From Bacillaceae bacterium JMAK1 (GTDB lineage: Bacteria > Bacillota > Bacilli > Bacillales > Marinococcaceae), in the NCBI GenBank assembly GCA_012970285.1, contig JIBW01000007.1, positions 372,001-436,000 on the forward strand: 64,000 nt of DNA, in the 5' to 3' direction. Position numbers and translations under genes: made by a program. Shown here in pieces: positions 1-64,000 of the stretch (positions are counted from its first letter, which is position 1; the number at the start of each line of letters is the position of its first letter). The notes below the pieces were generated by a model. That model worked only from the letters and a program-made list of their open reading frames with translations, ran no database searches and was not told the DNA's origin.

Positions 1-2
1 GT

Positions 3-34
3 AGTGTAAGGTCTCCCCTATAGGGGAGAGTCAA
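3..34 (-). promoter_or_regulatory. MerR-family-type promoter with palindromic operator, firing off the left edge
   Basis: Read on the minus strand, TTGACT (29-34) and TACACT (3-8) are 20 bp apart. An 18-bp perfect palindrome, TCTCCCCTATAGGGGAGA (12-29), covers most of the spacer. An over-long 19-20 bp spacer filled by a dyad is the hallmark of MerR-activated promoters, and the CTCCCCT/AGGGGAG arms resemble BmrR-type drug-sensor operators. The controlled gene would lie left of the window. Confidence 0.55.
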
Positions 35-127
35 TCCTATACATTTTGCAGGAATGTAAAAGAATTAAATTGAATCGTTATAGAACTACTCAATCGGCAA
101 TTTAATAGGATTTGACAGGAGGTTATG

Positions 128-562
128 ATGGACCAAATTACGAAGGAAGTAACAGCTCAAGTGCATAAAATGCGTGAATTGCATGAGCGAATGGCAAAAG
201 GAGAGTTCGAAGAATTGAACACGTATTATTCTAAAAATTTCATTGGATATCTTTATATGCCTAAGAATGACATCGTTGAACAGATGAATTACGAAGCGAT
301 TACTACAGGGAATTGCAATGCAGCGAACTTCTATAAGGGGAAAGATATTCAATTTAAGTATTCTGGATTAACGATTATTCCTCAAGCGAGTGAACAGGTG
401 GCGGTCTCTTATGAAATCTTATTTAAGGAACAAGACATTCAAGTAAAGGCACTGTCACTAGAGGTTTGGAAGAAAGAATACGATGGGATATGGAGAATGA
501 TCAGGTGGTATGAAGAGAAAGGGTCTGCTACGTTACGTGAAGGAGGAATGGATGCTGATTAA
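128..562 (+). CDS. NTF2-like/SnoaL-fold protein of unknown function
   Basis: A 144-residue soluble protein with no signal peptide or membrane segment. An N-terminal helix with the pattern MRELHERMAKGEFEEL is followed by alternating strands and a C-terminal segment around WRMIRWYEEKG. This is the layout of small NTF2/SnoaL-like (DUF4440-type) cone-fold proteins. The class includes enzymes and ligand-binding proteins, so no reaction can be assigned. AGGAGG at 117-122 is too close to the ATG at 125, so the ATG at 128 is preferred. It appears monocistronic. A hairpin at 602-627 separates it from the convergent exosporium-like gene. Confidence 0.55.
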   Translation: MDQITKEVTAQVHKMRELHERMAKGEFEELNTYYSKNFIGYLYMPKNDIVEQMNYEAITTGNCNAANFYKGKDIQFKYSGLTIIPQASEQVAVSYEILFKEQDIQVKALSLEVWKKEYDGIWRMIRWYEEKGSATLREGGMDAD

Positions 563-601
563 CGTACCGTTTGAAGGTGAGCGGTCTGTCATCGAATTTG
601 A

Positions 602-627
602 GGGTATTCTATTCATTATAAATACCC
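602..627. terminator. Weak hairpin between convergent genes
   Basis: GGGTATT (602-608) pairs with AATACCC (621-627) across a 12-nt loop. It lies between the stops of the NTF2-like and BclA-like genes. There is no strong T-tract on either strand, so termination is uncertain. Confidence 0.3.
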
Positions 628-666
628 GCATGCATAAGGCTACGGGCTAGTAGGTTAACATTGTCC

Positions 667-1182
667 TTAAGCAGTCTTAACGATGGTAACTTCAACATTC
701 TCAGTTCCAATCGTGAAATCTGGAGGTACTAATGTGAGGACAGATGGTGTTGAGGTTACAGTCAAACTTCCAGTAGCGGCTAACAGAGAAACTTCGGTAC
801 CTTCAGCGTACGTGCCAGGTACGAGTACACCATCTTGTTCGATCTGTAGGGCAATTGTCGAACCGTTCATAGCGAATGCATTAGCTGAATAAGAAACTGT
901 ATACGTACCAGGTTCGACGAGAACAATGTATGCTTCGCCTTCTGTATGCGTAATCGCAGTACCGATTAGCGTCTGATTCGTCTCAAGAGGAACACCAATT
1001 CCACCTTGAGCAGTCATGAAAGGTATCGTCGTGAAGATGCCGATATTTTGTTCTTCTGGACCTGTTGGAACGGTTGGTGCCGTAGGGACTGTTGGTATAG
1101 TAGGGATGGCTCCGTTACCAATGAATCCAGGTCCGTTAATCAAGTTGTTGTTGATTTTAATACACTTGTCACGTTTTGACAT
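667..1182 (-). CDS. BclA-like exosporium surface protein without collagen repeats
   Basis: 171 residues. The N-terminal part carries a Gly-Pro/Pro-Thr-rich stretch (about 18-45, with IPTIPTVPTAPTVPTGP) resembling the exosporium-targeting leader of BclA-family proteins. The remaining 120 or so residues match the BclA C-terminal trimerising (TNF/C1q-like) domain pattern: GTAI near the start, then the Val-Pro-Gly-Thr turn, TSTPSVLTL, and a closing beta strand VEVTIVK. The Gly-X-X collagen stalk that separates leader and head in BclA is absent, so leader and head are directly joined. ATG at 1182 follows AGAGGTGAT. Expected at the spore surface. The family assignment is from recognised patterns; exosporium location is inference. 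Confidence 0.65.
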   Translation of the reverse strand: MSKRDKCIKINNNLINGPGFIGNGAIPTIPTVPTAPTVPTGPEEQNIGIFTTIPFMTAQGGIGVPLETNQTLIGTAITHTEGEAYIVLVEPGTYTVSYSANAFAMNGSTIALQIEQDGVLVPGTYAEGTEVSLLAATGSLTVTSTPSVLTLVPPDFTIGTENVEVTIVKTA

Positions 1183-1310
1183 ATGATCACCTCTTGTATA
1201 TCTATATGAGGAATAGTCATTGTTGTGTAGGTAAGTCTAGTTATTTGGTATGTACAGAGTAGGTACTTAACCTAGTAAAGTTGATATTAAATGAGGAGGC
1301 CTAAGCTTTT

Positions 1311-1703
1311 ATGAAGCCAAGAATTAATATCATCACACTCGCAGTTCATGATTTAGAAAAATCAACAGCCTTTTATCAAGATGGATTAGGGATTCCATCA
1401 GAAGGGCTAGTTCAAGGTTCAGATCAAGTAGTGTTTGAATTAGAAGATGGAATCACTCTCGTATTAAATCTTCGTAGTGAACTTGAGGAAATTGATCAAC
1501 GAAGCGGTAGTTTGGGGAAATCCTCTGAAGTCATTTTAAGTAGCTTTGCTGATCATAAAGAAGAGGTCGATTCAACCTTAAAAAGAGTAATGCAATTGGG
1601 AGGCTCAATCTTGCCTAACCAGCCAAAGGAATATGATTGGGGGTATTCAGGGCACTTCAAAGATTTGGATGGACATATTTGGGAAATTGTCTATTTCTAT
1701 TAA
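1311..1703 (+). CDS. VOC (glyoxalase/bleomycin-resistance) family protein
   Basis: 130 residues with two beta-alpha-beta-beta-beta modules. The start INIITLAVHDLEKSTAFYQ and the end GYSGHFKDLDGHIWEIVYF are signature VOC segments. His and Glu residues in those segments are the usual metal ligands. Members include glyoxalases, fosfomycin and bleomycin resistance proteins and dioxygenases. The sequence does not say which this is. A GAGGAGG ribosome site precedes the ATG. It stands alone and ends at a bidirectional terminator shared with cydC. Confidence 0.75.
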   Translation: MKPRINIITLAVHDLEKSTAFYQDGLGIPSEGLVQGSDQVVFELEDGITLVLNLRSELEEIDQRSGSLGKSSEVILSSFADHKEEVDSTLKRVMQLGGSILPNQPKEYDWGYSGHFKDLDGHIWEIVYFY

Positions 1704-1725
1704 GTGAGCACTGCAAGCAAAAAGT

Positions 1726-1765
1726 AAAAGCGAGAAGACTACTTTGGTAGACTTCTCGCTTTTTT
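1726..1765. terminator. Bidirectional terminator between the VOC gene and cydC
   Basis: AAAAGCGAGAAG (1726-1737) pairs with CTTCTCGCTTTT (1752-1763), with T-tracts on both strands. The cydC stop codon sits in the T-tail. Confidence 0.85.
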
Positions 1766-3476
1766 AAATCATGAACAATTCTTCTTCTAACGCCTTCATC
1801 TGTTTGAAGTACCCATCCTTTCGCATAAGCTCATCGTACGTTCCACTTTCAATAATTTGGCCATGATCTACGACGATAATTTGATCCATCTGATCAAGTC
1901 CTGTTAAGCGGTGGCTAATGAGTACAACAGTAGCGTCTTTCGCACGTTCGAGTAGGAGACGTAGCATACGTTCTTCTGTTAGTGCATCAAGCGATGTTGT
2001 TGGTTCATCGAGCACCCATAATGGCGCTTCTCGAAGGAGTAGACGAGCGATCGCGAGTCGCTGCTTTTCACCACCAGAGAGATTTTGTCCTTTTTCCTCG
2101 ACGCGACTATTGAGTTCAAGGTAGGGTAATTCTGCTACGTGTAACGCTTTTTGGAGAGTAGAATCGTCCGTTATATCTTCTGTGACGAGAAGGTTATCTC
2201 GAACTGTACCAACAAAGAAATGATTGGATTGCAATGATATATTTGTGTTCTTCCAAAGTGTGTATTCTGAGACAGTTGATAGCTCGTGCCCATCGACTTT
2301 GACAGTGCCTTGGTCATAAGGCATGGCTTTTAGTAGTACATTCGCGATGGTCGTTTTACCTGAGCCACTTGCACCGATGATCGCAGTTTTGCTTCCTGAC
2401 GGGATGTGGACGTTCACACGTTGAATTGCAGGTCGAATCTGGCCCTCAAATTGAAGCGTAACGTCTTGGAACTGGATGTCTAAGGCTTCACTAAATTGAA
2501 CGTCAGCAGCGGGTTCATCGCGATCGTTCTCCTCTTCAAGGGACTCAATTCGCTTTGCTGCATGCGCGCTTTCTTGCAAATGATACGGTAAAGTGGCCAT
2601 CGGTGTAATCTGCTCAAATACTGTGAGTGTAATCATGAGTAGTAATGCCAGTAGAATGCCTGCTAAATTGCCTTCGGCAACTTGGAAACCTGCATAAAAC
2701 AAGACGGCAACTGAGACGAGAAAAGAGAGCAAACCGATTGTTGCATCGCTCCACATTTGTACCGATTGTGATTTTTGCTTTTGCTGTTCGTATTGCTTAA
2801 TCGTGTCACGCACCTGTTGCTCTCGGTCTTGACGGGCTTGGTGAATCGTAAGTTCTCGAAAGCCGTAAACGTATTCCGCAAACGTAGAGGAAAGCTGTCC
2901 ACGAGTTTCTCGAATCTGGTCATTGACGCGTCGTTGGCTGAGAAAGAACAGTACAGGGATGACGATTAATGTGAGTACCAAACCGAGTATGATCAGGATG
3001 GCAGTGCCAATTGAGAACAATGTCGTAAAGGCTATAGTTGCAAGAAATACTGAAAGCATCACGATCGGTGGATAGACGACGCGGAGTAAGACGTTTTGTA
3101 GCGAGTCAACATCTCCGACAATTCGGGACAGAATATCTCCGCTCGTATAGCGGTTGAGAATTCGACTTGAGACAGGTTCTAGTTTTTCGTATACGCGTAA
3201 GCGAATGTTGCTAAGCATCGTAAACGTCGCACGGTGAGAATAATAGCGTTCACCGTAACGACTTACAGCTGATGTGATTCCGAGTAATTTTACGATTGCA
3301 ACGATGACCATTAACGTTGCAATCGGAGGCGTCAGTGCGGCATGAGAAATTAAATACCCACTAGCAGAAAACAAGCCAACGGCTGTTATTCCTGCAATAA
3401 AGCCAGCAAGGATCGAAAGAAAGAGGTCCCTTTTTTCAGCAAAAATCATCTTAATAAAAGGTGTGAGTGCTTTCAT
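1764..3476 (-). CDS. cydC: Thiol-reductant ABC exporter subunit CydC
   Basis: 570 residues, the usual size. An N-terminal six-helix ABC exporter membrane domain (about 1-320) is fused to a nucleotide-binding domain. That domain has Walker A GASGSGKTT, signature LSGGEKQR, Walker B LWVLDEPTTSLD and H-loop ISHRL, all intact. CydDC complexes export reduced thiols or haem and are needed to assemble cytochrome bd oxidase. The ATG overlaps the cydD stop by 4 bp, so the two are translationally coupled. The cydAB oxidase genes that accompany this pair in Bacillus subtilis are not in this window. Confidence 0.9.
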   Translation of the reverse strand: MKALTPFIKMIFAEKRDLFLSILAGFIAGITAVGLFSASGYLISHAALTPPIATLMVIVAIVKLLGITSAVSRYGERYYSHRATFTMLSNIRLRVYEKLEPVSSRILNRYTSGDILSRIVGDVDSLQNVLLRVVYPPIVMLSVFLATIAFTTLFSIGTAILIILGLVLTLIVIPVLFFLSQRRVNDQIRETRGQLSSTFAEYVYGFRELTIHQARQDREQQVRDTIKQYEQQKQKSQSVQMWSDATIGLLSFLVSVAVLFYAGFQVAEGNLAGILLALLLMITLTVFEQITPMATLPYHLQESAHAAKRIESLEEENDRDEPAADVQFSEALDIQFQDVTLQFEGQIRPAIQRVNVHIPSGSKTAIIGASGSGKTTIANVLLKAMPYDQGTVKVDGHELSTVSEYTLWKNTNISLQSNHFFVGTVRDNLLVTEDITDDSTLQKALHVAELPYLELNSRVEEKGQNLSGGEKQRLAIARLLLREAPLWVLDEPTTSLDALTEERMLRLLLERAKDATVVLISHRLTGLDQMDQIIVVDHGQIIESGTYDELMRKDGYFKQMKALEEELFMI

Positions 3477-5191
3477 GCTTGAGTGCCTCCTTGCTGCGTC
3501 GTGATCATGTCACGGTATAATTCGTCCTCGTTCCAAAGTGTTTCGTGTGTACCGCTCGCACGAATCGTCCCGTCTTCTAATAAGAAGATGCGGTCTGCTT
3601 CTCGAATCGTGTACAATCGGTGAGCGACAATAATTACGGTCGACTGTTCACTTAGTTTTTTAAGTGATGTTTGGAGCATCGCTTCCGTTCGAAGGTCAAG
3701 GCCCGTTGTTGGTTCATCGAAAAACACGACGTTTGGTTTTTTGTAAAACGCCCGTGCCATAAACACTCGTTGACGTTCCCCTCCAGAAAGGCCTCGTCCA
3801 CCTTCACCGACGATCGTATGAATGCCATTTGGTAATTGCTCAATCCATTCAATAATCCCAGCTTCAACTGCCGCATTTAGAACATCTTCATCCGTAGGTT
3901 TCTTTTTGGAACCAATTGAAATGTTCTCGGCAATCGTCCCCGCAAACAAATAGCCATCTTGAGAAATAAGCGTCATTTGGTCGTACCAAGAAGAAGCTTC
4001 AATTTCGTGTAAATGCATGTTCCCTAATTGGTAACTACCTTCTGTGTGAGGCAGCAGTCCAGCTAATATGTGAAGAAGTGTCGTCTTTCCTGACCCTGTA
4101 GCACCGATCAAAGCAATCTTTTCATACGGCTTGGCTACAAAGTTAATGTGTGACAGCTGAAAGCCTTCAGGATAAGAAAATTGTACTTCCTCCATCGAAA
4201 GTGTCGGTGGATTTGTCTGATCAAGTGCATTCGAACCGAAGGATTGCTCTTCATCGGATTCCGCGAGCAACGTTTCAGTTTTTTCCAGTGCCCCTTTACT
4301 CACTTTTCCTGAATGAAATGCAGAACCGAGATCTTTTAACTTATTGAACAGTTCAGGCGCTAGAATTAACATTAAGAACCCTGAATAAAAGGTTGTGTCT
4401 TGAACGATAATCATACGAATGGCAACTTCTAAAGCAATGATTCCGATGCTTAACATTGAGATAAATTCAAGTGCGAGCGAGTTCGTGAACGCGACTTTTA
4501 AGACATTCATCGTAGCATCACGGAATTCAATGCTTTTTTCTTTAATCCGTTGATGTTGTTGCTTTGTCCGACCGAAAAACTTAATCGTTGATAATCCTTG
4601 AAGTGTGTCGAGAAACACACTTGAAAAGTCAGCCATTTTCTCGACTTGTTGTTTCGACTGATCACCGGTACGCATGCCAATAATGATCATATAGACGAAG
4701 ATGAACGGAGCCGTAATGAGAATAATGACACCAGATGCCCAATGTTCGTAGAAGATCACGATCAAAAGCATGAGTGGGATAATGGTTGATTGAATCATTT
4801 GTGGAATGTATTGATTAAAATACGCAGCCGTTTCATCGACCGTATCTAGAAAATAGCTTGTCGTCTCACCTGTTTTTGTTTTCTTAGATGAGGTAAGGGT
4901 GCGATTTGAAAAGTGACTCAATAGTCGTTCGCGTAGCGTGATTTTAACGTTTGTGGCAATGGTATTAGCCATTCGATCAATCAGAAATCGACTGAAAATG
5001 CGCGCGAACAACGCAATCAGTAAGATGATAAATTGGGGCATCACTTCTTGAAAAGGAAGCGATTGAAGAAATAATCGATCAATAATTGAAACAATCATAA
5101 AGGCTTGAACTACGATCGCAACACCCGTAATAACGGTAAGTAATGTCATCGTAGTAAGGTGTGTACGACTAGGACGTAAGTGTTCGTTCAA
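3473..5191 (-). CDS. cydD: Thiol-reductant ABC exporter subunit CydD
   Basis: 572 residues: six membrane helices, then an ABC ATPase domain with Walker A GATGSGKTT, signature LSGGERQR, Walker B VVFFDEPTTGLD and H-loop VAHRL. The segment LAPELFNKLKDLGSAFHSG after the membrane domain is typical of CydD rather than CydC. The start is TTG at 5191, seven bases after AGGAGG; no better ATG is near. It heads a two-gene operon with cydC. A Rex-type operator and a promoter lie just upstream, so low-oxygen/NADH control is expected, as for the cyd genes of B. subtilis. Confidence 0.9.
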   Translation of the reverse strand: MNEHLRPSRTHLTTMTLLTVITGVAIVVQAFMIVSIIDRLFLQSLPFQEVMPQFIILLIALFARIFSRFLIDRMANTIATNVKITLRERLLSHFSNRTLTSSKKTKTGETTSYFLDTVDETAAYFNQYIPQMIQSTIIPLMLLIVIFYEHWASGVIILITAPFIFVYMIIIGMRTGDQSKQQVEKMADFSSVFLDTLQGLSTIKFFGRTKQQHQRIKEKSIEFRDATMNVLKVAFTNSLALEFISMLSIGIIALEVAIRMIIVQDTTFYSGFLMLILAPELFNKLKDLGSAFHSGKVSKGALEKTETLLAESDEEQSFGSNALDQTNPPTLSMEEVQFSYPEGFQLSHINFVAKPYEKIALIGATGSGKTTLLHILAGLLPHTEGSYQLGNMHLHEIEASSWYDQMTLISQDGYLFAGTIAENISIGSKKKPTDEDVLNAAVEAGIIEWIEQLPNGIHTIVGEGGRGLSGGERQRVFMARAFYKKPNVVFFDEPTTGLDLRTEAMLQTSLKKLSEQSTVIIVAHRLYTIREADRIFLLEDGTIRASGTHETLWNEDELYRDMITTQQGGTQA

Positions 5192-5236
5192 CAGAAGTCC
5201 TCCTAAACGTTTCTTTCTAGCTCTAGTGTATCTCTT

Positions 5237-5254
5237 ATGTGAAGACTTTCACAA
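5237..5254. promoter_or_regulatory. Rex operator upstream of cydDC
   Basis: The core TGTGAA-N4-TTCACA (5238-5253) matches the Rex consensus TTGTGAANNNNTTCACAA except for one outer base. Rex releases DNA when NADH rises. The site lies about 45 bp upstream of the cydD start and downstream of the predicted -10, so Rex would block elongation or initiation. Confidence 0.8.
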
Positions 5255-5285
5255 TCCTTTGCTCGTATTCATCGTTATTGTTCCA

Positions 5286-5318
5286 ATTATAGTCACATTC
5301 TAGTGACTGATCTGTCAA
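5286..5318 (-). promoter_or_regulatory. Putative cydDC promoter with unusual spacer
   Basis: On the minus strand there is a perfect TATAAT (5286-5291) and a perfect TTGACA (5313-5318), separated by 21 bp. AGTCAC-N6-GTGACT (5291-5308) sits inside the spacer. The spacer is longer than standard, so either the -35 is not used or a regulator bends the site. Confidence 0.5.
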
Positions 5319-5335
5319 AAATGCTTTGTAAAAGT

Positions 5336-5361
5336 AAAAAAATGCCACATATGAGTGGCAT
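5336..5361 (-). terminator. Terminator after the YheO-like regulator
   Basis: On the minus strand ATGCCAC-N6-GTGGCAT is followed by seven T residues (plus-strand A-run 5336-5342), directly after the stop codon. Confidence 0.85.
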
Positions 5362-6000
5362 CTACTTGCGAATTTCATCTAAATAGTTGTAGATCGTTTG
5401 TTTCGTAACTCCAAGATATTCAGCAATTTGCTCTGCAGAGCCTTGAATAAGAAATGCACCTTTACGGTCAAGGTGTTTAACAAACGCAATTTTGTCATCA
5501 CGTTTCATTGTAGTAATCGAGATGCCAATGGTTTGCTTGGCTTCTTCAAGAAGGGCATGAAACATTTCTTGAATATCTTTGCCATAAAACTCTTGTTCTA
5601 CTGGAGCTTTATCGTCGCTTGAGGAGACAAGAGTATTGAGAAACTTTGAGGTTGAAATGAGTGCAGTGATATCAAGGTTAATACCGAGACAACCGATTAC
5701 ATCTCCTTCGGAATTCCGAATGTAAGAGAGCGAAGCTTTTAGCCAAAGGCCATCTTTCGTCCGGGTCGTAAATCCGTAATTATCTTCGATCTCATTCCCG
5801 TACTTTCGCCAATCTTGAATCATGCGATCCGTCATCGGTGCGCCAACTTTCCGATTGGTAACATTTCCTTTTATATAAACGAGAGATGCACTTACATCGG
5901 CAAAGTCATGGATGACAACTTCTCCTTGTTCACCGAAGTTTTCTGCAATCATGTTTGCGATCGGTACAAAGCTTGCAAGTTCAGGCCGAATGGTTGTCAT
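5362..6000 (-). CDS. YheO/DauR-like PAS-HTH transcriptional regulator
   Basis: 212 residues. An N-terminal YheO-like PAS domain (about 1-125, containing the pattern GCLGINLDIT) is followed by a C-terminal helix-turn-helix of the HTH_22 type: IAEYLGVTKQTIYNYLDEIRK. The architecture matches the YheO/DauR family, in which DauR represses D-arginine catabolism. The ligand here is unknown. A TTG at 6027 is in frame, but the ATG at 6000 has an AAAGGAG site eight bases away and gives the family N-terminus. It is divergent from the deacetylase/cytosine-deaminase pair and may control it (inference). Confidence 0.75.
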   Translation of the reverse strand: MTTIRPELASFVPIANMIAENFGEQGEVVIHDFADVSASLVYIKGNVTNRKVGAPMTDRMIQDWRKYGNEIEDNYGFTTRTKDGLWLKASLSYIRNSEGDVIGCLGINLDITALISTSKFLNTLVSSSDDKAPVEQEFYGKDIQEMFHALLEEAKQTIGISITTMKRDDKIAFVKHLDRKGAFLIQGSAEQIAEYLGVTKQTIYNYLDEIRK

Positions 6001-6125
6001 TGCTTCAACTCCTTTCGAGTCATTCAATGAGAGTGTATCACATTTATATTTTATTATTAGTAAATATTTATTTTACTTATTTTAAAATATAATATACAGT
6101 AGACGTAAATGTATAGGAGGTGTTC

Positions 6126-7004
6126 ATGGTGATTGAACCGATTCGTTGGCCAGATGGCCAAACATTAGCTGCTGTTTTGACGTTTGATGTAGATGGAGAG
6201 ACTGCACATCTAGCAGAACCACATAACCAAGATCGTCCATCATTGTTGTCCATGGGTACGTACGGGCGTGGAATTGGACTTGATCGTTTACTTTTGTTAC
6301 TTCGTAAACATGACATTCTAGCCACCTTTTTTGTACCTGGTGCAATCGCAGAAATGGACCCAACGGTCGTAGAGCGAATTAGTGATGGGGGTCATGCCAT
6401 CGGGCATCATGGTTATTTACACAAACCAAATGATCAATTGACGAAGGAGCAAGAAGAAGCAGAACTCATAAAAGGAATTGAAATGCTTGAGAAAACAACT
6501 GGCAAAAAGCCAATTGGCTATCGTGCGCCGCTTTGGGAATTACATGAACGCTCTCTATCCCTTCTTAAGCAATATGGATTTTTGTACGATGCAAGTCTGC
6601 AAGCGAACGACATTCCTTATGAAATTCAAACAACTGGAGGGAACTTACTTGAAGTTCCTGGTACGTGGGTTTTAGATGATTGGGAGCAGTTTGCTTTCTC
6701 AGGGGATTGGAGAAGCTCATATCACATCGAGGAACCTGACAAAGTGTATCGATTGTGGAAGGCAGAGTTCGATGCGCTTTATGAAGAGGGGCGAATGTTT
6801 CATTTGACGATGCATCCTCAATTAATGGGACGCGCATCACGTGTTCAATTGCTTGATCGATTAATTACTCATATGAAATCAAAGCCTCATGTTTGGTTTA
6901 CAACAATTGATGAGATTGCCCGAAGATGGCAAGCGGAGGACTTGTCATTTCCGATTATGGACCAACCAAATCGAGAACTTTTATTTCCAAAGGGAGGGGA
7001 GTGA
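6126..7004 (+). CDS. PuuE-type polysaccharide deacetylase family protein
   Basis: 292 residues with the NodB-fold motifs LTFDVDGE (metal Asp pair), HGYLHKPN (metal His region) and RAPLWE. The C-terminal part has FHLTMHPQLMGR. There is no signal peptide. The long insert and the HPQ motif near the end are typical of the cytosolic PuuE/HpPgdA-like branch, which includes allantoinase-like amidohydrolases acting on small molecules rather than cell wall. AGGAGG at 6115-6120 favours ATG 6126 over GTG 6120. The next gene starts 5 bp after its stop, so both likely act on a nitrogen compound. Confidence 0.75.
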   Translation: MVIEPIRWPDGQTLAAVLTFDVDGETAHLAEPHNQDRPSLLSMGTYGRGIGLDRLLLLLRKHDILATFFVPGAIAEMDPTVVERISDGGHAIGHHGYLHKPNDQLTKEQEEAELIKGIEMLEKTTGKKPIGYRAPLWELHERSLSLLKQYGFLYDASLQANDIPYEIQTTGGNLLEVPGTWVLDDWEQFAFSGDWRSSYHIEEPDKVYRLWKAEFDALYEEGRMFHLTMHPQLMGRASRVQLLDRLITHMKSKPHVWFTTIDEIARRWQAEDLSFPIMDQPNRELLFPKGGE

Positions 7005-7008
7005 AGCG

Positions 7009-8259
7009 ATGATTATTAGAAATGCCAAACTGTACAGGCAAAGTGGACAATTTGACATTATGATTACGAATGGATTCATAGAGAAGATTTCGCCTACTTC
7101 TAGCCAGCTGAATGAAGGGGAGTTAGATGCGAAGGGAAGACTTGTCATTCCCCCGTACGTAGAGCCTCACATTCATCTTGATTACGCACTTGCAGCTGGA
7201 ACGCCGAGGTGGAATGAATCGGGCACACTGTTTGAGGCAATTCAGCTCTGGTCCGAGCGTAAACAAGTCGTTCATGAAACGAAAGAAGAGATAAAGAAGC
7301 GGGCAAAAAAAGCGCTGCTCATGCAAATTGAACATGGTGTTCAACACGTACGGACTCATGTTGATGTGACGGATCCCTCGTTAACCGGAATACATGCGTT
7401 GCTTGAACTACGAGAAGACATGAAGCCGTGGGTGGACGTTCAACTGGTCGCTTTTCCTCAAGAAGGGATGTACGGTTATCGTGGCGGCGATGTGCTTGTT
7501 GAAGAAGCAGTAAAGCTCGGTGCTGACGTCGTAGGAGGAATCCCACACTACGAACCGACTTTTGAAGAGGGCGTTGCATCAATTAAGAAGGCTTTTGACA
7601 TTGCGGAGAAATATAACAAACTGCTCGATTTTCACTGCGATGAAGTTGACGATGAACAATCTCGTTTTGTCGAAGTCATCGCAAGAGAGGCAGATCGCAG
7701 GCAGATGGGGGAGCGTGTCGTTGCCAGTCATACGACTGCCATGGGCTCTTATAACGATGCGTATGCTTATAAGTTATTCCAAAAATTAAAGCGTTCAGGT
7801 ATTCACTTCGTATCCTTACCAAAAGCAAATTTACATTTGCAAGGTCGATTTGACACGTATCCAAAGCGACGTGGCTTAACTCGCGTTAAGGAATTGTTAG
7901 AAGCGAATATGAACGTTGCCTTCGGTCTCGATTCGATTCAAGATCCGTGGTATCCACTTGGCAATGGCAACTTAATGAGCGTACTTGATACAGGCATTCA
8001 CGCGGCTCATTTAACCGGATACAAAGAGATCGTCAGATCGCTTGAACTCATTACTTGGAACGGAGCAAAGGCATTGAACTTGAAGAACTATGGAATTGAA
8101 GAAGGGTATGCAGCGAATTTGCTCATAATTGATGCAGAAGATGAATACGAAGCTGTACGTAAAGAAGCGAGTGTGCTCTATTCCATTCGAAACGGGAAAG
8201 TCGTCGTAAGGCGAGAAGCGCCGGTCGTGGAGTTCCCTCAATTTACTATGGAGAGATAG
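7009..8259 (+). CDS. Cytosine deaminase-like amidohydrolase (CodA family)
   Basis: 416 residues, close in length and sequence to E. coli CodA. It contains VIPPYVEPHIHLD (metal His54 and His56), HVRTHVDV, AFPQEG, HCDEVDDEQSRF (His209, Glu212), ASHTTAM (His241), LQGRFDTYPKRRG and FGLDSIQDPWYPLG (Asp308). All metal and proton-transfer residues are kept. The residue matching CodA Asp314, which shapes pyrimidine specificity, is Ser309, and the preceding His is Leu307. Deamination of cytosine or a related cyclic amidine is expected. ATG 7009 follows AGGGGAG, and an in-frame extension upstream has no ribosome site. Confidence 0.8.
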   Translation: MIIRNAKLYRQSGQFDIMITNGFIEKISPTSSQLNEGELDAKGRLVIPPYVEPHIHLDYALAAGTPRWNESGTLFEAIQLWSERKQVVHETKEEIKKRAKKALLMQIEHGVQHVRTHVDVTDPSLTGIHALLELREDMKPWVDVQLVAFPQEGMYGYRGGDVLVEEAVKLGADVVGGIPHYEPTFEEGVASIKKAFDIAEKYNKLLDFHCDEVDDEQSRFVEVIAREADRRQMGERVVASHTTAMGSYNDAYAYKLFQKLKRSGIHFVSLPKANLHLQGRFDTYPKRRGLTRVKELLEANMNVAFGLDSIQDPWYPLGNGNLMSVLDTGIHAAHLTGYKEIVRSLELITWNGAKALNLKNYGIEEGYAANLLIIDAEDEYEAVRKEASVLYSIRNGKVVVRREAPVVEFPQFTMER

Positions 8260-8325
8260 TGATAAGAATAGCAGATTGATAGGGTCTGTTCTTAGGTGTT
8301 CAGTAACTTAAGCGTACTGGATTGG

Positions 8326-8391
8326 TACTTGCAAATGAGCAAGTAGCTGCTGTCGTATCGCTTATCTTAGGTATTGTTGTACGATGAGTTT
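8326..8391 (+). pseudogene. Possible remnant of a membrane-protein C-terminus
   Basis: Between the deaminase stop and the terminator, one frame reads ANEQVAAVVSLILGIVV before a stop at 8389-8391. This looks like the last helix of a small transporter such as an EamA-type protein. No intact upstream reading frame exists. Weak evidence. Confidence 0.2.
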
Positions 8392-8406
8392 TTCAACGAC
8401 CTATTA

Positions 8407-8452
8407 AAAAACGCCCACGAACACTCATTTATGAGTGCTCGTGGGCGTTTTA
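8407..8452. terminator. Strong bidirectional terminator
   Basis: AAAACGCCCACGA and TCGTGGGCGTTTT, with an inner CACTCA/TGAGTG stem, form a long hairpin with T-runs on both strands. It separates the convergent deaminase and peptide-binding lipoprotein genes. Confidence 0.9.
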
Positions 8453-8455
8453 ATT

Positions 8456-10054
8456 TTAATAACCATTTTCACTTTCGCTAAGACTTACATTCTTTAGTTG
8501 CAATACCCCGTTTGGCAAGTGGATAAAGCCGTCAACGTGGTCAGACAAGCCGACGAGATAATCATTGTGAACGGTAAAAATTGCAGGTGCGTCATCAACG
8601 ATTTGTTGTTCAATTTGTTCATAGAGTGCGAGTCTTGCGTCTTCGTCTGTTTCTTCACGTGCCTGAATGAGCCACTCATCAACATCTTCGTTCTGATAGA
8701 ATGTCTGGTTGCCAGCTGAACCTAGATTGTCAGAGTGATAGTTCGGGTGCAACGCATAATCCGCATCACCTGTTGCCGAAGACCAACCTAGAACGAACAT
8801 ATCTGCATTTCCTTCGCCAACGGCATCGAGGTAAGCTCCCCATTCCATCAATTCAATGGATAACGTAACACCGACTTCTTGGAAGTAGTCTTGTACAAGT
8901 TCTGCGACTTGAACACGTAATGGATTCGCATCGTTTGTTAAGATCGTTGCTTCGAAGCCATCTTCATAGCCTGCTTCAGCTAGTAACTCTTTTGCTTTTT
9001 CAGGGTCGTATTCTAATGGTTCAATGTTGCCTGTATACCCAAACGTATTCTGAGTAAGTGGCGATTCAGCGACGAGCCCGTAGCCGTCGTAAAGACCTTC
9101 AAGTAACGTCTCGCGGTTTACGGTCATTGATAGAGCTTGGCGAACGAGTGGATCTTCAAATGGCTCCACCTCGGTGTTGAAGCCGATGTATTCATAGCCT
9201 AATTGTTCTTGAGTAATGACAGAGACGTCATCCATATGTTCAAACTGGCCGACATTTGCAGGTTCAATTTGTTGCATATAATGAGCTTCTCCTTGCTCCA
9301 TCATTGCAATACGAGTGGATTGTTCAGGTACAACTTTGAATGTTGCTTGGTCAATTGCAGGAACTTCTCCGTAGTAGGATTCATTTGCGGATAATACGAG
9401 TTCATTTCCTTGGTCCCAAGAATCGAATTCGAAAGGGCCTGTCCCAACTGGATTCATGTTTAGATCGGATTCACCTGCTTCATCTTCCTCGATCGCTTTT
9501 GGACTCACAATTCCAGCTGATCCGTGAGCGAGGTGAGCGGGAAGTGGTGCGAACGGAGCAGACGTTTTGAAATGGACAGTGTATTCATCGATCGCTTCGA
9601 TCTCTTCAACGAGTTCGAATAAAGACGCGCGTGGTGATGCGGTATCAGGGTCTAAGAATCGCTCGAAATTTGTGACAACGGCATCGGCGTTAAATGGCTC
9701 TCCGTCATGGAATGAAACACCTTCACGTAAGTTGAATTCCCATGTCAAATCGTCGATCTGATCATAAGATTCAGACAACGCAGGTTGTAATTCCATGTTC
9801 TCATCATTCATCACAAGATTCTCATAAATGTTCGTAAAAACGATGGTTGAAGGGATATCCGTGGCTGCGTGAGGGTTTAGCGTTACAGGGTCTGATGGCA
9901 TTGCTAATATGAAATTGCCACCCGCTTCAACTTCACTACTCGTTCCACTAGCATCTGAACTTGTCTCGCTTTCTTCTGGATCGCTCGAACAAGCTGTAAG
10001 TAGTAGTGCACTACTAAGTCCAAGGGCAAGTGCGTTTCTTTTTCTCATAATCAT
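8456..10054 (-). CDS. ABC transporter peptide/nickel-type substrate-binding lipoprotein (SBP_bac_5)
   Basis: 532 residues. Lipoprotein signal with lipobox LLTAC (Cys near residue 21), then an acidic Ser-rich linker and the family-5 binding domain. Typical patterns are DPVTLNPHAATD near the start, LREGVSFHDGEPFNADAVV, VGTGPFEF and RQALSMTVNRE. It delivers oligopeptides or similar solutes to an ABC importer, but no DppBCDF-type permease or ATPase genes are adjacent, so it is an orphan. AAGGAG precedes ATG 10054; ATG 10048 is an alternative. It is transcribed away from the methionine-type importer. Confidence 0.85.
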   Translation of the reverse strand: MIMRKRNALALGLSSALLLTACSSDPEESETSSDASGTSSEVEAGGNFILAMPSDPVTLNPHAATDIPSTIVFTNIYENLVMNDENMELQPALSESYDQIDDLTWEFNLREGVSFHDGEPFNADAVVTNFERFLDPDTASPRASLFELVEEIEAIDEYTVHFKTSAPFAPLPAHLAHGSAGIVSPKAIEEDEAGESDLNMNPVGTGPFEFDSWDQGNELVLSANESYYGEVPAIDQATFKVVPEQSTRIAMMEQGEAHYMQQIEPANVGQFEHMDDVSVITQEQLGYEYIGFNTEVEPFEDPLVRQALSMTVNRETLLEGLYDGYGLVAESPLTQNTFGYTGNIEPLEYDPEKAKELLAEAGYEDGFEATILTNDANPLRVQVAELVQDYFQEVGVTLSIELMEWGAYLDAVGEGNADMFVLGWSSATGDADYALHPNYHSDNLGSAGNQTFYQNEDVDEWLIQAREETDEDARLALYEQIEQQIVDDAPAIFTVHNDYLVGLSDHVDGFIHLPNGVLQLKNVSLSESENGY

Positions 10055-10223
10055 CAATCTCCTTATTCTCTTAGATGTCTACTTCCTTTAGAAGTGTAAC
10101 GCGTTGCTATCAATCAGTCCTTTAAGTATACAAGTAATTCTGAATAGTTCAATGAAAAGATTCTCTATGTATACGGTCTGATGATCATGATTTATGATTT
10201 ATGGAAAGGTCTTGACGTAGATT

Positions 10224-10252
10224 ATGACATCCAACCTAACATGTACTATAAT
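10224..10252 (+). promoter_or_regulatory. Sigma-A promoter of the metNIQ-like operon
   Basis: ATGACA (10224-10229), a 17-bp spacer and TATAAT (10247-10252). No S-box (SAM riboswitch) or T-box can be fitted in the roughly 40 bp between the predicted start site and the gene. Confidence 0.75.
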
Positions 10253-10299
10253 AAAAAAGTTGTTACTTTAGCCTTTGTAAGATGGAATGGGGTTTATTT

Positions 10300-11034
10300 G
10301 TGATTGAATTGCAAAACGTAACGAAAACGTTCGGTAACCATACGGCTATTCATGACGTTTCCTTAAAAGTACATAAGGGCGAAATTCATGGTTTGATCGG
10401 GGCTAGTGGGGCTGGAAAGTCGACCATGCTACGGGTAATGAATTTACTTGAAATCCCAGATTCGGGGTCTGTTTATGTCGGTGAGCGTGAGTTAACGATC
10501 CGCTCAAAACGAGCATTACGAGACGCTCGCAAACGTATAGGCATGATCTTTCAACATTTCAACCTCGTCTTAAATAAAACGGTCGGACAAAACGTAGCAG
10601 TATCCTTACAACTTGCACGCGTTTCTAAGCATAAGCAAATGGAACGAGTACGGGAATGTTTACGTTTTGTTGGATTAGAAGATCAAATAGATAAGTACCC
10701 TGCTCAGTTAAGCGGAGGACAAAAACAACGCGTTGCCATTGCACGTGCATTAGCAAATGAGCCTGAAGTTCTTCTTTGTGACGAGCCGACGTCTTCACTT
10801 GATCCTCATACAACTTCCGAGATTTTAACCGTTATCCGAGACATTCATGAACGACTCGGTGTTACGGTAATTATCGTAAGCCATGAAATGGATGTTATTA
10901 AAAGCATTTGTCAACGAGTAACCGTCATGGATCAAGGAACAATCTATGAAACGGTGTCGATTGAAGCATCAGGAATACCAAAAAGTGATCGAAGTCCTGA
11001 AAGGTTTATAAAGGAGTTAAAAAATGATGCCTGA
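10300..11034 (+). CDS. metN: Methionine-type ABC importer ATPase (MetN-like, lacks NIL domain)
   Basis: About 244 residues: Walker A GASGAGKST, Q-loop IFQHFNL, signature LSGGQKQRV, Walker B VLLCDEPTSSLD and H-loop VSHEMD. The pattern IELQNVTKTF at the start is MetN-like. Canonical MetN is about 340 residues, with a C-terminal NIL/ACT-like domain that senses methionine. That domain is missing, so feedback inhibition by that route is not expected. The GTG at 10300 gives the family N-terminus; ATG 10282 is an in-frame alternative. Its end overlaps the permease start by 11 bp. Confidence 0.8.
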   Translation: MIELQNVTKTFGNHTAIHDVSLKVHKGEIHGLIGASGAGKSTMLRVMNLLEIPDSGSVYVGERELTIRSKRALRDARKRIGMIFQHFNLVLNKTVGQNVAVSLQLARVSKHKQMERVRECLRFVGLEDQIDKYPAQLSGGQKQRVAIARALANEPEVLLCDEPTSSLDPHTTSEILTVIRDIHERLGVTVIIVSHEMDVIKSICQRVTVMDQGTIYETVSIEASGIPKSDRSPERFIKELKNDA

Positions 11035-11689
11035 CATTCTGTTGCGTTATCAAGCGGAAATTTGGCAGGCAATCGGGGAAACGTTTATTATGGTAGGCGT
11101 TTCAATACTTGCAGCAATCTTAGTAGGTTTGCCTGTTGGAACACTGCTATATTTGTGTCGAAAAGGCAATTTGTTAGAAAACCGTTTCGTTTTTTCTTCG
11201 TTGAACCTGCTCGTTAACATTATTCGTTCGTTCCCGTTCTTGCTTCTAGTCGTCTTCTTAATTCCTTTTACACGTCTTATTATGGGTACAGCGATCGGTA
11301 CAGCGGCTGCAACGGTTCCTCTATCAATCATCGCGTTTGCCCACTATTCTAGGCTCGTGGAACAATCCTTGTTAGAAATTCCTAAAGGAGTGATCGACGC
11401 AGCGGTTTCAATGGGAGCTTCAGTAAAAGAAGTTGTCTTTAAATTTCTACTCGTAGAATCAAGGTCAGGATTAGTCGTTGGGCTTACGATGTCGACGATT
11501 AGCTTTATTAGCTATTCAACGATTATGGGAGTCGTTGGAGGCGGAGGTGTTGGTGACTTTGCGATTCGTTACGGTTATCAACAGTTTCAAACGGATTTAA
11601 TGCTATATGTCATAATCATTATGGTTATACTCGTTCAGATGATTCAATTTATCGGAATGACCATTGCAAGAAAGATAGATAAACGTTAG
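11024..11689 (+). CDS. metI: Methionine-type ABC importer permease (MetI-like)
   Basis: 221 residues, five predicted membrane helices. The EAA coupling loop GVIDAAVSMGASVKEVVFKFLL is followed by the family-typical GVVGGGGVGDFAIRYGY segment near the end. AAGGAG lies seven bases before ATG 11024, and the gene overlaps the end of the ATPase gene. With its neighbours it forms a complete importer of the MetNIQ class, taking up methionine or a related sulfur amino acid. Confidence 0.88.
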   Translation: MMPDILLRYQAEIWQAIGETFIMVGVSILAAILVGLPVGTLLYLCRKGNLLENRFVFSSLNLLVNIIRSFPFLLLVVFLIPFTRLIMGTAIGTAAATVPLSIIAFAHYSRLVEQSLLEIPKGVIDAAVSMGASVKEVVFKFLLVESRSGLVVGLTMSTISFISYSTIMGVVGGGGVGDFAIRYGYQQFQTDLMLYVIIIMVILVQMIQFIGMTIARKIDKR

Positions 11690-11705
11690 GAGAGATTGAT
11701 TGACC

Positions 11706-12566
11706 ATGAAGAAACTGTTTACGCTAGTTGCAATACCTACTTTATTATTAACTGCATGTGGCACGTCTGAAGACCAACAAGAACCAGACACGACCGAAGG
11801 TACGACTGAAAGTACAGAAGAAGCAACCGAGGAAAGTGAAGAAGTTACACTAGATGTTGCTTCCTTAATCCCTCCAATGACAGAAATTCTTGAACTTGTT
11901 GAACCAGAATTGGCAGAAGAAGGCATTGACCTGAACATGGTTGTTCTTGGTGACAATATTCAACCAAATGATGCCTTGCATCATGAAGAAGTGGATGCAA
12001 ACTTTTTCCAACACGTTCCTTTTATGGAAGAGTACAACCTTAATAATGATGCATCCCTAGTACCTGTGGAGCCGATCTATTTCGCTAACTACGGCGTATA
12101 TGCTGCTGATTATGAATCAATGGATGAACTTCCAGAAGGTGCAACGATTGCAATTGCAAATGATATCTCTAATATTGACCGTTCGCTACAGCTGCTCGCA
12201 CAGCATGACGTTATTGAGCTAGAAGAAACAGATGAGCGTTATTATACACAGTCTCATATTAGCGAGAACCCAAATGATTATAACTTTGAAGAAGTCGATT
12301 TACTTATGCTCGCCAGAATGTATGACGATGCAGATGCGGTTGTCATAACTCCGGCTTATGCTGAGCCGTTAGGATTAACTCCTGCAAATGACGCGCTTCT
12401 CACTGAAGGCACAGAAAATGAATTCGCAATTACACTTGTCGCTCGTGAAGACAATGTAGATGATGAAGCGATTCAGACGTTAGCAGAAGTCATGACGAGT
12501 GACATCGTTCGTGAATTTCTAGAAGAAAATTATGATGAAACAGCGATTCCTGCCTTTGAAAATTAA
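11706..12566 (+). CDS. metQ: Methionine-type substrate-binding lipoprotein (MetQ/NlpA family)
   Basis: 286 residues with a lipoprotein signal ending LLTAC (Cys near residue 18), a Glu/Thr-rich linker of about 30 residues and an NlpA-family binding domain. Recognisable parts include HHEEVDANFFQHVPFMEEYN, ATIAIANDISNIDRSLQLL and VVITPAYAEPLGL. It binds L- or D-methionine, or another small amino acid, outside the membrane. AGGAGAG precedes either ATG 11706 or an in-frame TTG 11700. A rho-independent terminator follows directly, closing the three-gene operon. Confidence 0.88.
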   Translation: MKKLFTLVAIPTLLLTACGTSEDQQEPDTTEGTTESTEEATEESEEVTLDVASLIPPMTEILELVEPELAEEGIDLNMVVLGDNIQPNDALHHEEVDANFFQHVPFMEEYNLNNDASLVPVEPIYFANYGVYAADYESMDELPEGATIAIANDISNIDRSLQLLAQHDVIELEETDERYYTQSHISENPNDYNFEEVDLLMLARMYDDADAVVITPAYAEPLGLTPANDALLTEGTENEFAITLVAREDNVDDEAIQTLAEVMTSDIVREFLEENYDETAIPAFEN

Positions 12567-12579
12567 GAAGTAAACAATT

Positions 12580-12610
12580 GACTTGGATTAGATCTCCAAG
12601 TCTTTTTTTT
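12580..12610 (+). terminator. Terminator of the metNIQ-like operon
   Basis: GACTTGG (12580-12586) pairs with CCAAGTC (12596-12602), followed by eight T residues. Confidence 0.9.
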
Positions 12611-12706
12611 GTTCTTGTGTTGTCAAAAGTAAGCAAATTCATTGTGTTTTTCTAATAGAAACTGGTATCGTAATTCTAACTAATTGAAAATATGTGAGGT
12701 GCAACG

Positions 12707-12826
12707 ATGAAAATTATGCTGCTTATGGTGGTTAGTATGTTGTCAGTTGTCATTGCAAGTCACGTAGAACCATCAAGTGAAGAAGTCACGCAAGAAGCCG
12801 ATGAAAACGAAGAAGGACCTTTTTAA
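12707..12826 (+). CDS. Tiny exported peptide, possible Phr-like signal
   Basis: 39 residues: a Met/Lys start, a hydrophobic core (LLMVVSMLSVVIAS, about 5-18) and a hydrophilic, strongly acidic tail ending EEGPF. GAGGTG lies seven bases before the ATG, so translation looks real. The size and layout (signal peptide plus short tail) are those of Phr precursor peptides. It ends three bases from the stop of a Rap-like gene on the opposite strand. Known phr genes usually follow their rap gene in the same direction, so the pairing is a hypothesis. Confidence 0.45.
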   Translation: MKIMLLMVVSMLSVVIASHVEPSSEEVTQEADENEEGPF

Positions 12827-12829
12827 ACG

Positions 12830-13915
12830 TTACTCTACAATGTTTTTCTTCTGGCGCTTTGCAAATGACAAATAGTCATAGGCTTTTTCGTAGTTGTCAT
12901 TGGCATAATAATAGTCGGATACTTCGTGAGCTAGCTCAATGAGCTCTATTTGTATTTCGAGATCCTTTAATCGTCGAAATCCTTCAAGAATCATCTCGTC
13001 ATGAAATGGCTTATGCAAGAACACCCCTCTAGAGATCATACTTTTTGCATGAAACTCTTGAAACCGTTTGTGATCTTTTGTAAGCACTTCTTCGATTTTA
13101 TGTAGTAACTGATTTCCTTCTTTTTGTTTCCCTTGTCGAAGGCACGAGTTTGCAAGTCGATAAAGGGTATCTGCTTGGAATTCTATTCGTAACTCTTCAT
13201 CAACGTTAAGTGCCATGTTAAATCCATGTTCCGCATTTTGATTGTAATGAAAAAGATAATCATTTTTTGCAATGCTTCGATACAAATCTGCACGTTGGCG
13301 ATCTTTAAGTCCCTTTACAGTGAGTGCATCTTCGAATGTAGCCTTTGCCTTTTCATAGTAGCCAGTTTTAGAATAAATGTTCCCGATCAGTAGTAAGGAA
13401 CGGACGGTTTTCTTTGTAGATGTATGACTTTTCTTATATGTGTCGTAGGCTTTTATTGCATAGTTTAAAGCTGTAATGCTTTCTCCTAACTGATTAAACG
13501 TATTCGCTTGTCTTAGGTAAAAGTTGGCTTGATCTAAATCACACAATACACCAAGCTGCTTTTCGGCAGCGGTATAATGCTTCAACGCCTTATAATAGTT
13601 TTTTGTGTGATTAAGAAGCGTACCTTCCATATAATGATAAAGGTACCTCAACGTTTGTTCTGAGTCCTTTTCTGAGGACAGTTGCTCTTGAAAAGGCTCG
13701 ATCGAAGGGTCATTTTGTTTCTCGTTTTTTGAGAGCATCATTTGGTGTTTAGAGTAGAGCAAGTTGTAATATGATCTAGTTTGCTGATCTAAATGTAGAA
13801 ATGGTAAGTTTTCAGTAAGTTGATCTCGGATGTGAGCAGCCTTTTCTAGATCATTCAGTGATAAACAATGTAGCCAAGAGCCTAAGTCTTTTATGATTTC
13901 ATATTCTTCAGTCAA
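12830..13915 (-). CDS. Rap-family-like TPR regulator/phosphatase
   Basis: 361 residues, close to the 370-380 of Rap proteins. An N-terminal helical bundle (about 1-70, with DQQTRSYYNLLYSKHQMML) resembles the Rap 3-helix domain, including a Gln at about 44-45 where RapH has catalytic Gln47. The rest is tetratricopeptide repeats with pairs such as YYEKAKATFEDAL and NYEKAYDYLSFA. Rap proteins dephosphorylate Spo0F or block ComA and are inhibited by Phr peptides. No HTH domain is present, so it is not NprR/PlcR-like. The start is TTG with AAAGGAG nine bases upstream. Confidence 0.65.
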   Translation of the reverse strand: MTEEYEIIKDLGSWLHCLSLNDLEKAAHIRDQLTENLPFLHLDQQTRSYYNLLYSKHQMMLSKNEKQNDPSIEPFQEQLSSEKDSEQTLRYLYHYMEGTLLNHTKNYYKALKHYTAAEKQLGVLCDLDQANFYLRQANTFNQLGESITALNYAIKAYDTYKKSHTSTKKTVRSLLLIGNIYSKTGYYEKAKATFEDALTVKGLKDRQRADLYRSIAKNDYLFHYNQNAEHGFNMALNVDEELRIEFQADTLYRLANSCLRQGKQKEGNQLLHKIEEVLTKDHKRFQEFHAKSMISRGVFLHKPFHDEMILEGFRRLKDLEIQIELIELAHEVSDYYYANDNYEKAYDYLSFAKRQKKNIVE

Positions 13916-14181
13916 GTTTAAATACTCCTTTCCTGTTCACTACATGAATAATCGCACTTTCTATATATTTAACTAGCATAATACAACAAAAATCTCTCGA
14001 ATAAAATATATTCTGGTAGTTTAAGGAATATTAGATAGGATTCGACAGCGGTTGTCTAAAACGAGACTGAACGATGTCGTAATTTAAATGGAGGATGAAT
14101 TTTGTCTAACGTAGTAAACGTTTATAAGGAGGAATAATAGGGCGAACTAAACGCTACTTATTTATCGAAGGAGGTAGTGCG

Positions 14182-14457
14182 ATGGAGCATTCTCTGAGTG
14201 AAATTGCATTTGATGGCAGAGTTTATCGATGGCAGAAATCATTTGTATTTATTGTGTTATATACAATCGTATTCATTATAGGTTATTTCACCGATTTAGT
14301 AGCCATTTTGTATGGAACAACGTTGATAGCTTCAGTTGTTGTCTCCATTATTCTCCTTCTAGCGATCCTTTTATATCGCCATAACAAACCTCGAGGAGAG
14401 GTGATTAAAGATGGTGTTGGTCTTGCAGTCTCTGTGATAATTTTTATCTTTTTTTAA
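14182..14457 (+). CDS. Small integral membrane protein, function unknown
   Basis: 91 residues: a 20-residue polar start, then two long hydrophobic segments (about 22-40 and 46-68), a basic loop RHNKPRGE and a final hydrophobic stretch to the C-terminus. I do not recognise the family. GAAGGAGG precedes the ATG. It lies 29 bp ahead of the alpha/beta hydrolase gene and may be cotranscribed with it. Confidence 0.6.
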   Translation: MEHSLSEIAFDGRVYRWQKSFVFIVLYTIVFIIGYFTDLVAILYGTTLIASVVVSIILLLAILLYRHNKPRGEVIKDGVGLAVSVIIFIFF

Positions 14458-14486
14458 AATCTTTAACATTGAAAGAGGGAATTAAA

Positions 14487-15038
14487 GTGACTAAACAAGT
14501 GTTATTTATTCATAGTGCGGGCCCTCAAAATGCCCACGAAGGAAGTGACGCTTTAAAGGGGTCACTTGTTCAACAATTAGGCAATGACTATGAATGGATG
14601 ACCCCGCCAATGCCGTTCCCAGAAGATCCTCAGTATGCTCAATGGAAAGCCGTTCTAGATGAATCCTTTGCATCTATACATGACGGTGTAATTTTAATCG
14701 GGCATTCGTTAGGTGGATCGGTTTTGTTGAAATACCTCTCTGAAGAAAAGTGTCATGTATCCATTTCTACTTTGTGTTTAATCGCATCGCCATTTTGGGG
14801 TGTGGATGATTGGAGACGAGAGGACTTCGTGTTATTTGAGGACTTCGGTACGAGGTTGCCAACCATTCCTCACATGTATTTCTATCAAAGCAAACACGAT
14901 GAACAAGTGCCGGTTACACATATGGCGTATTATGCAGAGAGAATCCGAAGTTTAAATCCGAGACTGCTTTCAGGAAATGATCATCTGTTTCAAGACGGCT
15001 TGCCTGAATTGGTTGTAGATTTAAAAAAGCTACAATAA
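14487..15038 (+). CDS. RBBP9/YdeN-like alpha/beta hydrolase
   Basis: 183 residues. It opens QVLFIHSAGPQNAHEGSD, has the nucleophile elbow GHSLGGS (Ser) and ends with an HDEQVP (acid) and NDHLFQDG (His) catalytic arrangement. This is the small serine-hydrolase family of B. subtilis YdeN and human RBBP9. The substrate is unknown. GTG 14487 is preferred because AGAGGG is seven bases upstream; an in-frame TTG at 14469 has no ribosome site. Confidence 0.75.
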   Translation: MTKQVLFIHSAGPQNAHEGSDALKGSLVQQLGNDYEWMTPPMPFPEDPQYAQWKAVLDESFASIHDGVILIGHSLGGSVLLKYLSEEKCHVSISTLCLIASPFWGVDDWRREDFVLFEDFGTRLPTIPHMYFYQSKHDEQVPVTHMAYYAERIRSLNPRLLSGNDHLFQDGLPELVVDLKKLQ

Positions 15039-15133
15039 ACACTGTCTAAAGTTGTTGATTCACGTAAGGCGTTCGTTCTAAACTAAGAAAGAAGCACAGT
15101 TTAATCGCATCGTAGAGGCATAGAGGAGGAATA

Positions 15134-15760
15134 ATGCGCATGAACTGTTTAATTTTAGGCGCTACTGGAAGGGTAGGGAGTCATGTTGTAAATCATGCAC
15201 TTCAAGAAAATTACCGCGTGACGGTCTTGGTACGAACACCAGAGAATGCCAAGGCTGAGCATGAAAACCTAACGATTATAAAAGGAAATGTCTTAAATAA
15301 AGATGATATTACTCATGCAATTGAAGGTGTTGACGTTGTCATTAGTGCACTCAATACAGATGGTTCGACGACGCTGTCCGAGAGCATGCCACTCATCATA
15401 GACGCTATGAAAGGACAAGGGGTAAGGCGAATCATTACGGTAGGTACAGCTGGAATTTTACAAAGTAGAACATCACCTGAATTGCTTCGTTATCAATCGA
15501 GTGAATCAAAGCGTAAGCTAACTCGAGCAGCAGAAGACCATCACCGAGCATATGATTTTTTGAAGGCATCAGGTCTTGATTGGACGATCGTTTGCCCAAC
15601 CTATTTGCCAGATGGGGAGTACACTGGACAGTATCGAATAGAACGTGACTTCTTGCCAGAAGGTGGAGCGAAAATATCCGTGCCTGACACAGCGGAATGT
15701 ACCTGGAAGCAAGTCGAATGTGATAAGTACATAGGAGCTAGAATCGGACTAGCTTATTAG
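15134..15760 (+). CDS. NAD(P)-binding SDR/NmrA-like oxidoreductase
   Basis: 208 residues with a Rossmann start NCLILGATGRVGSHV, an Asn/Asp pair for dinucleotide binding (IKGNVLNKDDI), VVISALNTDG and the atypical-SDR end GLDWTIVCPTYLPDG. It belongs with NmrA/YwnB-type proteins that bind NAD(P) and act as flavin or quinone reductases or redox sensors. Two ATG codons (15134, 15140) follow GAGGAGG; the second has the better spacing (10 nt versus 4 nt). Confidence 0.75.
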   Translation: MRMNCLILGATGRVGSHVVNHALQENYRVTVLVRTPENAKAEHENLTIIKGNVLNKDDITHAIEGVDVVISALNTDGSTTLSESMPLIIDAMKGQGVRRIITVGTAGILQSRTSPELLRYQSSESKRKLTRAAEDHHRAYDFLKASGLDWTIVCPTYLPDGEYTGQYRIERDFLPEGGAKISVPDTAECTWKQVECDKYIGARIGLAY

Positions 15761-15879
15761 AGATAGGGATTTCATTCATGTTTGTGTGCATACATTAAGC
15801 TCGCAATCTACTTTGATCACTGGATCGTGTTGATGAAAAATGCCTAAATGATTGAGTAGTCGTAAATGAACGATAAGAA

Positions 15880-15915
15880 TTATGCACGCAGTTCTGGTTA
15901 TGCAAAAATGCATAA
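15880..15915. promoter_or_regulatory. Predicted enhancer (UAS) for the sigma-54 activator, antiporter side
   Basis: The palindrome TTATGC-AAAAAT-GCATAA (15898-15915) is centred about 52 bp upstream of the -24 GG. A further direct TTATGC half-site at 15880-15885 starts 18 bp upstream. The same motif at the same distance, with a half-site 19 bp upstream, precedes the aminotransferase operon. The palindrome is embedded in a longer hairpin that can also act as a terminator. Confidence 0.6.
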
Positions 15916-15932
15916 CCAGAACTGCTTTTTTT
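15888..15932 (+). terminator. Perfect 16-bp hairpin with T-tract
   Basis: GCAGTTCTGGTTATGC (15888-15903) pairs without mismatch to 15910-15925 across a 6-nt loop, followed by seven T residues. It is textbook for a terminator of the upstream SDR gene, although that gene ended 128 bp earlier. Its core coincides with the predicted activator palindrome. Confidence 0.75.
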
Positions 15933-15955
15933 CTTGATTAGACTGTAATAGGAAG

Positions 15956-15972
15956 TTGGCAAGTTTTTTGCA
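15956..15972 (+). promoter_or_regulatory. Sigma-54 (-24/-12) promoter of the antiporter gene
   Basis: TTGGCAAGTTTTTTGCA matches the consensus YTGGCACG-N4-TTGCW at all but one defined position. The invariant GG (15958-15959) and GC (15970-15971) are 10 bp apart. It lies about 45 bp before the antiporter start codon, downstream of the predicted enhancer. Confidence 0.8.
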
Positions 15973-16017
15973 AGTTCAATTCTCTTAAAAAAGATACACG
16001 CAAAAGGAGAGAAGGGA

Positions 16018-17427
16018 ATGAAAGAAGCAAAGCAACCGACATTGCTCGTAGCGCTTTTACCAATTGCCTTTATGATTATTGCATTGGTCGTTGCGATTGG
16101 GGGATACGGTGCAGACCCGCATTTTCCACTATTTATTAGTGCAGTAGTTGCTGTCATCATTGCGATGGCTCTAGGTCACACGTGGAAAACATTAGAATCG
16201 GGAATGTTAAAAGCAATTGGACTTGCCATGCAAGCGATTATCATTTTAATTATTATCGGTACGATTATCGCTTATTGGATTGCTGGGGGTATCGTACCAA
16301 CGATGATCTATTGCGGATTAAGCATTTTATCTCCTGGTTATTTTCTTGTTGCTGCTTGTATTATCTGTTGTGTCGTTTCGTTAGCGGGGGGAAACGCCTG
16401 GACAGCTGCGGGTACAATCGGTATTGCACTTATGGGTGTTGGCGAAGGGCTCGGGATGAATCCGGCGATGGTTGCAGGAGCAATTATTTCGGGTGTTTAC
16501 TTTGGTGATAAAATATCACCGCTCTCTGAGACGACGAATTTGGCGCCAGGGGTACTCGGTGTGAACTTGTTTGAACACATTCGTCATCTTCTTTATACGA
16601 CGATACCTGCACTTATTATTTCGTTGATCATTTATACGATTATGGGCTTTTTCTTACATCAATCTGGATCAGATACGTCACAAATTGCTTATTTGCAACA
16701 AAACTTAACAGATTTATTTACGATCACACCGTGGCTACTTATCGTTCCTCTCATCGTTATTATTCTCATGATCATGAAAACACCTGCAATTCCCGCGCTC
16801 GTCATCGGTTCAGTACTTGGGTTAATCAGTGCGATCTTTGTTCAAGGGGTAGCATTTGAAGATACGATCGGTATGCTCGTTGAAGGCTATGTCGTTGAAA
16901 CAGGTGATGAGGCTGTCGACAACTTGTTGACAAACGGTGGCGTAGAAGCGATGATGTGGACCGTTTCATTAATCATTATTGCGATGAGCTTTGGAGGGAT
17001 TTTGGAGTCCGCAGGGTTTTTCAAGGCGATCGTTGAAAGTTTGATGCGTCTTGCGAAGTCTACGGGAAGTTTAATTGCAACGACAGTTGCAACTGCATTC
17101 GCGTCAAATGTCGTTGGGTGTGATCAATATTTGAGTATTATTTTACCGGCGCGAATGTATGAAGGTGAATACAGAAAACGTCGCTTAAAATTAAAAAACT
17201 TATCGCGAACGGTTGAAGATGCAGGAACAATGACGTCACCATTGATTCCTTGGAACACGTGTGGAGCGTTTATGTTTGCAACACTTGGTGTGAGTGCATT
17301 TAGTTATGCACCGTATGCATTCTTGGCATTATTAAGTCCGATTATAGCGATTATTTACGGCTATATCGGCTTTACAATTGAGTATGAAGAGGATGAACCG
17401 ACAACAGAAAGTAAGCAAGCTAGCTAG
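16018..17427 (+). CDS. NhaC-family Na+/H+ antiporter or Na+-coupled solute antiporter
   Basis: 469 residues with about 11-12 membrane helices. Typical NhaC motifs are ISGVYFGDKISPLSETTNLAPGV in the middle and SNVVGCDQYLSIILPARMY plus EDAGTMTSPLIPWNTCGAF near the end. The family includes Na+/H+ antiporters and the malate/lactate antiporter MleN of the same length. The ion or solute cannot be told from motifs. Its sigma-54 promoter and position before the activator gene suggest it imports the substrate of the downstream operon rather than serving pH homeostasis (inference). AAAGGAG precedes ATG 16018. Confidence 0.8.
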   Translation: MKEAKQPTLLVALLPIAFMIIALVVAIGGYGADPHFPLFISAVVAVIIAMALGHTWKTLESGMLKAIGLAMQAIIILIIIGTIIAYWIAGGIVPTMIYCGLSILSPGYFLVAACIICCVVSLAGGNAWTAAGTIGIALMGVGEGLGMNPAMVAGAIISGVYFGDKISPLSETTNLAPGVLGVNLFEHIRHLLYTTIPALIISLIIYTIMGFFLHQSGSDTSQIAYLQQNLTDLFTITPWLLIVPLIVIILMIMKTPAIPALVIGSVLGLISAIFVQGVAFEDTIGMLVEGYVVETGDEAVDNLLTNGGVEAMMWTVSLIIIAMSFGGILESAGFFKAIVESLMRLAKSTGSLIATTVATAFASNVVGCDQYLSIILPARMYEGEYRKRRLKLKNLSRTVEDAGTMTSPLIPWNTCGAFMFATLGVSAFSYAPYAFLALLSPIIAIIYGYIGFTIEYEEDEPTTESKQAS

Positions 17428-17496
17428 AGAATTTATCAACAATTCTAACAATCTCTCTACTTTTTTAGTATACTGTTAAAAAGGGAGAGTTTTGTT

Positions 17497-19593
17497 ATGT
17501 TAATGGAACAATTGCGACCAATTTACGCCATTCCTGAACATTCCGATGAAATAACAGAATACTTACAAGAGTGCAAAGAGCCGTTCCTTTTCTTGGAAAA
17601 GGACAATGAACTGCAAGCCTACGTAGAGTTAAAGGATAGTGACGGCATTCACTCACGTAAAGATCTAGAATTAGTTTCTACATCGATGCACAACGTCGGG
17701 GTGATTCAACCGGATCAATCGTTTACACTGCCGTTAATTTTTCATTTAATGGGTGAACCGATTGTCATTGTTCATGATGAATCGGAATCACCAATTGGGT
17801 TCATCGAACGTGAAGATGTGTTAATTGAGCTGTTTCAACGCGAGCATCATAACGCAAATCTACTAAAAATTCTGTTGTCATCGATTCCAATGGGCATGTT
17901 CATCGTTGATAAAAACGAACGAATTATGAACAGTAATGATAAGGCGCTACAGATGATTCGCTCGACACATAAACAAGTCGTTGGCAAATCGGCTGGAGAA
18001 GTGTTTCAACAAGATCACGTGCATCGTGTGTTTACATATGGTGAAACGCTTCTGAATCAAATTCTTATTACAGATGAAATGGGCATTCTCGTCGACTATA
18101 GTCCAATTAAAAATGGATCTGGTGTAGTCGAAGGAGCCTTGATCATCGTTCAAGATTTACCAATGGTTGAACAGATGGCAATGGAAATTGAATTTGTGAA
18201 AGACTTGAATCGTGACTTAAATGCGGTTTTGTCTACGATGTATGATGAAGTGTTAATTGTCGATAAAGATGGCACATTACTTCGTCATAGTGATAAATAT
18301 ATCGAAGGAATGTGGCCAGATGGTATTGATGCTCTCGTCGGAAAGAATCTATTAGAAGTTGATTTGCAAGGGTTGCCTCCATCGGTGACAAAGCTTGTAT
18401 TAAAGCAGCAAAAGAAAGTGTCTGTCGTTCAAGAAATACCTTCAGGTGATAAAGTACTTGCAATTGGGAACCCGGTATTTAATACAAATGGAGAGCTTGA
18501 ACGAATTATTATTGCCTCAAGGGATATTACCGAGAATATTCAGTTGAAATCAGAGTTGAGGCAAACGAAGGCAATTTCGAATCGCTATAAAGAAGAATTA
18601 GAGAGCTTGAAGAACCAAAAGTCCCCACAGCATACTCTTATTTATGCGAGTGAGAAGATGGAGCGAATTATGAAGAACATTGAAAAGTTATCGATGTTCT
18701 CATCGACTGTCCTCATTCAAGGGGAAACGGGTGTAGGGAAAGAACTAATTGCAAAATCGATTCACGAGAAAAGTACGAGGAGTACTGAGCCGTTTTTAGC
18801 GTTAAATTGTGGCTCCATCCCTGAGACGCTCCTTGAAAGTGAACTGTTTGGATACACGAAAGGGTCATTTACTGGTGCAGATTCAAAGGGGAAGCCTGGC
18901 TATTTTCAGCAGGCAGACCGTGGCGTGCTTTTTTTAGATGAGATTGGTGACATTCCGATGTCATTACAAGTGAAGTTACTTCGTGTTTTACAAGAAGGAG
19001 AAGTTGTGCCGATCGGTTCCCAAACGCCAATACGTGTTGATGTGCAAATCATTGCGGCGACGCATAGGAATTTGGAAGAAATGGTTCAAGAGGGAAGTTT
19101 TCGTGAAGATTTGTTTTATCGAATTAATGTCGTTCCACTCTATGTTCCGCCATTACGTGAACGACCTGAAGATATCCCGCTGTTGGCTTACCACTTTATT
19201 CGAAAACTAAATGAGCGTTATCAGATGCGTCATTCATTTTCGCCTGACGCACTTAGCTTACTGGAGACGTACGCATGGCCGGGAAATATTCGCGAACTTC
19301 AAAACGTCGTTGAGCGATTATTTGTAACTGCCGATGATGATTTGATTTCAGCAGAGGCTGCTAGTCAGTTTTTACGTGTAGAGAAAGTGATTAAACCGTC
19401 AACACCGTCACCAGTTTTGGCTTCTGTCATGCCTTTAAATGATGCGAAGCAACTCGTTGAGAACCAATTGCTACGTCTTGCGATGGAGCAATTTAAGACA
19501 ACGACGAAAGCAGCGAGAGCCTTAGGGATTAGTCAGTCAGCAGTCAGTCGAAAATGGGCAAAGCTACAAAGCGAAACATCTGCGAGAGAGTAA
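17497..19593 (+). CDS. Sigma-54-dependent transcriptional activator with PAS sensor domains
   Basis: 698 residues. The N-terminus (about 1-115) looks CBS-pair-like, followed by PAS domains (about 120-230 and 240-350) and a coiled linker. The central AAA+ domain has Walker A GETGVGKE (409-416), the sigma-54-contact loop as GSFTGA, Walker B GVLFLDEIGD and the arginine-finger region FREDLFYRINV. The C-terminal HTH is AARALGISQSAVSRKW. It resembles RocR/BkdR-type activators of amino-acid catabolism. Two -24/-12 promoters flank the gene, and both carry the same palindrome at the same distance. It should therefore activate the antiporter gene and the aminotransferase operon. A TATACT (17469-17474) with a poor -35 may drive it. 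Confidence 0.9.
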   Translation: MLMEQLRPIYAIPEHSDEITEYLQECKEPFLFLEKDNELQAYVELKDSDGIHSRKDLELVSTSMHNVGVIQPDQSFTLPLIFHLMGEPIVIVHDESESPIGFIEREDVLIELFQREHHNANLLKILLSSIPMGMFIVDKNERIMNSNDKALQMIRSTHKQVVGKSAGEVFQQDHVHRVFTYGETLLNQILITDEMGILVDYSPIKNGSGVVEGALIIVQDLPMVEQMAMEIEFVKDLNRDLNAVLSTMYDEVLIVDKDGTLLRHSDKYIEGMWPDGIDALVGKNLLEVDLQGLPPSVTKLVLKQQKKVSVVQEIPSGDKVLAIGNPVFNTNGELERIIIASRDITENIQLKSELRQTKAISNRYKEELESLKNQKSPQHTLIYASEKMERIMKNIEKLSMFSSTVLIQGETGVGKELIAKSIHEKSTRSTEPFLALNCGSIPETLLESELFGYTKGSFTGADSKGKPGYFQQADRGVLFLDEIGDIPMSLQVKLLRVLQEGEVVPIGSQTPIRVDVQIIAATHRNLEEMVQEGSFREDLFYRINVVPLYVPPLRERPEDIPLLAYHFIRKLNERYQMRHSFSPDALSLLETYAWPGNIRELQNVVERLFVTADDDLISAEAASQFLRVEKVIKPSTPSPVLASVMPLNDAKQLVENQLLRLAMEQFKTTTKAARALGISQSAVSRKWAKLQSETSARE

Positions 19594-19619
19594 GATCGTG
19601 CAGGTGTTTCGTTTTACAT

Positions 19620-19680
19620 CTATGCAAAATATCATTATTTATGCAATAACGCATAGTTTGAAACGGGGTTATGCGTTATT
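19620..19680. promoter_or_regulatory. Predicted enhancer (UAS) for the sigma-54 activator, operon side
   Basis: TTATGC-AATAAC-GCATAG (19639-19656) is centred about 51 bp upstream of the -24 GG. A CTATGC half-site at 19620-19625 starts 19 bp upstream and a TTATGC half-site lies at 19669-19674. In addition AATAACGCATA (19645-19655) and TATGCGTTATT (19670-19680) form a perfect 11-bp inverted repeat. The arrangement mirrors that ahead of the antiporter gene. Confidence 0.65.
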
Positions 19681-19695
19681 GAGCGCGTTGTCATA

Positions 19696-19712
19696 TTGGC
19701 ATGAGAATTGCA
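19696..19712 (+). promoter_or_regulatory. Sigma-54 (-24/-12) promoter of the aminotransferase operon
   Basis: TTGGCATGAGAATTGCA matches YTGGCACG-N4-TTGCW with one mismatch. GG at 19698-19699 and GC at 19710-19711 are 10 bp apart. The ATG of the first operon gene is 42 bp downstream. Confidence 0.85.
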
Positions 19713-19753
19713 TTTTAACTATGTATAGATTGCATACTTAGGAGGCGTTTTTC

Positions 19754-21112
19754 ATGGTTAAAACGGTAGCGAACGATGTACAAACATTAATTGAGCAAGA
19801 TAAAAAGCATTATATTCACCCCACCTCATCACCGAAGTTGCAGCAAGAAGAAGGAACGCCACTTATTTTTACGAGTGGTGATGGTGTTTACGCAAATAGC
19901 AAGGACGGCAAGCGTTACTTTGATGGTCTTTCAATGCTTTGGAACGTAAATATTGGACATGGTCGTAAAGAGCTTGCGACAGCGGCTTATGAACAAATGA
20001 CGCAAATGGCTTATGCTTCTTCTTTTAAAGGGTACTCAAATGAACCAGCGATTAAGTTAGCAGAGAAGCTGGCAAGCATTTCACCAGGAGATTTAAATGC
20101 AGTGTTCTACACTTCAGGCGGTTCAGAGTCGAATGATACAGCGTTTAAATTGGCTCGTTTTTATTGGGCGCAAAAGAACAAACCGGAAAAGCGCAAGATT
20201 ATTGCGTTAGAAAATGCGTACCACGGCGTAACCATTGGTGCACAAACGGCAACGGCCATTCCTTTATTCCATAACTTCTCAGAATCAGGAATTGCTGACG
20301 TTCTCCATGCAAAAGCCCATATTACAGCTTGTGAGAACGGAGACCGAAACGACCCAGATTATGAGTCATCGATTCGCGCGACGATTGAGCGTGAAGGTGC
20401 TGATACCATAGCAGCCGTTATTTTGGAGCCAGTTCAAGGTTCTGGTGGAGTGTACATTCCACCTGCAGGGTATTTAGAAGCAGTCCGCGCACTATGTGAT
20501 GAGCATGAGATCTTGTTCATCGCAGATGAAGTGATTTGTGGGTTTGGACGTACAGGCAAGATGTTTAGTGTAGAACATTGGGGTGTTACACCAGACATGA
20601 TGAGCATTGCAAAAGGAATCTCAAGTGGTTATGCCCAATTAGGCGGGGTCATGGTTAACGATGCAATTCATGCGGTTATTAACGAGTACGATGGTGTATT
20701 GGCTCACGGGTTTACGTACAGTGGTCATCCGACGGCTTGTGCGGTTGCATTGAAGAATATTGAGATCTTAGAAAATGAGAAAATCATAGAAAATACTGCT
20801 GAGATGGAGAAAGAGTTACTCGCACAATTAAAGAAACTTGAAGTCAAACATGCTCACTTCACCAATAGTCGTGCGGTCGGTATGTTAGCAGCATTTGAAG
20901 TGTTAAAGAATCGTGAAACAGGAGAACGCTTCGCTGACGATGTTGCACCTGCAGTAACAGTCGTTGATGAATGCTTCAATCGACAACTTATTTTACGAGC
21001 ACTTGGACCAAATCGCGATGTGATTGCAATTGCACCACCGTTGACGATTACAAAAGATGAGATTGCGGAAATGATTTCGATCATCGATGAGGCATTAACA
21101 GCCTCCTTTTAA
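19754..21112 (+). CDS. Class III omega-amino acid:pyruvate-type aminotransferase
   Basis: 452 residues. It has the class III PLP pattern: GGSESNDTAFKLAR (phosphate site), NAYHGVT, ILEPVQGSGG, FIADEVICGFGRTG and MSIAKGISSGYAQLGG, where Lys287 is the PLP lysine. The start YIHPTSSP is common in the beta-alanine/GABA/diamine:pyruvate transaminase branch. Such enzymes move the terminal amino group of an omega-amino acid or diamine to pyruvate, giving a semialdehyde and alanine. That fits the semialdehyde dehydrogenase and alanine dehydrogenase in the same operon. First gene of a five-gene operon; GGAGG precedes the ATG. Confidence 0.88.
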   Translation: MVKTVANDVQTLIEQDKKHYIHPTSSPKLQQEEGTPLIFTSGDGVYANSKDGKRYFDGLSMLWNVNIGHGRKELATAAYEQMTQMAYASSFKGYSNEPAIKLAEKLASISPGDLNAVFYTSGGSESNDTAFKLARFYWAQKNKPEKRKIIALENAYHGVTIGAQTATAIPLFHNFSESGIADVLHAKAHITACENGDRNDPDYESSIRATIEREGADTIAAVILEPVQGSGGVYIPPAGYLEAVRALCDEHEILFIADEVICGFGRTGKMFSVEHWGVTPDMMSIAKGISSGYAQLGGVMVNDAIHAVINEYDGVLAHGFTYSGHPTACAVALKNIEILENEKIIENTAEMEKELLAQLKKLEVKHAHFTNSRAVGMLAAFEVLKNRETGERFADDVAPAVTVVDECFNRQLILRALGPNRDVIAIAPPLTITKDEIAEMISIIDEALTASF

Positions 21113-21134
21113 TCCATGAAAAGGAAGTGAACGG

Positions 21135-22241
21135 ATGATTAAACGTTTAACGCTAGCAGGTTCTGCAAAAGAAATCGGTAAAAAACACGGTGAGCTAGGG
21201 AAAGAACAAGTTACGCAAAGTTTGGACTTATACGAACGACTTTTCCACGGTTATCAAAACATAACGTGGCAAGAGGCACGAGAGCGGGCGCTCGTTCACG
21301 TAAAAGCGATTGAGAAGCACGATCCATCGATGTTAGAAGAGATCGAAGGCATTGCGGTAGGTGCTGGTGTTGATTTTGAAGACATATTAGCGTTAAATGC
21401 GCGAAGTGAAATTGCTCTTGCAGGAAGTGGACCGAGTTTTTCTGATGGTTGTACAGCGATGTCAGTTTACCCTCCGCTAACAAATGACACGATCATTGCA
21501 CAAAACTGGGACTGGAAAGGGGAACAAGAGAAAAGCTTGTTGCTCCTTGATATTGAAGCTACGAATGCGCCGAAGATTACGATGGTTACTGAAGGTGGGA
21601 TGATTGGCAAAATTGGCTTTAATGAGGCGGGGGTTGGGATTTGTTTTAACGCCCTGATTACAGACAAAAAGTCCGATCAGTTGCCGATCCATCTCGGGTT
21701 ACGAGCTGTGCTTAATTCTTATAGCATGAGCGAAGCAATTGCGAAGATTAAGCAAAAACAAATCGCTGCAGCAGCAAGTTTTCTAATTGGCTATGACAAT
21801 GGTGAGGACTCTGGAATGAGTGTCAACGTTGAAGTGTCACCATTTGGGATGGATTATGTGAGTGGTGAAGATGGAAGGCTTGTTCATACGAACCACGTAT
21901 TATCACCAAAAGTACTACAAGACTTAACCGATATGAATGAGTTACGTTTTGAAGATTCAATGCTTCGCAAAAAACGTGCAGAACAGCTCATGCTCGGAGC
22001 ACTCGTTAATAATGAGCGTATTGATGAAGACACATTTAAATCGTGGCTAGGTGATACGTACAATGCACCGAATGCGATTAATCATTTCAAAAACGAAGCG
22101 GCACCGACACATCGTCAGATGGAGACTGTCTTTTCTGTTGTGATGAATTTATCAAAACGTACGATGGATCTTTGTGTCGGCAAACCGAGCGAAAATGAAT
22201 TTGTATCGATTACTCAGGAGGGGCATTATGGCGTACATTAA
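21135..22241 (+). CDS. C45-family autoproteolytic acyltransferase/amide hydrolase
   Basis: 368 residues of the Ntn-hydrolase family that includes isopenicillin N acyltransferase and insect Tan. SDGCTAM places the autoprocessing Gly105-Cys106 bond, with Cys106 as the new N-terminal nucleophile. IAQNWDW, GFNEAGVGICFNAL and VHTNHVL are typical family segments. No signal peptide, so cytosolic. Tan hydrolyses N-beta-alanyl amides. In this operon the enzyme probably releases an omega-amino acid from an amide for the aminotransferase (inference). Starts 22 bp after the aminotransferase and overlaps the next gene by 14 bp. Confidence 0.8.
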   Translation: MIKRLTLAGSAKEIGKKHGELGKEQVTQSLDLYERLFHGYQNITWQEARERALVHVKAIEKHDPSMLEEIEGIAVGAGVDFEDILALNARSEIALAGSGPSFSDGCTAMSVYPPLTNDTIIAQNWDWKGEQEKSLLLLDIEATNAPKITMVTEGGMIGKIGFNEAGVGICFNALITDKKSDQLPIHLGLRAVLNSYSMSEAIAKIKQKQIAAAASFLIGYDNGEDSGMSVNVEVSPFGMDYVSGEDGRLVHTNHVLSPKVLQDLTDMNELRFEDSMLRKKRAEQLMLGALVNNERIDEDTFKSWLGDTYNAPNAINHFKNEAAPTHRQMETVFSVVMNLSKRTMDLCVGKPSENEFVSITQEGHYGVH

Positions 22242-23640
22242 CGGACAATGGTTGGAAACAAGCGAACAAGAGAGTGTGTATAATCCAGCAACGGGCGAGG
22301 TCATCGCTTCAGTTTCTATCGTTGGTGCAAACGAAACAAAAGAAGCGATTCAAGCAGCAAGTGAAAGCTTCAAAACGTGGCGTAAGTTACCAGGTGCAAC
22401 GAGAGGGGCCTACATGGCTAAAGCAGTTGAGATTATGCGTTCTCGCGCAGAAGAATTGGCTAATACGATTACACAAGAAAATGGCAAGCCACTTGCCGAT
22501 GCGAAAGGTGAAGTCACGAGCGGCATTAACTATTTAGAGTGGTATGCAGAAGAAGCGAAGCGTGTATATGGCGATGTTGTACCGGCATCTCATGAAGACA
22601 AACACCTCATGGTTCTTCGCCAACCTGTTGGAGTTGCAGCGGCAATTACACCTTGGAACTTCCCTTTTTCAATGATTACGAGAAAGATTGCACCAGCACT
22701 GGCAGCTGGGTGTACGGTCGTATTAAAGCCTGCACCTGCAACACCACTTTCTGCGATCAACGTATTTGAATGTTTCCATGAAGCGGGTGTACCTGCAGGA
22801 GTTGTGAACTTAGTTATAGGGGATGCAGAAGCGATTGGTAAAGAAATGACGAGCAGCACAGACGTACGTAAGCTCACGTTTACTGGCTCAACGGCTGTCG
22901 GTAAAATGCTTATGCGTGATTCTGCTGCAACGATGAAACGAATGAGTATGGAGCTTGGCGGTCATGCACCTTTTATCGTTTTTGAAGATGCTGATCTTGA
23001 AGCAGCGGCAAATGGTGTGCTGATGTCTAAGTTTAGAAATGCGGGTCAGACATGTATTAGCACAAACCGCGTGTATGTCCAGCAATCGGTCGTTACAGAG
23101 TTCGGAGATATTTTGGCGCGTAAAGTTTCAGAGTTAACAGTTGGAGAAGGTACGAAAGAAGGCGTTGACGTTGGTCCTTTAATCAATGACAATGCGGTTC
23201 AGAAAGTCAATGAACACGTTCAAGATGCCTGTTCTAAAGGCGGTAAGGTCTTAAGCGGAGGCAATATCATTGAACGTAACGGGAACTTCTTTGAACCGAC
23301 AGTGATTCAAGGTGCAACCGACACGATGCGGATTGCTACTGAAGAAACGTTCGGACCAGTCGCGCCCATTTTCTCTTTTGAGACGACAGAAGAAGTGATT
23401 GAACGGGCCAATAACAGCCGTTACGGGTTAGCGGGGTATTGCTTTACGAACGATCTTAGCCGTGCGTATGAAGTGATGAATGAACTTGAATACGGCATTG
23501 TTGGGATCAACGATCCGACACCGATTACAGTTCAAGCCCCGTTTGGTGGGATGAAAGAAAGTGGCACAGGTAAAGAAGGTGGCAAATATGGGCTTGACGA
23601 CTATCTAATCGAGAAATTTGTATCCATTAAAACCAACTAA
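22228..23640 (+). CDS. Succinate-semialdehyde dehydrogenase-like aldehyde dehydrogenase
   Basis: 470 residues. ENGKPLADAKGEV, ITPWNFPFSMITRK, FTGSTAVGK, MELGGHAPFIVFEDAD (Glu242) and NAGQTCISTNR (nucleophile Cys276) are intact and typical of the GabD branch. It oxidises a short semialdehyde to the acid with NAD(P)+. The expected substrate is the product of the aminotransferase: succinate semialdehyde if the amine is GABA, malonate semialdehyde if beta-alanine. ATG 22228 has GGAGG in front; an in-frame upstream extension lies inside the C45 gene. Confidence 0.88.
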   Translation: MAYINGQWLETSEQESVYNPATGEVIASVSIVGANETKEAIQAASESFKTWRKLPGATRGAYMAKAVEIMRSRAEELANTITQENGKPLADAKGEVTSGINYLEWYAEEAKRVYGDVVPASHEDKHLMVLRQPVGVAAAITPWNFPFSMITRKIAPALAAGCTVVLKPAPATPLSAINVFECFHEAGVPAGVVNLVIGDAEAIGKEMTSSTDVRKLTFTGSTAVGKMLMRDSAATMKRMSMELGGHAPFIVFEDADLEAAANGVLMSKFRNAGQTCISTNRVYVQQSVVTEFGDILARKVSELTVGEGTKEGVDVGPLINDNAVQKVNEHVQDACSKGGKVLSGGNIIERNGNFFEPTVIQGATDTMRIATEETFGPVAPIFSFETTEEVIERANNSRYGLAGYCFTNDLSRAYEVMNELEYGIVGINDPTPITVQAPFGGMKESGTGKEGGKYGLDDYLIEKFVSIKTN

Positions 23641-23660
23641 CTCGTGATGGAGGTTGTTTT

Positions 23661-25184
23661 ATGAGTCGTGAACCCAAAATCATCGTTAGGCAGACGACGT
23701 TTGCTGATATCGATCAGATCATTACTGTAAATGCAATTGGGTTTGGTATTCCTGAAATCGCTTTTAAAAGAAAACACTTTGAAAGCCAGTTGCGAACATT
23801 CCCTGAAGGCCAAGTCTGTGTCGAATACGACGGTAAGATTATCGGTTCTTGTTCAAGTTTAATTATTGATTTCGACGAGTATGGAGAAGACCATCGTTTT
23901 GAAGACATCGCTGATGACGGATATATTCGAAATCACAACCCGAACGGTCGGCACTTGTACGGCATTGAAGTCGTTGTACATCCAGACTATCGCCATATGA
24001 AAATTGGTCGTCGTTTATACGAAGCAAGGCAACGTATTTGCCAGACATTTAATCTTGAAAGCATCTTATTCGGTGGGCGGTTGCCGAACTATCATAAACA
24101 TGCGGACCAATTTAGCGCTGATGAGTATGCTGAAGAAGTTATTAAGAAGAACATTTACGATCCAGTATTAACGTTTCAACTGTCGCACGGATTCAGGTTG
24201 CGAAAAGTTCTAGCGAGTTACTTGAAACATGACCGTGAATCGTTAGAATACGCGTCACTCATGGAGTGGAAAAACCCTCATTATGTAAATCCAGATGAGG
24301 CGTTGTATCAACGTTCTTTACCTGTGACGTTTGCAGCGAGCCAATATGAACTTTCTTTGATCTCATCTTTTGAAGATTTTGCGATTCAAGTGGAAAATGA
24401 CGTGCAAATTGCATTGGAACATCGTGCGCAAGCAATCGTGTTTCCAGAATTGATCACCTTGCAATGGTTATCGTTCAAAGAAGAAACCATTCCTAGTAAA
24501 CAAGCACGGGCGATTGCTGAAGAATATGAGAAGTACCACTCATTGTTCCATACCCTTGCAGTTCGGTACAACATGAACATTTTTGCAGGGTCAACCTTTG
24601 TAAAGGACGAGCAAACGCTTAAAAATCGAGCGCACCTTTTTCACCGTAACGGAACGGTTGATGTTCAAGATAAACTGCATATTACTGTCGAGGAGAAGCG
24701 TAAGTATGGTGTAGAGCCTGGAGATGAACTAGACATCTTTGAAACTGACTTTGGCATGGTATCACTCATGCTAGGATATGATTTGCAGTTTCCGGAAATT
24801 GTAAGATTGGCTGTCGAACGTGGTGCACGCTGGTTAATCGCACCTTTTGCAGGCTCAACACAAGCGGCTGCACTAGAAGTGGAGCGAATTGCAAAGGCAC
24901 GTGCAATAGAAAACCAAATTTTTGTTGTCACAGCATCACTCGTTGGCGGACTTCCAAATGTCAGTCATAGCAAAACGTATCAAGGATTAACGGGTGTTTA
25001 CTCCCCACTTACTCCGCAACTTTCAACAACGGGTGTCTTGGTCGAATCGAACGTTTCAACCGGAGATGTACTCGTTGCAACGACAGATAAAGAAATTCTT
25101 CGCCGTGAAAGAATCAACGGAAGTTGGAGTAACCGACGTCATCGTTTGTATAAGGCAACAGATCTTGAAGGCGTTCATCCATAA
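23661..25184 (+). CDS. GNAT acetyltransferase fused to a nitrilase-fold domain (YhcX-like), catalytic Cys missing
   Basis: 507 residues. The N-terminal GNAT domain (about 1-205) has the acetyl-CoA motif [16 protein letters not shown]. The C-terminal carbon-nitrogen hydrolase domain (about 220-495) keeps Glu263 (VFPELIT) and Lys338 (VQDKLHIT). At the nucleophile position the family motif CYD-x-x-FPE reads GYDLQFPE, with Gly372 in place of Cys. The codon is GGA, not a marginal call. The amidase half is thus probably inactive or binds ligand only. B. subtilis YhcX has the same architecture. Within the operon it could acetylate the amine or an intermediate. Confidence 0.82.
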
Positions 25185-25198
25185 GGAGGATAAAGTCT

Positions 25199-26305
25199 AT
25201 GCGTATTGGAATTCCGAAAGAAGTAAAGAACAATGAAAACCGTGTGGCCATTACACCAGCAGGTGTTAGTCAATTAAAGGCAGCAGGACACGACGTACAT
25301 ATTGAAACGGAGGCGGGAGTTGCCTCTGGTTTTTCGGATCAAGAGTATCACTTAGCCGGTGCTGTTATTGAGCCGACTGCAATGGACGTATGGAAGAAGG
25401 AAATGGTCATGAAAGTAAAAGAACCAGTTGCAAGTGAATATGACTATTTCTATGAAGGGCTGATCTTGTTTGCCTATTTACACTTAGCTGCAGAGCCTGA
25501 ACTTACAGCGGCTCTCGTTTCAAGGAAAGTGACGGCAATTGCGTTTGAAACGGTAGAAAGTGATAAAGGAACGCTCCCACTTCTTACGCCGATGAGTGAA
25601 GTGGCTGGACGGATGGCATCTCAAATCGGCGCTCAGTTTCTTGAGAAACCCAAAGGCGGGAAAGGAATTCTTTTAAGCGGAATCCCTGGTGTTCCTCGTG
25701 GCAAAGTAACTGTCATTGGTGGTGGGGTTGTCGGGACAAATGCTGCCAAGATTGCAATCGGTCTTGGAGCAAATGTGACGATTCTAGATACGAATCCTGT
25801 TCGTTTGCGTGAACTAGATGAGTTGTTTGGTAACCAAGTGACGACCGTGATGAGTAACCCAGTTAGCATTCACGAAAACGTCATTGATTCAGACCTTGTC
25901 ATTGGGGCAGTGTTAATTCCAGGTGCAAAAGCGCCTCGTCTCGTCCGAGAATCAACAGTTCAGTTAATGAAAGCTCACTCTGTCATTGTGGATGTGGCAA
26001 TTGATCAAGGTGGAATTTTTGAAACCGTTGACCGTGTATCCACACACGATGATCCGACGTATACGAAGCACGATGTTGTTCATTACGCAGTTGGAAATAT
26101 GCCAGGGGCTGTTCCGAGAACGTCTACGATTGGATTAAGTAATGTGACGATTCCTTATGCTGTTCAAATCGCTAATGATTTAGAAGGGGCATTACTACAC
26201 AATTTGAATTTACGTAAAGGTTTAAATACGTACCGAGGACAAATCACATACGAAGCAGTTGCCGAAGCGCATGGAAGTGAGTACGAGCCGTTTGCAACTG
26301 TTTAA
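25199..26305 (+). CDS. ald: Alanine dehydrogenase
   Basis: 368 residues, standard length. The start [20 protein letters not shown], the catalytic region AYLHLAAEP, the NAD site [22 protein letters not shown] and the end region [16 protein letters not shown] are all characteristic. It converts L-alanine and NAD+ to pyruvate, ammonia and NADH. As last gene of the sigma-54 operon it would regenerate pyruvate for the aminotransferase and release the nitrogen. GGAGG precedes ATG 25199, 14 bp after the previous stop; a terminator follows. Confidence 0.95.
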
Positions 26306-26322
26306 ATACACACTTTTTACGG

Positions 26323-26359
26323 ATAACACGAAGGGTTTAAACCTTTCGTGTTATTTTTT
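26323..26359 (+). terminator. Terminator of the sigma-54 catabolic operon
   Basis: ATAACACGAA (26323-26332) pairs with TTCGTGTTAT (26345-26354), with an inner GGTTTAAACC, and is followed by a T-run. Confidence 0.88.
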
Positions 26360-26366
26360 GTGCAAT

Positions 26367-26401
26367 ATTACTTTGACACAAATAGTAATGTTGCATATAA
26401 T
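26367..26401 (+). promoter_or_regulatory. Consensus sigma-A promoter of padR with overlapping inverted repeat
   Basis: TTGACA (26373-26378), a 17-bp spacer and TATAAT (26396-26401) form a perfect promoter. ATTACT (26367-26372) and AGTAAT (26384-26389) are an inverted repeat bracketing the -35. That is the expected place for PadR autorepression. Confidence 0.75.
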
Positions 26402-26421
26402 GTATTTTAGGAGGTGAGGTT

Positions 26422-26766
26422 ATGTCTGGAATTTCCACTGATTTGATCCGAGGACATACGGTCACAATTATTCTAAATATACTTCGTCAAGGAGATAGCT
26501 ATGGCTATGACATTTATAAGAAGATCATTCAATTGAGTGACGATCAATACGAGCTGAAAGAAGCAACACTATACACGGCCTTTCGTCGACTTGAGAAAGA
26601 AGAGTTGATCACGTCTTATTGGGGTGATGAAACGCAAGGTGGGCGAAGGAAGTATTATCGTTTAACACCAGAAGGAGAAGAGCGATATGAACAAAATCGA
26701 CAAGATTGGGATTTTGCAAAAGAAGTCATCAATCAACTTATTAAAGGAGAGATTCTACATGACTGA
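26422..26766 (+). CDS. PadR-family transcriptional repressor
   Basis: 114 residues. The winged-helix PadR pattern is clear: HTVTIILNILRQGDSYGYDIYKKI, then EATLYTAFRRLEKEELITSYW and GGRRKYYRLTPEGEE. The short C-terminus is typical of subfamily 2. It overlaps the start of a HAAS/DUF1700-like membrane protein by 8 bp. This padR plus DUF1700 pairing is common in Firmicutes and usually concerns cell-envelope stress. The promoter carries a plausible operator. Confidence 0.88.
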   Translation: MSGISTDLIRGHTVTIILNILRQGDSYGYDIYKKIIQLSDDQYELKEATLYTAFRRLEKEELITSYWGDETQGGRRKYYRLTPEGEERYEQNRQDWDFAKEVINQLIKGEILHD

Positions 26767-27409
26767 TGCGTTGGATAGAAAGATTGAGACGTACATCAAT
26801 CATCTATTTAAAAATGTTGGAAGTAGTCAAGAAGCCTATGAAATGAAAGAAGAATTGTTTTCCAACATGAAGGAGAAGATAAGTGACTATAAGTCACGTG
26901 GCCTAGAAGAAGATCAAGCGTTTAAGGAAGCGAAAGCATCACTTGGAGATTTAAGCGGTCTAATTGAAGATTTGCAACGATCTTCACAAGAAGAAGCGAA
27001 ACAAAATATGTATACATCAAAGTCTGCACGCATTTCAAAAGTAGGCATAGTCGCTTCTGCAGTCCTCATTTTATTCGGTACACTAACGTCGTTAATGCTC
27101 GTGTTTATGGATCTTGAGTCTGTCTCTGTCGTTGGACCGAACATCTTTACAGTTTCAGGTGGCGCGCTTCTCGTTTACAGCATACTAACGATTGAGACTA
27201 CGAAAAGATATGCCATGCATCAAGGTCGTGCAGCGCTCTATGCTTTAGCAATTGGTACGATGTTGTTCGCGGTATTTGTTGGTTTCTCTGCAGGTGCTGC
27301 AACTGGAGAAATGTTCATTGCCATTTCTTCACTTATGGTTTTCTTGATCGCTGGTTTTGCTTTGTGGCTCGGTCTTTTACTATCAGGAAGGTCGCGGAAG
27401 AAACAATAA
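26759..27409 (+). CDS. HAAS/DUF1700-like membrane protein, partner of PadR
   Basis: 216 residues. The N-terminal HAAS-type signalling helices (about 1-75, with MKEELFSNMKEKISDYKSRGLEEDQAF in outline) end in a segment like LGDLSGLIEDL. Four hydrophobic helices then follow (about 92-115, 122-140, 155-175 and 185-208). ATG 26759 follows AAAGGAGAG; an in-frame extension upstream lies inside padR. The function of the family is not established, and membrane sensing with the PadR partner is inferred. Confidence 0.7.
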   Translation: MTDALDRKIETYINHLFKNVGSSQEAYEMKEELFSNMKEKISDYKSRGLEEDQAFKEAKASLGDLSGLIEDLQRSSQEEAKQNMYTSKSARISKVGIVASAVLILFGTLTSLMLVFMDLESVSVVGPNIFTVSGGALLVYSILTIETTKRYAMHQGRAALYALAIGTMLFAVFVGFSAGAATGEMFIAISSLMVFLIAGFALWLGLLLSGRSRKKQ

Positions 27410-27418
27410 GGAGTAGGT

Positions 27419-28597
27419 ATGATGCTTTCATTTTCACATCAAAGTTCGACCAAACTAATCGTTGGGACCGACTCAGTTGAACAAGTAGGAAAAGAAATTC
27501 GCCAAGTAGGTGGTACGCGAGTTTTGCTTCATTACGGCAGCGATCGAATTAAACAAAATGGATTGTATGATCAAGTCACCCAGTGGTTGGAACGAGAGCA
27601 AATCTCCTATGTAGCACTTGGTGGTGTGAAACCAAATCCGACACGCTCACTTGTTATTGATGGCATTGAGCTTTGTAGACAGGAAAACGTAGATTTCATT
27701 CTTGCTGTTGGCGGTGGAAGTGTCATGGATTCAGCAAAGGCAATTGCAGTGGGCGTGGAATATGAAGGTGACGTTTGGGACTTCTTTAGTGATCAAGCGT
27801 CTGTGACGAAGGCACTTCCGATCGGCGCCTTGGTCACGTTACCTGCATCGGGTTCCGAGGCGAGTGCCGATTGTGTTCTCACTCATGATACGTTAGCTTT
27901 AAAACGAGACATGGAGAGCAATGACTACATTCGCCCACAGTTTGCACTTTTAAACCCTGATTTTACGAACAGTTTGAGTAAGAAACAACTTGCGATCGCC
28001 TGTACGGATATCTTTTCACATGTGTTTGAACGGTATTTCTCAGAGCAAAAGCCCTTATCATTTGTACGAGAGTGGCAAGAAGCGACGTTGCGATCTATTG
28101 TTTCTGTAGCTAAAGATTTAGTTGAAGGTAAAGACGGCGAGAGCTCGCGTACGGAAATGATGTTACTTGCTACGGTGGCTCACAATGATTGGTTAAGCTT
28201 AGGTGGGATTGAAGGGGATTGGTCAAGCCATGCCATTGAACATGAACTCAGCGGCAAATACGCGGATCTTCCTCACGGTACGGGGCTTGCGGTCGTGATG
28301 CCTGCATGGATGAAATATGTGTACAAAAGACACCCGGAGCGGTTTGCAACATTCGCTCATAACGTTTTCTCGGTTACAGCAACTTCAGATGCTACAGTAG
28401 ATGCCTACGAAGGAATTAAGCAAGTAGAGGCGTTTCTTACGACGATTGGAATGCCGACAAGCTTACAAGCTGCTAATCTTCCAGCAGAAGGATTCGAAGA
28501 AATGGCGAAAAACGCCACTTTATATGGTCCGATCGGTGACCTAGAACAATTATATGATAAAGATATCATACAGATCCTAACCCTTGCACAGAAATAG
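27419..28597 (+). CDS. Iron-containing (NADPH-dependent butanol-type) alcohol dehydrogenase
   Basis: 392 residues of the BDH/YugJ branch. The nucleotide loop is FILAVGGGSVMDSAKAIA. Metal ligands fall in ACTDIFSHVFERYF (Asp, His) and HAIEHELSGKYADLPHGTG (two His). It reduces aldehydes to alcohols with NAD(P)H. AAGGAG precedes ATG 27419, with ATG 27422 as alternative. It follows the PadR pair by 10 bp and may be part of that operon. Its stop codon lies in the first arm of a bidirectional terminator. Confidence 0.88.
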   Translation: MMLSFSHQSSTKLIVGTDSVEQVGKEIRQVGGTRVLLHYGSDRIKQNGLYDQVTQWLEREQISYVALGGVKPNPTRSLVIDGIELCRQENVDFILAVGGGSVMDSAKAIAVGVEYEGDVWDFFSDQASVTKALPIGALVTLPASGSEASADCVLTHDTLALKRDMESNDYIRPQFALLNPDFTNSLSKKQLAIACTDIFSHVFERYFSEQKPLSFVREWQEATLRSIVSVAKDLVEGKDGESSRTEMMLLATVAHNDWLSLGGIEGDWSSHAIEHELSGKYADLPHGTGLAVVMPAWMKYVYKRHPERFATFAHNVFSVTATSDATVDAYEGIKQVEAFLTTIGMPTSLQAANLPAEGFEEMAKNATLYGPIGDLEQLYDKDIIQILTLAQK

Positions 28598-28626
28598 CCA
28601 TTCCAAAATTGGAATGGCTATTTTTC
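28594..28626. terminator. Bidirectional terminator
   Basis: ATAGCCATTCC pairs with GGAATGGCTAT around AAAATT, followed by T residues. It is shared by the convergent alcohol dehydrogenase and lipoprotein genes. Confidence 0.88.
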
Positions 28627-28627
28627 A

Positions 28628-29692
28628 TTAATGTTCAGGTTGATTTGCATGGGGATCACGATCTTCAAGCAACGGAAAATCGAGAATTTCTTGATTGCCC
28701 TCATCAACAAGCCTTGCATTGGTCGCATTAAAGTCGAGTGCGGTTAGAAATACGGCATATTCAAATGCTTGTTGTTGTTCCTCATCCCACTCACTCTCAT
28801 CGGTAATTGAATAATGAAGTTGTGCTTTACCGTCGTCTTCGATCCAAGCGTCATGCAATTCAACAACGTCTGAAATTGGTGATTCATAATAAGCTCCGCC
28901 TTCAAATGTCTGCAACTCAAGAAGGACTTCTCCGAAGTCTTCACTTATAATCGGATCGTCCGTTACTCTTGAAGGTATGAATACATTCTCATATTCACTA
29001 TCGGAGGAAATAGTTGGTCGATAATAACCAATTCCTTCTTCAAGCTCTACAGGTACTTCTTCCATTTCAGCAAGAGGATCTATCATTACGCCAGGTTCGT
29101 CTCCGGTGTAGAAGTTCATTTGTTCTGCGCCGAAGCCGTCACTTACGGCGTGCAACATTTCCATAAATCCACGGCTCTCGGTAGAAGCCATACTTATAGG
29201 AGCTGTAGAAAGATCATCAGAAAATGTAAAATGAATGACATCATCTTCATCAAGTTCTATGTTCGTCATGTACTCTGTAATGTTATTTTGAGTTCGATCG
29301 CTCAATGTAAATGAAGCTAAAAGTCGATGATCAAGATCAGATGCGGATGCAGTAATTGTCATCACGAATATTAATCCATATTCTTCATCAAAGAACTGAT
29401 CATGATTCAATACGATATTCTCTGTAAAATAGTGTTCATCATGTTCGACAGGCTCTTCTTCATTCGCTTCATCAACTTCATGACCTGGCGTTTCTGCGTT
29501 GTCTTCATCAGGAGTTGCATTGACAGTCTCTTCTTCGACAGGCTCGGGATCTTCATCAGGCTCTAGATCTTCATCGCTTGCTTCTGTTGTTTCAACGGGT
29601 TCATCTGTCGTGTTTTCACCTTCTTGTGTGTCGCAAGCCATCGTTAGAAGGAAAGGTAAAGTCGGAACAAAAGCCATGATTTTCTTGTTCAA
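28628..29692 (-). CDS. Acidic lipoprotein of unknown function
   Basis: 354 residues. A lipoprotein signal with lipobox LLTMAC (Cys near residue 20) is followed by about 75 residues very rich in Glu, Asp, Pro and Thr. A beta-rich region then shows two possibly related halves, each with an HFTF or LHYSI strand followed by a helix ending in FLTALDF or the like. That is faintly reminiscent of GerMN repeats, but I cannot confirm the family. The start is TTG at 29692 with AGAGGG upstream. The acidic tail suggests adaptation to saline or alkaline surroundings. Confidence 0.6.
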   Translation of the reverse strand: MNKKIMAFVPTLPFLLTMACDTQEGENTTDEPVETTEASDEDLEPDEDPEPVEEETVNATPDEDNAETPGHEVDEANEEEPVEHDEHYFTENIVLNHDQFFDEEYGLIFVMTITASASDLDHRLLASFTLSDRTQNNITEYMTNIELDEDDVIHFTFSDDLSTAPISMASTESRGFMEMLHAVSDGFGAEQMNFYTGDEPGVMIDPLAEMEEVPVELEEGIGYYRPTISSDSEYENVFIPSRVTDDPIISEDFGEVLLELQTFEGGAYYESPISDVVELHDAWIEDDGKAQLHYSITDESEWDEEQQQAFEYAVFLTALDFNATNARLVDEGNQEILDFPLLEDRDPHANQPEH

Positions 29693-29816
29693 AATATTCC
29701 CTCTTCTCTATGCTTTTACTCATTGATTCCCTCTGGTGTGAACCGATAAACGCAATCCTTCGGTTATTTATGATACGATACGGGAAACGAGTTGAAACGA
29801 AAGAGGGATCTAAGTG

Positions 29817-31250
29817 ATGTGGAATCTCGACCATAGTTATTTGCAATTACCAGAAACGTTCTATTCTAAGGTAGAAGAAACACCAGTCCAGTCCCCTAAG
29901 TTGTTTGTATGGAATGCTGAATTAGCGAAAGAAATCGGTCTCGATGATCTTCATGATCAAGAAAAGGTCGATGCTTTTTCAGGAAGTGAGCTACCGAAGT
30001 CATCATCTAAGATCGCCCAAGCTTATGCAGGCCACCAGTTTGGGAATTTCACAATGCTCGGTGACGGTCGTGCATTGCTAATCGGTGAGCAACTAAAACC
30101 AAATGGAGATCGCGTTGACATTCAGCTAAAAGGTTCCGGGCGGACTCCATATTCTAGAAGTGGCGATGGACGTGCGGCTTTAAAACCGATGCTTCGAGAA
30201 TATGTGATTAGCGAAGCGATGCACGGCTTAGGAATCCCAACGACAAGAAGCTTGGCGGTTGTTACAACAGGTGAGCTTGTACAAAGGGAGACCACGTTAC
30301 AAGGCGCAATTTTAACTCGTGTTGCGAGCAGTCATTTACGTGTTGGTACGTTTGAGTATGCACGAGCGCTAAAAGACGAACCCATGCTGAAAGAACTTGC
30401 GGACTATGCGATTCAACGCCATACCCCGCAGTTTCAAGACGCAGACAACCGTTATGCCTATTTTCTTGACGAAGTGATTAAGCGTCAAGCGAAGCTCGTT
30501 AGCCAGTGGCAACTCGTCGGCTTTATTCACGGTGTCATGAACACAGACAATATGACAATTAGTGGAGAAACGATTGATTATGGCCCATGTGCATTCATGG
30601 ATACGTACGACCCAAGAACGGTGTTTAGTTCAATTGACCAAGACTCGCGATATGCATACAGCAATCAACCGTATATGGCTAACTGGAACTTGGCTCGTCT
30701 TGCGGAGGCACTAGTTCCCCTTCTAGGTGATTCACAACAAGAAGGTGTTGAGGTGGCGCAAGAAGCGATTGAGCGTTTCAAAGACTTGTATCAGACTGAA
30801 ATGATCCAAGGTATGCGTTCGAAGCTTGGGTTAATGAATGAGGAAAGTGGAGACGGCGAGCTCATTGGAGAATTGCTGTCACAAATGGAACAACGTAAAA
30901 CGGACTTTACGAATACGTTCCGTGCGCTAACACTACGAGAGTGGGCTGAAACAGGGCTGTATGGTACGAAGCGATTTGATGATTGGCTCGAGAATTATGA
31001 AGCGCGTCTTTCACGTCAAGAAGCGACAAAGGAAGAAGTCATGTCTCAAATGAAACGTTCCAACCCGGCGATTATACCGAGAAATCATATCGTAGAAGAT
31101 GTGTTGCGCCGTGCGAATCAGGGGGATTCATCACACTTGATTCAATTTGTTGAGGCGTTGAAGAACCCGTACGCTTATTCAAGCAATCACTATCCGTACA
31201 CGAAGCCACCAGAAGGTCATCAACCATATACAACGTACTGTGGGACGTGA
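29817..31250 (+). CDS. selO: SelO/YdiU family protein adenylyltransferase
   Basis: 477 residues of the SelO pseudokinase-like family, which transfers AMP to Ser, Thr or Tyr of proteins under redox control. Seen: QAYAGHQFGNFTMLGDGRALL, QLKGSGRTPYSRSGDGRAALKPMLREY in outline, the catalytic loop HGVMNTDNMTISG with its metal Asn/Asp, and DYGPCAFMD. The selenocysteine-type extension is absent, as in most bacteria; the C-terminus simply ends YTTYCGT with one Cys. ATG 29817 is preferred over GTG 29814 because of spacing to AGAGGG. Confidence 0.92.
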   Translation: MWNLDHSYLQLPETFYSKVEETPVQSPKLFVWNAELAKEIGLDDLHDQEKVDAFSGSELPKSSSKIAQAYAGHQFGNFTMLGDGRALLIGEQLKPNGDRVDIQLKGSGRTPYSRSGDGRAALKPMLREYVISEAMHGLGIPTTRSLAVVTTGELVQRETTLQGAILTRVASSHLRVGTFEYARALKDEPMLKELADYAIQRHTPQFQDADNRYAYFLDEVIKRQAKLVSQWQLVGFIHGVMNTDNMTISGETIDYGPCAFMDTYDPRTVFSSIDQDSRYAYSNQPYMANWNLARLAEALVPLLGDSQQEGVEVAQEAIERFKDLYQTEMIQGMRSKLGLMNEESGDGELIGELLSQMEQRKTDFTNTFRALTLREWAETGLYGTKRFDDWLENYEARLSRQEATKEEVMSQMKRSNPAIIPRNHIVEDVLRRANQGDSSHLIQFVEALKNPYAYSSNHYPYTKPPEGHQPYTTYCGT

Positions 31251-31256
31251 TTTTGA

Positions 31257-31293
31257 GGAGGGATAGATGAGTTGACTCATCTATCCCTCCTTT
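31257..31293 (+). terminator. Terminator of selO
   Basis: A 15-bp perfect stem, GGAGGGATAGATGAG (31257-31271) with CTCATCTATCCCTCC (31276-31290), is followed by a short T-run. Confidence 0.8.
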
Positions 31294-31348
31294 GCGATGC
31301 GTGTTATGATGATGCTCTGTATATGTTAAGTGAACAGGGGATTTTACC

Positions 31349-33457
31349 ATGAACTTTTACTCACAATTACGAGAGAAACATCACTATAATCATGAACTTG
31401 AACAAGTAATCTTTCGTACGTATCATAAATTGTCTTCAGAAGCGACATCTTCAAATCGTCCGGGTATGCTGCTTGGAAACATTCAATCTGGGAAAACGAG
31501 AGCATTTATCGGTGTGATCGGCGTAGCGTTTGATCGTGATTACGATCTAGCAATTGTTTTAACAAAGTCATCAAACGCATTGCTAAAACAGACGTGTCAG
31601 CGGTTAATGAGCGAATTTCACGATCCTATTGAAAACGACCAAGCAAGAGTGTACGACATTATGAAGCTACCAAATCGCATGCGAAAATATGAACGCAATC
31701 AAAAGCTCATGCTCGTCGTAAAGAAGGAAACGAAGAATTTAGATCGTTTACATGAGTTGCTTTTTGAGACGCACCCTGAACTGAAGGATAAACGGATTTT
31801 ATTTATTGATGATGAGGCAGATTATGCTAGTGTTTCATATCATCATAATCAAGCATCCAACATCACGGAATTACGGGTAATTTCTACGAAACTTGATCAA
31901 CTGAGAAAAGGGTTACCCCATTCTTCTTATTTACAAGTGACTGCAACGCCGTACTCGTTGTACTTGCAGCCTGAGGACCGGACGATTCATGAACAAAAGA
32001 GCTATCTGCCGATTCGTCCAGCGTTTACGGAGGTTGTTCCAATTCATGATCACTATATTGGTAGCAAAACGTATTTCGATAGCGAATTATCGAACACGTT
32101 ATTCTGGCCAGTGAATGAACAAGAAATTGAAGTCTTAAAGAAACAAGACCGTAGGCGTGTAAAGGAATCCACACTGCTAACGTCAGGCAATGTGCATGGG
32201 CTGCGTCATGCGTTGATTAACTTCATCACAGCAGCTGCAGTTCGGTGGGAACAACAGAGCCAAGCAAATGAACGTTGGAAGAAGTATTCGTTTCTTATTC
32301 ACACAGACCGTGGAAAGAAAGCACATGAATGGCAGGCGGACGTGGTCATTAAGATGGAAGAGCAATTTCGACAACTGATGAACAGTGATGAATCGGCATT
32401 TCAGAAAATCGTGCATGATTCGTATGTAAATGTAATCCAATCGACGACGCAGTTTCGACCTGCCTTTGAGCACGTGTACGAGCGTGTGAAAAAATCACTA
32501 GATGATGAGTACGTCGTAACTGAAGTCGTGAACTCTGAGAAAGATGTGGAGAACCTTCTCAATCAGCAAGGGGAATTGCGATTGCATGCACCGCTTACGA
32601 TTTTCATTGGCGGTCAAATTCTTGATCGCGGAATTACTGTCCAAAACGTCATCGGGTTTTATTACGGTCGGAACCCGAGAAACTTTCAACAAGATACGGT
32701 TATGCAGCATTCAAGAATGTATGGTGCAAGAGCAATCGAAGACGTTGTTGTAACGAGGTTTTATACGACGCAGAAAATTTACAATGTGATGAAGCGGATG
32801 CACGAATTCGATTCCGAATTACGCAGGTCTCTTTCTAAAGAAGGAGAAGACCAGCAAGTCGTTTTTATTGAAAAAGCTGAGAATGAAGAACTGATTCCTT
32901 GCAGTCCGAACAAGTTATTACTGTCTGAATTACAAACATTAGCACCTCACAAACGAATTTTGCCAACAGGTTTTCAAACCGATTACCGTACGAAAATTAT
33001 TCCGAACGTAAAGCGAATCGACCGTTTGCTGCTTCCTTTTGAGGATAAGCCGAGTGGGAAGTTATCACTTTCTACGATCTCTAACATTTTTGATCTGATC
33101 AGTGAAACGCTCGTCATGGATGAAGGTTACTCGTTTCACACTGATGACGTAAAGGCAATGATTACGTATGCGGCAAAGAAAGACTTTGCTCATGTAGTTG
33201 TTAAGACGAATCGTAACATTCAGCGATTAACAAAAACAGGGGTATACGAGACATCACCGGACACGGCGAGCACGAAGAGCAGTGAATTAAGGATTGCACG
33301 TCAGTTAGCGAAAACGACGCCAGCAATCATTTTCTTGAGGCAAAATGGAAAGCAAGAACACGGATGGAGTGGAAGTCCATTTTGGTGGCCAATTATTGTT
33401 TTACCGAGCACGATGACATCGACGATCTACGCTAATAAAACGATCCCAACACGTTAG
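31349..33457 (+). CDS. Z1-domain P-loop ATPase (putative endonuclease/defence-associated)
   Basis: 702 residues. It has Walker A GNIQSGKT (43-50), a DEAD-like box LFIDDEADYA (about 151-160), a TATP motif (LQVTATPYS), and the Z1-domain core ending in FIGGQILDRGITVQNVIGFYYG followed by QHSRMYGAR. The Z1 family is a helicase-like ATPase seen in restriction-type and phage-defence loci. Here no methylase, nuclease or phage gene is adjacent; the next gene is UV endonuclease uvsE. Moderate RBS AGGGGA. The stop lies in the loop of a terminator hairpin whose first arm is coding. Confidence 0.82.
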   Translation: MNFYSQLREKHHYNHELEQVIFRTYHKLSSEATSSNRPGMLLGNIQSGKTRAFIGVIGVAFDRDYDLAIVLTKSSNALLKQTCQRLMSEFHDPIENDQARVYDIMKLPNRMRKYERNQKLMLVVKKETKNLDRLHELLFETHPELKDKRILFIDDEADYASVSYHHNQASNITELRVISTKLDQLRKGLPHSSYLQVTATPYSLYLQPEDRTIHEQKSYLPIRPAFTEVVPIHDHYIGSKTYFDSELSNTLFWPVNEQEIEVLKKQDRRRVKESTLLTSGNVHGLRHALINFITAAAVRWEQQSQANERWKKYSFLIHTDRGKKAHEWQADVVIKMEEQFRQLMNSDESAFQKIVHDSYVNVIQSTTQFRPAFEHVYERVKKSLDDEYVVTEVVNSEKDVENLLNQQGELRLHAPLTIFIGGQILDRGITVQNVIGFYYGRNPRNFQQDTVMQHSRMYGARAIEDVVVTRFYTTQKIYNVMKRMHEFDSELRRSLSKEGEDQQVVFIEKAENEELIPCSPNKLLLSELQTLAPHKRILPTGFQTDYRTKIIPNVKRIDRLLLPFEDKPSGKLSLSTISNIFDLISETLVMDEGYSFHTDDVKAMITYAAKKDFAHVVVKTNRNIQRLTKTGVYETSPDTASTKSSELRIARQLAKTTPAIIFLRQNGKQEHGWSGSPFWWPIIVLPSTMTSTIYANKTIPTR

Positions 33458-33474
33458 AGTTGGGATCGTTTTAT
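33435..33474. terminator. Terminator overlapping the end of the Z1 gene
   Basis: ATAAAACGATCCCAAC (33435-33450) pairs perfectly with GTTGGGATCGTTTTAT (33459-33474). The stop codon (33455-33457) is in the 8-nt loop. Confidence 0.8.
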
Positions 33475-33535
33475 GGTCAATTGAATGGCTGTAGTTTCTT
33501 CGGGTAAGCTATTCATAGACAAGGAGGTTTACGTA

Positions 33536-34501
33536 ATGACACTCGTACGATTAGGATATGTAGCGATGAGTCAAGAGCTTACGAACGCGTCACCCTCACA
33601 AACGATGACGTTCAAGCAGTTTCAAGCGATTGATCAACGTGATGCAGCGATTCGAAAGTTAGAGCGAATCGCGTTATCGAATTTAGACAATACGTTGCGG
33701 ATTTTAAAGCATAATAGAGCCTCTGATATTTCATTTTACCGATTAACGTCTAGGCTTATTCCACTTGCGAATCATGAAGAATTACTTGATTGGAAATACA
33801 TGCGGCTTCTTCGAGACAAACTGCGAGAGATTGGTAAATACATTCATGAGCATCAAATGCGCGTTGATTTTCACCCTGATCATTTCGTGCTTTTAAATTC
33901 TCAAAAGAAGGAGATCTTTAAAACTTCACTTAAAACGCTCGGGATGCATTACAAGTTATTAAAAGGCATGAACATTGACCCTACTCATCGATGTGTTATG
34001 CATGTTGGTGGCCAATACAAAGAAAAGGATCGTGCATTAGAACGGTTTATTGATAATTGGGGCGATGTGCCGTCTTCATTACAGCAGATGATTATGTTAG
34101 AAAATGATGATAAGTCATTTACGTTAACGGATACGTTATACCTTTGTGAAAAGCTACAAATTCCACTCGTATTTGATTACCATCATCATCTTGCCAATCA
34201 TCATGATGAGCGTTGGGATGAACATTGGGAGCGTGTGCTTTCGACGTGGGACATGTCGCCTTTACCAGTGAAAATGCACATTTCAAGTCCAAAAAGTGAT
34301 GAACAATTCCGAGCACATCATGACTTTGTGCAACCAGACTTATTTTTTGAGTTTTTACATACGATTAAAGGAACTGTAAACCAGATTGATTGCATGATTG
34401 AAGCAAAAGAAAAAGACAATGCCTTGTTTACGTTCATGAATCATCTCAAATCAAGGGATGATGTGGAAATTATCGATGGCGCAAGCTTTAGAATCTTATG
34501 A
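33536..34501 (+). CDS. uvsE: UV damage endonuclease UvsE (UVDE)
   Basis: 321 residues of the TIM-barrel UVDE family. Recognised parts are VRLGYVAMSQEL at the start, a run of metal ligands in DFHPDHFVLLNS, MHVGGQYKEKDRALERF, LENDDKSF, FDYHHHLANHH and KMHISSPKS. The enzyme nicks DNA 5' to UV photoproducts, independent of UvrABC. It equals B. subtilis YwjD/UvsE. AAGGAGG at 33521-33527 sets the ATG at 33536; the in-frame extension has no ribosome site. Confidence 0.92.
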   Translation: MTLVRLGYVAMSQELTNASPSQTMTFKQFQAIDQRDAAIRKLERIALSNLDNTLRILKHNRASDISFYRLTSRLIPLANHEELLDWKYMRLLRDKLREIGKYIHEHQMRVDFHPDHFVLLNSQKKEIFKTSLKTLGMHYKLLKGMNIDPTHRCVMHVGGQYKEKDRALERFIDNWGDVPSSLQQMIMLENDDKSFTLTDTLYLCEKLQIPLVFDYHHHLANHHDERWDEHWERVLSTWDMSPLPVKMHISSPKSDEQFRAHHDFVQPDLFFEFLHTIKGTVNQIDCMIEAKEKDNALFTFMNHLKSRDDVEIIDGASFRIL

Positions 34502-34589
34502 CTTCTTATTGACAGTAAGCTTCTTAATTATATAACATAATAGAAGAAGCCGTTTTGAAATCATGATATTGTAAGGTGGTGCAATCATT

Positions 34590-35099
34590 GTGAGTTCTAC
34601 TCGTGAAGAAGAAGTAAGGAAGGTTTTAGGTACGGTGGATGATCCAGAACTTGCGGGAGTACGAATTCGAGATTTAGGTATGGTGCATGAAGTTGCGGTT
34701 GACGGTGAGGGTGTACGTGTCATTCTCGTCCCCACATTTGTCGGATGCCCAGCGCTCACGATTATTGAGAAGAACGTCAAAGAAGCATTACGTACATTGC
34801 CTTGGGTAGCATCGTGTGACGTGTCATTTTCCTTCGAAACAATGTGGTCAACCGAACATCTAACTGAAGAAGGAAAAGAGAACTTAAAGAAGAATGGGAT
34901 TGCACCACCTCCGACGAATTATGTGGAGGGGGAAGAATGGCACGTGGACTGTCCATATTGTAATTCTCCATATGTTTCAATGGATAACGTGTTTGGACCG
35001 ACTGCTTGTCGGTCGATTTTATATTGCCGGAGTTGTCGAAACCCATTTGAAGCGATGAAGCCTGTTGTGCCTTTTTCGTTAAACAATGCTCTTTCATAG
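34590..35099 (+). CDS. PaaD-like protein (MIP18/DUF59 plus C-terminal zinc ribbon)
   Basis: 169 residues. The MIP18 (DUF59) domain (about 1-85, DDPELAGVRIRDLGMVHEV and TFVGCPAL) is followed by a C-terminal zinc ribbon with CPYCNS and YCRSC. This is the architecture of PaaD, which helps mature the PaaABCE phenylacetyl-CoA epoxygenase, probably at its Fe centre. No paa gene is in the window, so this copy stands alone. GTG start, with AAGGTGG nine bases upstream. Confidence 0.8.
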   Translation: MSSTREEEVRKVLGTVDDPELAGVRIRDLGMVHEVAVDGEGVRVILVPTFVGCPALTIIEKNVKEALRTLPWVASCDVSFSFETMWSTEHLTEEGKENLKKNGIAPPPTNYVEGEEWHVDCPYCNSPYVSMDNVFGPTACRSILYCRSCRNPFEAMKPVVPFSLNNALS

Positions 35100-35113
35100 A
35101 AAGGGCTTTTTTT
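35088..35113 (+). terminator. Terminator after the PaaD-like gene
   Basis: GCTCTTTC (35088-35095) pairs with GAAAGGGC (35099-35106), allowing one G-T pair, followed by seven T residues. The stop codon is inside the hairpin. Confidence 0.75.
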
Positions 35114-35173
35114 GTTTCCGCTTTGTTTACATGTAGTACACTAGGTAACAACGATGATTAAGGGGAGAACGTG

Positions 35174-35722
35174 ATGGAATATCTTGATGTATTTGATGAG
35201 TTTTACAAGCATATCGGAGTTGAAGAACGAACGAAAGTTCATCAAAAAGGGCTCTGGCACCATACATTTCATTGTTGGTTGATTAAGAAGGAATACGATG
35301 AGACGTACGTTCTTTTTCAAAAACGTTCGAATACGAAAGAAGACTACCCAGATTTATTTGATATAAGTGCAGCAGGACATCTCGAAGCGGGGGAAAAGCC
35401 GAATGATGGAGTAAGAGAAGTGGAAGAAGAATTGGGTTTGTCATTCGCAATAGAAGAACTTGATTTTCTAGGTGTGATTCCTGTCCAAGCTTCGATGGGT
35501 ATGGGGAAGTATGATCGAGAGTATTGCTACACGTACAGCAAACAAGTCGATGACCAAATGCTTAAGCAACTTAAGCTAGATTCGAAGGAAGTTGAGTCTG
35601 TTTCATGGTTTTCTTTAAAAGAATGCGAACAGCTCTTATGTGATGGTGAGGTTGATCCTCGTTTTGTTCCGCATCCAAAAGCCTACTATCAAAAAGTAAT
35701 TGATGCGCTTTCGGGGAAGTAG
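35174..35722 (+). CDS. Nudix hydrolase
   Basis: 182 residues. The Nudix box is GHLEAGEKPNDGVREVEEELGL, matching GX5EX7REUXEEXGU. Around it are HHTFHCWLI and FQKRS, as in isopentenyl-diphosphate isomerase-like Nudix proteins. Such proteins hydrolyse or isomerise a diphosphate compound; the substrate is unknown. GGGGAG lies upstream of GTG 35171 and ATG 35174; the ATG is preferred. Confidence 0.85.
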   Translation: MEYLDVFDEFYKHIGVEERTKVHQKGLWHHTFHCWLIKKEYDETYVLFQKRSNTKEDYPDLFDISAAGHLEAGEKPNDGVREVEEELGLSFAIEELDFLGVIPVQASMGMGKYDREYCYTYSKQVDDQMLKQLKLDSKEVESVSWFSLKECEQLLCDGEVDPRFVPHPKAYYQKVIDALSGK

Positions 35723-35761
35723 TGTTAGTTGCGACGTATACATAGTCAATGGATTACAGAA

Positions 35762-35789
35762 TTGACAGTTTATTTCAGAGTGCTATACT
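35762..35789 (+). promoter_or_regulatory. Sigma-A promoter of the ABC exporter operon
   Basis: TTGACA (35762-35767), a 16-bp spacer and TATACT (35784-35789), about 85 bp before the first ABC gene. Confidence 0.7.
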
Positions 35790-35875
35790 TGTTCCAAAAG
35801 ACACGTTAGCGCTTCGTCGTAGTGCTTAATTGCTGATCGGCTGTAACGTTGCCAATGGATTTACCGGGGGACATC

Positions 35876-37597
35876 ATGAGAAAACTAATTACTTATTTAA
35901 AGCCCTATACATTAATTATAGCGTTAGCGTTATTCATGATGGTTATAGAATTGACGGTTGAGCTTGCTCAGCCGTTGCTTATTGCCCGAATGATTGATGA
36001 AGGTATTGTCGTTGGTGAACTTAGCGTTGTCTTGCGATTAGGGTTGTTCATGGTCGCTTTATCGTTTGTGTCACTCGTTGCGGGAATACTGAATTCCTTT
36101 TTAGCTGCACATGTTAGTCAACAAGTCGGTTGGCAGTTGCGGCAAGATCTTTTTACGAAAATTCAACGATTTTCTCTACATAATGTTACTCGTTTTAACA
36201 ATGCGAAATTAACGACAAGATTAACAAATGACGTAACTCAAATTCAAAATACGCTACTTATGTCAATGCGTATTATGGCAAGGGCGCCTGCTTTAGTCAT
36301 TGGTGGTGTCATCATGGCCCTTGTTGTGAATTGGCGCATTGCCATCATCTTACTGGTTACAGTTCCGCTACTCTTCGTTTTACTACTTTGGCTATTTATC
36401 GTTGCTAGTTCACGCTTCCGTAAAGTCCAGCACCATTTAGATGAATTAAATACAATCGTCCATGAAAATATTCAAGCGATCCGGTTGATTAGAGCCTATG
36501 TGAAAGAACGCTCAGAACAAAAGCGGTTTGTTCAAGGAGCAAGCAAGTTACGTGATCAGACAATCTCTGCATTTCGCTACGTAGAAGTGACGATGCCGAT
36601 CATTCTTTTGTTAATGAATGTGAGCATCTTGGCAATTCTTTGGTTTGGTCAAGCGTACATTCAAACAGGTCAAGCAACGACAGGTGAAATTGTCGCCATC
36701 ATTAACTACAGTACTCGTACAGCGATGGCTTTAGGAATCTTCTCGATGATTATTATGAATTTATCGAGAACAAAAGCATCCAGCGCGCGTCTGTTTGAAG
36801 TGATGGAATCTCCAGTTGATGATTTGGAGAACAATGTGCATCAAGGACAAACTACGAAACTAAACGGAAAACTTGAATTTAAGAATGTTAGTTTCACCTA
36901 CGATCCTAAACAGCCTCGAGTGTTAAAAAAGATATCATTTACAATTAAGCCAGGTGAAAAGGTCGCGATCCTCGGTGCAACAGGTTCTGGGAAAACGACA
37001 TTAATGCAGCTCGTCTCAAGACTTTATGAACCGAATGAAGGAGAAATTTTATATGACGATCAACTCGGTTCAACGTATGCAACGTCTTCAATTCGAGCCC
37101 AAGTCGGTTATGTTGCACAACATGTGCACTTGTTTTCTGGGCAGTTAAAAGAAGTCGTCGCTTTTGGTAAACATACGGCAACAGAATCTGAGATTGTAGA
37201 TGCCTTAGAACGGGCTCAACTGGCTGAAACGATTGAAAAGTTGCCAGAGGGAGTCGAGACTAGAATTGGTCAAAAAGGGATCAACATGTCTGGAGGACAA
37301 AAACAACGACTTACGATTGCTAGGGCGTTGCTTCGAAACCCTGCGATTTTGCTGTTAGATGATAGTACGAGTGCATTGGACATCAAAACGGAACATGCAT
37401 TCTTGCGCGCACTTGAAGATTTGCGTTGTACGACATTGCTCGTAACACAAAAAGTCGCAACGACGAAGAAGATGGATCGCATTATGTTGTTAGACGATGG
37501 TGAGTTGATCGCCACAGGTACTCACGAAGAGTTGTTAAAATCAAGTACGTTATATCAAGAGATTACGAAGTCGCAACAAACTGGTGATCGTCTATGA
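35876..37597 (+). CDS. Heterodimeric ABC exporter subunit with degenerate ATPase site (YfiB-like)
   Basis: 573 residues: six-helix exporter membrane domain, then an ATPase domain with Walker A GATGSGKTT and canonical signature MSGGQKQR. Walker B reads LLLDDSTSALD, with Asp in place of the catalytic Glu, and the H-loop His is Gln (VTQKVAT). This is the non-hydrolysing partner of a heterodimeric exporter like YfiB/YfiC or TM287/288. It probably exports drugs or lipophilic compounds. ATG 35876 is chosen because it starts the family pattern MRKLITYLKPY. The upstream TTG at 35849 has no clear site. Overlaps the next gene by 4 bp. Confidence 0.88.
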   Translation: MRKLITYLKPYTLIIALALFMMVIELTVELAQPLLIARMIDEGIVVGELSVVLRLGLFMVALSFVSLVAGILNSFLAAHVSQQVGWQLRQDLFTKIQRFSLHNVTRFNNAKLTTRLTNDVTQIQNTLLMSMRIMARAPALVIGGVIMALVVNWRIAIILLVTVPLLFVLLLWLFIVASSRFRKVQHHLDELNTIVHENIQAIRLIRAYVKERSEQKRFVQGASKLRDQTISAFRYVEVTMPIILLLMNVSILAILWFGQAYIQTGQATTGEIVAIINYSTRTAMALGIFSMIIMNLSRTKASSARLFEVMESPVDDLENNVHQGQTTKLNGKLEFKNVSFTYDPKQPRVLKKISFTIKPGEKVAILGATGSGKTTLMQLVSRLYEPNEGEILYDDQLGSTYATSSIRAQVGYVAQHVHLFSGQLKEVVAFGKHTATESEIVDALERAQLAETIEKLPEGVETRIGQKGINMSGGQKQRLTIARALLRNPAILLLDDSTSALDIKTEHAFLRALEDLRCTTLLVTQKVATTKKMDRIMLLDDGELIATGTHEELLKSSTLYQEITKSQQTGDRL

Positions 37598-39423
37598 AAG
37601 CGCAATTCAAAGCACCTTTTCAGCATGATGTTTCCCATTTGGATGACATGCTTAAAAAGCATTCTGTAGCTGATCAACCGAAAGGAAAGAAGCCAAAGAA
37701 CATCGGTCAGACGTTATGGCAACTGTGGGGAACGATGAGCAAAGAGCGTACCAAGCTTGTTGTCGTGTTTCTACTCGTTGCAATGAGTGCAATACTCGCA
37801 TTAGCAGGTCCGTTTATCGTTGGAATGAGTATTGATCGCTTCATTTCAACGGGAGAAGTGAATGGATTTGTATGGATGCTCGGGTTGTTACTCGTCGTTT
37901 ATCTTCTCCATTCACTTACCGTGTGGTTACAACAATTTGTGATGATTGGCATTTCACAACGGACAGTGTACCGATTGCGTTCACAACTATTTGATCATCT
38001 ATTGCAGTTACCAATTCGCTTTTTTGATCGATCTGAACAAGGCGATCTCATGAGTCGAGTGAACAATGACATAGAGAATGTTAGCAATACGTTAAACTCA
38101 TCTGTTATTCAAGTGTTTACGAGTGTAATTACACTTCTAGGAATTGTGATTGTCATGGTTTATTTAAGTCCAATTTTAACGCTCGTTGCTATGGCAGTCG
38201 TTCCGATGATGTTCTTTGGTATTCGGTGGATTACGAAACGAACGCGAGTGTTATTTAAAGAACAACAAACTCATCTTGGCGAACTGAATGGGTATAGTGA
38301 AGAGGCGATCTCTGCTCATTCGATTACGAAAATGTTCTCGCAAGAAGATCAAATGATTGAGCGGTTTCAAAAGAAAAATTCAACACTTAGAGAAACTGGT
38401 TTTTGGGCGCAAGTGTATTCTGGATTGATCCCTAAGTTTATGAATGCATTAAACAGCTTTAGCTTTGCGATCATTGCGTTGGCAGGTGGTGTGTTAGCTG
38501 TTAATGGAATCATAACTGTCGGTGTGATTGTTATTTTTGTAGAATATTCAAGGCAGTTCACACGACCACTAAACGATCTTGCAAACCAATTTAATCTTGT
38601 GTTGTCAGCAATTGCAGGGGCAGAACGGGTATTTAGTGTGCTTGATGAGAAGAAAGAACAAGCAGATGAACAAGACTCAAAAGTCATCGACTGGGAAGTC
38701 CAAGGCAATGTTCAATTTCAAAATGTATCGTTTTCCTATGACACAACACCAACCATTCAAAATGTTACGTACCATGTAAAGGCTGGAGAAACGGTAGCTC
38801 TTGTCGGTAAGACGGGAGCAGGCAAGACGACAATGATGAACTTGTTGACGCGATTTTATGAACTAGACGATGGTGAGATTCTTCTTGATGGCGTGTCCAT
38901 TGCGACACTGACGAGAGAGAGTTTACGAGAGAACATGGCTGTCGTCTTGCAAGATCCGTTTTTATTTCATGAGACGGTATTGGAAAATGTTCGCTACAGT
39001 GTACCAGAAGCAACAAGGCACGAGGTCATTGAAGCATGCAAATTAGCTAATGCTCATTCATTTATTCGTGAATTGTCTCAAGGCTACGATACGTTGCTTG
39101 AAGAGGGAAAAGGAATTAGCCAAGGTCAAAAACAACTACTTTCCATCGCCCGAGCGATTTTACGCAATCCTAAGTTATTATTACTTGATGAGGCAACGAG
39201 CAGCATCGATTCAGTAACAGAAATGCACCTTCAACGGGCATTGGATACGTTAATGAAGGGAAGAACGAGCTTTGTTATTGCTCATCGACTCAACACCGTG
39301 AAAAACGCAGATCAATTGTTTATCTTTGATGAAGGTACAATTGTCGAGCACGGAAGTCATGAAGAACTGATTGAACAACGTGGCGTTTATTATGAACTTC
39401 ACACAGCCCAACAGTTTGATTGA
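37594..39423 (+). CDS. Heterodimeric ABC exporter subunit with intact ATPase site (YfiC-like)
   Basis: 609 residues with an N-terminal cytosolic extension (about 1-45), six membrane helices (the first near 55-75) and an ATPase domain. Walker A is GKTGAGKTT, Walker B LLLLDEATSSID (catalytic Glu kept) and the H-loop IAHRL. The signature is ISQGQKQ instead of LSGGQ. Combined with its partner this gives one complete ATP site (this Walker B plus the partner's MSGGQ) and one degenerate site. ATGA overlap with the upstream gene indicates coupled translation. Confidence 0.9.
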   Translation: MKAQFKAPFQHDVSHLDDMLKKHSVADQPKGKKPKNIGQTLWQLWGTMSKERTKLVVVFLLVAMSAILALAGPFIVGMSIDRFISTGEVNGFVWMLGLLLVVYLLHSLTVWLQQFVMIGISQRTVYRLRSQLFDHLLQLPIRFFDRSEQGDLMSRVNNDIENVSNTLNSSVIQVFTSVITLLGIVIVMVYLSPILTLVAMAVVPMMFFGIRWITKRTRVLFKEQQTHLGELNGYSEEAISAHSITKMFSQEDQMIERFQKKNSTLRETGFWAQVYSGLIPKFMNALNSFSFAIIALAGGVLAVNGIITVGVIVIFVEYSRQFTRPLNDLANQFNLVLSAIAGAERVFSVLDEKKEQADEQDSKVIDWEVQGNVQFQNVSFSYDTTPTIQNVTYHVKAGETVALVGKTGAGKTTMMNLLTRFYELDDGEILLDGVSIATLTRESLRENMAVVLQDPFLFHETVLENVRYSVPEATRHEVIEACKLANAHSFIRELSQGYDTLLEEGKGISQGQKQLLSIARAILRNPKLLLLDEATSSIDSVTEMHLQRALDTLMKGRTSFVIAHRLNTVKNADQLFIFDEGTIVEHGSHEELIEQRGVYYELHTAQQFD

Positions 39424-39439
39424 AGGAGAGATGTCGGTG

Positions 39440-40396
39440 ATGAAAACGATCATTGCAATTGATGGTGGTGGGACCAAAACAAACGCTGTGCTCGTACACA
39501 ATCAAACGGTCGTTGCATACACAAAAGTAGAAGGAACAAACCTTGCAAGCATTGACGCGAGCAAGATCCAAGCTGTATTAAAAAAAGCGATGAACGATTT
39601 AGAAACACAAGCGGAAGAAGCATATGCGAGTGTTTCCGCCGTATTTGCCGGAATGTCAGGTGGCGGAAGAACAACAGAACAGCTGCGCGTGAAACGGTCG
39701 TTACAACCTTACGTGAGTGACAAGGCAACCATTATCGTCGATAGTGATGTGATATCGGCATTATATAGCGGAACATACGGAGAATCTGGGATTGTATCCA
39801 TCGCTGGCACTGGCGCTGTCGTTTACGGTCTAAATGATCGTAACGAGCAGGCACGAGTTGGTGGATGGGGGTACTTGTTTGAAGATGCAGGCAGTGGGTT
39901 TGAGCTCGGGCGCCAAGCACTTCTTAGAAGTATGCAAAACGAGGATCAAAATCGTACGCTCTCACGCCTAGATCAAGCTGTGCTTCGTCATTATAATGTG
40001 AAAACGATGCAAGCGTTGATCCCAATCATTTATGAAGTAGATAAAGAGCGGGAACGAATTGCTTCATTTAGTCCAGTGTTATCCCAATTAGCTAATGTCG
40101 GGGATTTTGAAGCAACTGAAATTATCGCACACGCTCGAACGAAGCAAAGTGATGCAATTAAACATGTGAGATCACAATTGTTCCAACAGGATGAGACGTG
40201 TTCTATCGTCCTTGCAGGTAGTGTTTATCAAGAACTACACTTATGGAAACCATTCTTCGAAGAAGCCATTGATCATGTAAAGGTTATTCGCCCTAAGTAC
40301 TCGCCTATTGCAGGAGCAATTGTTGCGTGTGACCTTGCATTAAACCAAATGCGTACAAAAGAAGCGTATGTAAAGTTGTTTGAAACACTACCTTAA
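39440..40396 (+). CDS. BadF/BadG/BcrA-family ATPase, N-acetylglucosamine kinase-like
   Basis: About 318 residues of the ASKHA kinase fold. It has phosphate-1 loop IIAIDGGGTKTNAVL, phosphate-2 VSIAGTGAVVYGL, RVGGWGYLFEDAGSGFELGRQAL and the adenosine motif VLAGSVY. Members phosphorylate amino sugars such as GlcNAc or MurNAc; the exact sugar is not readable. AAGGAG (39423-39428) fits GTG 39437 (8 nt) or ATG 39440 (11 nt). It starts about 15 bp after the exporter operon and is probably cotranscribed. Confidence 0.8.
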   Translation: MKTIIAIDGGGTKTNAVLVHNQTVVAYTKVEGTNLASIDASKIQAVLKKAMNDLETQAEEAYASVSAVFAGMSGGGRTTEQLRVKRSLQPYVSDKATIIVDSDVISALYSGTYGESGIVSIAGTGAVVYGLNDRNEQARVGGWGYLFEDAGSGFELGRQALLRSMQNEDQNRTLSRLDQAVLRHYNVKTMQALIPIIYEVDKERERIASFSPVLSQLANVGDFEATEIIAHARTKQSDAIKHVRSQLFQQDETCSIVLAGSVYQELHLWKPFFEEAIDHVKVIRPKYSPIAGAIVACDLALNQMRTKEAYVKLFETLP

Positions 40397-40572
40397 GTCG
40401 TTTCAATTCTTTATATAGCGTAGAAGTGGTACACTATCATCAATTAAGTAGCTTCCCATTAGTAATGAAATACGATTTCCCGGGGAATAATTCTTTAGTA
40501 CTGTTCCTTAACTTTATGTTAGATCAGAGCAAGAATTATTAGTCGTGTTGGAAGTTCGGAAGGGTGTTTAGT

Positions 40573-41304
40573 GTGTTACAGCCTATGAAAGGTCAATTGG
40601 AACGAGCGATATTTGTAGAACGTCCAAACCGATTTATTATTATGGCAGAACGCCCAAATGGGGAACACGTACGTGTACATCTTCCCGATCCAGGTAGGCT
40701 TCAAGGGATTCTCGAACCGGGTAGAGAGCTGTATTTGCGTTTTCATGACAATCCAAACCGGAAAACGAACTGGTCAGCAGTTTTAGCAGAACGAGAAGAT
40801 AGTCGAGGATTTATCGCACTTGAAACAACGAATGCAAATGCCCTTGCAAGACTCGCTATAGATAATAACAAGATCCCTTCACTTGAACCGTGGTCGATTA
40901 TTCGTCAAGAATTCACGTACGGAGACTCAAGGTGGGATTTTCTTCTTGAGAACGGGGAAGAACAAGCCTTACTAGAAGTCAAAAGTGTCACGTACGTCAT
41001 TGGCGAAACTGGCTACTTTCCGGATGCAGTGACGAAACGTGGAACAAAGCATGTGCATGAGCTTCATCGAATTGCCAATTCAGCACAGTATAAAAGTATC
41101 ATTCTCTTAATTGCTCAACGAGACGACCTTTCGTGTATTCGTCCTGCTGAACATATTGATCCGCAATTTGCCAAAGCGTTAACCGATGCGAAGGAAGATG
41201 TGACGATCGTTGGTTTGAAGACGAGACCGAGTATAGAAGGATATGAGATTCTTCATGAACTACCAGTTATATTTTCAACAGAGGGAAGTGAGGAAGACAA
41301 ATGA
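40573..41304 (+). CDS. sfsA: SfsA family DNA/RNA nuclease
   Basis: 243 residues. SfsA signatures are HLPDPGRLQGILEPG, RWDFLLENGEEQALLEVKSVT (PD-(D/E)XK active site) and GYFPDAVTKRGTKHVHEL. Named for sugar fermentation stimulation in E. coli, the family is now viewed as nucleases. GGAAGG at 40558-40563 fits GTG 40573 better than the GTG at 40564, which abuts it. Its stop overlaps the start of the thioredoxin-like gene by 4 bp. Confidence 0.88.
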   Translation: MLQPMKGQLERAIFVERPNRFIIMAERPNGEHVRVHLPDPGRLQGILEPGRELYLRFHDNPNRKTNWSAVLAEREDSRGFIALETTNANALARLAIDNNKIPSLEPWSIIRQEFTYGDSRWDFLLENGEEQALLEVKSVTYVIGETGYFPDAVTKRGTKHVHELHRIANSAQYKSIILLIAQRDDLSCIRPAEHIDPQFAKALTDAKEDVTIVGLKTRPSIEGYEILHELPVIFSTEGSEEDK

Positions 41305-41837
41305 CATTAGAGCAATGGTTTGAAAAAGGAATGTCAATTGAACAATACGTGGGTGAGATGGAGAAGAATAAAGATCATCTACACTACATTTACGGTCAGT
41401 TTGAGCTACCAAAGGAGCAAGACAAGCTTGAGAGAAACCTTAGAGCAATTATCTTAACGGAAGATTGGTGCGGAGATGCGATGGTAAACGTGCCAATTCT
41501 TATGCATATTGCAGAGCATCACAACATCGAATTGCGTGTGCTTTTACGCGATGAGAATTTGGAGTTAATGGATCAATACTTAACAAATGGAACGGCCCGT
41601 TCAATTCCGATCTTTATCTTTATTGATGAGGAAGGAAATGAAGTTGCAAAGTGGGGGCCAAGAGCGCCAGAAGTTCAAGAACGCGTAAGTGCACTTATGA
41701 GTGAATTGCCAGAGAAAACAGCGCCAAACTATGAAGAGGAATGGAAAAAAGCGATTAAATCAATGACGACGATGTATCGAGAAGACGAGCAAATTTGGTC
41801 AGACGTCTATCATAGTATTCAATCAACACTACGATAA
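41301..41837 (+). CDS. Thioredoxin-fold protein with single active-site Cys
   Basis: 178 residues of the Thioredoxin_9-like family. The active-site region reads EDWCGDAMVNVPIL: one Cys followed by Gly-Asp instead of a CXXC pair, and the cis-Pro loop is ARSIPIFIFID. It therefore cannot form the usual intramolecular disulfide, but could work in bacillithiol exchange, which suits the neighbouring bshB2. Translationally coupled to sfsA by an ATGA overlap. Confidence 0.75.
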   Translation: MTLEQWFEKGMSIEQYVGEMEKNKDHLHYIYGQFELPKEQDKLERNLRAIILTEDWCGDAMVNVPILMHIAEHHNIELRVLLRDENLELMDQYLTNGTARSIPIFIFIDEEGNEVAKWGPRAPEVQERVSALMSELPEKTAPNYEEEWKKAIKSMTTMYREDEQIWSDVYHSIQSTLR

Positions 41838-41873
41838 AAAAACAGAGCGAGGTTATACTTCCTCGCTCTGTTT
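41838..41873. terminator. Bidirectional terminator
   Basis: AAACAGAGCGAGG (41840-41852) pairs with CCTCGCTCTGTTT (41861-41873), with an A-run before and T residues after. It lies between the thioredoxin-like gene and the convergent bshB2, whose stop is in the loop. Confidence 0.88.
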
Positions 41874-42527
41874 AAAGGTCCAAAACGTTTCATAACGAAT
41901 CCACGCTTCAGGGTCAGTTGCACCTTCTTTTAATTTCTGTTTTGTTATGGCGTCAACTTCTAATGCTTGCGAACGGTGCGCACGAATGGCTTCCTTCTTC
42001 ATCTCTAAATACGGTGAGATGTCGTACACAACGTCAGGTTCACCGATATGTTGCTCTGCATCTGCAGTAATCGCTTTTGTTAGGAGAGTTGGTCTTTTAG
42101 AACAATCCATCATCTTGATCGCTTCGACGACGGCTTCACCTGTTGCATCATGGTCGGGATGAATACTTAGTCCAGGATAGAACGTAATCACCGTTGTTGG
42201 TCGATGTTCTTCAATGACTTCAAGTAAATGCGTGGCAAGTGTACTCGTTCTTTCAAACTCTAATGTTTTGTCTCGGTAGCCAAGGTGGATGAAGCGATCG
42301 ACACCCATGATCGTTAATGCATCTTCAAGTTCTTTTTTTCGGATGTGTGGCAACGTTTCACGATTGGCAATTGGAGGCATTCCGAAGTTCCTCCCCATCT
42401 CCCCAAGTGTTAAGGAGACTGCACTAACATATGCGTCTTTTGTTTGTTTATAGTGTTGAACCGTTCCAGCAGCTGAAAATGTCTCATCATCAGGATGTGG
42501 GAAAATTAACATTACGTGTTCAGTCAT
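41853..42527 (-). CDS. bshB2: Bacillithiol biosynthesis deacetylase BshB2
   Basis: 224 residues of the PIG-L/LmbE deacetylase family. The zinc motif is FPHPDDETFSAAG, with a second His in LSIHPDHDATG. BshB enzymes remove acetate from GlcNAc-malate in bacillithiol synthesis or act on bacillithiol conjugates. It corresponds to YojG of B. subtilis, and its neighbour corresponds to YojF, the same two-gene order. Confidence 0.9.
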   Translation of the reverse strand: MTEHVMLIFPHPDDETFSAAGTVQHYKQTKDAYVSAVSLTLGEMGRNFGMPPIANRETLPHIRKKELEDALTIMGVDRFIHLGYRDKTLEFERTSTLATHLLEVIEEHRPTTVITFYPGLSIHPDHDATGEAVVEAIKMMDCSKRPTLLTKAITADAEQHIGEPDVVYDISPYLEMKKEAIRAHRSQALEVDAITKQKLKEGATDPEAWIRYETFWTFKQSEEV

Positions 42528-42542
42528 CGTTTTTTCACGTCC

Positions 42543-42884
42543 TTACTCAAATGGTGTCGTACTAATTTGCAATGCGATTTGCATTTTGCCATCATCGTCA
42601 AATCCATACAGTAGAATTGCTTCATTAAAGGTTTGATCAATATGCGTTAAACCGTCCGCATATAGCCAGCCATCGCTCGTTTTTAAGCCAACGCGAAAAG
42701 GTGATTCTCCAGTTACTTTTCCTTCCATCATCTTCGCTTTCGCATTTCGAACATAGCCAGAAGCGGCTTTACCATGTCGATAGGCGGCATAAGCACCGTT
42801 CGTCATTTCAAAATGTACATAGATTTCATGATTAAAATACTGTGATAAGCTTTCTTGAAGTTGGTCTTTGTTAATTTCAATCAT
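42543..42884 (-). CDS. yojF: YojF family protein (DUF1806)
   Basis: 113 residues. It begins IEINKDQLQESLSQYFN and contains YVHFEMTNGAYAAY and GWLYADGLTH, typical of YojF/DUF1806. Function is not established. The conserved pairing with bshB2 suggests a role with bacillithiol metabolism. AAAGGATG precedes the ATG; the gap to bshB2 is 15 bp, so they form an operon. Confidence 0.88.
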   Translation of the reverse strand: MIEINKDQLQESLSQYFNHEIYVHFEMTNGAYAAYRHGKAASGYVRNAKAKMMEGKVTGESPFRVGLKTSDGWLYADGLTHIDQTFNEAILLYGFDDDGKMQIALQISTTPFE

Positions 42885-43004
42885 CGTCTCATCCTTTCTC
42901 TTCGTTTAGTGTAGCGTCTTTCTCTCTTTAAGGAAAAGAATCTGCATAGGTCTGTTGTCTATTTCATATAGTGTACCCAAGCCAAACGGAACGTAGGTGA
43001 AGGG

Positions 43005-43925
43005 ATGGTTGTAAGACCTGCAAGTTTACAAGCGAATGATACGATTGGTATTGTCAGTTTAGGAAGTCCACTTGAACCGAACATTATAAATGAACGAATT
43101 CTCTATTTAGAAAGCCTTGGCTTCAATGTCCTTGTTGGAGAGACTGTTTTTCGTTATACTGGGTTTCTATCTGGCAGTGATGAAGAACGAGCAAATGATT
43201 TTATGCGTATGATTGTTAATGAACAGGTAAAGTGGATTTTGCCAGTCAGAGGTGGAGTCGGAGTAGCAGGAATTCTGCGCTACTTAGACTGGGATTTGAT
43301 TCGTCAGAACCCTAAAATCATAACTGGCTATAGCGACATTACCGTTCTGCTCAACGCGCTTTATCAATTTGCTGACTTAGAAACGTTGCATTCCTTGATG
43401 TTAATTGATTTTAAATTATCGTCACCAGCGTTTAATTTTAATCAATTGTTCAGGGCAATTTCAAATACTCAAGTTCCTTACACAATTGAAAATCCTAGAC
43501 GCATGCAACGATATTCAATTGTTCCTGGCGTTGCTGAAGGAGAGATTGTCGGAGGGAACCTTACGTCAATCATTGGCACGCTTGCTACTCCATATGAAAT
43601 TGATACGACAGGAAAGTTGTTTTTTCTTGAGGAAGTAAATGAGTCAGTAAATCGTGTGTATAGACAGTTGCTTCATTTGGAAGAAGCTGGGAAGTTCGAC
43701 GATTGCGCTGGAGTGCTGATTGGACGATGTACAAATTGTCAAACGTCTTATGGTGTTAATTATGAACAGTTATTAGACGAATTCTTCTCATCAATTGGAA
43801 AACCGACGCTTGCGAATATCGCTTCAGGACATGGGCAATATAAGACGACAATTCCAATAGGTGCAGAAGCAATTATGGACAGCGAGAACGATATGATTGT
43901 TACGATAAATCCAGTCGTTACCTAG
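43005..43925 (+). CDS. LD-carboxypeptidase (peptidase S66)
   Basis: 306 residues. S66 features are the start RPASLQANDTIGIVSLGSP, the nucleophile elbow ITGYSDIT (Ser), FFLEEVNE (Glu) and ASGHGQYKTTIPIG (His). The family cleaves between L- and D-residues in muropeptides (LdcA) or inactivates microcin-like peptides (MccF). It is cytosolic, with no signal peptide. AGGTGA precedes ATG 43005. Peptidoglycan recycling is the likely role. Confidence 0.88.
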   Translation: MVVRPASLQANDTIGIVSLGSPLEPNIINERILYLESLGFNVLVGETVFRYTGFLSGSDEERANDFMRMIVNEQVKWILPVRGGVGVAGILRYLDWDLIRQNPKIITGYSDITVLLNALYQFADLETLHSLMLIDFKLSSPAFNFNQLFRAISNTQVPYTIENPRRMQRYSIVPGVAEGEIVGGNLTSIIGTLATPYEIDTTGKLFFLEEVNESVNRVYRQLLHLEEAGKFDDCAGVLIGRCTNCQTSYGVNYEQLLDEFFSSIGKPTLANIASGHGQYKTTIPIGAEAIMDSENDMIVTINPVVT

Positions 43926-43956
43926 TTTTTGGTACAAAATCTTTTTAGACACCCTC

Positions 43957-43985
43957 TTGCTATTAAGAATTTACCGTGCTATACT
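43957..43985 (+). promoter_or_regulatory. Promoter and long leader of the cold-shock gene
   Basis: TTGCTA (43957-43962), a 17-bp spacer and TATACT (43980-43985). Predicted transcription begins near 43992, leaving an untranslated leader of about 160 nt before the csp start. Such a long leader is usual for cold-regulated csp mRNAs. Confidence 0.65.
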
Positions 43986-44153
43986 CAGTTTGTCGAAAGT
44001 GATTGAATGTACGGTGTATTATTTTTTTACGGCCTCTGCTATACAGTTTAGGACGCAAAAAGGTTCACCATCTTTTCAATTATTTTACACTAATTTTTTT
44101 GTTCAAGAAGGAACGTACCTTTTTGAACCGCCTATTCAAAGGAGGCCACAAGC

Positions 44154-44351
44154 ATGACTGGTAAAGTAAAATGGTTTAACGCTGAAAAAGGTTTCGGTTT
44201 TATCGAGCGTGAAGACGGAGACGACGTATTCGTACACTTCTCTGCGATCCAAGCAGAAGGTTTCAAGACTCTTGAAGAAGGTCAAGATGTTGAATTTGAA
44301 ATCGTTGAAGGCGACCGCGGACCACAAGCTGCTAACGTAGTAGGTCTTTAA
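44154..44351 (+). CDS. csp: Cold-shock protein (CspA/CspB family)
   Basis: 65 residues, a single cold-shock domain. RNP1 is KGFGFI and RNP2 is VFVHF, and the start [17 protein letters not shown] in outline is canonical. It binds single-stranded nucleic acid and acts as an RNA chaperone. AAAGGAGG precedes the ATG. It lies directly before a CshA-type RNA helicase, a pairing that makes sense for RNA remodelling in the cold. Confidence 0.95.
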
Positions 44352-44376
44352 GAAGAGCTGAATACTCAGGAATAGA

Positions 44377-44404
44377 GGGGTATATTCCAAATGGAATATA
44401 CTCC
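44377..44404 (+). terminator. Hairpin after csp
   Basis: GGGGTATATTCC (44377-44388) pairs with GGAATATACTCC (44393-44404) around AAAT, with one G-T pair, followed by TTTCT. It is a weak terminator or attenuator between csp and cshA. Confidence 0.55.
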
Positions 44405-44557
44405 TTTCTATTGTGCAAAAGTGAGCTAGACTTAGGTTTAGTGGAATTATCGTGATTAGGTTCGTTCCGTTTTTGGGATTGGAAGTCTTCGAGCGCTTTT
44501 GCATCATACATTCCTTAGAAGAAATAGAGAAAAGAGATGTAAAGGAGCATTTTTTGA

Positions 44558-46066
44558 ATGAAGTTTAATGAATTAGATCTGCCTCTTGAGTTACTTGAGA
44601 GCATTGAAAAAATGGGTTTCGAAGAAGCGACCCCAATCCAAGAACAAGTATTGCCTGTAGCACGTGAAGGTCATGACGTTATTGGCCAAGCACAAACAGG
44701 AACAGGAAAAACAACAGCATTCGGTCTTCCAATGTTAGAGAAGATTGACATGGATAACCCAAACGTTCAAGCACTTGTCTTAGCACCGACTCGTGAGCTT
44801 GCAGTACAAGTTGCTGATGAGCTTACTCGTTTAGGGCGCAACAAAAAGGTTAAAACCGTTGCTGTATACGGTGGAGCTGACATTAGTCGCCAAATCCGTG
44901 AATTGAAATCACGTCCTCAAATCGTTGTCGCGACACCTGGTCGTTATATGGACCACACTCGTCGTCGTACGATTCGTCCAGCTTCAATTGAGACAGTTGT
45001 TCTTGATGAGGCGGATGAAATGCTGAGCATGGGATTCGTTGAAGATATCGAAGCGATTCTTGAAGAAGTTCCAGATGAGCGTCAAACGTTGCTTTTCTCA
45101 GCAACAATGCCAACTCGTCTAAAGAAAGTCTCAGATCGTTTTATGAAAGACCCTAAAACGGTTTCGGTTAAAGCGAAGACGTTAACGGTTGATAACATTG
45201 AGCAATTTGCTGTTAAAGTACCAGAAAAGAACAAGTTACTCGCTCTTACTCGTATTATCGAGCTTGAAGATCCAGAGCTTGCAATCATTTTTGGACGAAC
45301 AAAGCGTCGTGTTGATGAACTATCAGAAGCACTTGAGCAACAAGGCTATGCTGCAGCTGGTATTCATGGTGACCTAAAACAAGCTCAACGTACAAATGTT
45401 TTGCGTCGTTTTAAACAAGGTGCAGTAAAATTCCTCGTTGCAACTGACGTTGCGGCACGTGGAATTGACGTATCTGGTGTTAGTCATGTCTTTAACTTTG
45501 ACATTCCACAAGAGGCAGAGAGTTATGTTCACCGTATTGGACGAACAGGACGTGCCGGACAATCAGGAAAGGCGTATACGTTCGCAGCGCCAGTTGAGAT
45601 GGATCATTTAAGCATGATTGAGCGCGAAACAAAAGGGAAAATCAAAACGGTTGATATTCCTTCGAAAGAAGAAACGAGCGATGTACGTCAATCTCGCTTA
45701 GCTGATGAGCTTATTAAAGTAATTCAGAGCAATGGACAAGTGAGTTTTGAAGCAACTGCGGAGAAATTATTGCAATCGTATGATGCAAAAGACGTTGTAG
45801 CAGCAGCGCTTGCATCGATTCAAAACGACACGAAAGAACCAATGAAAACATTAACAGGTGAACGTCCTGTCGTTAACAAGAAGCGTTCGAAAGCGCCAAG
45901 TTCTAGCAACAAGAACAAAAAAGGCGGACGTCGTTTCTACGAAGATCGTGATAACAGAAACCGTAATCGTCGCCGAAGCAGTGGTGGTAGTAGCGGTGGA
46001 GGAAGCCGTGGACCACAATCAGGTGGTGGAGGAAGACGCCAAGATCGTAGACGTCAACCTCGTTAA
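44558..46066 (+). CDS. cshA: DEAD-box RNA helicase CshA
   Basis: 502 residues. Motifs in order: Q-motif FEEATPIQEQ, Walker A AQTGTGKTT, PTRELA, TPGR, DEAD (VLDEADEML), SAT, ARGIDV and HRIGRTGRAG. The C-terminal tail (about 440-502) is rich in Arg, Gly and Ser, as in CshA. It unwinds RNA in ribosome assembly and in the degradosome, especially in the cold. AAAGGAG precedes ATG 44558. Confidence 0.94.
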   Translation: MKFNELDLPLELLESIEKMGFEEATPIQEQVLPVAREGHDVIGQAQTGTGKTTAFGLPMLEKIDMDNPNVQALVLAPTRELAVQVADELTRLGRNKKVKTVAVYGGADISRQIRELKSRPQIVVATPGRYMDHTRRRTIRPASIETVVLDEADEMLSMGFVEDIEAILEEVPDERQTLLFSATMPTRLKKVSDRFMKDPKTVSVKAKTLTVDNIEQFAVKVPEKNKLLALTRIIELEDPELAIIFGRTKRRVDELSEALEQQGYAAAGIHGDLKQAQRTNVLRRFKQGAVKFLVATDVAARGIDVSGVSHVFNFDIPQEAESYVHRIGRTGRAGQSGKAYTFAAPVEMDHLSMIERETKGKIKTVDIPSKEETSDVRQSRLADELIKVIQSNGQVSFEATAEKLLQSYDAKDVVAAALASIQNDTKEPMKTLTGERPVVNKKRSKAPSSSNKNKKGGRRFYEDRDNRNRNRRRSSGGSSGGGSRGPQSGGGGRRQDRRRQPR

Positions 46067-46077
46067 GAACGAACGAA

Positions 46078-46110
46078 GAAACGCTTGCTATTATAGCAAG
46101 CGTTTTTTTG
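46078..46110 (+). terminator. Terminator of cshA
   Basis: ACGCTTGCTA (46081-46090) pairs with TAGCAAGCGT (46094-46103), followed by seven T residues. Confidence 0.9.
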
Positions 46111-46198
46111 TTCTGTTTATGGACATAAAAGCCAAGCAGGAAAGTGTAAGTGTTTGTCGAATTCTTTTATAGAAGAGCCTACGAAGGGGGATTTGAGT

Positions 46199-46753
46199 AT
46201 GGGCGCAATTCTAACTCAAACAACCGAAGCGAAGAATAACCATACTATCGTAATTCGAACTGCAAATGTGAAAGATGCGAAAGCGATTCTGGAATTTAAT
46301 GAAGAGGTGCTAGCGGAAGCCCCTTATTTATTAACGACCCGAGAAGAATTTACATTAACCCTACAAGAAGAAGAGAAGTTTCTAACCGATATGTATGATC
46401 ACAAGAACAAGTTGGTCATTGTCGCAGAGCTTGATGATAAGATTGTCGGTTTTCTTGATTTTCATGGGGGTGATCGCAGGCGTAATCAACATGACGGTAC
46501 CCTCGGCATGAGCGTGCGAGAGCATTGGCGAAATCAAGGAATTGGTGATTTGCTTCTTCGTGCTCTATTTGACTGGGTAGAACGACATGAAACCGTTGAG
46601 AAGGTAAGTCTCGAAGTGTTTTCCCAAAACATTGGTGCCATTCACCTTTACATTAAGCAAGGGTTCGTCCAAGAAGGTCGTAAAGTACATGCCATTAAAC
46701 TTGATGATGGACAGTATATGGACCTAATCATTATGGGGCGCATTCTCAAATAA
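46199..46753 (+). CDS. GNAT family N-acetyltransferase
   Basis: 184 residues. The acetyl-CoA motif is MSVREHWRNQGIGDLLLRALFDW, followed by VSLEVFSQNIGAIHLYIKQGFVQEGR. These are the A and B motifs of GNAT enzymes, closest in look to the YhhY/RimI-like group. The substrate is unknown. ATG 46199 with AAGGGGG upstream is preferred; an upstream in-frame TTG at 46154 lacks a site. The gene ends at a 46-bp perfect palindrome. Confidence 0.85.
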   Translation: MGAILTQTTEAKNNHTIVIRTANVKDAKAILEFNEEVLAEAPYLLTTREEFTLTLQEEEKFLTDMYDHKNKLVIVAELDDKIVGFLDFHGGDRRRNQHDGTLGMSVREHWRNQGIGDLLLRALFDWVERHETVEKVSLEVFSQNIGAIHLYIKQGFVQEGRKVHAIKLDDGQYMDLIIMGRILK

Positions 46754-46756
46754 CAT

Positions 46757-46802
46757 CGGGGTCAGTCCCCCACCGCTTTAAAGCGGTGGGGGACTGACCC
46801 CG
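46757..46802. repeat. 46-bp perfect palindrome between convergent genes
   Basis: Each 23-nt arm is the exact reverse complement of the other, with no loop. The left arm begins CGGGGTCAGTCCCCCACCGC. It is far more GC-rich than its surroundings. It could terminate transcription from both sides, but its length, symmetry and lack of T-tracts suggest a dispersed palindromic (REP/MITE-like) element. Confidence 0.8.
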
Positions 46803-46807
46803 AACGT

Positions 46808-48307
46808 TTAGATGATTTGTTTTGAGCTTTTATTCGTCGTTTGTTGAGATTCAATGATGAGATCAGCGGTAAGTTGGCCAGACAGTGTGACCATTGGTAC
46901 GCCTCCGCCGGGGTGTGTTGAGCCCCCAACGAAATACAAGTTATCATATGCGCTACTTTGACTTGGGATTTTAAAACCGCCGTTTGTTTTGCGGTTTGCA
47001 GTTACTCCGTAAATGGAACCACCGACTGAACCATAGAGATCGTGGAGATCGTTAGGTGTGAATGTGTAATCGAATTCGATACAATCCCGTAGACCAGTTA
47101 GGCCGTTTCGCTCTAATTTGGAAAGCACCACATCGCGGTACGATTCGTACTGATCTTGCCAATTCTCATTAGCTTTTAATGGCGGGACGTGTGTTAGTAT
47201 GAAAAAGTTTGCCTTTCCTTTCGGTGCTTGTGAGGGGTCACTCTTTGAAGAAATGCCAATGTACACTGTCGGATCATCAGCCGGGCGTTTCTCTTCGTAA
47301 ATCTGTTTAAACTCAAGTTCAGGATCTTTTGAGAAAAAGAAATTGTGATGCGCGAGTTGTTCATAATTTCGATTAATGCCAAGTAACAATACGAGTCCGG
47401 AAACGGTTGGTTCGTATTTCTCGACGAGTGGTTTACTCGTATGTTCTGGAAGCAAATCAGCGTATGTAGACACAACCTCTCGATTTGAGACAACATAATC
47501 ACTTTTGAGCGTTTGGCCAGTTGCTAACTCAACACCAGTGACACGCCCACTTTCGTGTATGATCTTCGTAACTTTTGTCTCTGTCTCGATTGTAACCCCT
47601 AATTTTGTTAATACGCTTTCCATCGCTTTTACGATGTTGTATAACCCACCTTTAACGTAATAAATTCCTAGACCAAATTGAACATGAGCAAGCTGAGACA
47701 TGACTGCAGGTGCTTGATAAGGTGACGATCCGACATACATGACAAGAAAGTTCAAGAGTTGTTGCAGATGAGGGTCTTTAATGTATCGTTTCGTTCCAGA
47801 GGCCATACTTTTTAACGGATCAAGCTTTAATAGTTCAGGAAGTGTATGATAACTGCGCAATTCGGTTAAACCGGTTAAACTTCGTTTGTAAAAACTTTTC
47901 ATACATAGCTCGTACATTTTTGAGCTGTAATTCATATATTGCAAAAACCCTTGCGCGTCCGCTTTTGAACGGCGTTCAATTTCTTTAAGCATTGTTGGCA
48001 AATCACCATGTAAATCAATCGTTTCTCCATCCTCGAAGAACGTTCGCCATTGAGGCTCCACGCGAGTGAGTGTTACATAATCGTGCAAGTTCTCACCTGC
48101 GCGTTCGAATAGTTGTTCTAATACCCAAGGCATCGTCAAAATGGAAGGACCCGTATCAAACGAATACCCTTCACCTTGACGCACATTGCACTTTCCACCA
48201 ATACGCTCATTTTGCTCAAGAACGGTTACCTCATATCCTTCTGAAGCAAGGCTAATTGCAGCGGAGAGACCGCCTAATCCACCTCCAACAATCGTTACAC
48301 TAGTCAT
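46808..48307 (-). CDS. crtNb: C30 carotenoid oxygenase, CrtNb/CrtP-type (phytoene desaturase family)
   Basis: 499 residues. FAD-binding start VTIVGGGLGGLSAAI, then IGGKCN, FDTGPSILTMPWVLE, WRTFFEDG, LAHHNFFF and the C-terminal YFVGGSTHPGGGVPMVTLSGQ. These segments are closer to staphylococcal CrtP (4,4'-diaponeurosporene oxygenase) than to CrtN or CrtI. It would oxidise a terminal methyl group of a C30 carotene. No crtM or crtN is nearby. ATG 48307 has AGGAG eight bases upstream. It follows the methyltransferase gene by about 20 bp on the same strand. Confidence 0.82.
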   Translation of the reverse strand: MTSVTIVGGGLGGLSAAISLASEGYEVTVLEQNERIGGKCNVRQGEGYSFDTGPSILTMPWVLEQLFERAGENLHDYVTLTRVEPQWRTFFEDGETIDLHGDLPTMLKEIERRSKADAQGFLQYMNYSSKMYELCMKSFYKRSLTGLTELRSYHTLPELLKLDPLKSMASGTKRYIKDPHLQQLLNFLVMYVGSSPYQAPAVMSQLAHVQFGLGIYYVKGGLYNIVKAMESVLTKLGVTIETETKVTKIIHESGRVTGVELATGQTLKSDYVVSNREVVSTYADLLPEHTSKPLVEKYEPTVSGLVLLLGINRNYEQLAHHNFFFSKDPELEFKQIYEEKRPADDPTVYIGISSKSDPSQAPKGKANFFILTHVPPLKANENWQDQYESYRDVVLSKLERNGLTGLRDCIEFDYTFTPNDLHDLYGSVGGSIYGVTANRKTNGGFKIPSQSSAYDNLYFVGGSTHPGGGVPMVTLSGQLTADLIIESQQTTNKSSKQII

Positions 48308-48326
48308 TGAAATCACTCCTATTTTT

Positions 48327-48857
48327 TTAATAAATCCAAGGAATTACAATCCATCGGCTTTTTTTCCACTGTTCGTACCTGTCTTTTAAGATAAGCTCTA
48401 GAGCAGATTCTTCTTTTCGAATTCTTATCCATAAGGCAATAGGAAAAAGGGTAAGCGACATAATAATCGCAACGGGTGATTGCATAAACAAAGCGAAACC
48501 TAACGCGATCAACCCTAAGCCGACGTATAATGGATGCCGAAGCACTTTATACGGTCCTTTTGACGACAGAACCATATCTTGCTTAACATCGATACCGCGC
48601 GTAAATGCTTTTCCTAAACTTTTAATTGACCAATATCGTAGAAAAATGCCAAAACCAAACAACAAGACCCCGAGAAGTTGGATGAAGTAAACGTCGATTG
48701 TGTTGGCGGTAATGCTTGCGGTCGCAATGATTGCAATGACGGCAAACAAGATTAGATAAAAGCTACTGTCTTTTTGGACGGTTTGTTGCTTTGTCTTTAT
48801 AAAAAACTCCGCAATCCAAAAGAAACAAAGACTATAAAAAAGCAAGTGAAGCAACAA
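48327..48857 (-). CDS. Isoprenylcysteine carboxyl methyltransferase-like membrane protein
   Basis: About 176 residues with four to five membrane helices. The SAM-binding end of the ICMT/PEMT family is visible: GPYKVLRHPLYVGLGLI and RIRKEESAL. Bacteria have few prenylated proteins. In an operon with a C30-carotenoid oxygenase, the likely job is methyl-esterifying the carotenoid carboxyl end (inference). GGGAGGTG precedes TTG 48857; the longer in-frame start at 48923 has no ribosome site. Confidence 0.72.
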   Translation of the reverse strand: MLLHLLFYSLCFFWIAEFFIKTKQQTVQKDSSFYLILFAVIAIIATASITANTIDVYFIQLLGVLLFGFGIFLRYWSIKSLGKAFTRGIDVKQDMVLSSKGPYKVLRHPLYVGLGLIALGFALFMQSPVAIIMSLTLFPIALWIRIRKEESALELILKDRYEQWKKSRWIVIPWIY

Positions 48858-48928
48858 GGTCACACCTCCCATATGGCATAGTGTTCCCAAACTGGAAAAA
48901 CGATCCTCAAAAAAATTTAACAAAACAC

Positions 48929-48993
48929 TTGAAAGTCAAAGATAGTCAAACTATAATGGAGTTAAGAAAAGGTTAAATATAGTCAAAGTCAAA
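48929..48993 (+). promoter_or_regulatory. clpE promoter with two CtsR operators
   Basis: TTGAAA (48929-48934), a 17-bp spacer and TATAAT (48952-48957). AGTCAAAGATAGTCAAA (48934-48950) is a perfect CtsR box filling the spacer. GGTTAAATATAGTCAAA (48971-48987) is a second box with one mismatch, and a further GTCAAA half follows to 48993. Confidence 0.92.
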
Positions 48994-49037
48994 ACAACAA
49001 CAATAAAAACAGTTAAGAAAGAACGAGGAGGAAAACC

Positions 49038-51146
49038 ATGATGAAATGTACTCATTGTCAAACGAACCAAGCTCGTATTCAAATACGCTTTCGAATGAAC
49101 GGACATCAACACCAGATGCACTTATGTGAGACGTGTTACAAAGAGATTCAAAATCAAATGCACCAACCATCAGGTTTTGCTGCAAGTTCTCCATACAATG
49201 CAATGAATGGTCAAAGCTCAAAACAGCAACACACGATGACAACCGATGAAATGAATTCAGGTGGAATTCTAGATGAATTAGGGAAGAACTTAACCGCGGA
49301 TGCGAATAACGGAACGATTGATCCGGTTATCGGTCGAGATGCAGAAGTTGAACGTGTCATTGAGACATTAAACCGCCGTAACAAAAACAACCCAGTCCTA
49401 ATCGGTGAGCCTGGTGTTGGTAAGACGGCTATTGCTGAAGGACTTGCACGTAAAATTGTCCAAGGAGAAGTGCCAAAGAAATTAAGGAACAAGCAAATTT
49501 ACTTGTTGGACGTTACTTCTTTAGTTGCCGGGACGGGTGTTAGAGGTCAGTTTGAAGAGAGAATGAAGCAACTTATCGAAGAAATGAAGCAGCGCGACGA
49601 TGTCATTTTATTTATCGATGAGATTCATCAAATTGTCGGTGCAGGCTCTGCAGAAGGATCATCAGATGCAGGCAACATCATGAAACCAGCGCTCGCACGT
49701 GGTGAGCTTCAACTTATTGGTGCAACAACATTAAACGAATACCGCAAAATCGAAAAGGACGCAGCTCTAGAACGACGCTTCCAACCAGTGATGGTCGATG
49801 AACCATCAACTGAAGATGCGCAAAAGATCTTGTTCGGTTTAAAACCATACTATGAGAAGTATCATGAAGTTGAATATAGTGATGAAGCGATTGAAGCTGC
49901 AGTGCAATTATCGAACCGCTACATTCAGGATCGTTTTTTACCAGATAAAGCGATTGACTTAATGGATGAAGCGGGTGCAAAAATGAACTTGCATATTTCT
50001 GAGAGTACGATCGACGATATTCAAGAACGACTTGAAGTCATTCAACAAGAAAAAGCTGACGCAGCAAGTAAAGAAGAGTATGAACGAGCAGCACAGCTTC
50101 GCACTGAAGAACTGCAACTACGAGAAAAACAACAAGCAACGAAACAAGACAATAAAGATAATGTCATTCACGTTGCAGCGATCGAGGCGCTTGTTGAAGC
50201 AAAGACAGGCATCCCAGTACGTCGATTACAAGAAGATGAACAACAAAAAATGCGCAACTTACCAGAGCGATTAGATCAGTCAGTCATCGGGCAAGCCGAA
50301 GCGGTCAATAAAGTCACGAAAGCGATTCGTCGAAATCGTACAGGATTACGTCGGGGCAACCGTCCGATTGGTTCATTCTTATTCGTAGGACCGACTGGTG
50401 TCGGTAAAACAGAATTGACGAAAAAACTCGCTGTAGAATTGTTCGGTGACAAAGACGCGATGATTCGCTTTGATATGAGTGAGTATATGGAGAAACATTC
50501 CGCGTCTAAATTGATCGGTTCACCGCCTGGATACGTCGGTCACGAAGATGCAGGTCAATTAACAGAACAAGTACGAAGAAAGCCGTATAGCATCATTTTG
50601 CTTGATGAAATTGAAAAAGCACATCCAGACATTCAGCATATGTTCTTGCAAATTATGGAGGACGGCCGTTTAACAGACTCTCAAGGTCGTACAGTAAGCT
50701 TTAAAGATACAGTCATTATCATGACATCAAATGCAGGAAGTTCAGTTAAGAAAGCAACGGTCGGATTTGGAGCTAGTGAAGATGATCAAAAACAAGTCAC
50801 ACAAGGCTTACAAGATTACTTTAGACCAGAATTCCTTAACCGCTTTGATGCAATTGTTCAATTCAATGCATTGACGAAGGAACATTTGCTCTCGATTGTT
50901 GATCTTATGCTTAACGATTTAACGGAAGTTGCAAATGAGCGAAACGTAACACTTACAGTTGATCAGAAAGCAAAAGAAAAGATCGTAGAATTAGGGTATG
51001 ATCCTGTCTTTGGTGCACGTCCACTTCGCAGAATTATTGAAGAGTACGTCGAAGATGGAATTAGCGACGCCATGCTTGAAAATGAACACGCAAATTCAAT
51101 GAAAGTGACTGTGATAGACGATGAAATTGTCGTCCAGGCTTCCTAA
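49038..51146 (+). CDS. clpE: ATP-dependent Clp protease ATP-binding subunit ClpE
   Basis: 702 residues. The N-terminal zinc finger CTHC...CETC marks ClpE rather than ClpC. Two AAA+ domains follow, with [13 protein letters not shown] and [14 protein letters not shown] middle UVR-like coiled segment lies near residues 340-380. It unfolds heat-damaged proteins for ClpP, and in Firmicutes is under CtsR repression. Two CtsR boxes lie in the promoter. GAGGAGG precedes ATG 49038; ATG 49041 is an alternative. Confidence 0.95.
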
Positions 51147-51154
51147 TGTTGGAA

Positions 51155-51180
51155 GAGCCCGAGATTTCTCGGGCTTTTTT
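51155..51180 (+). terminator. Terminator of clpE
   Basis: AGCCCGAGA and TCTCGGGCT around a short loop, followed by six T residues. Confidence 0.9.
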
Positions 51181-51256
51181 CTATTTATAGTTCCGAAATC
51201 ACCGGCGGACTGGTACACTAAGGATAGCAGGTACATCATAAAGAGGTGAACGTAGG

Positions 51257-52087
51257 ATGGACAAGATTAAGATTGTGACCGACTCGACGACAGACCTTCC
51301 CGAGGAGGTTCTTGAACATCATCAAGTCACGGTCGTCCCCTTGACGATTTTAATAGATAACAATAGTTATAAAGATGGCGTTGACTTGAATCCAGATCGT
51401 TTTTTAGAAATGATGAGAGAATCAGAAGAATTACCCAAAACGTCTCAACCCTCTCTTGGAGAGCTTATTGAAGCGTATGAAGAATTAGGCAAAGATGGTA
51501 GCCGAATTTTATCCATTCATATGACTGCAGGAATGAGCGGGACGTATAAAGCAGCAAGTATTGCAGCAGAACAAGCAGACGCAGACGTAACAGTTATAGA
51601 CTCTACGTTTATTGCCAATGCCTTAGGGTTTCAAGTGATTGAGGCAGCAACGATGGCAAGTGAAGGCAAGAGTATGGACGAGATTTTAGAACGTTTAGAT
51701 CACGTGCGTAAGAACTCGAAGATTTTCGTCGTTGTGAGTACACTTGAGAACTTATTAAAGGGTGGACGCATCGGTCGTGGGAAAGCATTTATCGGCTCGC
51801 TACTCAAGTTGAAACCGATTGCAGCCTTAGAAGACGGTGTCTACACACCAGTAACGAAAGTTCGAACACAAAATCAAGTCATTCAAACATTAATGAATCA
51901 TTTCAAACAAGACACTGAAGGTAAAGTAGTCAAAGGCGTGAGTATTTCGCACGCAAACGGCTTAGAACTTGCTCAAAAGCTCCGTGAGAAATTAAGTGAA
52001 CACAAAGTGTCGATTCAATCGACAACACCTGTCATCAGTACACACACAGGTGAAGGAGCCATTGGTTTTATGTATTATACAGATTGA
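51257..52087 (+). CDS. degV: DegV family fatty-acid-binding protein
   Basis: 276 residues. It opens KIKIVTDSTTDLPEE and has the TSQPSLGE loop, the SIHMTAGMSGTYKAA lipid head-group site and ENLLKGGRIGRGKAF. The family is known as FakB-like fatty-acid-binding subunits that present acyl chains to FakA kinase; fakA is not in the window. AGAGGTG precedes ATG 51257, and a hairpin terminator follows. Confidence 0.93.
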   Translation: MDKIKIVTDSTTDLPEEVLEHHQVTVVPLTILIDNNSYKDGVDLNPDRFLEMMRESEELPKTSQPSLGELIEAYEELGKDGSRILSIHMTAGMSGTYKAASIAAEQADADVTVIDSTFIANALGFQVIEAATMASEGKSMDEILERLDHVRKNSKIFVVVSTLENLLKGGRIGRGKAFIGSLLKLKPIAALEDGVYTPVTKVRTQNQVIQTLMNHFKQDTEGKVVKGVSISHANGLELAQKLREKLSEHKVSIQSTTPVISTHTGEGAIGFMYYTD

Positions 52088-52092
52088 GGTTG

Positions 52093-52120
52093 AGCTCGGT
52101 ACATAGTGCCGGGCTTTTTA
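52093..52120 (+). terminator. Terminator after degV
   Basis: AGCTCGG (52093-52099) pairs with CCGGGCT (52109-52115), allowing one G-T pair, followed by T residues. Confidence 0.7.
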
Positions 52121-52155
52121 TTTCAAATCTATTTATAGTGTGAAAGGAGAAGACG

Positions 52156-52482
52156 ATGCCTAAGTACCATAAATTAGTTCGAGATCGCATTCCAGAGATT
52201 ATTGAACGTCAAGGATTGTCGTATTCATCTCGTAAGTTGAGTGAAGAAGAATACATCATGAAATTACGCGAAAAGCTAAATGAAGAGATTGAAGAATACG
52301 ATGGTGCTGCAAGTGATGAAGAAGCAGTTGAAGAATTAAGTGATGTTTTAGAGGTACTATATGCCTTAGCCGCATTTCATGGATCTTCAATTAAGTCCAT
52401 CGAAGCAAACCGTGCCAAGAAATTTAAAGAAAGAGGAGGATTTCTTGATCGAATTTTATTAGAAGAGGTTGAAGATGACTAA
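52156..52482 (+). CDS. MazG-like nucleoside triphosphate pyrophosphohydrolase
   Basis: 108 residues. It starts YHKLVRDRIPEII. The metal-binding EExxE/ExxD pattern lies in KLNEEIEEYD and EAVEELSDVLEVLYAL, as in phosphoribosyl-ATP diphosphatase and MazG-like proteins. It removes pyrophosphate from (possibly abnormal) nucleotides. AAAGGAG precedes the ATG. Its end overlaps the helicase gene, so the two are translationally linked. Confidence 0.85.
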   Translation: MPKYHKLVRDRIPEIIERQGLSYSSRKLSEEEYIMKLREKLNEEIEEYDGAASDEEAVEELSDVLEVLYALAAFHGSSIKSIEANRAKKFKERGGFLDRILLEEVEDD

Positions 52483-54898
52483 CATCCGTTTATATACGAA
52501 AGCATTAGGGCCGGCACTAAAAAACCAAATTGACCAGGCGACTTCAATATGTATTCTAACGTCATTTGTAATGAACTCAGGTGTGGCTTATTTAGCTAAG
52601 TCACTAGAAAAAGCGGCTCGTCAAGGCGTTGACATTAAAGTCTGTACGGGTGATTACCTATATATTACACAACCGGATGCGCTTGAACAATTGTTAGCGA
52701 TTCATCCGAATATTGAAGTTAGAATGTGGCAAAGTCATGGGAAGTCGTTCCACCCTAAAGCCTATTTAGTCGAAAGTTCCAATCAAAAGCGTAGCTTTAT
52801 TGGTTCATCAAATCTTTCTTACTCGGCATTACATACAGGTGTTGAATGGAATGTTGAAGTGAGTGGACACGAAGCGTTTTATGATGAGGTACTGGATCAG
52901 TTCGTTAAAACATTTTATTCCGAAGCAACAATTCCTTTAAATCATGAAACGCTTAAAGCGTATCGCAATCGCTATGAACGTCAGAGAATGAATCAACCTA
53001 GTATTTCTCATTTGTTTACTGAGGGTGAAGAAATGGACCTTATGTTGCCGGATGAAGAGCCGGTAACAGAGAGTGTGTTGACGATCTCTGAGTCTACATC
53101 TACGTATGAAATCGATCTAAAACCAAGGTTTGCACAGGTAGAAGCGTTAGATCAATTAGAACGTACGGTAGAAGAGGAATATTCAAAAGCGCTGGTAGTT
53201 ATGGCAACGGGACTTGGAAAAACGTATTTAGCGGCGTTTTTTGCGAAACGATACAAACGTATTCTTTTTATTGCACATTTAGAAGAGATTCTCCATCAAG
53301 CTGAACGTTCGTTTCAAAAAGTTCAGCCTAATAAAACGACAGGAATCTATAATGGAAAACATAAAGAATTTGATGTAGATTATTGCTTCGCTTCAATCTA
53401 TACGCTAAGCATGGATCAGCATTTGAAAGTTTTTGATCCTTATGATTTTGACTTAATTATTGTGGACGAGTTTCATCACGCAGCTGCCAATACATATCAG
53501 AAAGTTTTGGATTATTTTAAACCTAATTTTTTATTAGGAATTACTGCAACGCCAGATCGTAATGACAACAAAGATGTTTTTGCACTTTGTGATGGTAATG
53601 TTGCTTTTCGTCTTGATTTTTTAGAAGCAATTCAAAGGGAGTGGCTAGCTCCTTTTCATTATTATGGCGTTTACGATGATACAGACTACAATCAAATTAC
53701 GTGGCTTGGTAATCGCTATGCTGAAGATGAGCTGCTTGTTACTCAGCTTCATGAACAAAAGGCTCGTTCGATTTATGATGCTTGGCAACGACATAAGCAG
53801 ACAAAAACGGTTGTTTTTTGTTCCTCGATTCGTCAAGCGAACTTTTTATGCTCATTTTTCAAAAATCAAGGTGTCGTTGCTGTATGCTTACACTCCAATT
53901 CTAAAGATAACCGGAATGATGTAATCGCTTCATTTACAGAGGGCGTTATTGAGGTGATCTTCACAGTTAATCTTTTTAACGAAGGTGTGGATATCCCTGC
54001 AATTGACACATTGTTGTTCGTCCGTCCTACGGAGTCTTTAACTGTTTTTACACAACAGCTTGGTCGTGGGTTGAGACTCAGCAAAGGAAAAAGTCATTGT
54101 GTCATTATTGATCTCATTGGTAATTATCGTAATGCAGATGTTAAGCTACATGTGTTCCGTCAAGGTAGTGAGAAACAAAAAAACAATCATACAAACTCTC
54201 AGTTACCCGATCAATGTAACCTTAATTTAGACACGAAAGTCATCTCGTTATTAGATGAGATGAAACGAAAAAAACAACCTCGAAAAGAGCTGTTGAAACG
54301 TGATTTCGTTGCAGTTCAACAAGAGTTAGGTAGGCGCCCTACTTATGTGGATCTTCATTTGTTAGGCGATATAAATTCGTCTTCGTATCGACAAGAATAC
54401 GGCTCTTATGTCCATTTTTTACGTTCCAATGATGAATTAAACTTTGAAGAAACGAATATCGTCGATACGTATACTGATTGGATTAAGGAAGTCGAGAAGA
54501 CGAGTATGGCAAGAAGTTATAAAATGGTTGTGTTATTATCTATGCTTCAAAGAGGGGAGGAAACGTGGACAGATCCTATAACCAGTTATGAGAGTGCAAA
54601 GACGTTTAGCGCGTTTTATTTAGAAAAAGAATATCGCTTCCGAGAATTCTCAACTGACAAAACGAAGAGCAATCATTGGATCTATGATCGTGCTAAAACA
54701 GCTAAAAAAATCGAAGAAATGCCGATGACAAAGTGGAGTGGAAGTGCAAATGGATTACTCTCCTTTGCTGAGGGAACATTGCGTTTGGGTTTTGATGTGC
54801 CTATTGAAGATCGAGCTTATTTATATTCGATAACCAAAGAGATTTGTGACTATCGCTTGCATTGGTATTTTGAGCGTAAAGGATATAGCAAGAGATAA
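52475..54898 (+). CDS. HKD (PLD-like) nuclease fused to a superfamily II helicase
   Basis: 807 residues. N-terminal phospholipase-D-like domain (about 1-150) with FHPKAYL and IGSSNLSYSAL, the His-x-Lys and GSxN parts of an HKD motif. A DEAD/DEAH helicase follows: MATGLGKTYLA, IIVDEFHHA, GITATPDR, NEGVDIPAI and QQLGRGLRLS. The C-terminal 250 residues resemble DUF3427. Similar fusions are found in DNA repair and in mobile or defence gene sets; the role is unknown. ATG 52475 follows AGAGG. The 8-bp overlap with a MazG-like gene links nucleotide clean-up and nucleic-acid processing. Confidence 0.82.
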   Translation: MTNIRLYTKALGPALKNQIDQATSICILTSFVMNSGVAYLAKSLEKAARQGVDIKVCTGDYLYITQPDALEQLLAIHPNIEVRMWQSHGKSFHPKAYLVESSNQKRSFIGSSNLSYSALHTGVEWNVEVSGHEAFYDEVLDQFVKTFYSEATIPLNHETLKAYRNRYERQRMNQPSISHLFTEGEEMDLMLPDEEPVTESVLTISESTSTYEIDLKPRFAQVEALDQLERTVEEEYSKALVVMATGLGKTYLAAFFAKRYKRILFIAHLEEILHQAERSFQKVQPNKTTGIYNGKHKEFDVDYCFASIYTLSMDQHLKVFDPYDFDLIIVDEFHHAAANTYQKVLDYFKPNFLLGITATPDRNDNKDVFALCDGNVAFRLDFLEAIQREWLAPFHYYGVYDDTDYNQITWLGNRYAEDELLVTQLHEQKARSIYDAWQRHKQTKTVVFCSSIRQANFLCSFFKNQGVVAVCLHSNSKDNRNDVIASFTEGVIEVIFTVNLFNEGVDIPAIDTLLFVRPTESLTVFTQQLGRGLRLSKGKSHCVIIDLIGNYRNADVKLHVFRQGSEKQKNNHTNSQLPDQCNLNLDTKVISLLDEMKRKKQPRKELLKRDFVAVQQELGRRPTYVDLHLLGDINSSSYRQEYGSYVHFLRSNDELNFEETNIVDTYTDWIKEVEKTSMARSYKMVVLLSMLQRGEETWTDPITSYESAKTFSAFYLEKEYRFREFSTDKTKSNHWIYDRAKTAKKIEEMPMTKWSGSANGLLSFAEGTLRLGFDVPIEDRAYLYSITKEICDYRLHWYFERKGYSKR

Positions 54899-54934
54899 CA
54901 TAATCAAAGAACGTATAAAAGGTAAATAATACTG

Positions 54935-54966
54935 AAGACATCGCTAGTTAATAGCGATGTCTTTTT
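54935..54966 (+). terminator. Terminator of the MazG-helicase operon
   Basis: AAGACATCGCTA (54935-54946) pairs with TAGCGATGTCTT (54952-54963), followed by a T-run. Confidence 0.9.
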
Positions 54967-55128
54967 TGTAATATGGTTGATTCTTGATTCTTTTAGGATA
55001 GATAAACATACTTTTTAAATCCGTAGGAAAAAGGTTTTGATATTTAGCTTGGTTTCTGGCATTTTTAATTCCGACCGTTAATATACTCAGTGAGTAAAGT
55101 CTAGTATTTACATTGGGGAGGCGTTGGA

Positions 55129-55725
55129 GTGTCAAAGAAATTGTGGCTTAGCTTGGTGGGTATCGGTGTGATATCAAGTGGATTTATCGTGTCAGATGTA
55201 GCAGCAGAGGGGAGGGAGGGTACAACTGAAGTTCAAGTAAATTTTGTACGTGATGGGGACCCAGGAGATCCTGATGGAGCGCTTCGCTTTGAACAAGTAA
55301 TAGAGGATTTTAGCTTCGGTGAGCAGTCCATTTCTTCATCTTCTCAAACATATACGGTAACAGATGGTATTGAACGTTTCGTAGAAGTAACAGATAACCG
55401 AGGAACTGGTGCAGGATGGGACGTGCAAGTACGTGCTCCGCAGTTAGCTTCAGAAAATGCTGAATTAACAGGTGCTGAGCTTTTACTAACGCCTTCATCA
55501 ATTTCTTCTGACGCATCAAACGTCTCTAACCCTCCTTCACTTTCTGGAACGATTAGGGTGACTGATGCTGCACAATCAATCATTGATGCAGGAGTAAATG
55601 AAGGATTAGGAACTTGGGAAACGAGCTTCTTACCTACAAACCTTGAGCTTGTTGTGCCACCAGGAACGGCTCGAGTGGATGACTATTCGACAACGATTAC
55701 ATGGATGCTGTTGAGTACACCTTAA
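55129..55725 (+). CDS. WxL-domain cell-surface protein
   Basis: 198 residues. A signal peptide (about 1-26, cleaved near VAAEG) is followed by a compact WxL domain. The first motif is in GTGAGWDVQVRAPQL and the second at the end in TTITWMLLSTP, with the typical LTGAELLLTPSSI between. WxL domains attach non-covalently to peptidoglycan. GTG start, with GGGGAGG seven bases upstream. First gene of a WxL locus with a DUF916/DUF3324 protein and a large WxL protein. Confidence 0.85.
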   Translation: MSKKLWLSLVGIGVISSGFIVSDVAAEGREGTTEVQVNFVRDGDPGDPDGALRFEQVIEDFSFGEQSISSSSQTYTVTDGIERFVEVTDNRGTGAGWDVQVRAPQLASENAELTGAELLLTPSSISSDASNVSNPPSLSGTIRVTDAAQSIIDAGVNEGLGTWETSFLPTNLELVVPPGTARVDDYSTTITWMLLSTP

Positions 55726-55729
55726 CGAT

Positions 55730-55749
55730 AGGGCTGCACGTGCAGCCCT
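55730..55749 (+). terminator. Palindromic hairpin after the first WxL gene
   Basis: AGGGCTGCACGTGCAGCCCT is a perfect 20-bp palindrome followed only by TATTAT. It may attenuate rather than stop transcription into the next two genes. Confidence 0.5.
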
Positions 55750-55792
55750 TATTATAACGATGAATAATGATGAATAGTGTGAGGTGTATGAA

Positions 55793-56749
55793 TTGAAGTA
55801 TTGGTATGCTGTGATCGTTAGTATGCTCATGTTCGTGGTTTATTCTGAAACGATGTATGCAAATGAGCCATCATTTACTGTTACGCCACTGTTTCCTGAT
55901 GAACAGATTGATGGAAACGAATCTTATTATGAATTACAACTAGATCCTAGTGAGTCAACGGAGTTAGAGCTTGTTCTTCACAATCTTAGTTCAAATGAAG
56001 TTACAGTGAACGCTTCACTGTTTCCTGCAGTTACAAATGAGCACTTTGTCATTGATTATATTGAGACGGAAGCTGAAATTGTTGATCTAGTCGATGTAGA
56101 GCCAAGTGTTACCCTTGGTCCTCAAGAAGTGAAGACGGTCGACGTGACCGTTCAATCTCCGAATGACGCTTTTGATGGGATTTTACTTGGAGGTTTGTAT
56201 TTCGAAGAGGATTATGATGAAAAGACGAACAGTGGCATTTCTAATGAATACGCGTATCTCATAGGTTTGCAACTGACGAATGATCATGAGCAACATAAAG
56301 CGATTGAACCAGAATTAAGTTTTATTGATGTCGAACCAATCACGTTTGAAAACCGACCGCTTATTAACGTTTCATTTCAGAATGATGAACCGATTATTAT
56401 AGATGAATTAACCGTTGTAACTGAGGTTTTTACAGAAGATGGGGAAATCGTTGAGTCAAATGAAAGAGAAGATGGTCGAATGGCACCGAGTTCAGCGGTA
56501 ACGTATGGGGTAGCATTGTCTGAAGTTTTAGATCCAGGTACGTACATTGCAAAAGTTACAGCGACAACGAACGCTAATGAATGGGTATGGGAAGAGGAAT
56601 TTACGATTGAAGAGGAAGATTTTGCTGAAGCAGAAATGATTGAAGAAGAATCAGCTGACACCTTCCCTTATTGGATGGTAATAATCGTGGTAATCGCGAT
56701 CCTTTTCGTTCCAATTGCATTCTTGTTAGGTCGACGTGGTCGTTCATGA
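55793..56749 (+). CDS. DUF916/DUF3324 WxL-interacting membrane-anchored protein
   Basis: 318 residues. Signal peptide (about 1-23), then the DUF916-type domain (SFTVTPLFPDEQIDG to LLGGLYFEED) and a DUF3324-type domain (VEPITFENRPLINVSFQN). A C-terminal helix TFPYWMVIIVVIAILFVPIA and a basic tail anchor it in the membrane. Such proteins partner WxL proteins at the cell surface. TTG 55793 is preferred, six bases after GAGGTG; GTG 55784 overlaps the ribosome site. The end overlaps the next gene as ATGA. Confidence 0.82.
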   Translation: MKYWYAVIVSMLMFVVYSETMYANEPSFTVTPLFPDEQIDGNESYYELQLDPSESTELELVLHNLSSNEVTVNASLFPAVTNEHFVIDYIETEAEIVDLVDVEPSVTLGPQEVKTVDVTVQSPNDAFDGILLGGLYFEEDYDEKTNSGISNEYAYLIGLQLTNDHEQHKAIEPELSFIDVEPITFENRPLINVSFQNDEPIIIDELTVVTEVFTEDGEIVESNEREDGRMAPSSAVTYGVALSEVLDPGTYIAKVTATTNANEWVWEEEFTIEEEDFAEAEMIEEESADTFPYWMVIIVVIAILFVPIAFLLGRRGRS

Positions 56750-58377
56750 AAGTGTTTATTCAAGCTTTAAGTTTTATTGTATTGTTGTCAATTCAACCCT
56801 ATGTAGAAGGAACTGATATCGAAGATTGTGAAGTCGATGAGGACTACGTTTGTGAAGAACTTGATGAAGAAGAGGAACTCGAAGAGATTGAAGAAGAGAT
56901 TGAAGAAGACGAAGAAAACGAAGAATATGAAGATGTAGCAGATGAAAGTGCTGAAACATTACCGCCTGAGAATAGTGAGCATGATGAAGGTGAAGAGTCA
57001 AATGATCGCAATGACAATGCAGAAGAGAGCAATGAAACAGAAGATGAGGCACCATCTGAAGAAGAGAGCGAACAAGAAGAGAGTGCACTTGAAGAGAACG
57101 ACAAATTACCAGAACAACGAGAAGTCGTAGAGGAAGAAGTTATATACGAAACAATGAGTGTGAGAAACTCTTCCCTTTCGACGACGCACACACCGATTGG
57201 AGAGAGTCCTTTTTCAGCAGGAACCTTACGTTTAGAAACGAGGAACACGGCTTATTTTTATGGGATACTCAATTTGGTAGCGAGTAATGAATTTAAAATA
57301 GACATCCAATTGCCAGCTGAGATTCCAGTTGAACAATTTGCGCAATCAATAACAAGTGCTAGCATTCAAATGGGATCAAGGTCTCGTCAGGTTAGCAAAA
57401 ATGATTTTATTATCGTACAAGATCAAAATAAGATAACGCTCAATACACAGTATAGCTCGAACATTTTTGAATGGCTTTTGAATATTATTGGGCTTTTCGG
57501 TAGAGACCGGGAAGTAACGTTAAGGATCGATGCAGACCTTAGAGCGTTGAACTTTGAAGATGGTATGTTGCCGCCCCATCCAAATAAAGCACTGCCATTC
57601 TCAAGTACATTTACGTTAGACCGCGGTGGAGCTCCTGGAGTTGCACATCGAACACTTCAAACTTGGAATTCTGAAGTTGTGTTTCATGATGATGATGACA
57701 ATTCATTACCAGTTGAAAATGGTCTGCCGGTAATTGAACTACCGTTTAATAATGGAGGCAATGCATTCCAATTTCTTGATTATGTTTCCGTGCGGAATGT
57801 GTTTACTGGTGAGATGAGTGACAACGCTCAATTTATAGCTACACGTAATGATGTTGTGGAGCAAAATCATCTACAAAAGCCAGGCGATTATGTGTTAAAA
57901 GTAGGGGGTACGGACCAAAGTGGGACATCTTTACGTGTAAAAGAAGCAATCGTGCGTGTGAAACCGGGAAATGTCTATTTTGAACATGTACCTCGTGCAT
58001 TCAACTTTGTGGACGTTCCTGTAAACGACCAATCGGCCATTCACACCCGTCAAGAAGAACACTCTCATTTAAAAGTCGTTGATGAATCTGGTGAAGTTAC
58101 ACCTACTTGGAGCGTCCATGCGGCACTCGAAAGGCCACTCACATCAACTGCTCATTCAGAAGTTGTCCTACCAGAAGCGATTGTGTTCGTTAATGAGAAC
58201 AAAGAGAAAACGGTCTTGTCGAGCAGCTCTATACTGGTATACAGACCAAATCATGATGGGATCGAGCATCCGATTCAATGGAATGACGACGTAGGCGTGC
58301 TTTTACAAACAGCGCCTTATCAAAGAGTCGGGCAATTTGAAGGATCTGTTCGTTGGACTTTAGTAAATGCGCCTTAA
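56746..58377 (+). CDS. Large WxL-domain surface protein with acidic linker
   Basis: 543 residues. Signal peptide (about 1-22), then about 110 residues dominated by Glu and Asp. A beta-rich region follows, and the last 150 or so residues form a WxL domain with TPTWSVHAAL and the terminal SVRWTLVNAP. A weakly charged middle part may bind ligands or other surface proteins. Its ATG overlaps the upstream stop by 4 bp. It probably forms a cell-wall complex with the DUF916/DUF3324 protein. Confidence 0.8.
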   Translation: MKVFIQALSFIVLLSIQPYVEGTDIEDCEVDEDYVCEELDEEEELEEIEEEIEEDEENEEYEDVADESAETLPPENSEHDEGEESNDRNDNAEESNETEDEAPSEEESEQEESALEENDKLPEQREVVEEEVIYETMSVRNSSLSTTHTPIGESPFSAGTLRLETRNTAYFYGILNLVASNEFKIDIQLPAEIPVEQFAQSITSASIQMGSRSRQVSKNDFIIVQDQNKITLNTQYSSNIFEWLLNIIGLFGRDREVTLRIDADLRALNFEDGMLPPHPNKALPFSSTFTLDRGGAPGVAHRTLQTWNSEVVFHDDDDNSLPVENGLPVIELPFNNGGNAFQFLDYVSVRNVFTGEMSDNAQFIATRNDVVEQNHLQKPGDYVLKVGGTDQSGTSLRVKEAIVRVKPGNVYFEHVPRAFNFVDVPVNDQSAIHTRQEEHSHLKVVDESGEVTPTWSVHAALERPLTSTAHSEVVLPEAIVFVNENKEKTVLSSSSILVYRPNHDGIEHPIQWNDDVGVLLQTAPYQRVGQFEGSVRWTLVNAP

Positions 58378-58466
58378 CGATACGACTTACATAGGCCTAT
58401 TCAATGTAAGTCGTGGAGAGGTTCATAACAGACGATCAATGACTTACAATGTATATATTCAAGAAT

Positions 58467-58520
58467 AAAAACTACGAAAAAGGTTGTGCTAAAACGACCA
58501 ATTTCGTAGTTTTTTTGCTC
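58467..58520 (+). terminator. Terminator of the WxL locus
   Basis: AAAACTACGAAA (58467-58478) pairs with TTTCGTAGTTTT (58502-58513), with an inner GGTTGT/ACGACC stem, followed by a T-tract. Confidence 0.75.
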
Positions 58521-58814
58521 TTTGTGACTACAGGACTTATGAATGATCTTCTCGTTATTTGGTCACTAAGGTGTATAAACGTTAATGTATCAATGGTTGT
58601 GAAAATGAAAATGGTTTCATTGTTAATATCGAAAGCATAGCCTCAGTTTTAATGGGAATATATGGTTATTGATACCTACTATAGTAAGTACATAGAAATG
58701 GATAAGATTCAACAAACCTAGGTTCTTATACTCGTTTTTCTTGAATTTTCATGTGATGTTGTAAATGAGCATCGATCGTTGACTATTCGGATTAACAACA
58801 CAATGTTAAGATTT

Positions 58815-58855
58815 TTGTAAAAAGAAAGAACATTTTGTATTAATATGATTATTTT
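58815..58855 (+). promoter_or_regulatory. Putative matrix-operon promoter with SinR-like heptamer
   Basis: TTGTAA, 17 bp, then TATTAA gives a weak promoter. AAAGAAC (58825-58831), the complement of the SinR heptamer GTTCTYT, lies between the two elements. One heptamer can occur by chance; its position before tapA/sipW/tasA-like genes makes it worth noting. Confidence 0.3.
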
Positions 58856-58876
58856 TTGTATTTCAGGAGTGAGCAG

Positions 58877-59050
58877 ATGAAAAGGATCATGTTTCTCGTC
58901 TACATAGGTTTTAGCTACTTCCTATTTCTGTTTATCGCACTAGGTTCAACGCCTACAGAAGCGATGTTTATCGATCTTGAGCACGTAAATGGAACCGTCA
59001 CAATCGAAAATAGGAGTGAAAACGATGAAGAAAGTAACCTCGATTCTTAG
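58877..59050 (+). CDS. 57-residue TapA-like matrix accessory protein
   Basis: 57 residues with a signal/anchor helix (about 5-27). Then EAMFIDLEHVNGTVTIEN aligns in pattern with the segment just after the TapA signal (AAFHDIE in B. subtilis). The rest of TapA, about 200 residues, is absent. AGGAGTGAG precedes ATG 58877. It overlaps sipW by 26 bp, and tasA follows, the tapA-sipW-tasA order. In B. subtilis TapA helps start TasA fibres and is a SipW substrate. The match is short, so the name is tentative. Confidence 0.5.
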   Translation: MKRIMFLVYIGFSYFLFLFIALGSTPTEAMFIDLEHVNGTVTIENRSENDEESNLDS

Positions 59051-59597
59051 TGGAACGTTAACCACCTTGCTCACGATCATCTTACTCGTCACTGTTGCTG
59101 CGGTCGTAACGACCCAAGTCTCTGATGGTGAACCGAGTCTATTCGGATATCAAATAAAAACCGTATTGTCAGGTTCAATGGAGCCAGGAATTGATACAGG
59201 TTCCGTCATTCTCGTTCGGGCGGTAGATGAACCAAGAACCTACCAAGTTGGCGATGTTGTGACATTTCAAACGTATGAAGGCCCGCTCGTCACTCACCGT
59301 ATTCACGAAGTCGTTGACGGTGGTCAAAGTTATATAACAAAAGGGGACAACAACCCTCTTCCTGACACGCAGGTACTCGAACCATCGATGATTGTCGGTG
59401 AATATATCGGAATTACAATTCCGTATTTAGGACATGTGTTTTCATTTATTTCATCAGATGTTGGAGTGATTATGTTATTCATAATACCAGGTGTAATACT
59501 CGTTCTTTACTCGATGTTTACCATTGTACAAGCATTTCGGGAAGTTGATCGATTGAGTAAAGAACAACAAACGGTGTCATCGTCCCAACAAGAATAG
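59025..59597 (+). CDS. sipW: Signal peptidase I SipW (ER/archaeal type)
   Basis: 190 residues. An N-terminal membrane helix (about 10-32), the catalytic Ser in VLSGSMEPGIDTGS, and a His instead of Lys as general base (GPLVTHRIHEV). TKGDNNPLPD and a second membrane helix follow (about 145-168). SipW processes TasA and TapA for export. AGGAGTG precedes ATG 59025, inside the end of the 57-residue gene. tasA follows by 45 bp. Confidence 0.93.
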   Translation: MKKVTSILSGTLTTLLTIILLVTVAAVVTTQVSDGEPSLFGYQIKTVLSGSMEPGIDTGSVILVRAVDEPRTYQVGDVVTFQTYEGPLVTHRIHEVVDGGQSYITKGDNNPLPDTQVLEPSMIVGEYIGITIPYLGHVFSFISSDVGVIMLFIIPGVILVLYSMFTIVQAFREVDRLSKEQQTVSSSQQE

Positions 59598-59642
59598 TCG
59601 TTGGGCGTTGCATAATATAAACTCACTTTAGGAGGAATGGTC

Positions 59643-60233
59643 ATGAGCAACAACAATGTAAAAAAGCAACTTGGGTTAGGTGTTGCAACAGCAGCACTCG
59701 GACTAACGTTAATTGGAGGAGGTACATATGCCTACTTTAGCGACAGCGTGACGACGAACAACACGTTTGCAGCAGGTACGTTAGATTTAAGTGCAAGTCC
59801 AAACCAGATTATTGAAGTAGATAACATCAAGCCTGGCGACTCCTTTATTGAAGATTTTGAGCTTGTGAATGATGGTAGTTTAGACATCGGTTCTGTGACA
59901 ATTGATACAAATTATCGTGTAATCGATGTGAAAGGTGACAATTCCGATGATTTCGGAGATTTCATAGAAGTTGAATTTCTCTACAATGTGAATAATTTTG
60001 ATGAAGTCATCTATGAAACAACATTAAGTGAGCTTCAAGAGATGTCACCAGAAGCTGTCAACCAAAACATATTCTATCCTGAACTTGGAGATCGTGGATT
60101 GCCAGTTGGCGAAAGTCATGACCTCGTCGTGCAGTTTAACTTTTTAGGTGATGTGGACGCTGATTTGAACCAATTCCAAGGGGACTCTCTGCAACTTGAT
60201 TGGACGTTCATCGCAACACAAGATATAGAATAA
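59643..60233 (+). CDS. tasA: TasA/CalY (camelysin) family biofilm matrix protein
   Basis: 196 residues. The signal LGLGVATAALGLTLIGGGTYAYFSD has the typical SipW cleavage region, followed by NNTFAAGTLDLSAS and NIKPGDSF, hallmarks of TasA/CalY. The family forms extracellular fibres in the biofilm matrix. AGGAGG is seven bases before ATG 59643; the ATG at 59637 is too close. There is no clear terminator before the peptidase gene, so some read-through is likely. Confidence 0.92.
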   Translation: MSNNNVKKQLGLGVATAALGLTLIGGGTYAYFSDSVTTNNTFAAGTLDLSASPNQIIEVDNIKPGDSFIEDFELVNDGSLDIGSVTIDTNYRVIDVKGDNSDDFGDFIEVEFLYNVNNFDEVIYETTLSELQEMSPEAVNQNIFYPELGDRGLPVGESHDLVVQFNFLGDVDADLNQFQGDSLQLDWTFIATQDIE

Positions 60234-60298
60234 TGAAAATTTAGTGTAATCTTATTCTTTTTAATAATTAAAATAAAACAATCTATCAGGAGGTTTTT

Positions 60299-62671
60299 AT
60301 GAGTCGAAGCAAATATATTCAAAAACGTTCCTGGCTTGCATTAGGCGCTCTGATGTTTGCAACGAGTTCTATTCAAGTCGCTTCAGCTGATGAAGGGTCT
60401 ACTGCTTTAACACCACCAACGACAGGATTTGAAGATCGTAACCAAGAGCATTGGTCTACGTTTGATGAAGAGATTAATTTTCTTAATGAATTGTCTGAGT
60501 CTGAACTCGCTTCTTATTCAGAAGTTGGACAAACGGTTGAAGGGAGACCCATTCACCTCGTACGAATTGGAGATCAGACGTTAACGGATGAAGAAGTAGC
60601 AGAAGGTCGGAATATGCTCGTTGTAGCTACTCAACATGGTAACGAACCTGCTGGTCGTGAGATGGCACTTCAATTTATGAGAGATCTCGCGTTTACTGAC
60701 GATGAGGGCGTACTAGAGCAACTCGAAGATTCTACCGTATTGTTTGTGCCTACAGCAAATCCAGACGGATTTATTCGTGACCAGCGCGCAAACGCCAACA
60801 ATGTGGATATGAACCGAGACCATCTCGTACTTGAGCAACCTGAAACGAGAGCACTTGCGGAAGTGCTAGATACGTATCAGCCAGACTTAACGGTAGATGC
60901 CCATGAACGACCGAGAGCATACGGGGACCCAGACATTGAATTTTTATGGCCAAGAAACTTGAACATTGATGAAGACATTCGTGCTTTAAGTGAATCGCTC
61001 GTTGAAGACGTACTTATTGATGATATTGCAGAGCAAGGATTTACAACAGGGATTTATGGAACGCCTGGTGGTGCTGGAAATGGTGACGAGCGAATTTCTA
61101 GAAACATGCTTGGCTTACGTCATGGATTAGGCTTATTAACGGAAACAGCAGGCATGCAAGAACCAGTAAAACGAGTCGATGCACAGATGGCAACGATTGA
61201 AGCAACGTTTGACTGGTACACAGAACAGTTTGAAGAAATCGGTGAAGCTGTTCAAGCAGCACCAGAAAACCGAGCGCAAGATGGAGCAACAGGTGCTACT
61301 CCTTTTTACTTTGATGGAGCGGACAATTGGGATCCAACAATTGTGCAAGACCCTCACTATTGTGGATATCTATTACATGAGCAACAAGTAGATGAACTTG
61401 GACATTTGGTAGATGCCTTCTCACTTGAAACTGAAAAAGTAAGTACGTACGGGACGTTTGTTTCAATGGGACAACCGATGATGACAGTCATTCCAAAACT
61501 TATGGATGCGGATGCACTGTATAACGAAGTGAATGCATTACCTCTTTCGTCTTGTGAACAACCGCGAGTAACGGCAAGTCATTTAAATGATTTTGTAGAC
61601 ATTTTAAACGATGAAGAAGCTTTTTCTACGACGGCAATTCATCGCGCGCTTGATCTTCATACAACAACTCTTGCACACTTTGAAAATCGTGGACAAGAAG
61701 ATCGCCTTTTAGAACATACTCGAGGATTCCAAGCGTTATTGAACCGTTATCAAGATCAAATGACAGAAGAAGCGTACTCAATGCTTTATACATTTGCGTA
61801 TGATCTTATGGACTATTATGAACTAGTGTTTGATGTGGATCGTGCAATGGGTCACATTTCGCACTTAAGCGAAACGATTGGACCGAGAGTCGCAGGCGCA
61901 GATTCTGAGCGTGAAGCAGCAGCGTACATTGAAAGAGAATTTGAACGTTTAGGTTATGAAACGGAACAACATCTCTTTGATATTCGTAATGGACAAGCAG
62001 AGTCACAAAACGTCATTGCAGTTAAAGAAGCAGACGGTGTAGAAAACCCTGAAATTGTTTACGTAACGGCTCACTATGACAGCGTAAGCGTTTCTCCGGG
62101 AGCGAACGACAACGCTTCAGGAACAGCTGCCATTATTGAGTTGGCACGTGTGTTAGAGGATGTACCAAGTGACAAAGAAGTACGCTTTATAGCCTTCGGA
62201 GCAGAAGAAATTGGATTAGTAGGAGCTCGTGAGTACGTCGCACAATTATCTGAAGAAGAGATTGAGCGAAGTGCTGCGAACTATAACCTTGATATGATCG
62301 CAACAGACTATGAAGATGCTTCACAGATGCACATTACGACAGTAGACGGTGAAGAGAATGCGGTTTGGGACTCATCTGTTCACGCAGCAGAAGTTCTAGG
62401 ATATGACCACAATGATTATACCCTTCATCGAATGGGACGTTCTGATCATGTGCCATTCCACGACGCAGGAATTGATGCCGCACTATACATCTGGATGGAG
62501 CCAGGTACACCTCCAGGAGCAGCAAGACCTGAGCCTTGGTATCATACACCAGAAGATACAATTGACCGAATCAGCCCAGAACGTTTGCAGTGGGTAGGAG
62601 ATCTCATCGATGTAGCTGTCACAGATCTTATTTCTCAAGAAGACATTGAAGCAGCAGAAGACGCAGCATAA
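60299..62671 (+). CDS. Secreted double peptidase: M14 carboxypeptidase plus M28 aminopeptidase
   Basis: 790 residues. Signal peptide (about 1-30, cleavage near VASADE). An M14 domain follows with zinc motif QHGNEPAGRE (His113, Glu116), DAHERPR (third ligand) and LLTETAG (catalytic Glu). A linker of about 150 residues leads to an M28 domain. It has AHYDSV (His592), GANDNASG (Asp604), GAEEIGL (Glu pair), NLDMIA (Asp) and YHTPEDT (His). All metal ligands of both domains are present. It should trim peptides from both ends outside the cell. It sits 65 bp after tasA, with AGGAGG before ATG 60299. Confidence 0.88.
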   Translation: MSRSKYIQKRSWLALGALMFATSSIQVASADEGSTALTPPTTGFEDRNQEHWSTFDEEINFLNELSESELASYSEVGQTVEGRPIHLVRIGDQTLTDEEVAEGRNMLVVATQHGNEPAGREMALQFMRDLAFTDDEGVLEQLEDSTVLFVPTANPDGFIRDQRANANNVDMNRDHLVLEQPETRALAEVLDTYQPDLTVDAHERPRAYGDPDIEFLWPRNLNIDEDIRALSESLVEDVLIDDIAEQGFTTGIYGTPGGAGNGDERISRNMLGLRHGLGLLTETAGMQEPVKRVDAQMATIEATFDWYTEQFEEIGEAVQAAPENRAQDGATGATPFYFDGADNWDPTIVQDPHYCGYLLHEQQVDELGHLVDAFSLETEKVSTYGTFVSMGQPMMTVIPKLMDADALYNEVNALPLSSCEQPRVTASHLNDFVDILNDEEAFSTTAIHRALDLHTTTLAHFENRGQEDRLLEHTRGFQALLNRYQDQMTEEAYSMLYTFAYDLMDYYELVFDVDRAMGHISHLSETIGPRVAGADSEREAAAYIEREFERLGYETEQHLFDIRNGQAESQNVIAVKEADGVENPEIVYVTAHYDSVSVSPGANDNASGTAAIIELARVLEDVPSDKEVRFIAFGAEEIGLVGAREYVAQLSEEEIERSAANYNLDMIATDYEDASQMHITTVDGEENAVWDSSVHAAEVLGYDHNDYTLHRMGRSDHVPFHDAGIDAALYIWMEPGTPPGAARPEPWYHTPEDTIDRISPERLQWVGDLIDVAVTDLISQEDIEAAEDAA

Positions 62672-62725
62672 GTAAAAATAACGAAATCGCCCCCTTGTTT
62701 TGATTAAAAAAGTAGCACTACGGTG

Positions 62726-62760
62726 AAAGGCATAACTCGTGATGAGTTATGCCTTTTTTG
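62726..62760 (+). terminator. Terminator of the double peptidase gene
   Basis: AAAGGCATAACTC (62726-62738) pairs perfectly with GAGTTATGCCTTT (62744-62756), followed by T residues. Confidence 0.92.
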
Positions 62761-62783
62761 GCGTGGCTATAACATTAGACATG

Positions 62784-63160
62784 GTGCGAGAGCACGGTAG
62801 TGTGTAGCAAGAGAGCGGCAGTGTGTAGCAAGAGAACGGTAGCGCGGTGCAAGAGCAAGGAAGCGTGGTGCAAGAGAGCGGCAGTGTGTAGCAAGAGCAG
62901 CGGTAGTGTGTAGCAAGAGCACGGCAGTGTGTAGCAAGAGCACGGCAGTGTGTAGCAAGAGAGCGGCAGTGTGTAGCAAGAGAGCGGCAGTGTGTAGCAA
63001 GAGAGCGGCAGTGTGTAGCAAGAGAGTGGCAGTGTGTAGCAAGAGCACGGTAGTGTGTAGCAAGAGCACGCTAGTGTGTAGCAAGAGCACGCTAGTGTGT
63101 AGCAAGAGAGCGGCAGCGCGGTGCAAGAGCAAGGAAGCGTGGTGCAAGAGCACGATAGCG
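62784..63160. repeat. Tandem array of 18 imperfect 21-bp units
   Basis: The unit is close to TAGCAAGAGAGCGGCAGTGT plus G. Seventeen boundaries are in register; unit 6 (62889-62910) is 22 bp and the last unit is cut at 19. Units 9-11 are identical, as are 7-8 and 14-15. A 36-bp block at 62841-62876 recurs exactly at 63115-63150, so the two ends resemble each other. It is more GC-rich than the flanks, and terminators lie on both sides. Confidence 0.95.
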
Positions 63161-63164
63161 TAAC

Positions 63165-63203
63165 CAAAAAGCCCGCTCCAAAGTATTCACTTTGGAGCGG
63201 GCT
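63165..63203 (-). terminator. Terminator of the TRAP permease gene
   Basis: AGCCCGCTCCAAAG (63170-63183) pairs perfectly with CTTTGGAGCGGGCT (63190-63203). On the minus strand it is followed by five T residues. Confidence 0.88.
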
Positions 63204-63223
63204 CACCCGTACCGTACTTACAA

Positions 63224-64000
63224 CTACGCTTGCATTGGGGTTGCTGGTTGTTTTCGTTTTCGGATCCATTGAAGAAGGAAGATTGTCACGAGAATGATCA
63301 CGCCAACAGCATCGGTTAATAGCGCTGGGTGTAAGAATAGTAAAGCGCCACCAGCCATGAACAACCGAGAAATGACATTCATTGTGTTCAATAGATAGCC
63401 TTCAGCAGCTATACCTAGCATTAAAACACCGATCACAGCGCTAATGATGACGCCGATTGATTCTGTAAACGTTGTATCCATTAATAGCAATTCATTGTTA
63501 TAAACGAACATAAATGGGACGATAAAACCTGCAATCGCGAGTTTCATAGCCATAAAACCTGTTCGCATCGGACTGCCGCCTGATAAGCCGGCGGCAGCAA
63601 AGGCAGCTAAGGCGACTGGTGGTGTGATGTTTGCAAAGATGCCAAAGTAGAACACGAACATATGAGCAACAATCGGTTCAATGCCGAGTTGGACGAGGGC
63701 CGGTGCGGCCATTGTTGCGGTAATAATGTACGCTGGAATACTCGGCATCCCCATTCCAAGAACGATACAGGCGACCATCGTAAACAATAGAGTTAAGAAT
63801 AAGCTTTCTCCGCCGATGGAGACGATTGCGTTGGCTAAGTTCAAGCCAAAGCCAGTAATGTTCGCGATCCCGACGATAATTCCAACGGTCGCACAGGCAA
63901 TGGCGACGCTAACGGTCGTACGCGCACCGTTTTCTAGCGCATCAATAAAGTCTTTGAAACTCATTCGTGTAGATTTTCTTAAAAAGCTAATCAGGATTGT
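63224..64000 (-). CDS. TRAP transporter large permease (DctM-type), 5' end outside the window
   Basis: The 258 residues visible are the C-terminal part of a TRAP permease. Repeated hydrophobic helices contain VACIVLGMGMPSIPAYIITA and FYFGIFANITPPVALAAFAAAGLSGG, typical of the fused 4TM/12TM group. The frame is open beyond the internal Met at 63964 to the window edge, so that ATG is not the start. The end, with several helices and a basic RKRKQ tail, also fits the fused type. Substrate unknown; the binding protein is not visible. Confidence 0.88.
   Translation of the reverse strand, partial: TILISFLRKSTRMSFKDFIDALENGARTTVSVAIACATVGIIVGIANITGFGLNLANAIVSIGGESLFLTLLFTMVACIVLGMGMPSIPAYIITATMAAPALVQLGIEPIVAHMFVFYFGIFANITPPVALAAFAAAGLSGGSPMRTGFMAMKLAIAGFIVPFMFVYNNELLLMDTTFTESIGVIISAVIGVLMLGIAAEGYLLNTMNVISRLFMAGGALLFLHPALLTDAVGVIILVTIFLLQWIRKRKQPATPMQA

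Follow-up and report, generated by a model that had tools for sequence, protein, structure and literature searches.

A palindromic motif predicted to place two Na+/H+ antiporter genes and an amino-compound catabolic operon under one sigma-54 activator in Geomicrobium

Which described systems come closest to the sigma-54-dependent locus characterized here? GabR of Bacillus thuringiensis responds to both GABA and succinic semialdehyde and activates gabT, the GABA transaminase gene, from an upstream inverted repeat; it combines PAS, AAA+ and HTH domains with a sigma-54 promoter, as does our activator (PMC4279683). The GabR-like class has been counted in a wide survey (PMC3162934). For SoxR of the same species, the accessible text describes a regulator gene lying between two sigma-54 target promoters, the arrangement also found here (PMC4428206).

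Our window, the whole stretch of 64,000 nucleotides of Bacillaceae bacterium JMAK1 that was analysed, contains an activator gene between two such promoters, P1 and P2. Its genome resembles Geomicrobium: over the activator it is 96% identical to Geomicrobium sediminis DSM 25540 (L005) and 95% identical to Geomicrobium sp. JCM 19038 (L011), the two relatives referred to below.

15880..15886, + strand: P1 upstream half-site TTATGCA, 11.2 bits as a half-site, offset -18 from the palindrome
15898..15915, unstranded: predicted P1 enhancer palindrome TTATGCAAAAATGCATAA, the best motif match in the window, kept in L005 and L011
15956..15972, + strand: P1 sigma-54 -24/-12 element TTGGCAAGTTTTTTGCA, exact TGGCA-N6-TTGCA
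16018..17427, + strand: NhaC-family Na+/H+ antiporter, 469 aa (TIGR00931, 499 bits, cut-off 370; PF03553)
17497..19593, + strand: sigma-54 activator, 698 aa, with PAS, AAA+ with GSFTGA, HTH_50 and an N-terminal region without a Pfam match
19620..19626, + strand: P2 upstream half-site CTATGCA, 19 bp before the palindrome, 8.2 bits, the window's fourth-best full-motif match
19639..19656, unstranded: predicted P2 enhancer palindrome TTATGCAATAACGCATAG, the second-best window match, TTATGCAATTATGCATAA in both Geomicrobium relatives
19669..19675, + strand: third half-site TTATGCG at P2, 30 bp past the palindrome start, 8.7 bits, kept in both relatives
19696..19712, + strand: P2 sigma-54 -24/-12 element TTGGCATGAGAATTGCA, exact TGGCA-N6-TTGCA
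19754..21112, + strand: operon gene 1, class III aminotransferase (PF00202)
21135..22241, + strand: operon gene 2, C45-family autoproteolytic acyltransferase/hydrolase (NF040521, 277 bits, cut-off 85)
22228..23640, + strand: operon gene 3, succinate-semialdehyde-dehydrogenase-like aldehyde dehydrogenase (TIGR01780, 625 bits, slightly below the cut-off of 646)
23661..25184, + strand: operon gene 4, GNAT acetyltransferase fused to a carbon-nitrogen hydrolase (PF00583 and PF00795)
25199..26305, + strand: operon gene 5, alanine dehydrogenase (TIGR00518, 542 bits, cut-off 392)

An earlier note, made from the DNA letters, had placed -24/-12 elements at 15956-15972 and 19696-19712, and these are exact to the base, each with GG-N10-GC ahead of its target genes. 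The TTATGC-N6-GCATA(A/G) palindromes that it put about 52 and 51 bp upstream of the GG read TTATGC-AAAAAT-GCATAA at P1 and TTATGC-AATAAC-GCATAG at P2, with measured distances from the centre to the first G of 51.5 and 50.5 bp, and its direct (T/C)TATGC half-sites are found 18 bp (TTATGC, 15880) and 19 bp (CTATGC, 19620) upstream. The half-site TTATGCG at 19669 had not been noted. The gene in between had been taken for a sigma-54 activator with a GSFTGA loop, in agreement with the motif in its translation and with a Sigma54_activat match of the AAA+ domain (PF00158, 236 bits); GSFTGA is listed among the functional variants of the GAFTGA-type loop in the accessible text of PMC6615313. A single rpoN copy is present in the genome (TIGR02395, 416 bits, cut-off 277). 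Downstream of P2, no gap between successive genes of the five exceeds 22 bp, and genes 2 and 3 overlap by 14 bp if gene 3 begins at its ATG; for genes 1 and 3, no family scored above its cut-off among the 25 best families listed.

Judging from sequence comparison, it is very likely that the 698-aa protein is a one-component sigma-54 activator which acts through the palindrome on P1, P2 and a third promoter elsewhere in the genome. The feature is an ordinary kind of switch, a sigma-54-dependent enhancer-binding-protein regulon. Activator dimers would bind TTATGCA-N4-TGCATAA via the C-terminal helix-turn-helix, and the palindrome would be paired with a weaker site that lies 18-20 bp off and faces roughly the same side of the helix. 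The N-terminal/PAS part would sense the inducer, upon which the AAA+ domains would assemble into a ring and, presumably with looping of the DNA, activate transcription by opening the sigma-54 polymerase poised at three promoters: P1 ahead of the antiporter, P2 ahead of the five-gene catabolic operon, and the third ahead of the second antiporter. Ring formation and remodelling are established steps in the action of sigma-54 activators.

The motif with which these sites were scored was learned from other genera, with the window and Geomicrobium held out. Training started from 35 oriented non-Geomicrobium loci, each with a relative of either the activator or the C45 gene. Requiring a promoter score of at least 0.93, an ORF downstream and a position outside long open frames left 65 promoters, distributed over 29 of these loci. 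Some of the promoters are kilobases away from the activator gene and may not be under its control; after removal of nine near-duplicates, 56 remained. A palindromic EM search of width 18 with 60 starts gave TTATGCAAtaTTGCATAA as the best de novo palindrome, reached by at least the six top starts of the 60, with a log-likelihood of 355 versus 37-49 for eight dinucleotide-shuffled sets, each searched with 25 starts, fewer and shorter than those of the real set. A palindrome above 9 bits is found at 45 of the 56 dereplicated promoters, from 26 loci, and is missing from 11. In the unfiltered tally it is found at 65 of the 86 promoter-like sites of the 35 loci and is missing from 21, the filter having excluded 21 sites, of which 11 carry a palindrome scoring more than 9 bits and 10 do not. 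Within the window, the two best matches to this held-out motif are 15898-15915 (23.4 bits) and 19639-19656 (20.1 bits), followed by a third at 9.4 bits. The earlier note had called the same spacing occurring twice unlikely by chance. The motif scores of the two sites exceed chance expectation: among 20 windows of 64 kb simulated with a first-order Markov model, the top score was 14.6 bits, with none above 15, versus 23.1 for P1 and 19.9 for P2 on the same scale. Literature searches found no published description of the motif, a weak negative, as most subscription papers and figures lie outside their coverage.

Across the genome, 32 exact TGGCA-N6-TTGCA sites were scored, P1, P2 and 30 others (L138-L167). 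Three of them are preceded, at no more than 160 bp, by a palindrome scoring above 9 bits; the best of the rest reaches 8.1. The third promoter (C8:497858, minus strand) has a palindrome of 15.5 bits centred 47.5 bp from the GG, with CTATTCA 19 bp upstream, and precedes a 447-aa PF03553 antiporter; its site is conserved in genomes G001 and G002. Genes beside this second antiporter pass curated cut-offs as GabT and, at the subfamily level, as succinate-semialdehyde dehydrogenase (gabT-gabD), and on the other side of the locus lie PotB-like, FAD-oxidase and GNAT genes. Of the two-promoter regulon originally proposed, the membership of P1 and P2 is supported at the level of sequence, but the count is three promoters rather than two. 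Among near-palindromes elsewhere in the genome, L123 and L125 were looked at individually; the exact palindrome at C6:163076 (L123) was rejected as a target, lying inside a 263-aa ORF with none of the 32 exact -24/-12 sites near it. A genus-wide pattern search of four genomes returned exactly three matches each in G000, G001 and G002 and none in G003, which is 92% complete; the reversed pattern occurs in none of the four. For G003, the best activator match is 38% identical (E 4e-94) and no close relative of the activator was found, nor a second antiporter at E 1e-60 or a C45 enzyme at E 1e-30, and the only antiporter relative found is 43% identical. Activator, sites and targets therefore seem to be present or absent together.

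What might such a regulon be for? More tentatively, an omega-amino compound of the GABA/polyamine kind could be released from an acyl or amide precursor, undergo transamination with pyruvate as acceptor and then be oxidised to the acid, while alanine dehydrogenase would recycle the alanine to pyruvate and ammonia, and the antiporters might carry substrate, product or Na+/H+. The recycling of alanine is suggested because alanine dehydrogenase adjoins a class III aminotransferase with pyruvate-using solved relatives. The inducer is probably GABA or a related amino compound. That the regulon is as described and its substrate is something other than GABA itself, for example acylated polyamines, beta-alanine or ornithine-type compounds, stands at roughly even chances. 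The solved relatives of the gene 1 aminotransferase include amine, putrescine and polyamine:pyruvate transaminases, the C45 and CN-hydrolase genes of the operon suggest amide substrates, and PotB-like and FAD-oxidase genes lie at the third locus; moreover, nhaC is a predicted member of the OrdR ornithine regulon of Clostridiales (PMC6615313). GABA, in turn, is favoured by the gabT and gabD genes adjoining the third promoter and by the SSADH-like product of operon gene 3. The predicted regulon would tie Na+/H+ antiporters to amino-compound catabolism in Geomicrobium, strains of which are called haloalkaliphilic (PMC4064037).

Among 299 genomes surveyed from the order, 30 contain the activator at a threshold of E 1e-150, and 18 contain the strict pattern TATGCANNNNTGMATA-N35-65-TGGCA-N6-TTGC. 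This pattern is found in 15 of the 30 activator-positive genomes and in 3 of the 269 others (Fisher p 1.5e-14, taking both counts to cover the identical 299 genomes); this p-value, like those for phasing below, overstates independence because the sequences share descent. The reversed pattern was found in 0 of 299 genomes. The remaining 15 activator-positive genomes are without the strict pattern, some of their sites being farther off or having TTATTCA as left arm. The earlier note had suggested scanning related genomes for the palindrome ahead of orthologous -24/-12 promoters; palindrome and spacing are kept in two other Geomicrobium genomes and at loci of other genera, and over the 299 genomes the pattern is associated with the activator.

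Could a different regulator that co-occurs with the activator, such as a paralogous activator at the third promoter or a repressor, bind the palindrome instead? The genome encodes many activator paralogues, and in the three activator-negative genomes with the strict pattern (L189, L190, L191) a different sigma-54 activator, 37%, 38% and 45% identical, lies beside the site; only in L191 does its HTH resemble that of the window activator, the other two being clearly different. A paralogue with the HTH SQPTFSRR lies in the stretch of the third promoter. It has counterparts in both G001 and G002, whereas none turned up in G003, where the loci of 7 of the 12 matches were examined. As it shares the distribution of the activator in the Geomicrobium loci examined, the genus alone cannot separate the two. 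Other genera separate them better, because the HTH TTT(K/R)AA..LGISQS.VSRK is near-constant among the activator orthologues there, which are 47-57% identical; the 12 aligned rows from Geomicrobium paralogues, representing 11 genes, show a different sequence, and the SQPTFSRR paralogue departs from it. The motif follows the window activator through genera and gene orders, however, and P1 and P2 flank the gene of this very activator, making another regulator quite unlikely, although at the third promoter the paralogue may act instead. For an activator found in 30 of 299 genomes, the motif supplies a defined DNA word that is open to direct testing, together with a short list of predicted targets.

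How far the whole arrangement is conserved varies. The only fully syntenic distant cluster, L089, has the identical order of antiporter, activator, aminotransferase, C45, ALDH, GNAT and alanine dehydrogenase genes. Its P2 equivalent has TTATGCATATATGCATGA, 60.5 bp from the GG, but its antiporter promoter has only two degenerate sites of 6.7 and 6.2 bits, 19 bp apart, which counts against a regulon reading. In L115 and L117, the activator gene and most enzyme genes are present but arranged differently, and strong palindromes precede the cluster. L116 has the C45 cluster enzymes, without an activator match in its 18-kb stretch or a palindrome above 9 bits, and L118 has activator and C45 genes without a palindrome tied to a sigma-54 promoter. 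Palindromes directly before the activator genes of L118 (17.7 bits) and L115 (22.7 bits) may reflect autoregulation. Antiporter promoters with a good palindrome occur elsewhere, in L091 (22.3 bits) and L107 (18.5 bits), and no good palindrome was found in the gap before the L115 antiporter.

The matched geometry that had drawn attention to the two promoters holds in one respect and not in the other. A second half-site 18-20 bp away, in the register of the palindrome, accompanies 29 of the 45 palindrome-bearing promoters, whereas shuffling the flanks 200 times gave 0.7 on average and never more than 3; L117 has two complete palindromes at a spacing of exactly 19 bp. As this pairing is recurrent, the half-sites noted 18-19 bp upstream at P1 and P2 can be understood as weak members of a site pair about two helical turns apart. 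In contrast, the centre-to-GG distance ranges from 52.5 to 153.5 bp in the 45 promoters, ten of them at 59.5-62.5, and is 47.5 bp at the third promoter; this spread (47.5-153.5 bp) rules out a fixed distance from palindrome to promoter as a rule of the family. Phasing at 10.5 bp is moderate (R 0.37, nominal p 0.002 for all 45; R 0.52, p 0.0002 for those 32 that lie within 110 bp). With all 45, nominal p also falls below 0.05 for periods of 10, 11 and 11.5 bp, and for the 20 promoters within 85 bp, periods of 9.5 and 10 bp fit equally well or better. The conserved geometry is that of the site pair at 18-20 bp, not that of the promoter distance.

At P1 the palindrome lies inside a terminator-like hairpin, which had gone unmentioned in the earlier note. 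Two hairpins are relevant:

15888..15935, + strand: terminator-like stem-loop (15888-15925, 17-bp stem) and seven-T run enclosing the P1 palindrome, -29.8 kcal/mol, z -8.6, found by the terminator scan
19568..19615, + strand: hairpin at the end of the activator gene, a probable terminator, -26.3 kcal/mol, z -6.8, not returned by the terminator scan (loop limit 8)

The P1 palindrome forms the loop end of the 17-bp stem, which resembles an intrinsic terminator. In L005 and L011 the stems have 19 bp (-31.1 and -34.1 kcal/mol), and beside TTATGC the bases change in pairs, GG/CC becoming GA/TC and AG/CT, with pairing maintained. Among 61 scored palindromes, the three Geomicrobium P1 copies extend by 10-12 pairs. 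From these sequences, the hairpin would be the terminator of the gene ending at 15760, built around the enhancer. Is the palindrome then merely the loop-proximal stem of that terminator, and its resemblance to the P2 site an accident? The stem of 17-19 bp, at -30 to -34 kcal/mol and with its T run, is picked up by the terminator scan, recurs in all three Geomicrobium sequences and keeps pairing where its bases change, and L095 has a weaker, lengthened palindrome with 5 extra pairs and a T-rich tail. However, the loop-proximal 18 bp score 23 bits with a motif learned elsewhere, the half-site 18 bp upstream falls outside the stem, and the other 58 palindromes extend by merely 0-6 pairs. Moreover, a terminator stem is free to vary pairwise, yet TTATGCA..TGCATAA is retained; an accident is very unlikely. 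Whether Geomicrobium P1 instead serves a dual use, as DNA the enhancer of the antiporter promoter and as RNA the intrinsic terminator of the upstream gene, with the terminator shielding the enhancer from read-through, is an evenly poised question; if it does, both functions would constrain the same 18 bases. A chance origin of the two sites is ruled out by the held-out motif, the simulated windows and the genome-wide and 299-genome scans.

How, then, does the predicted regulon relate to the systems named at the outset? GabR recognizes an inverted repeat 21 bp long and interrupted by a 5-bp gap, which the printed primers do not show; the gene content of the window operon also differs from the GabR target (PMC4279683). 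SoxR differs in its footprint AAAATATTTTTTACAAATAAAAATATTTT, another motif, in one site serving both targets and in the sarcosine genes that it controls, as described in the accessible part of PMC4941409. The best family match of the activator is PrdR (NF041552), the C. difficile proline reductase activator, with 409 bits and the best stretch at residues 234-686; this is below the equivalog cut-off of 795. The PrdR motif reported for Clostridiales is also different, with TGT and ACA around a 10-12 bp spacer (PMC6615313). The OrdR regulon of Clostridiales differs in its ornithine genes and in a motif described as distinct, but is alike in bringing a sigma-54 activator, an amino-acid catabolic operon and nhaC together under predicted common control (PMC6615313, available text).

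The putative enhancer at the third promoter belongs to a larger island of catabolic and transport genes in the JMAK1 genome, and palindromes of the same type recur in other genera:

C8:482000-501900 (locus L171): island of GABA/polyamine type, holding the third putative enhancer
L171 16407-17042: lone GNAT of 211 aa, close to the third promoter
Window 15888-15935: strong terminator-like hairpin at P1
L184, G135:C52:10651-10733: palindrome with a -24/-12 element
L115 4700 and L118 2714 (oriented coordinates): good palindromes, each directly ahead of an activator gene

Besides the antiporter, which carries the putative enhancer, the island encodes two M20-type hydrolases, a symporter, gabT, gabD, GNAT, an FAD oxidase and a PotB-like permease, together with a second ORF of permease-like appearance, a further sigma-54 activator and a regulator assigned by eye as MocR-like. 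In the operon behind P2, a GNAT domain is fused to a CN-hydrolase in one gene (window 23661-25184); matches in L089, L007, L008, L009, L010 and L115 span only about 200 aa.

At P1, the part of the hairpin nearest the loop is the putative enhancer palindrome itself, and base changes on both arms preserve pairing in the two relatives compared. In Geomicrobium sp. JCM 19038 (L011 8001-10032 and 15703-16805), the activator match falls into three pieces and that of alanine dehydrogenase into two, reflecting either sequencing error or decay.

The L184 site, on a different contig from the activator, is possibly a remote target in another genus, and the palindromes of L115 and L118 may point to autoregulation.
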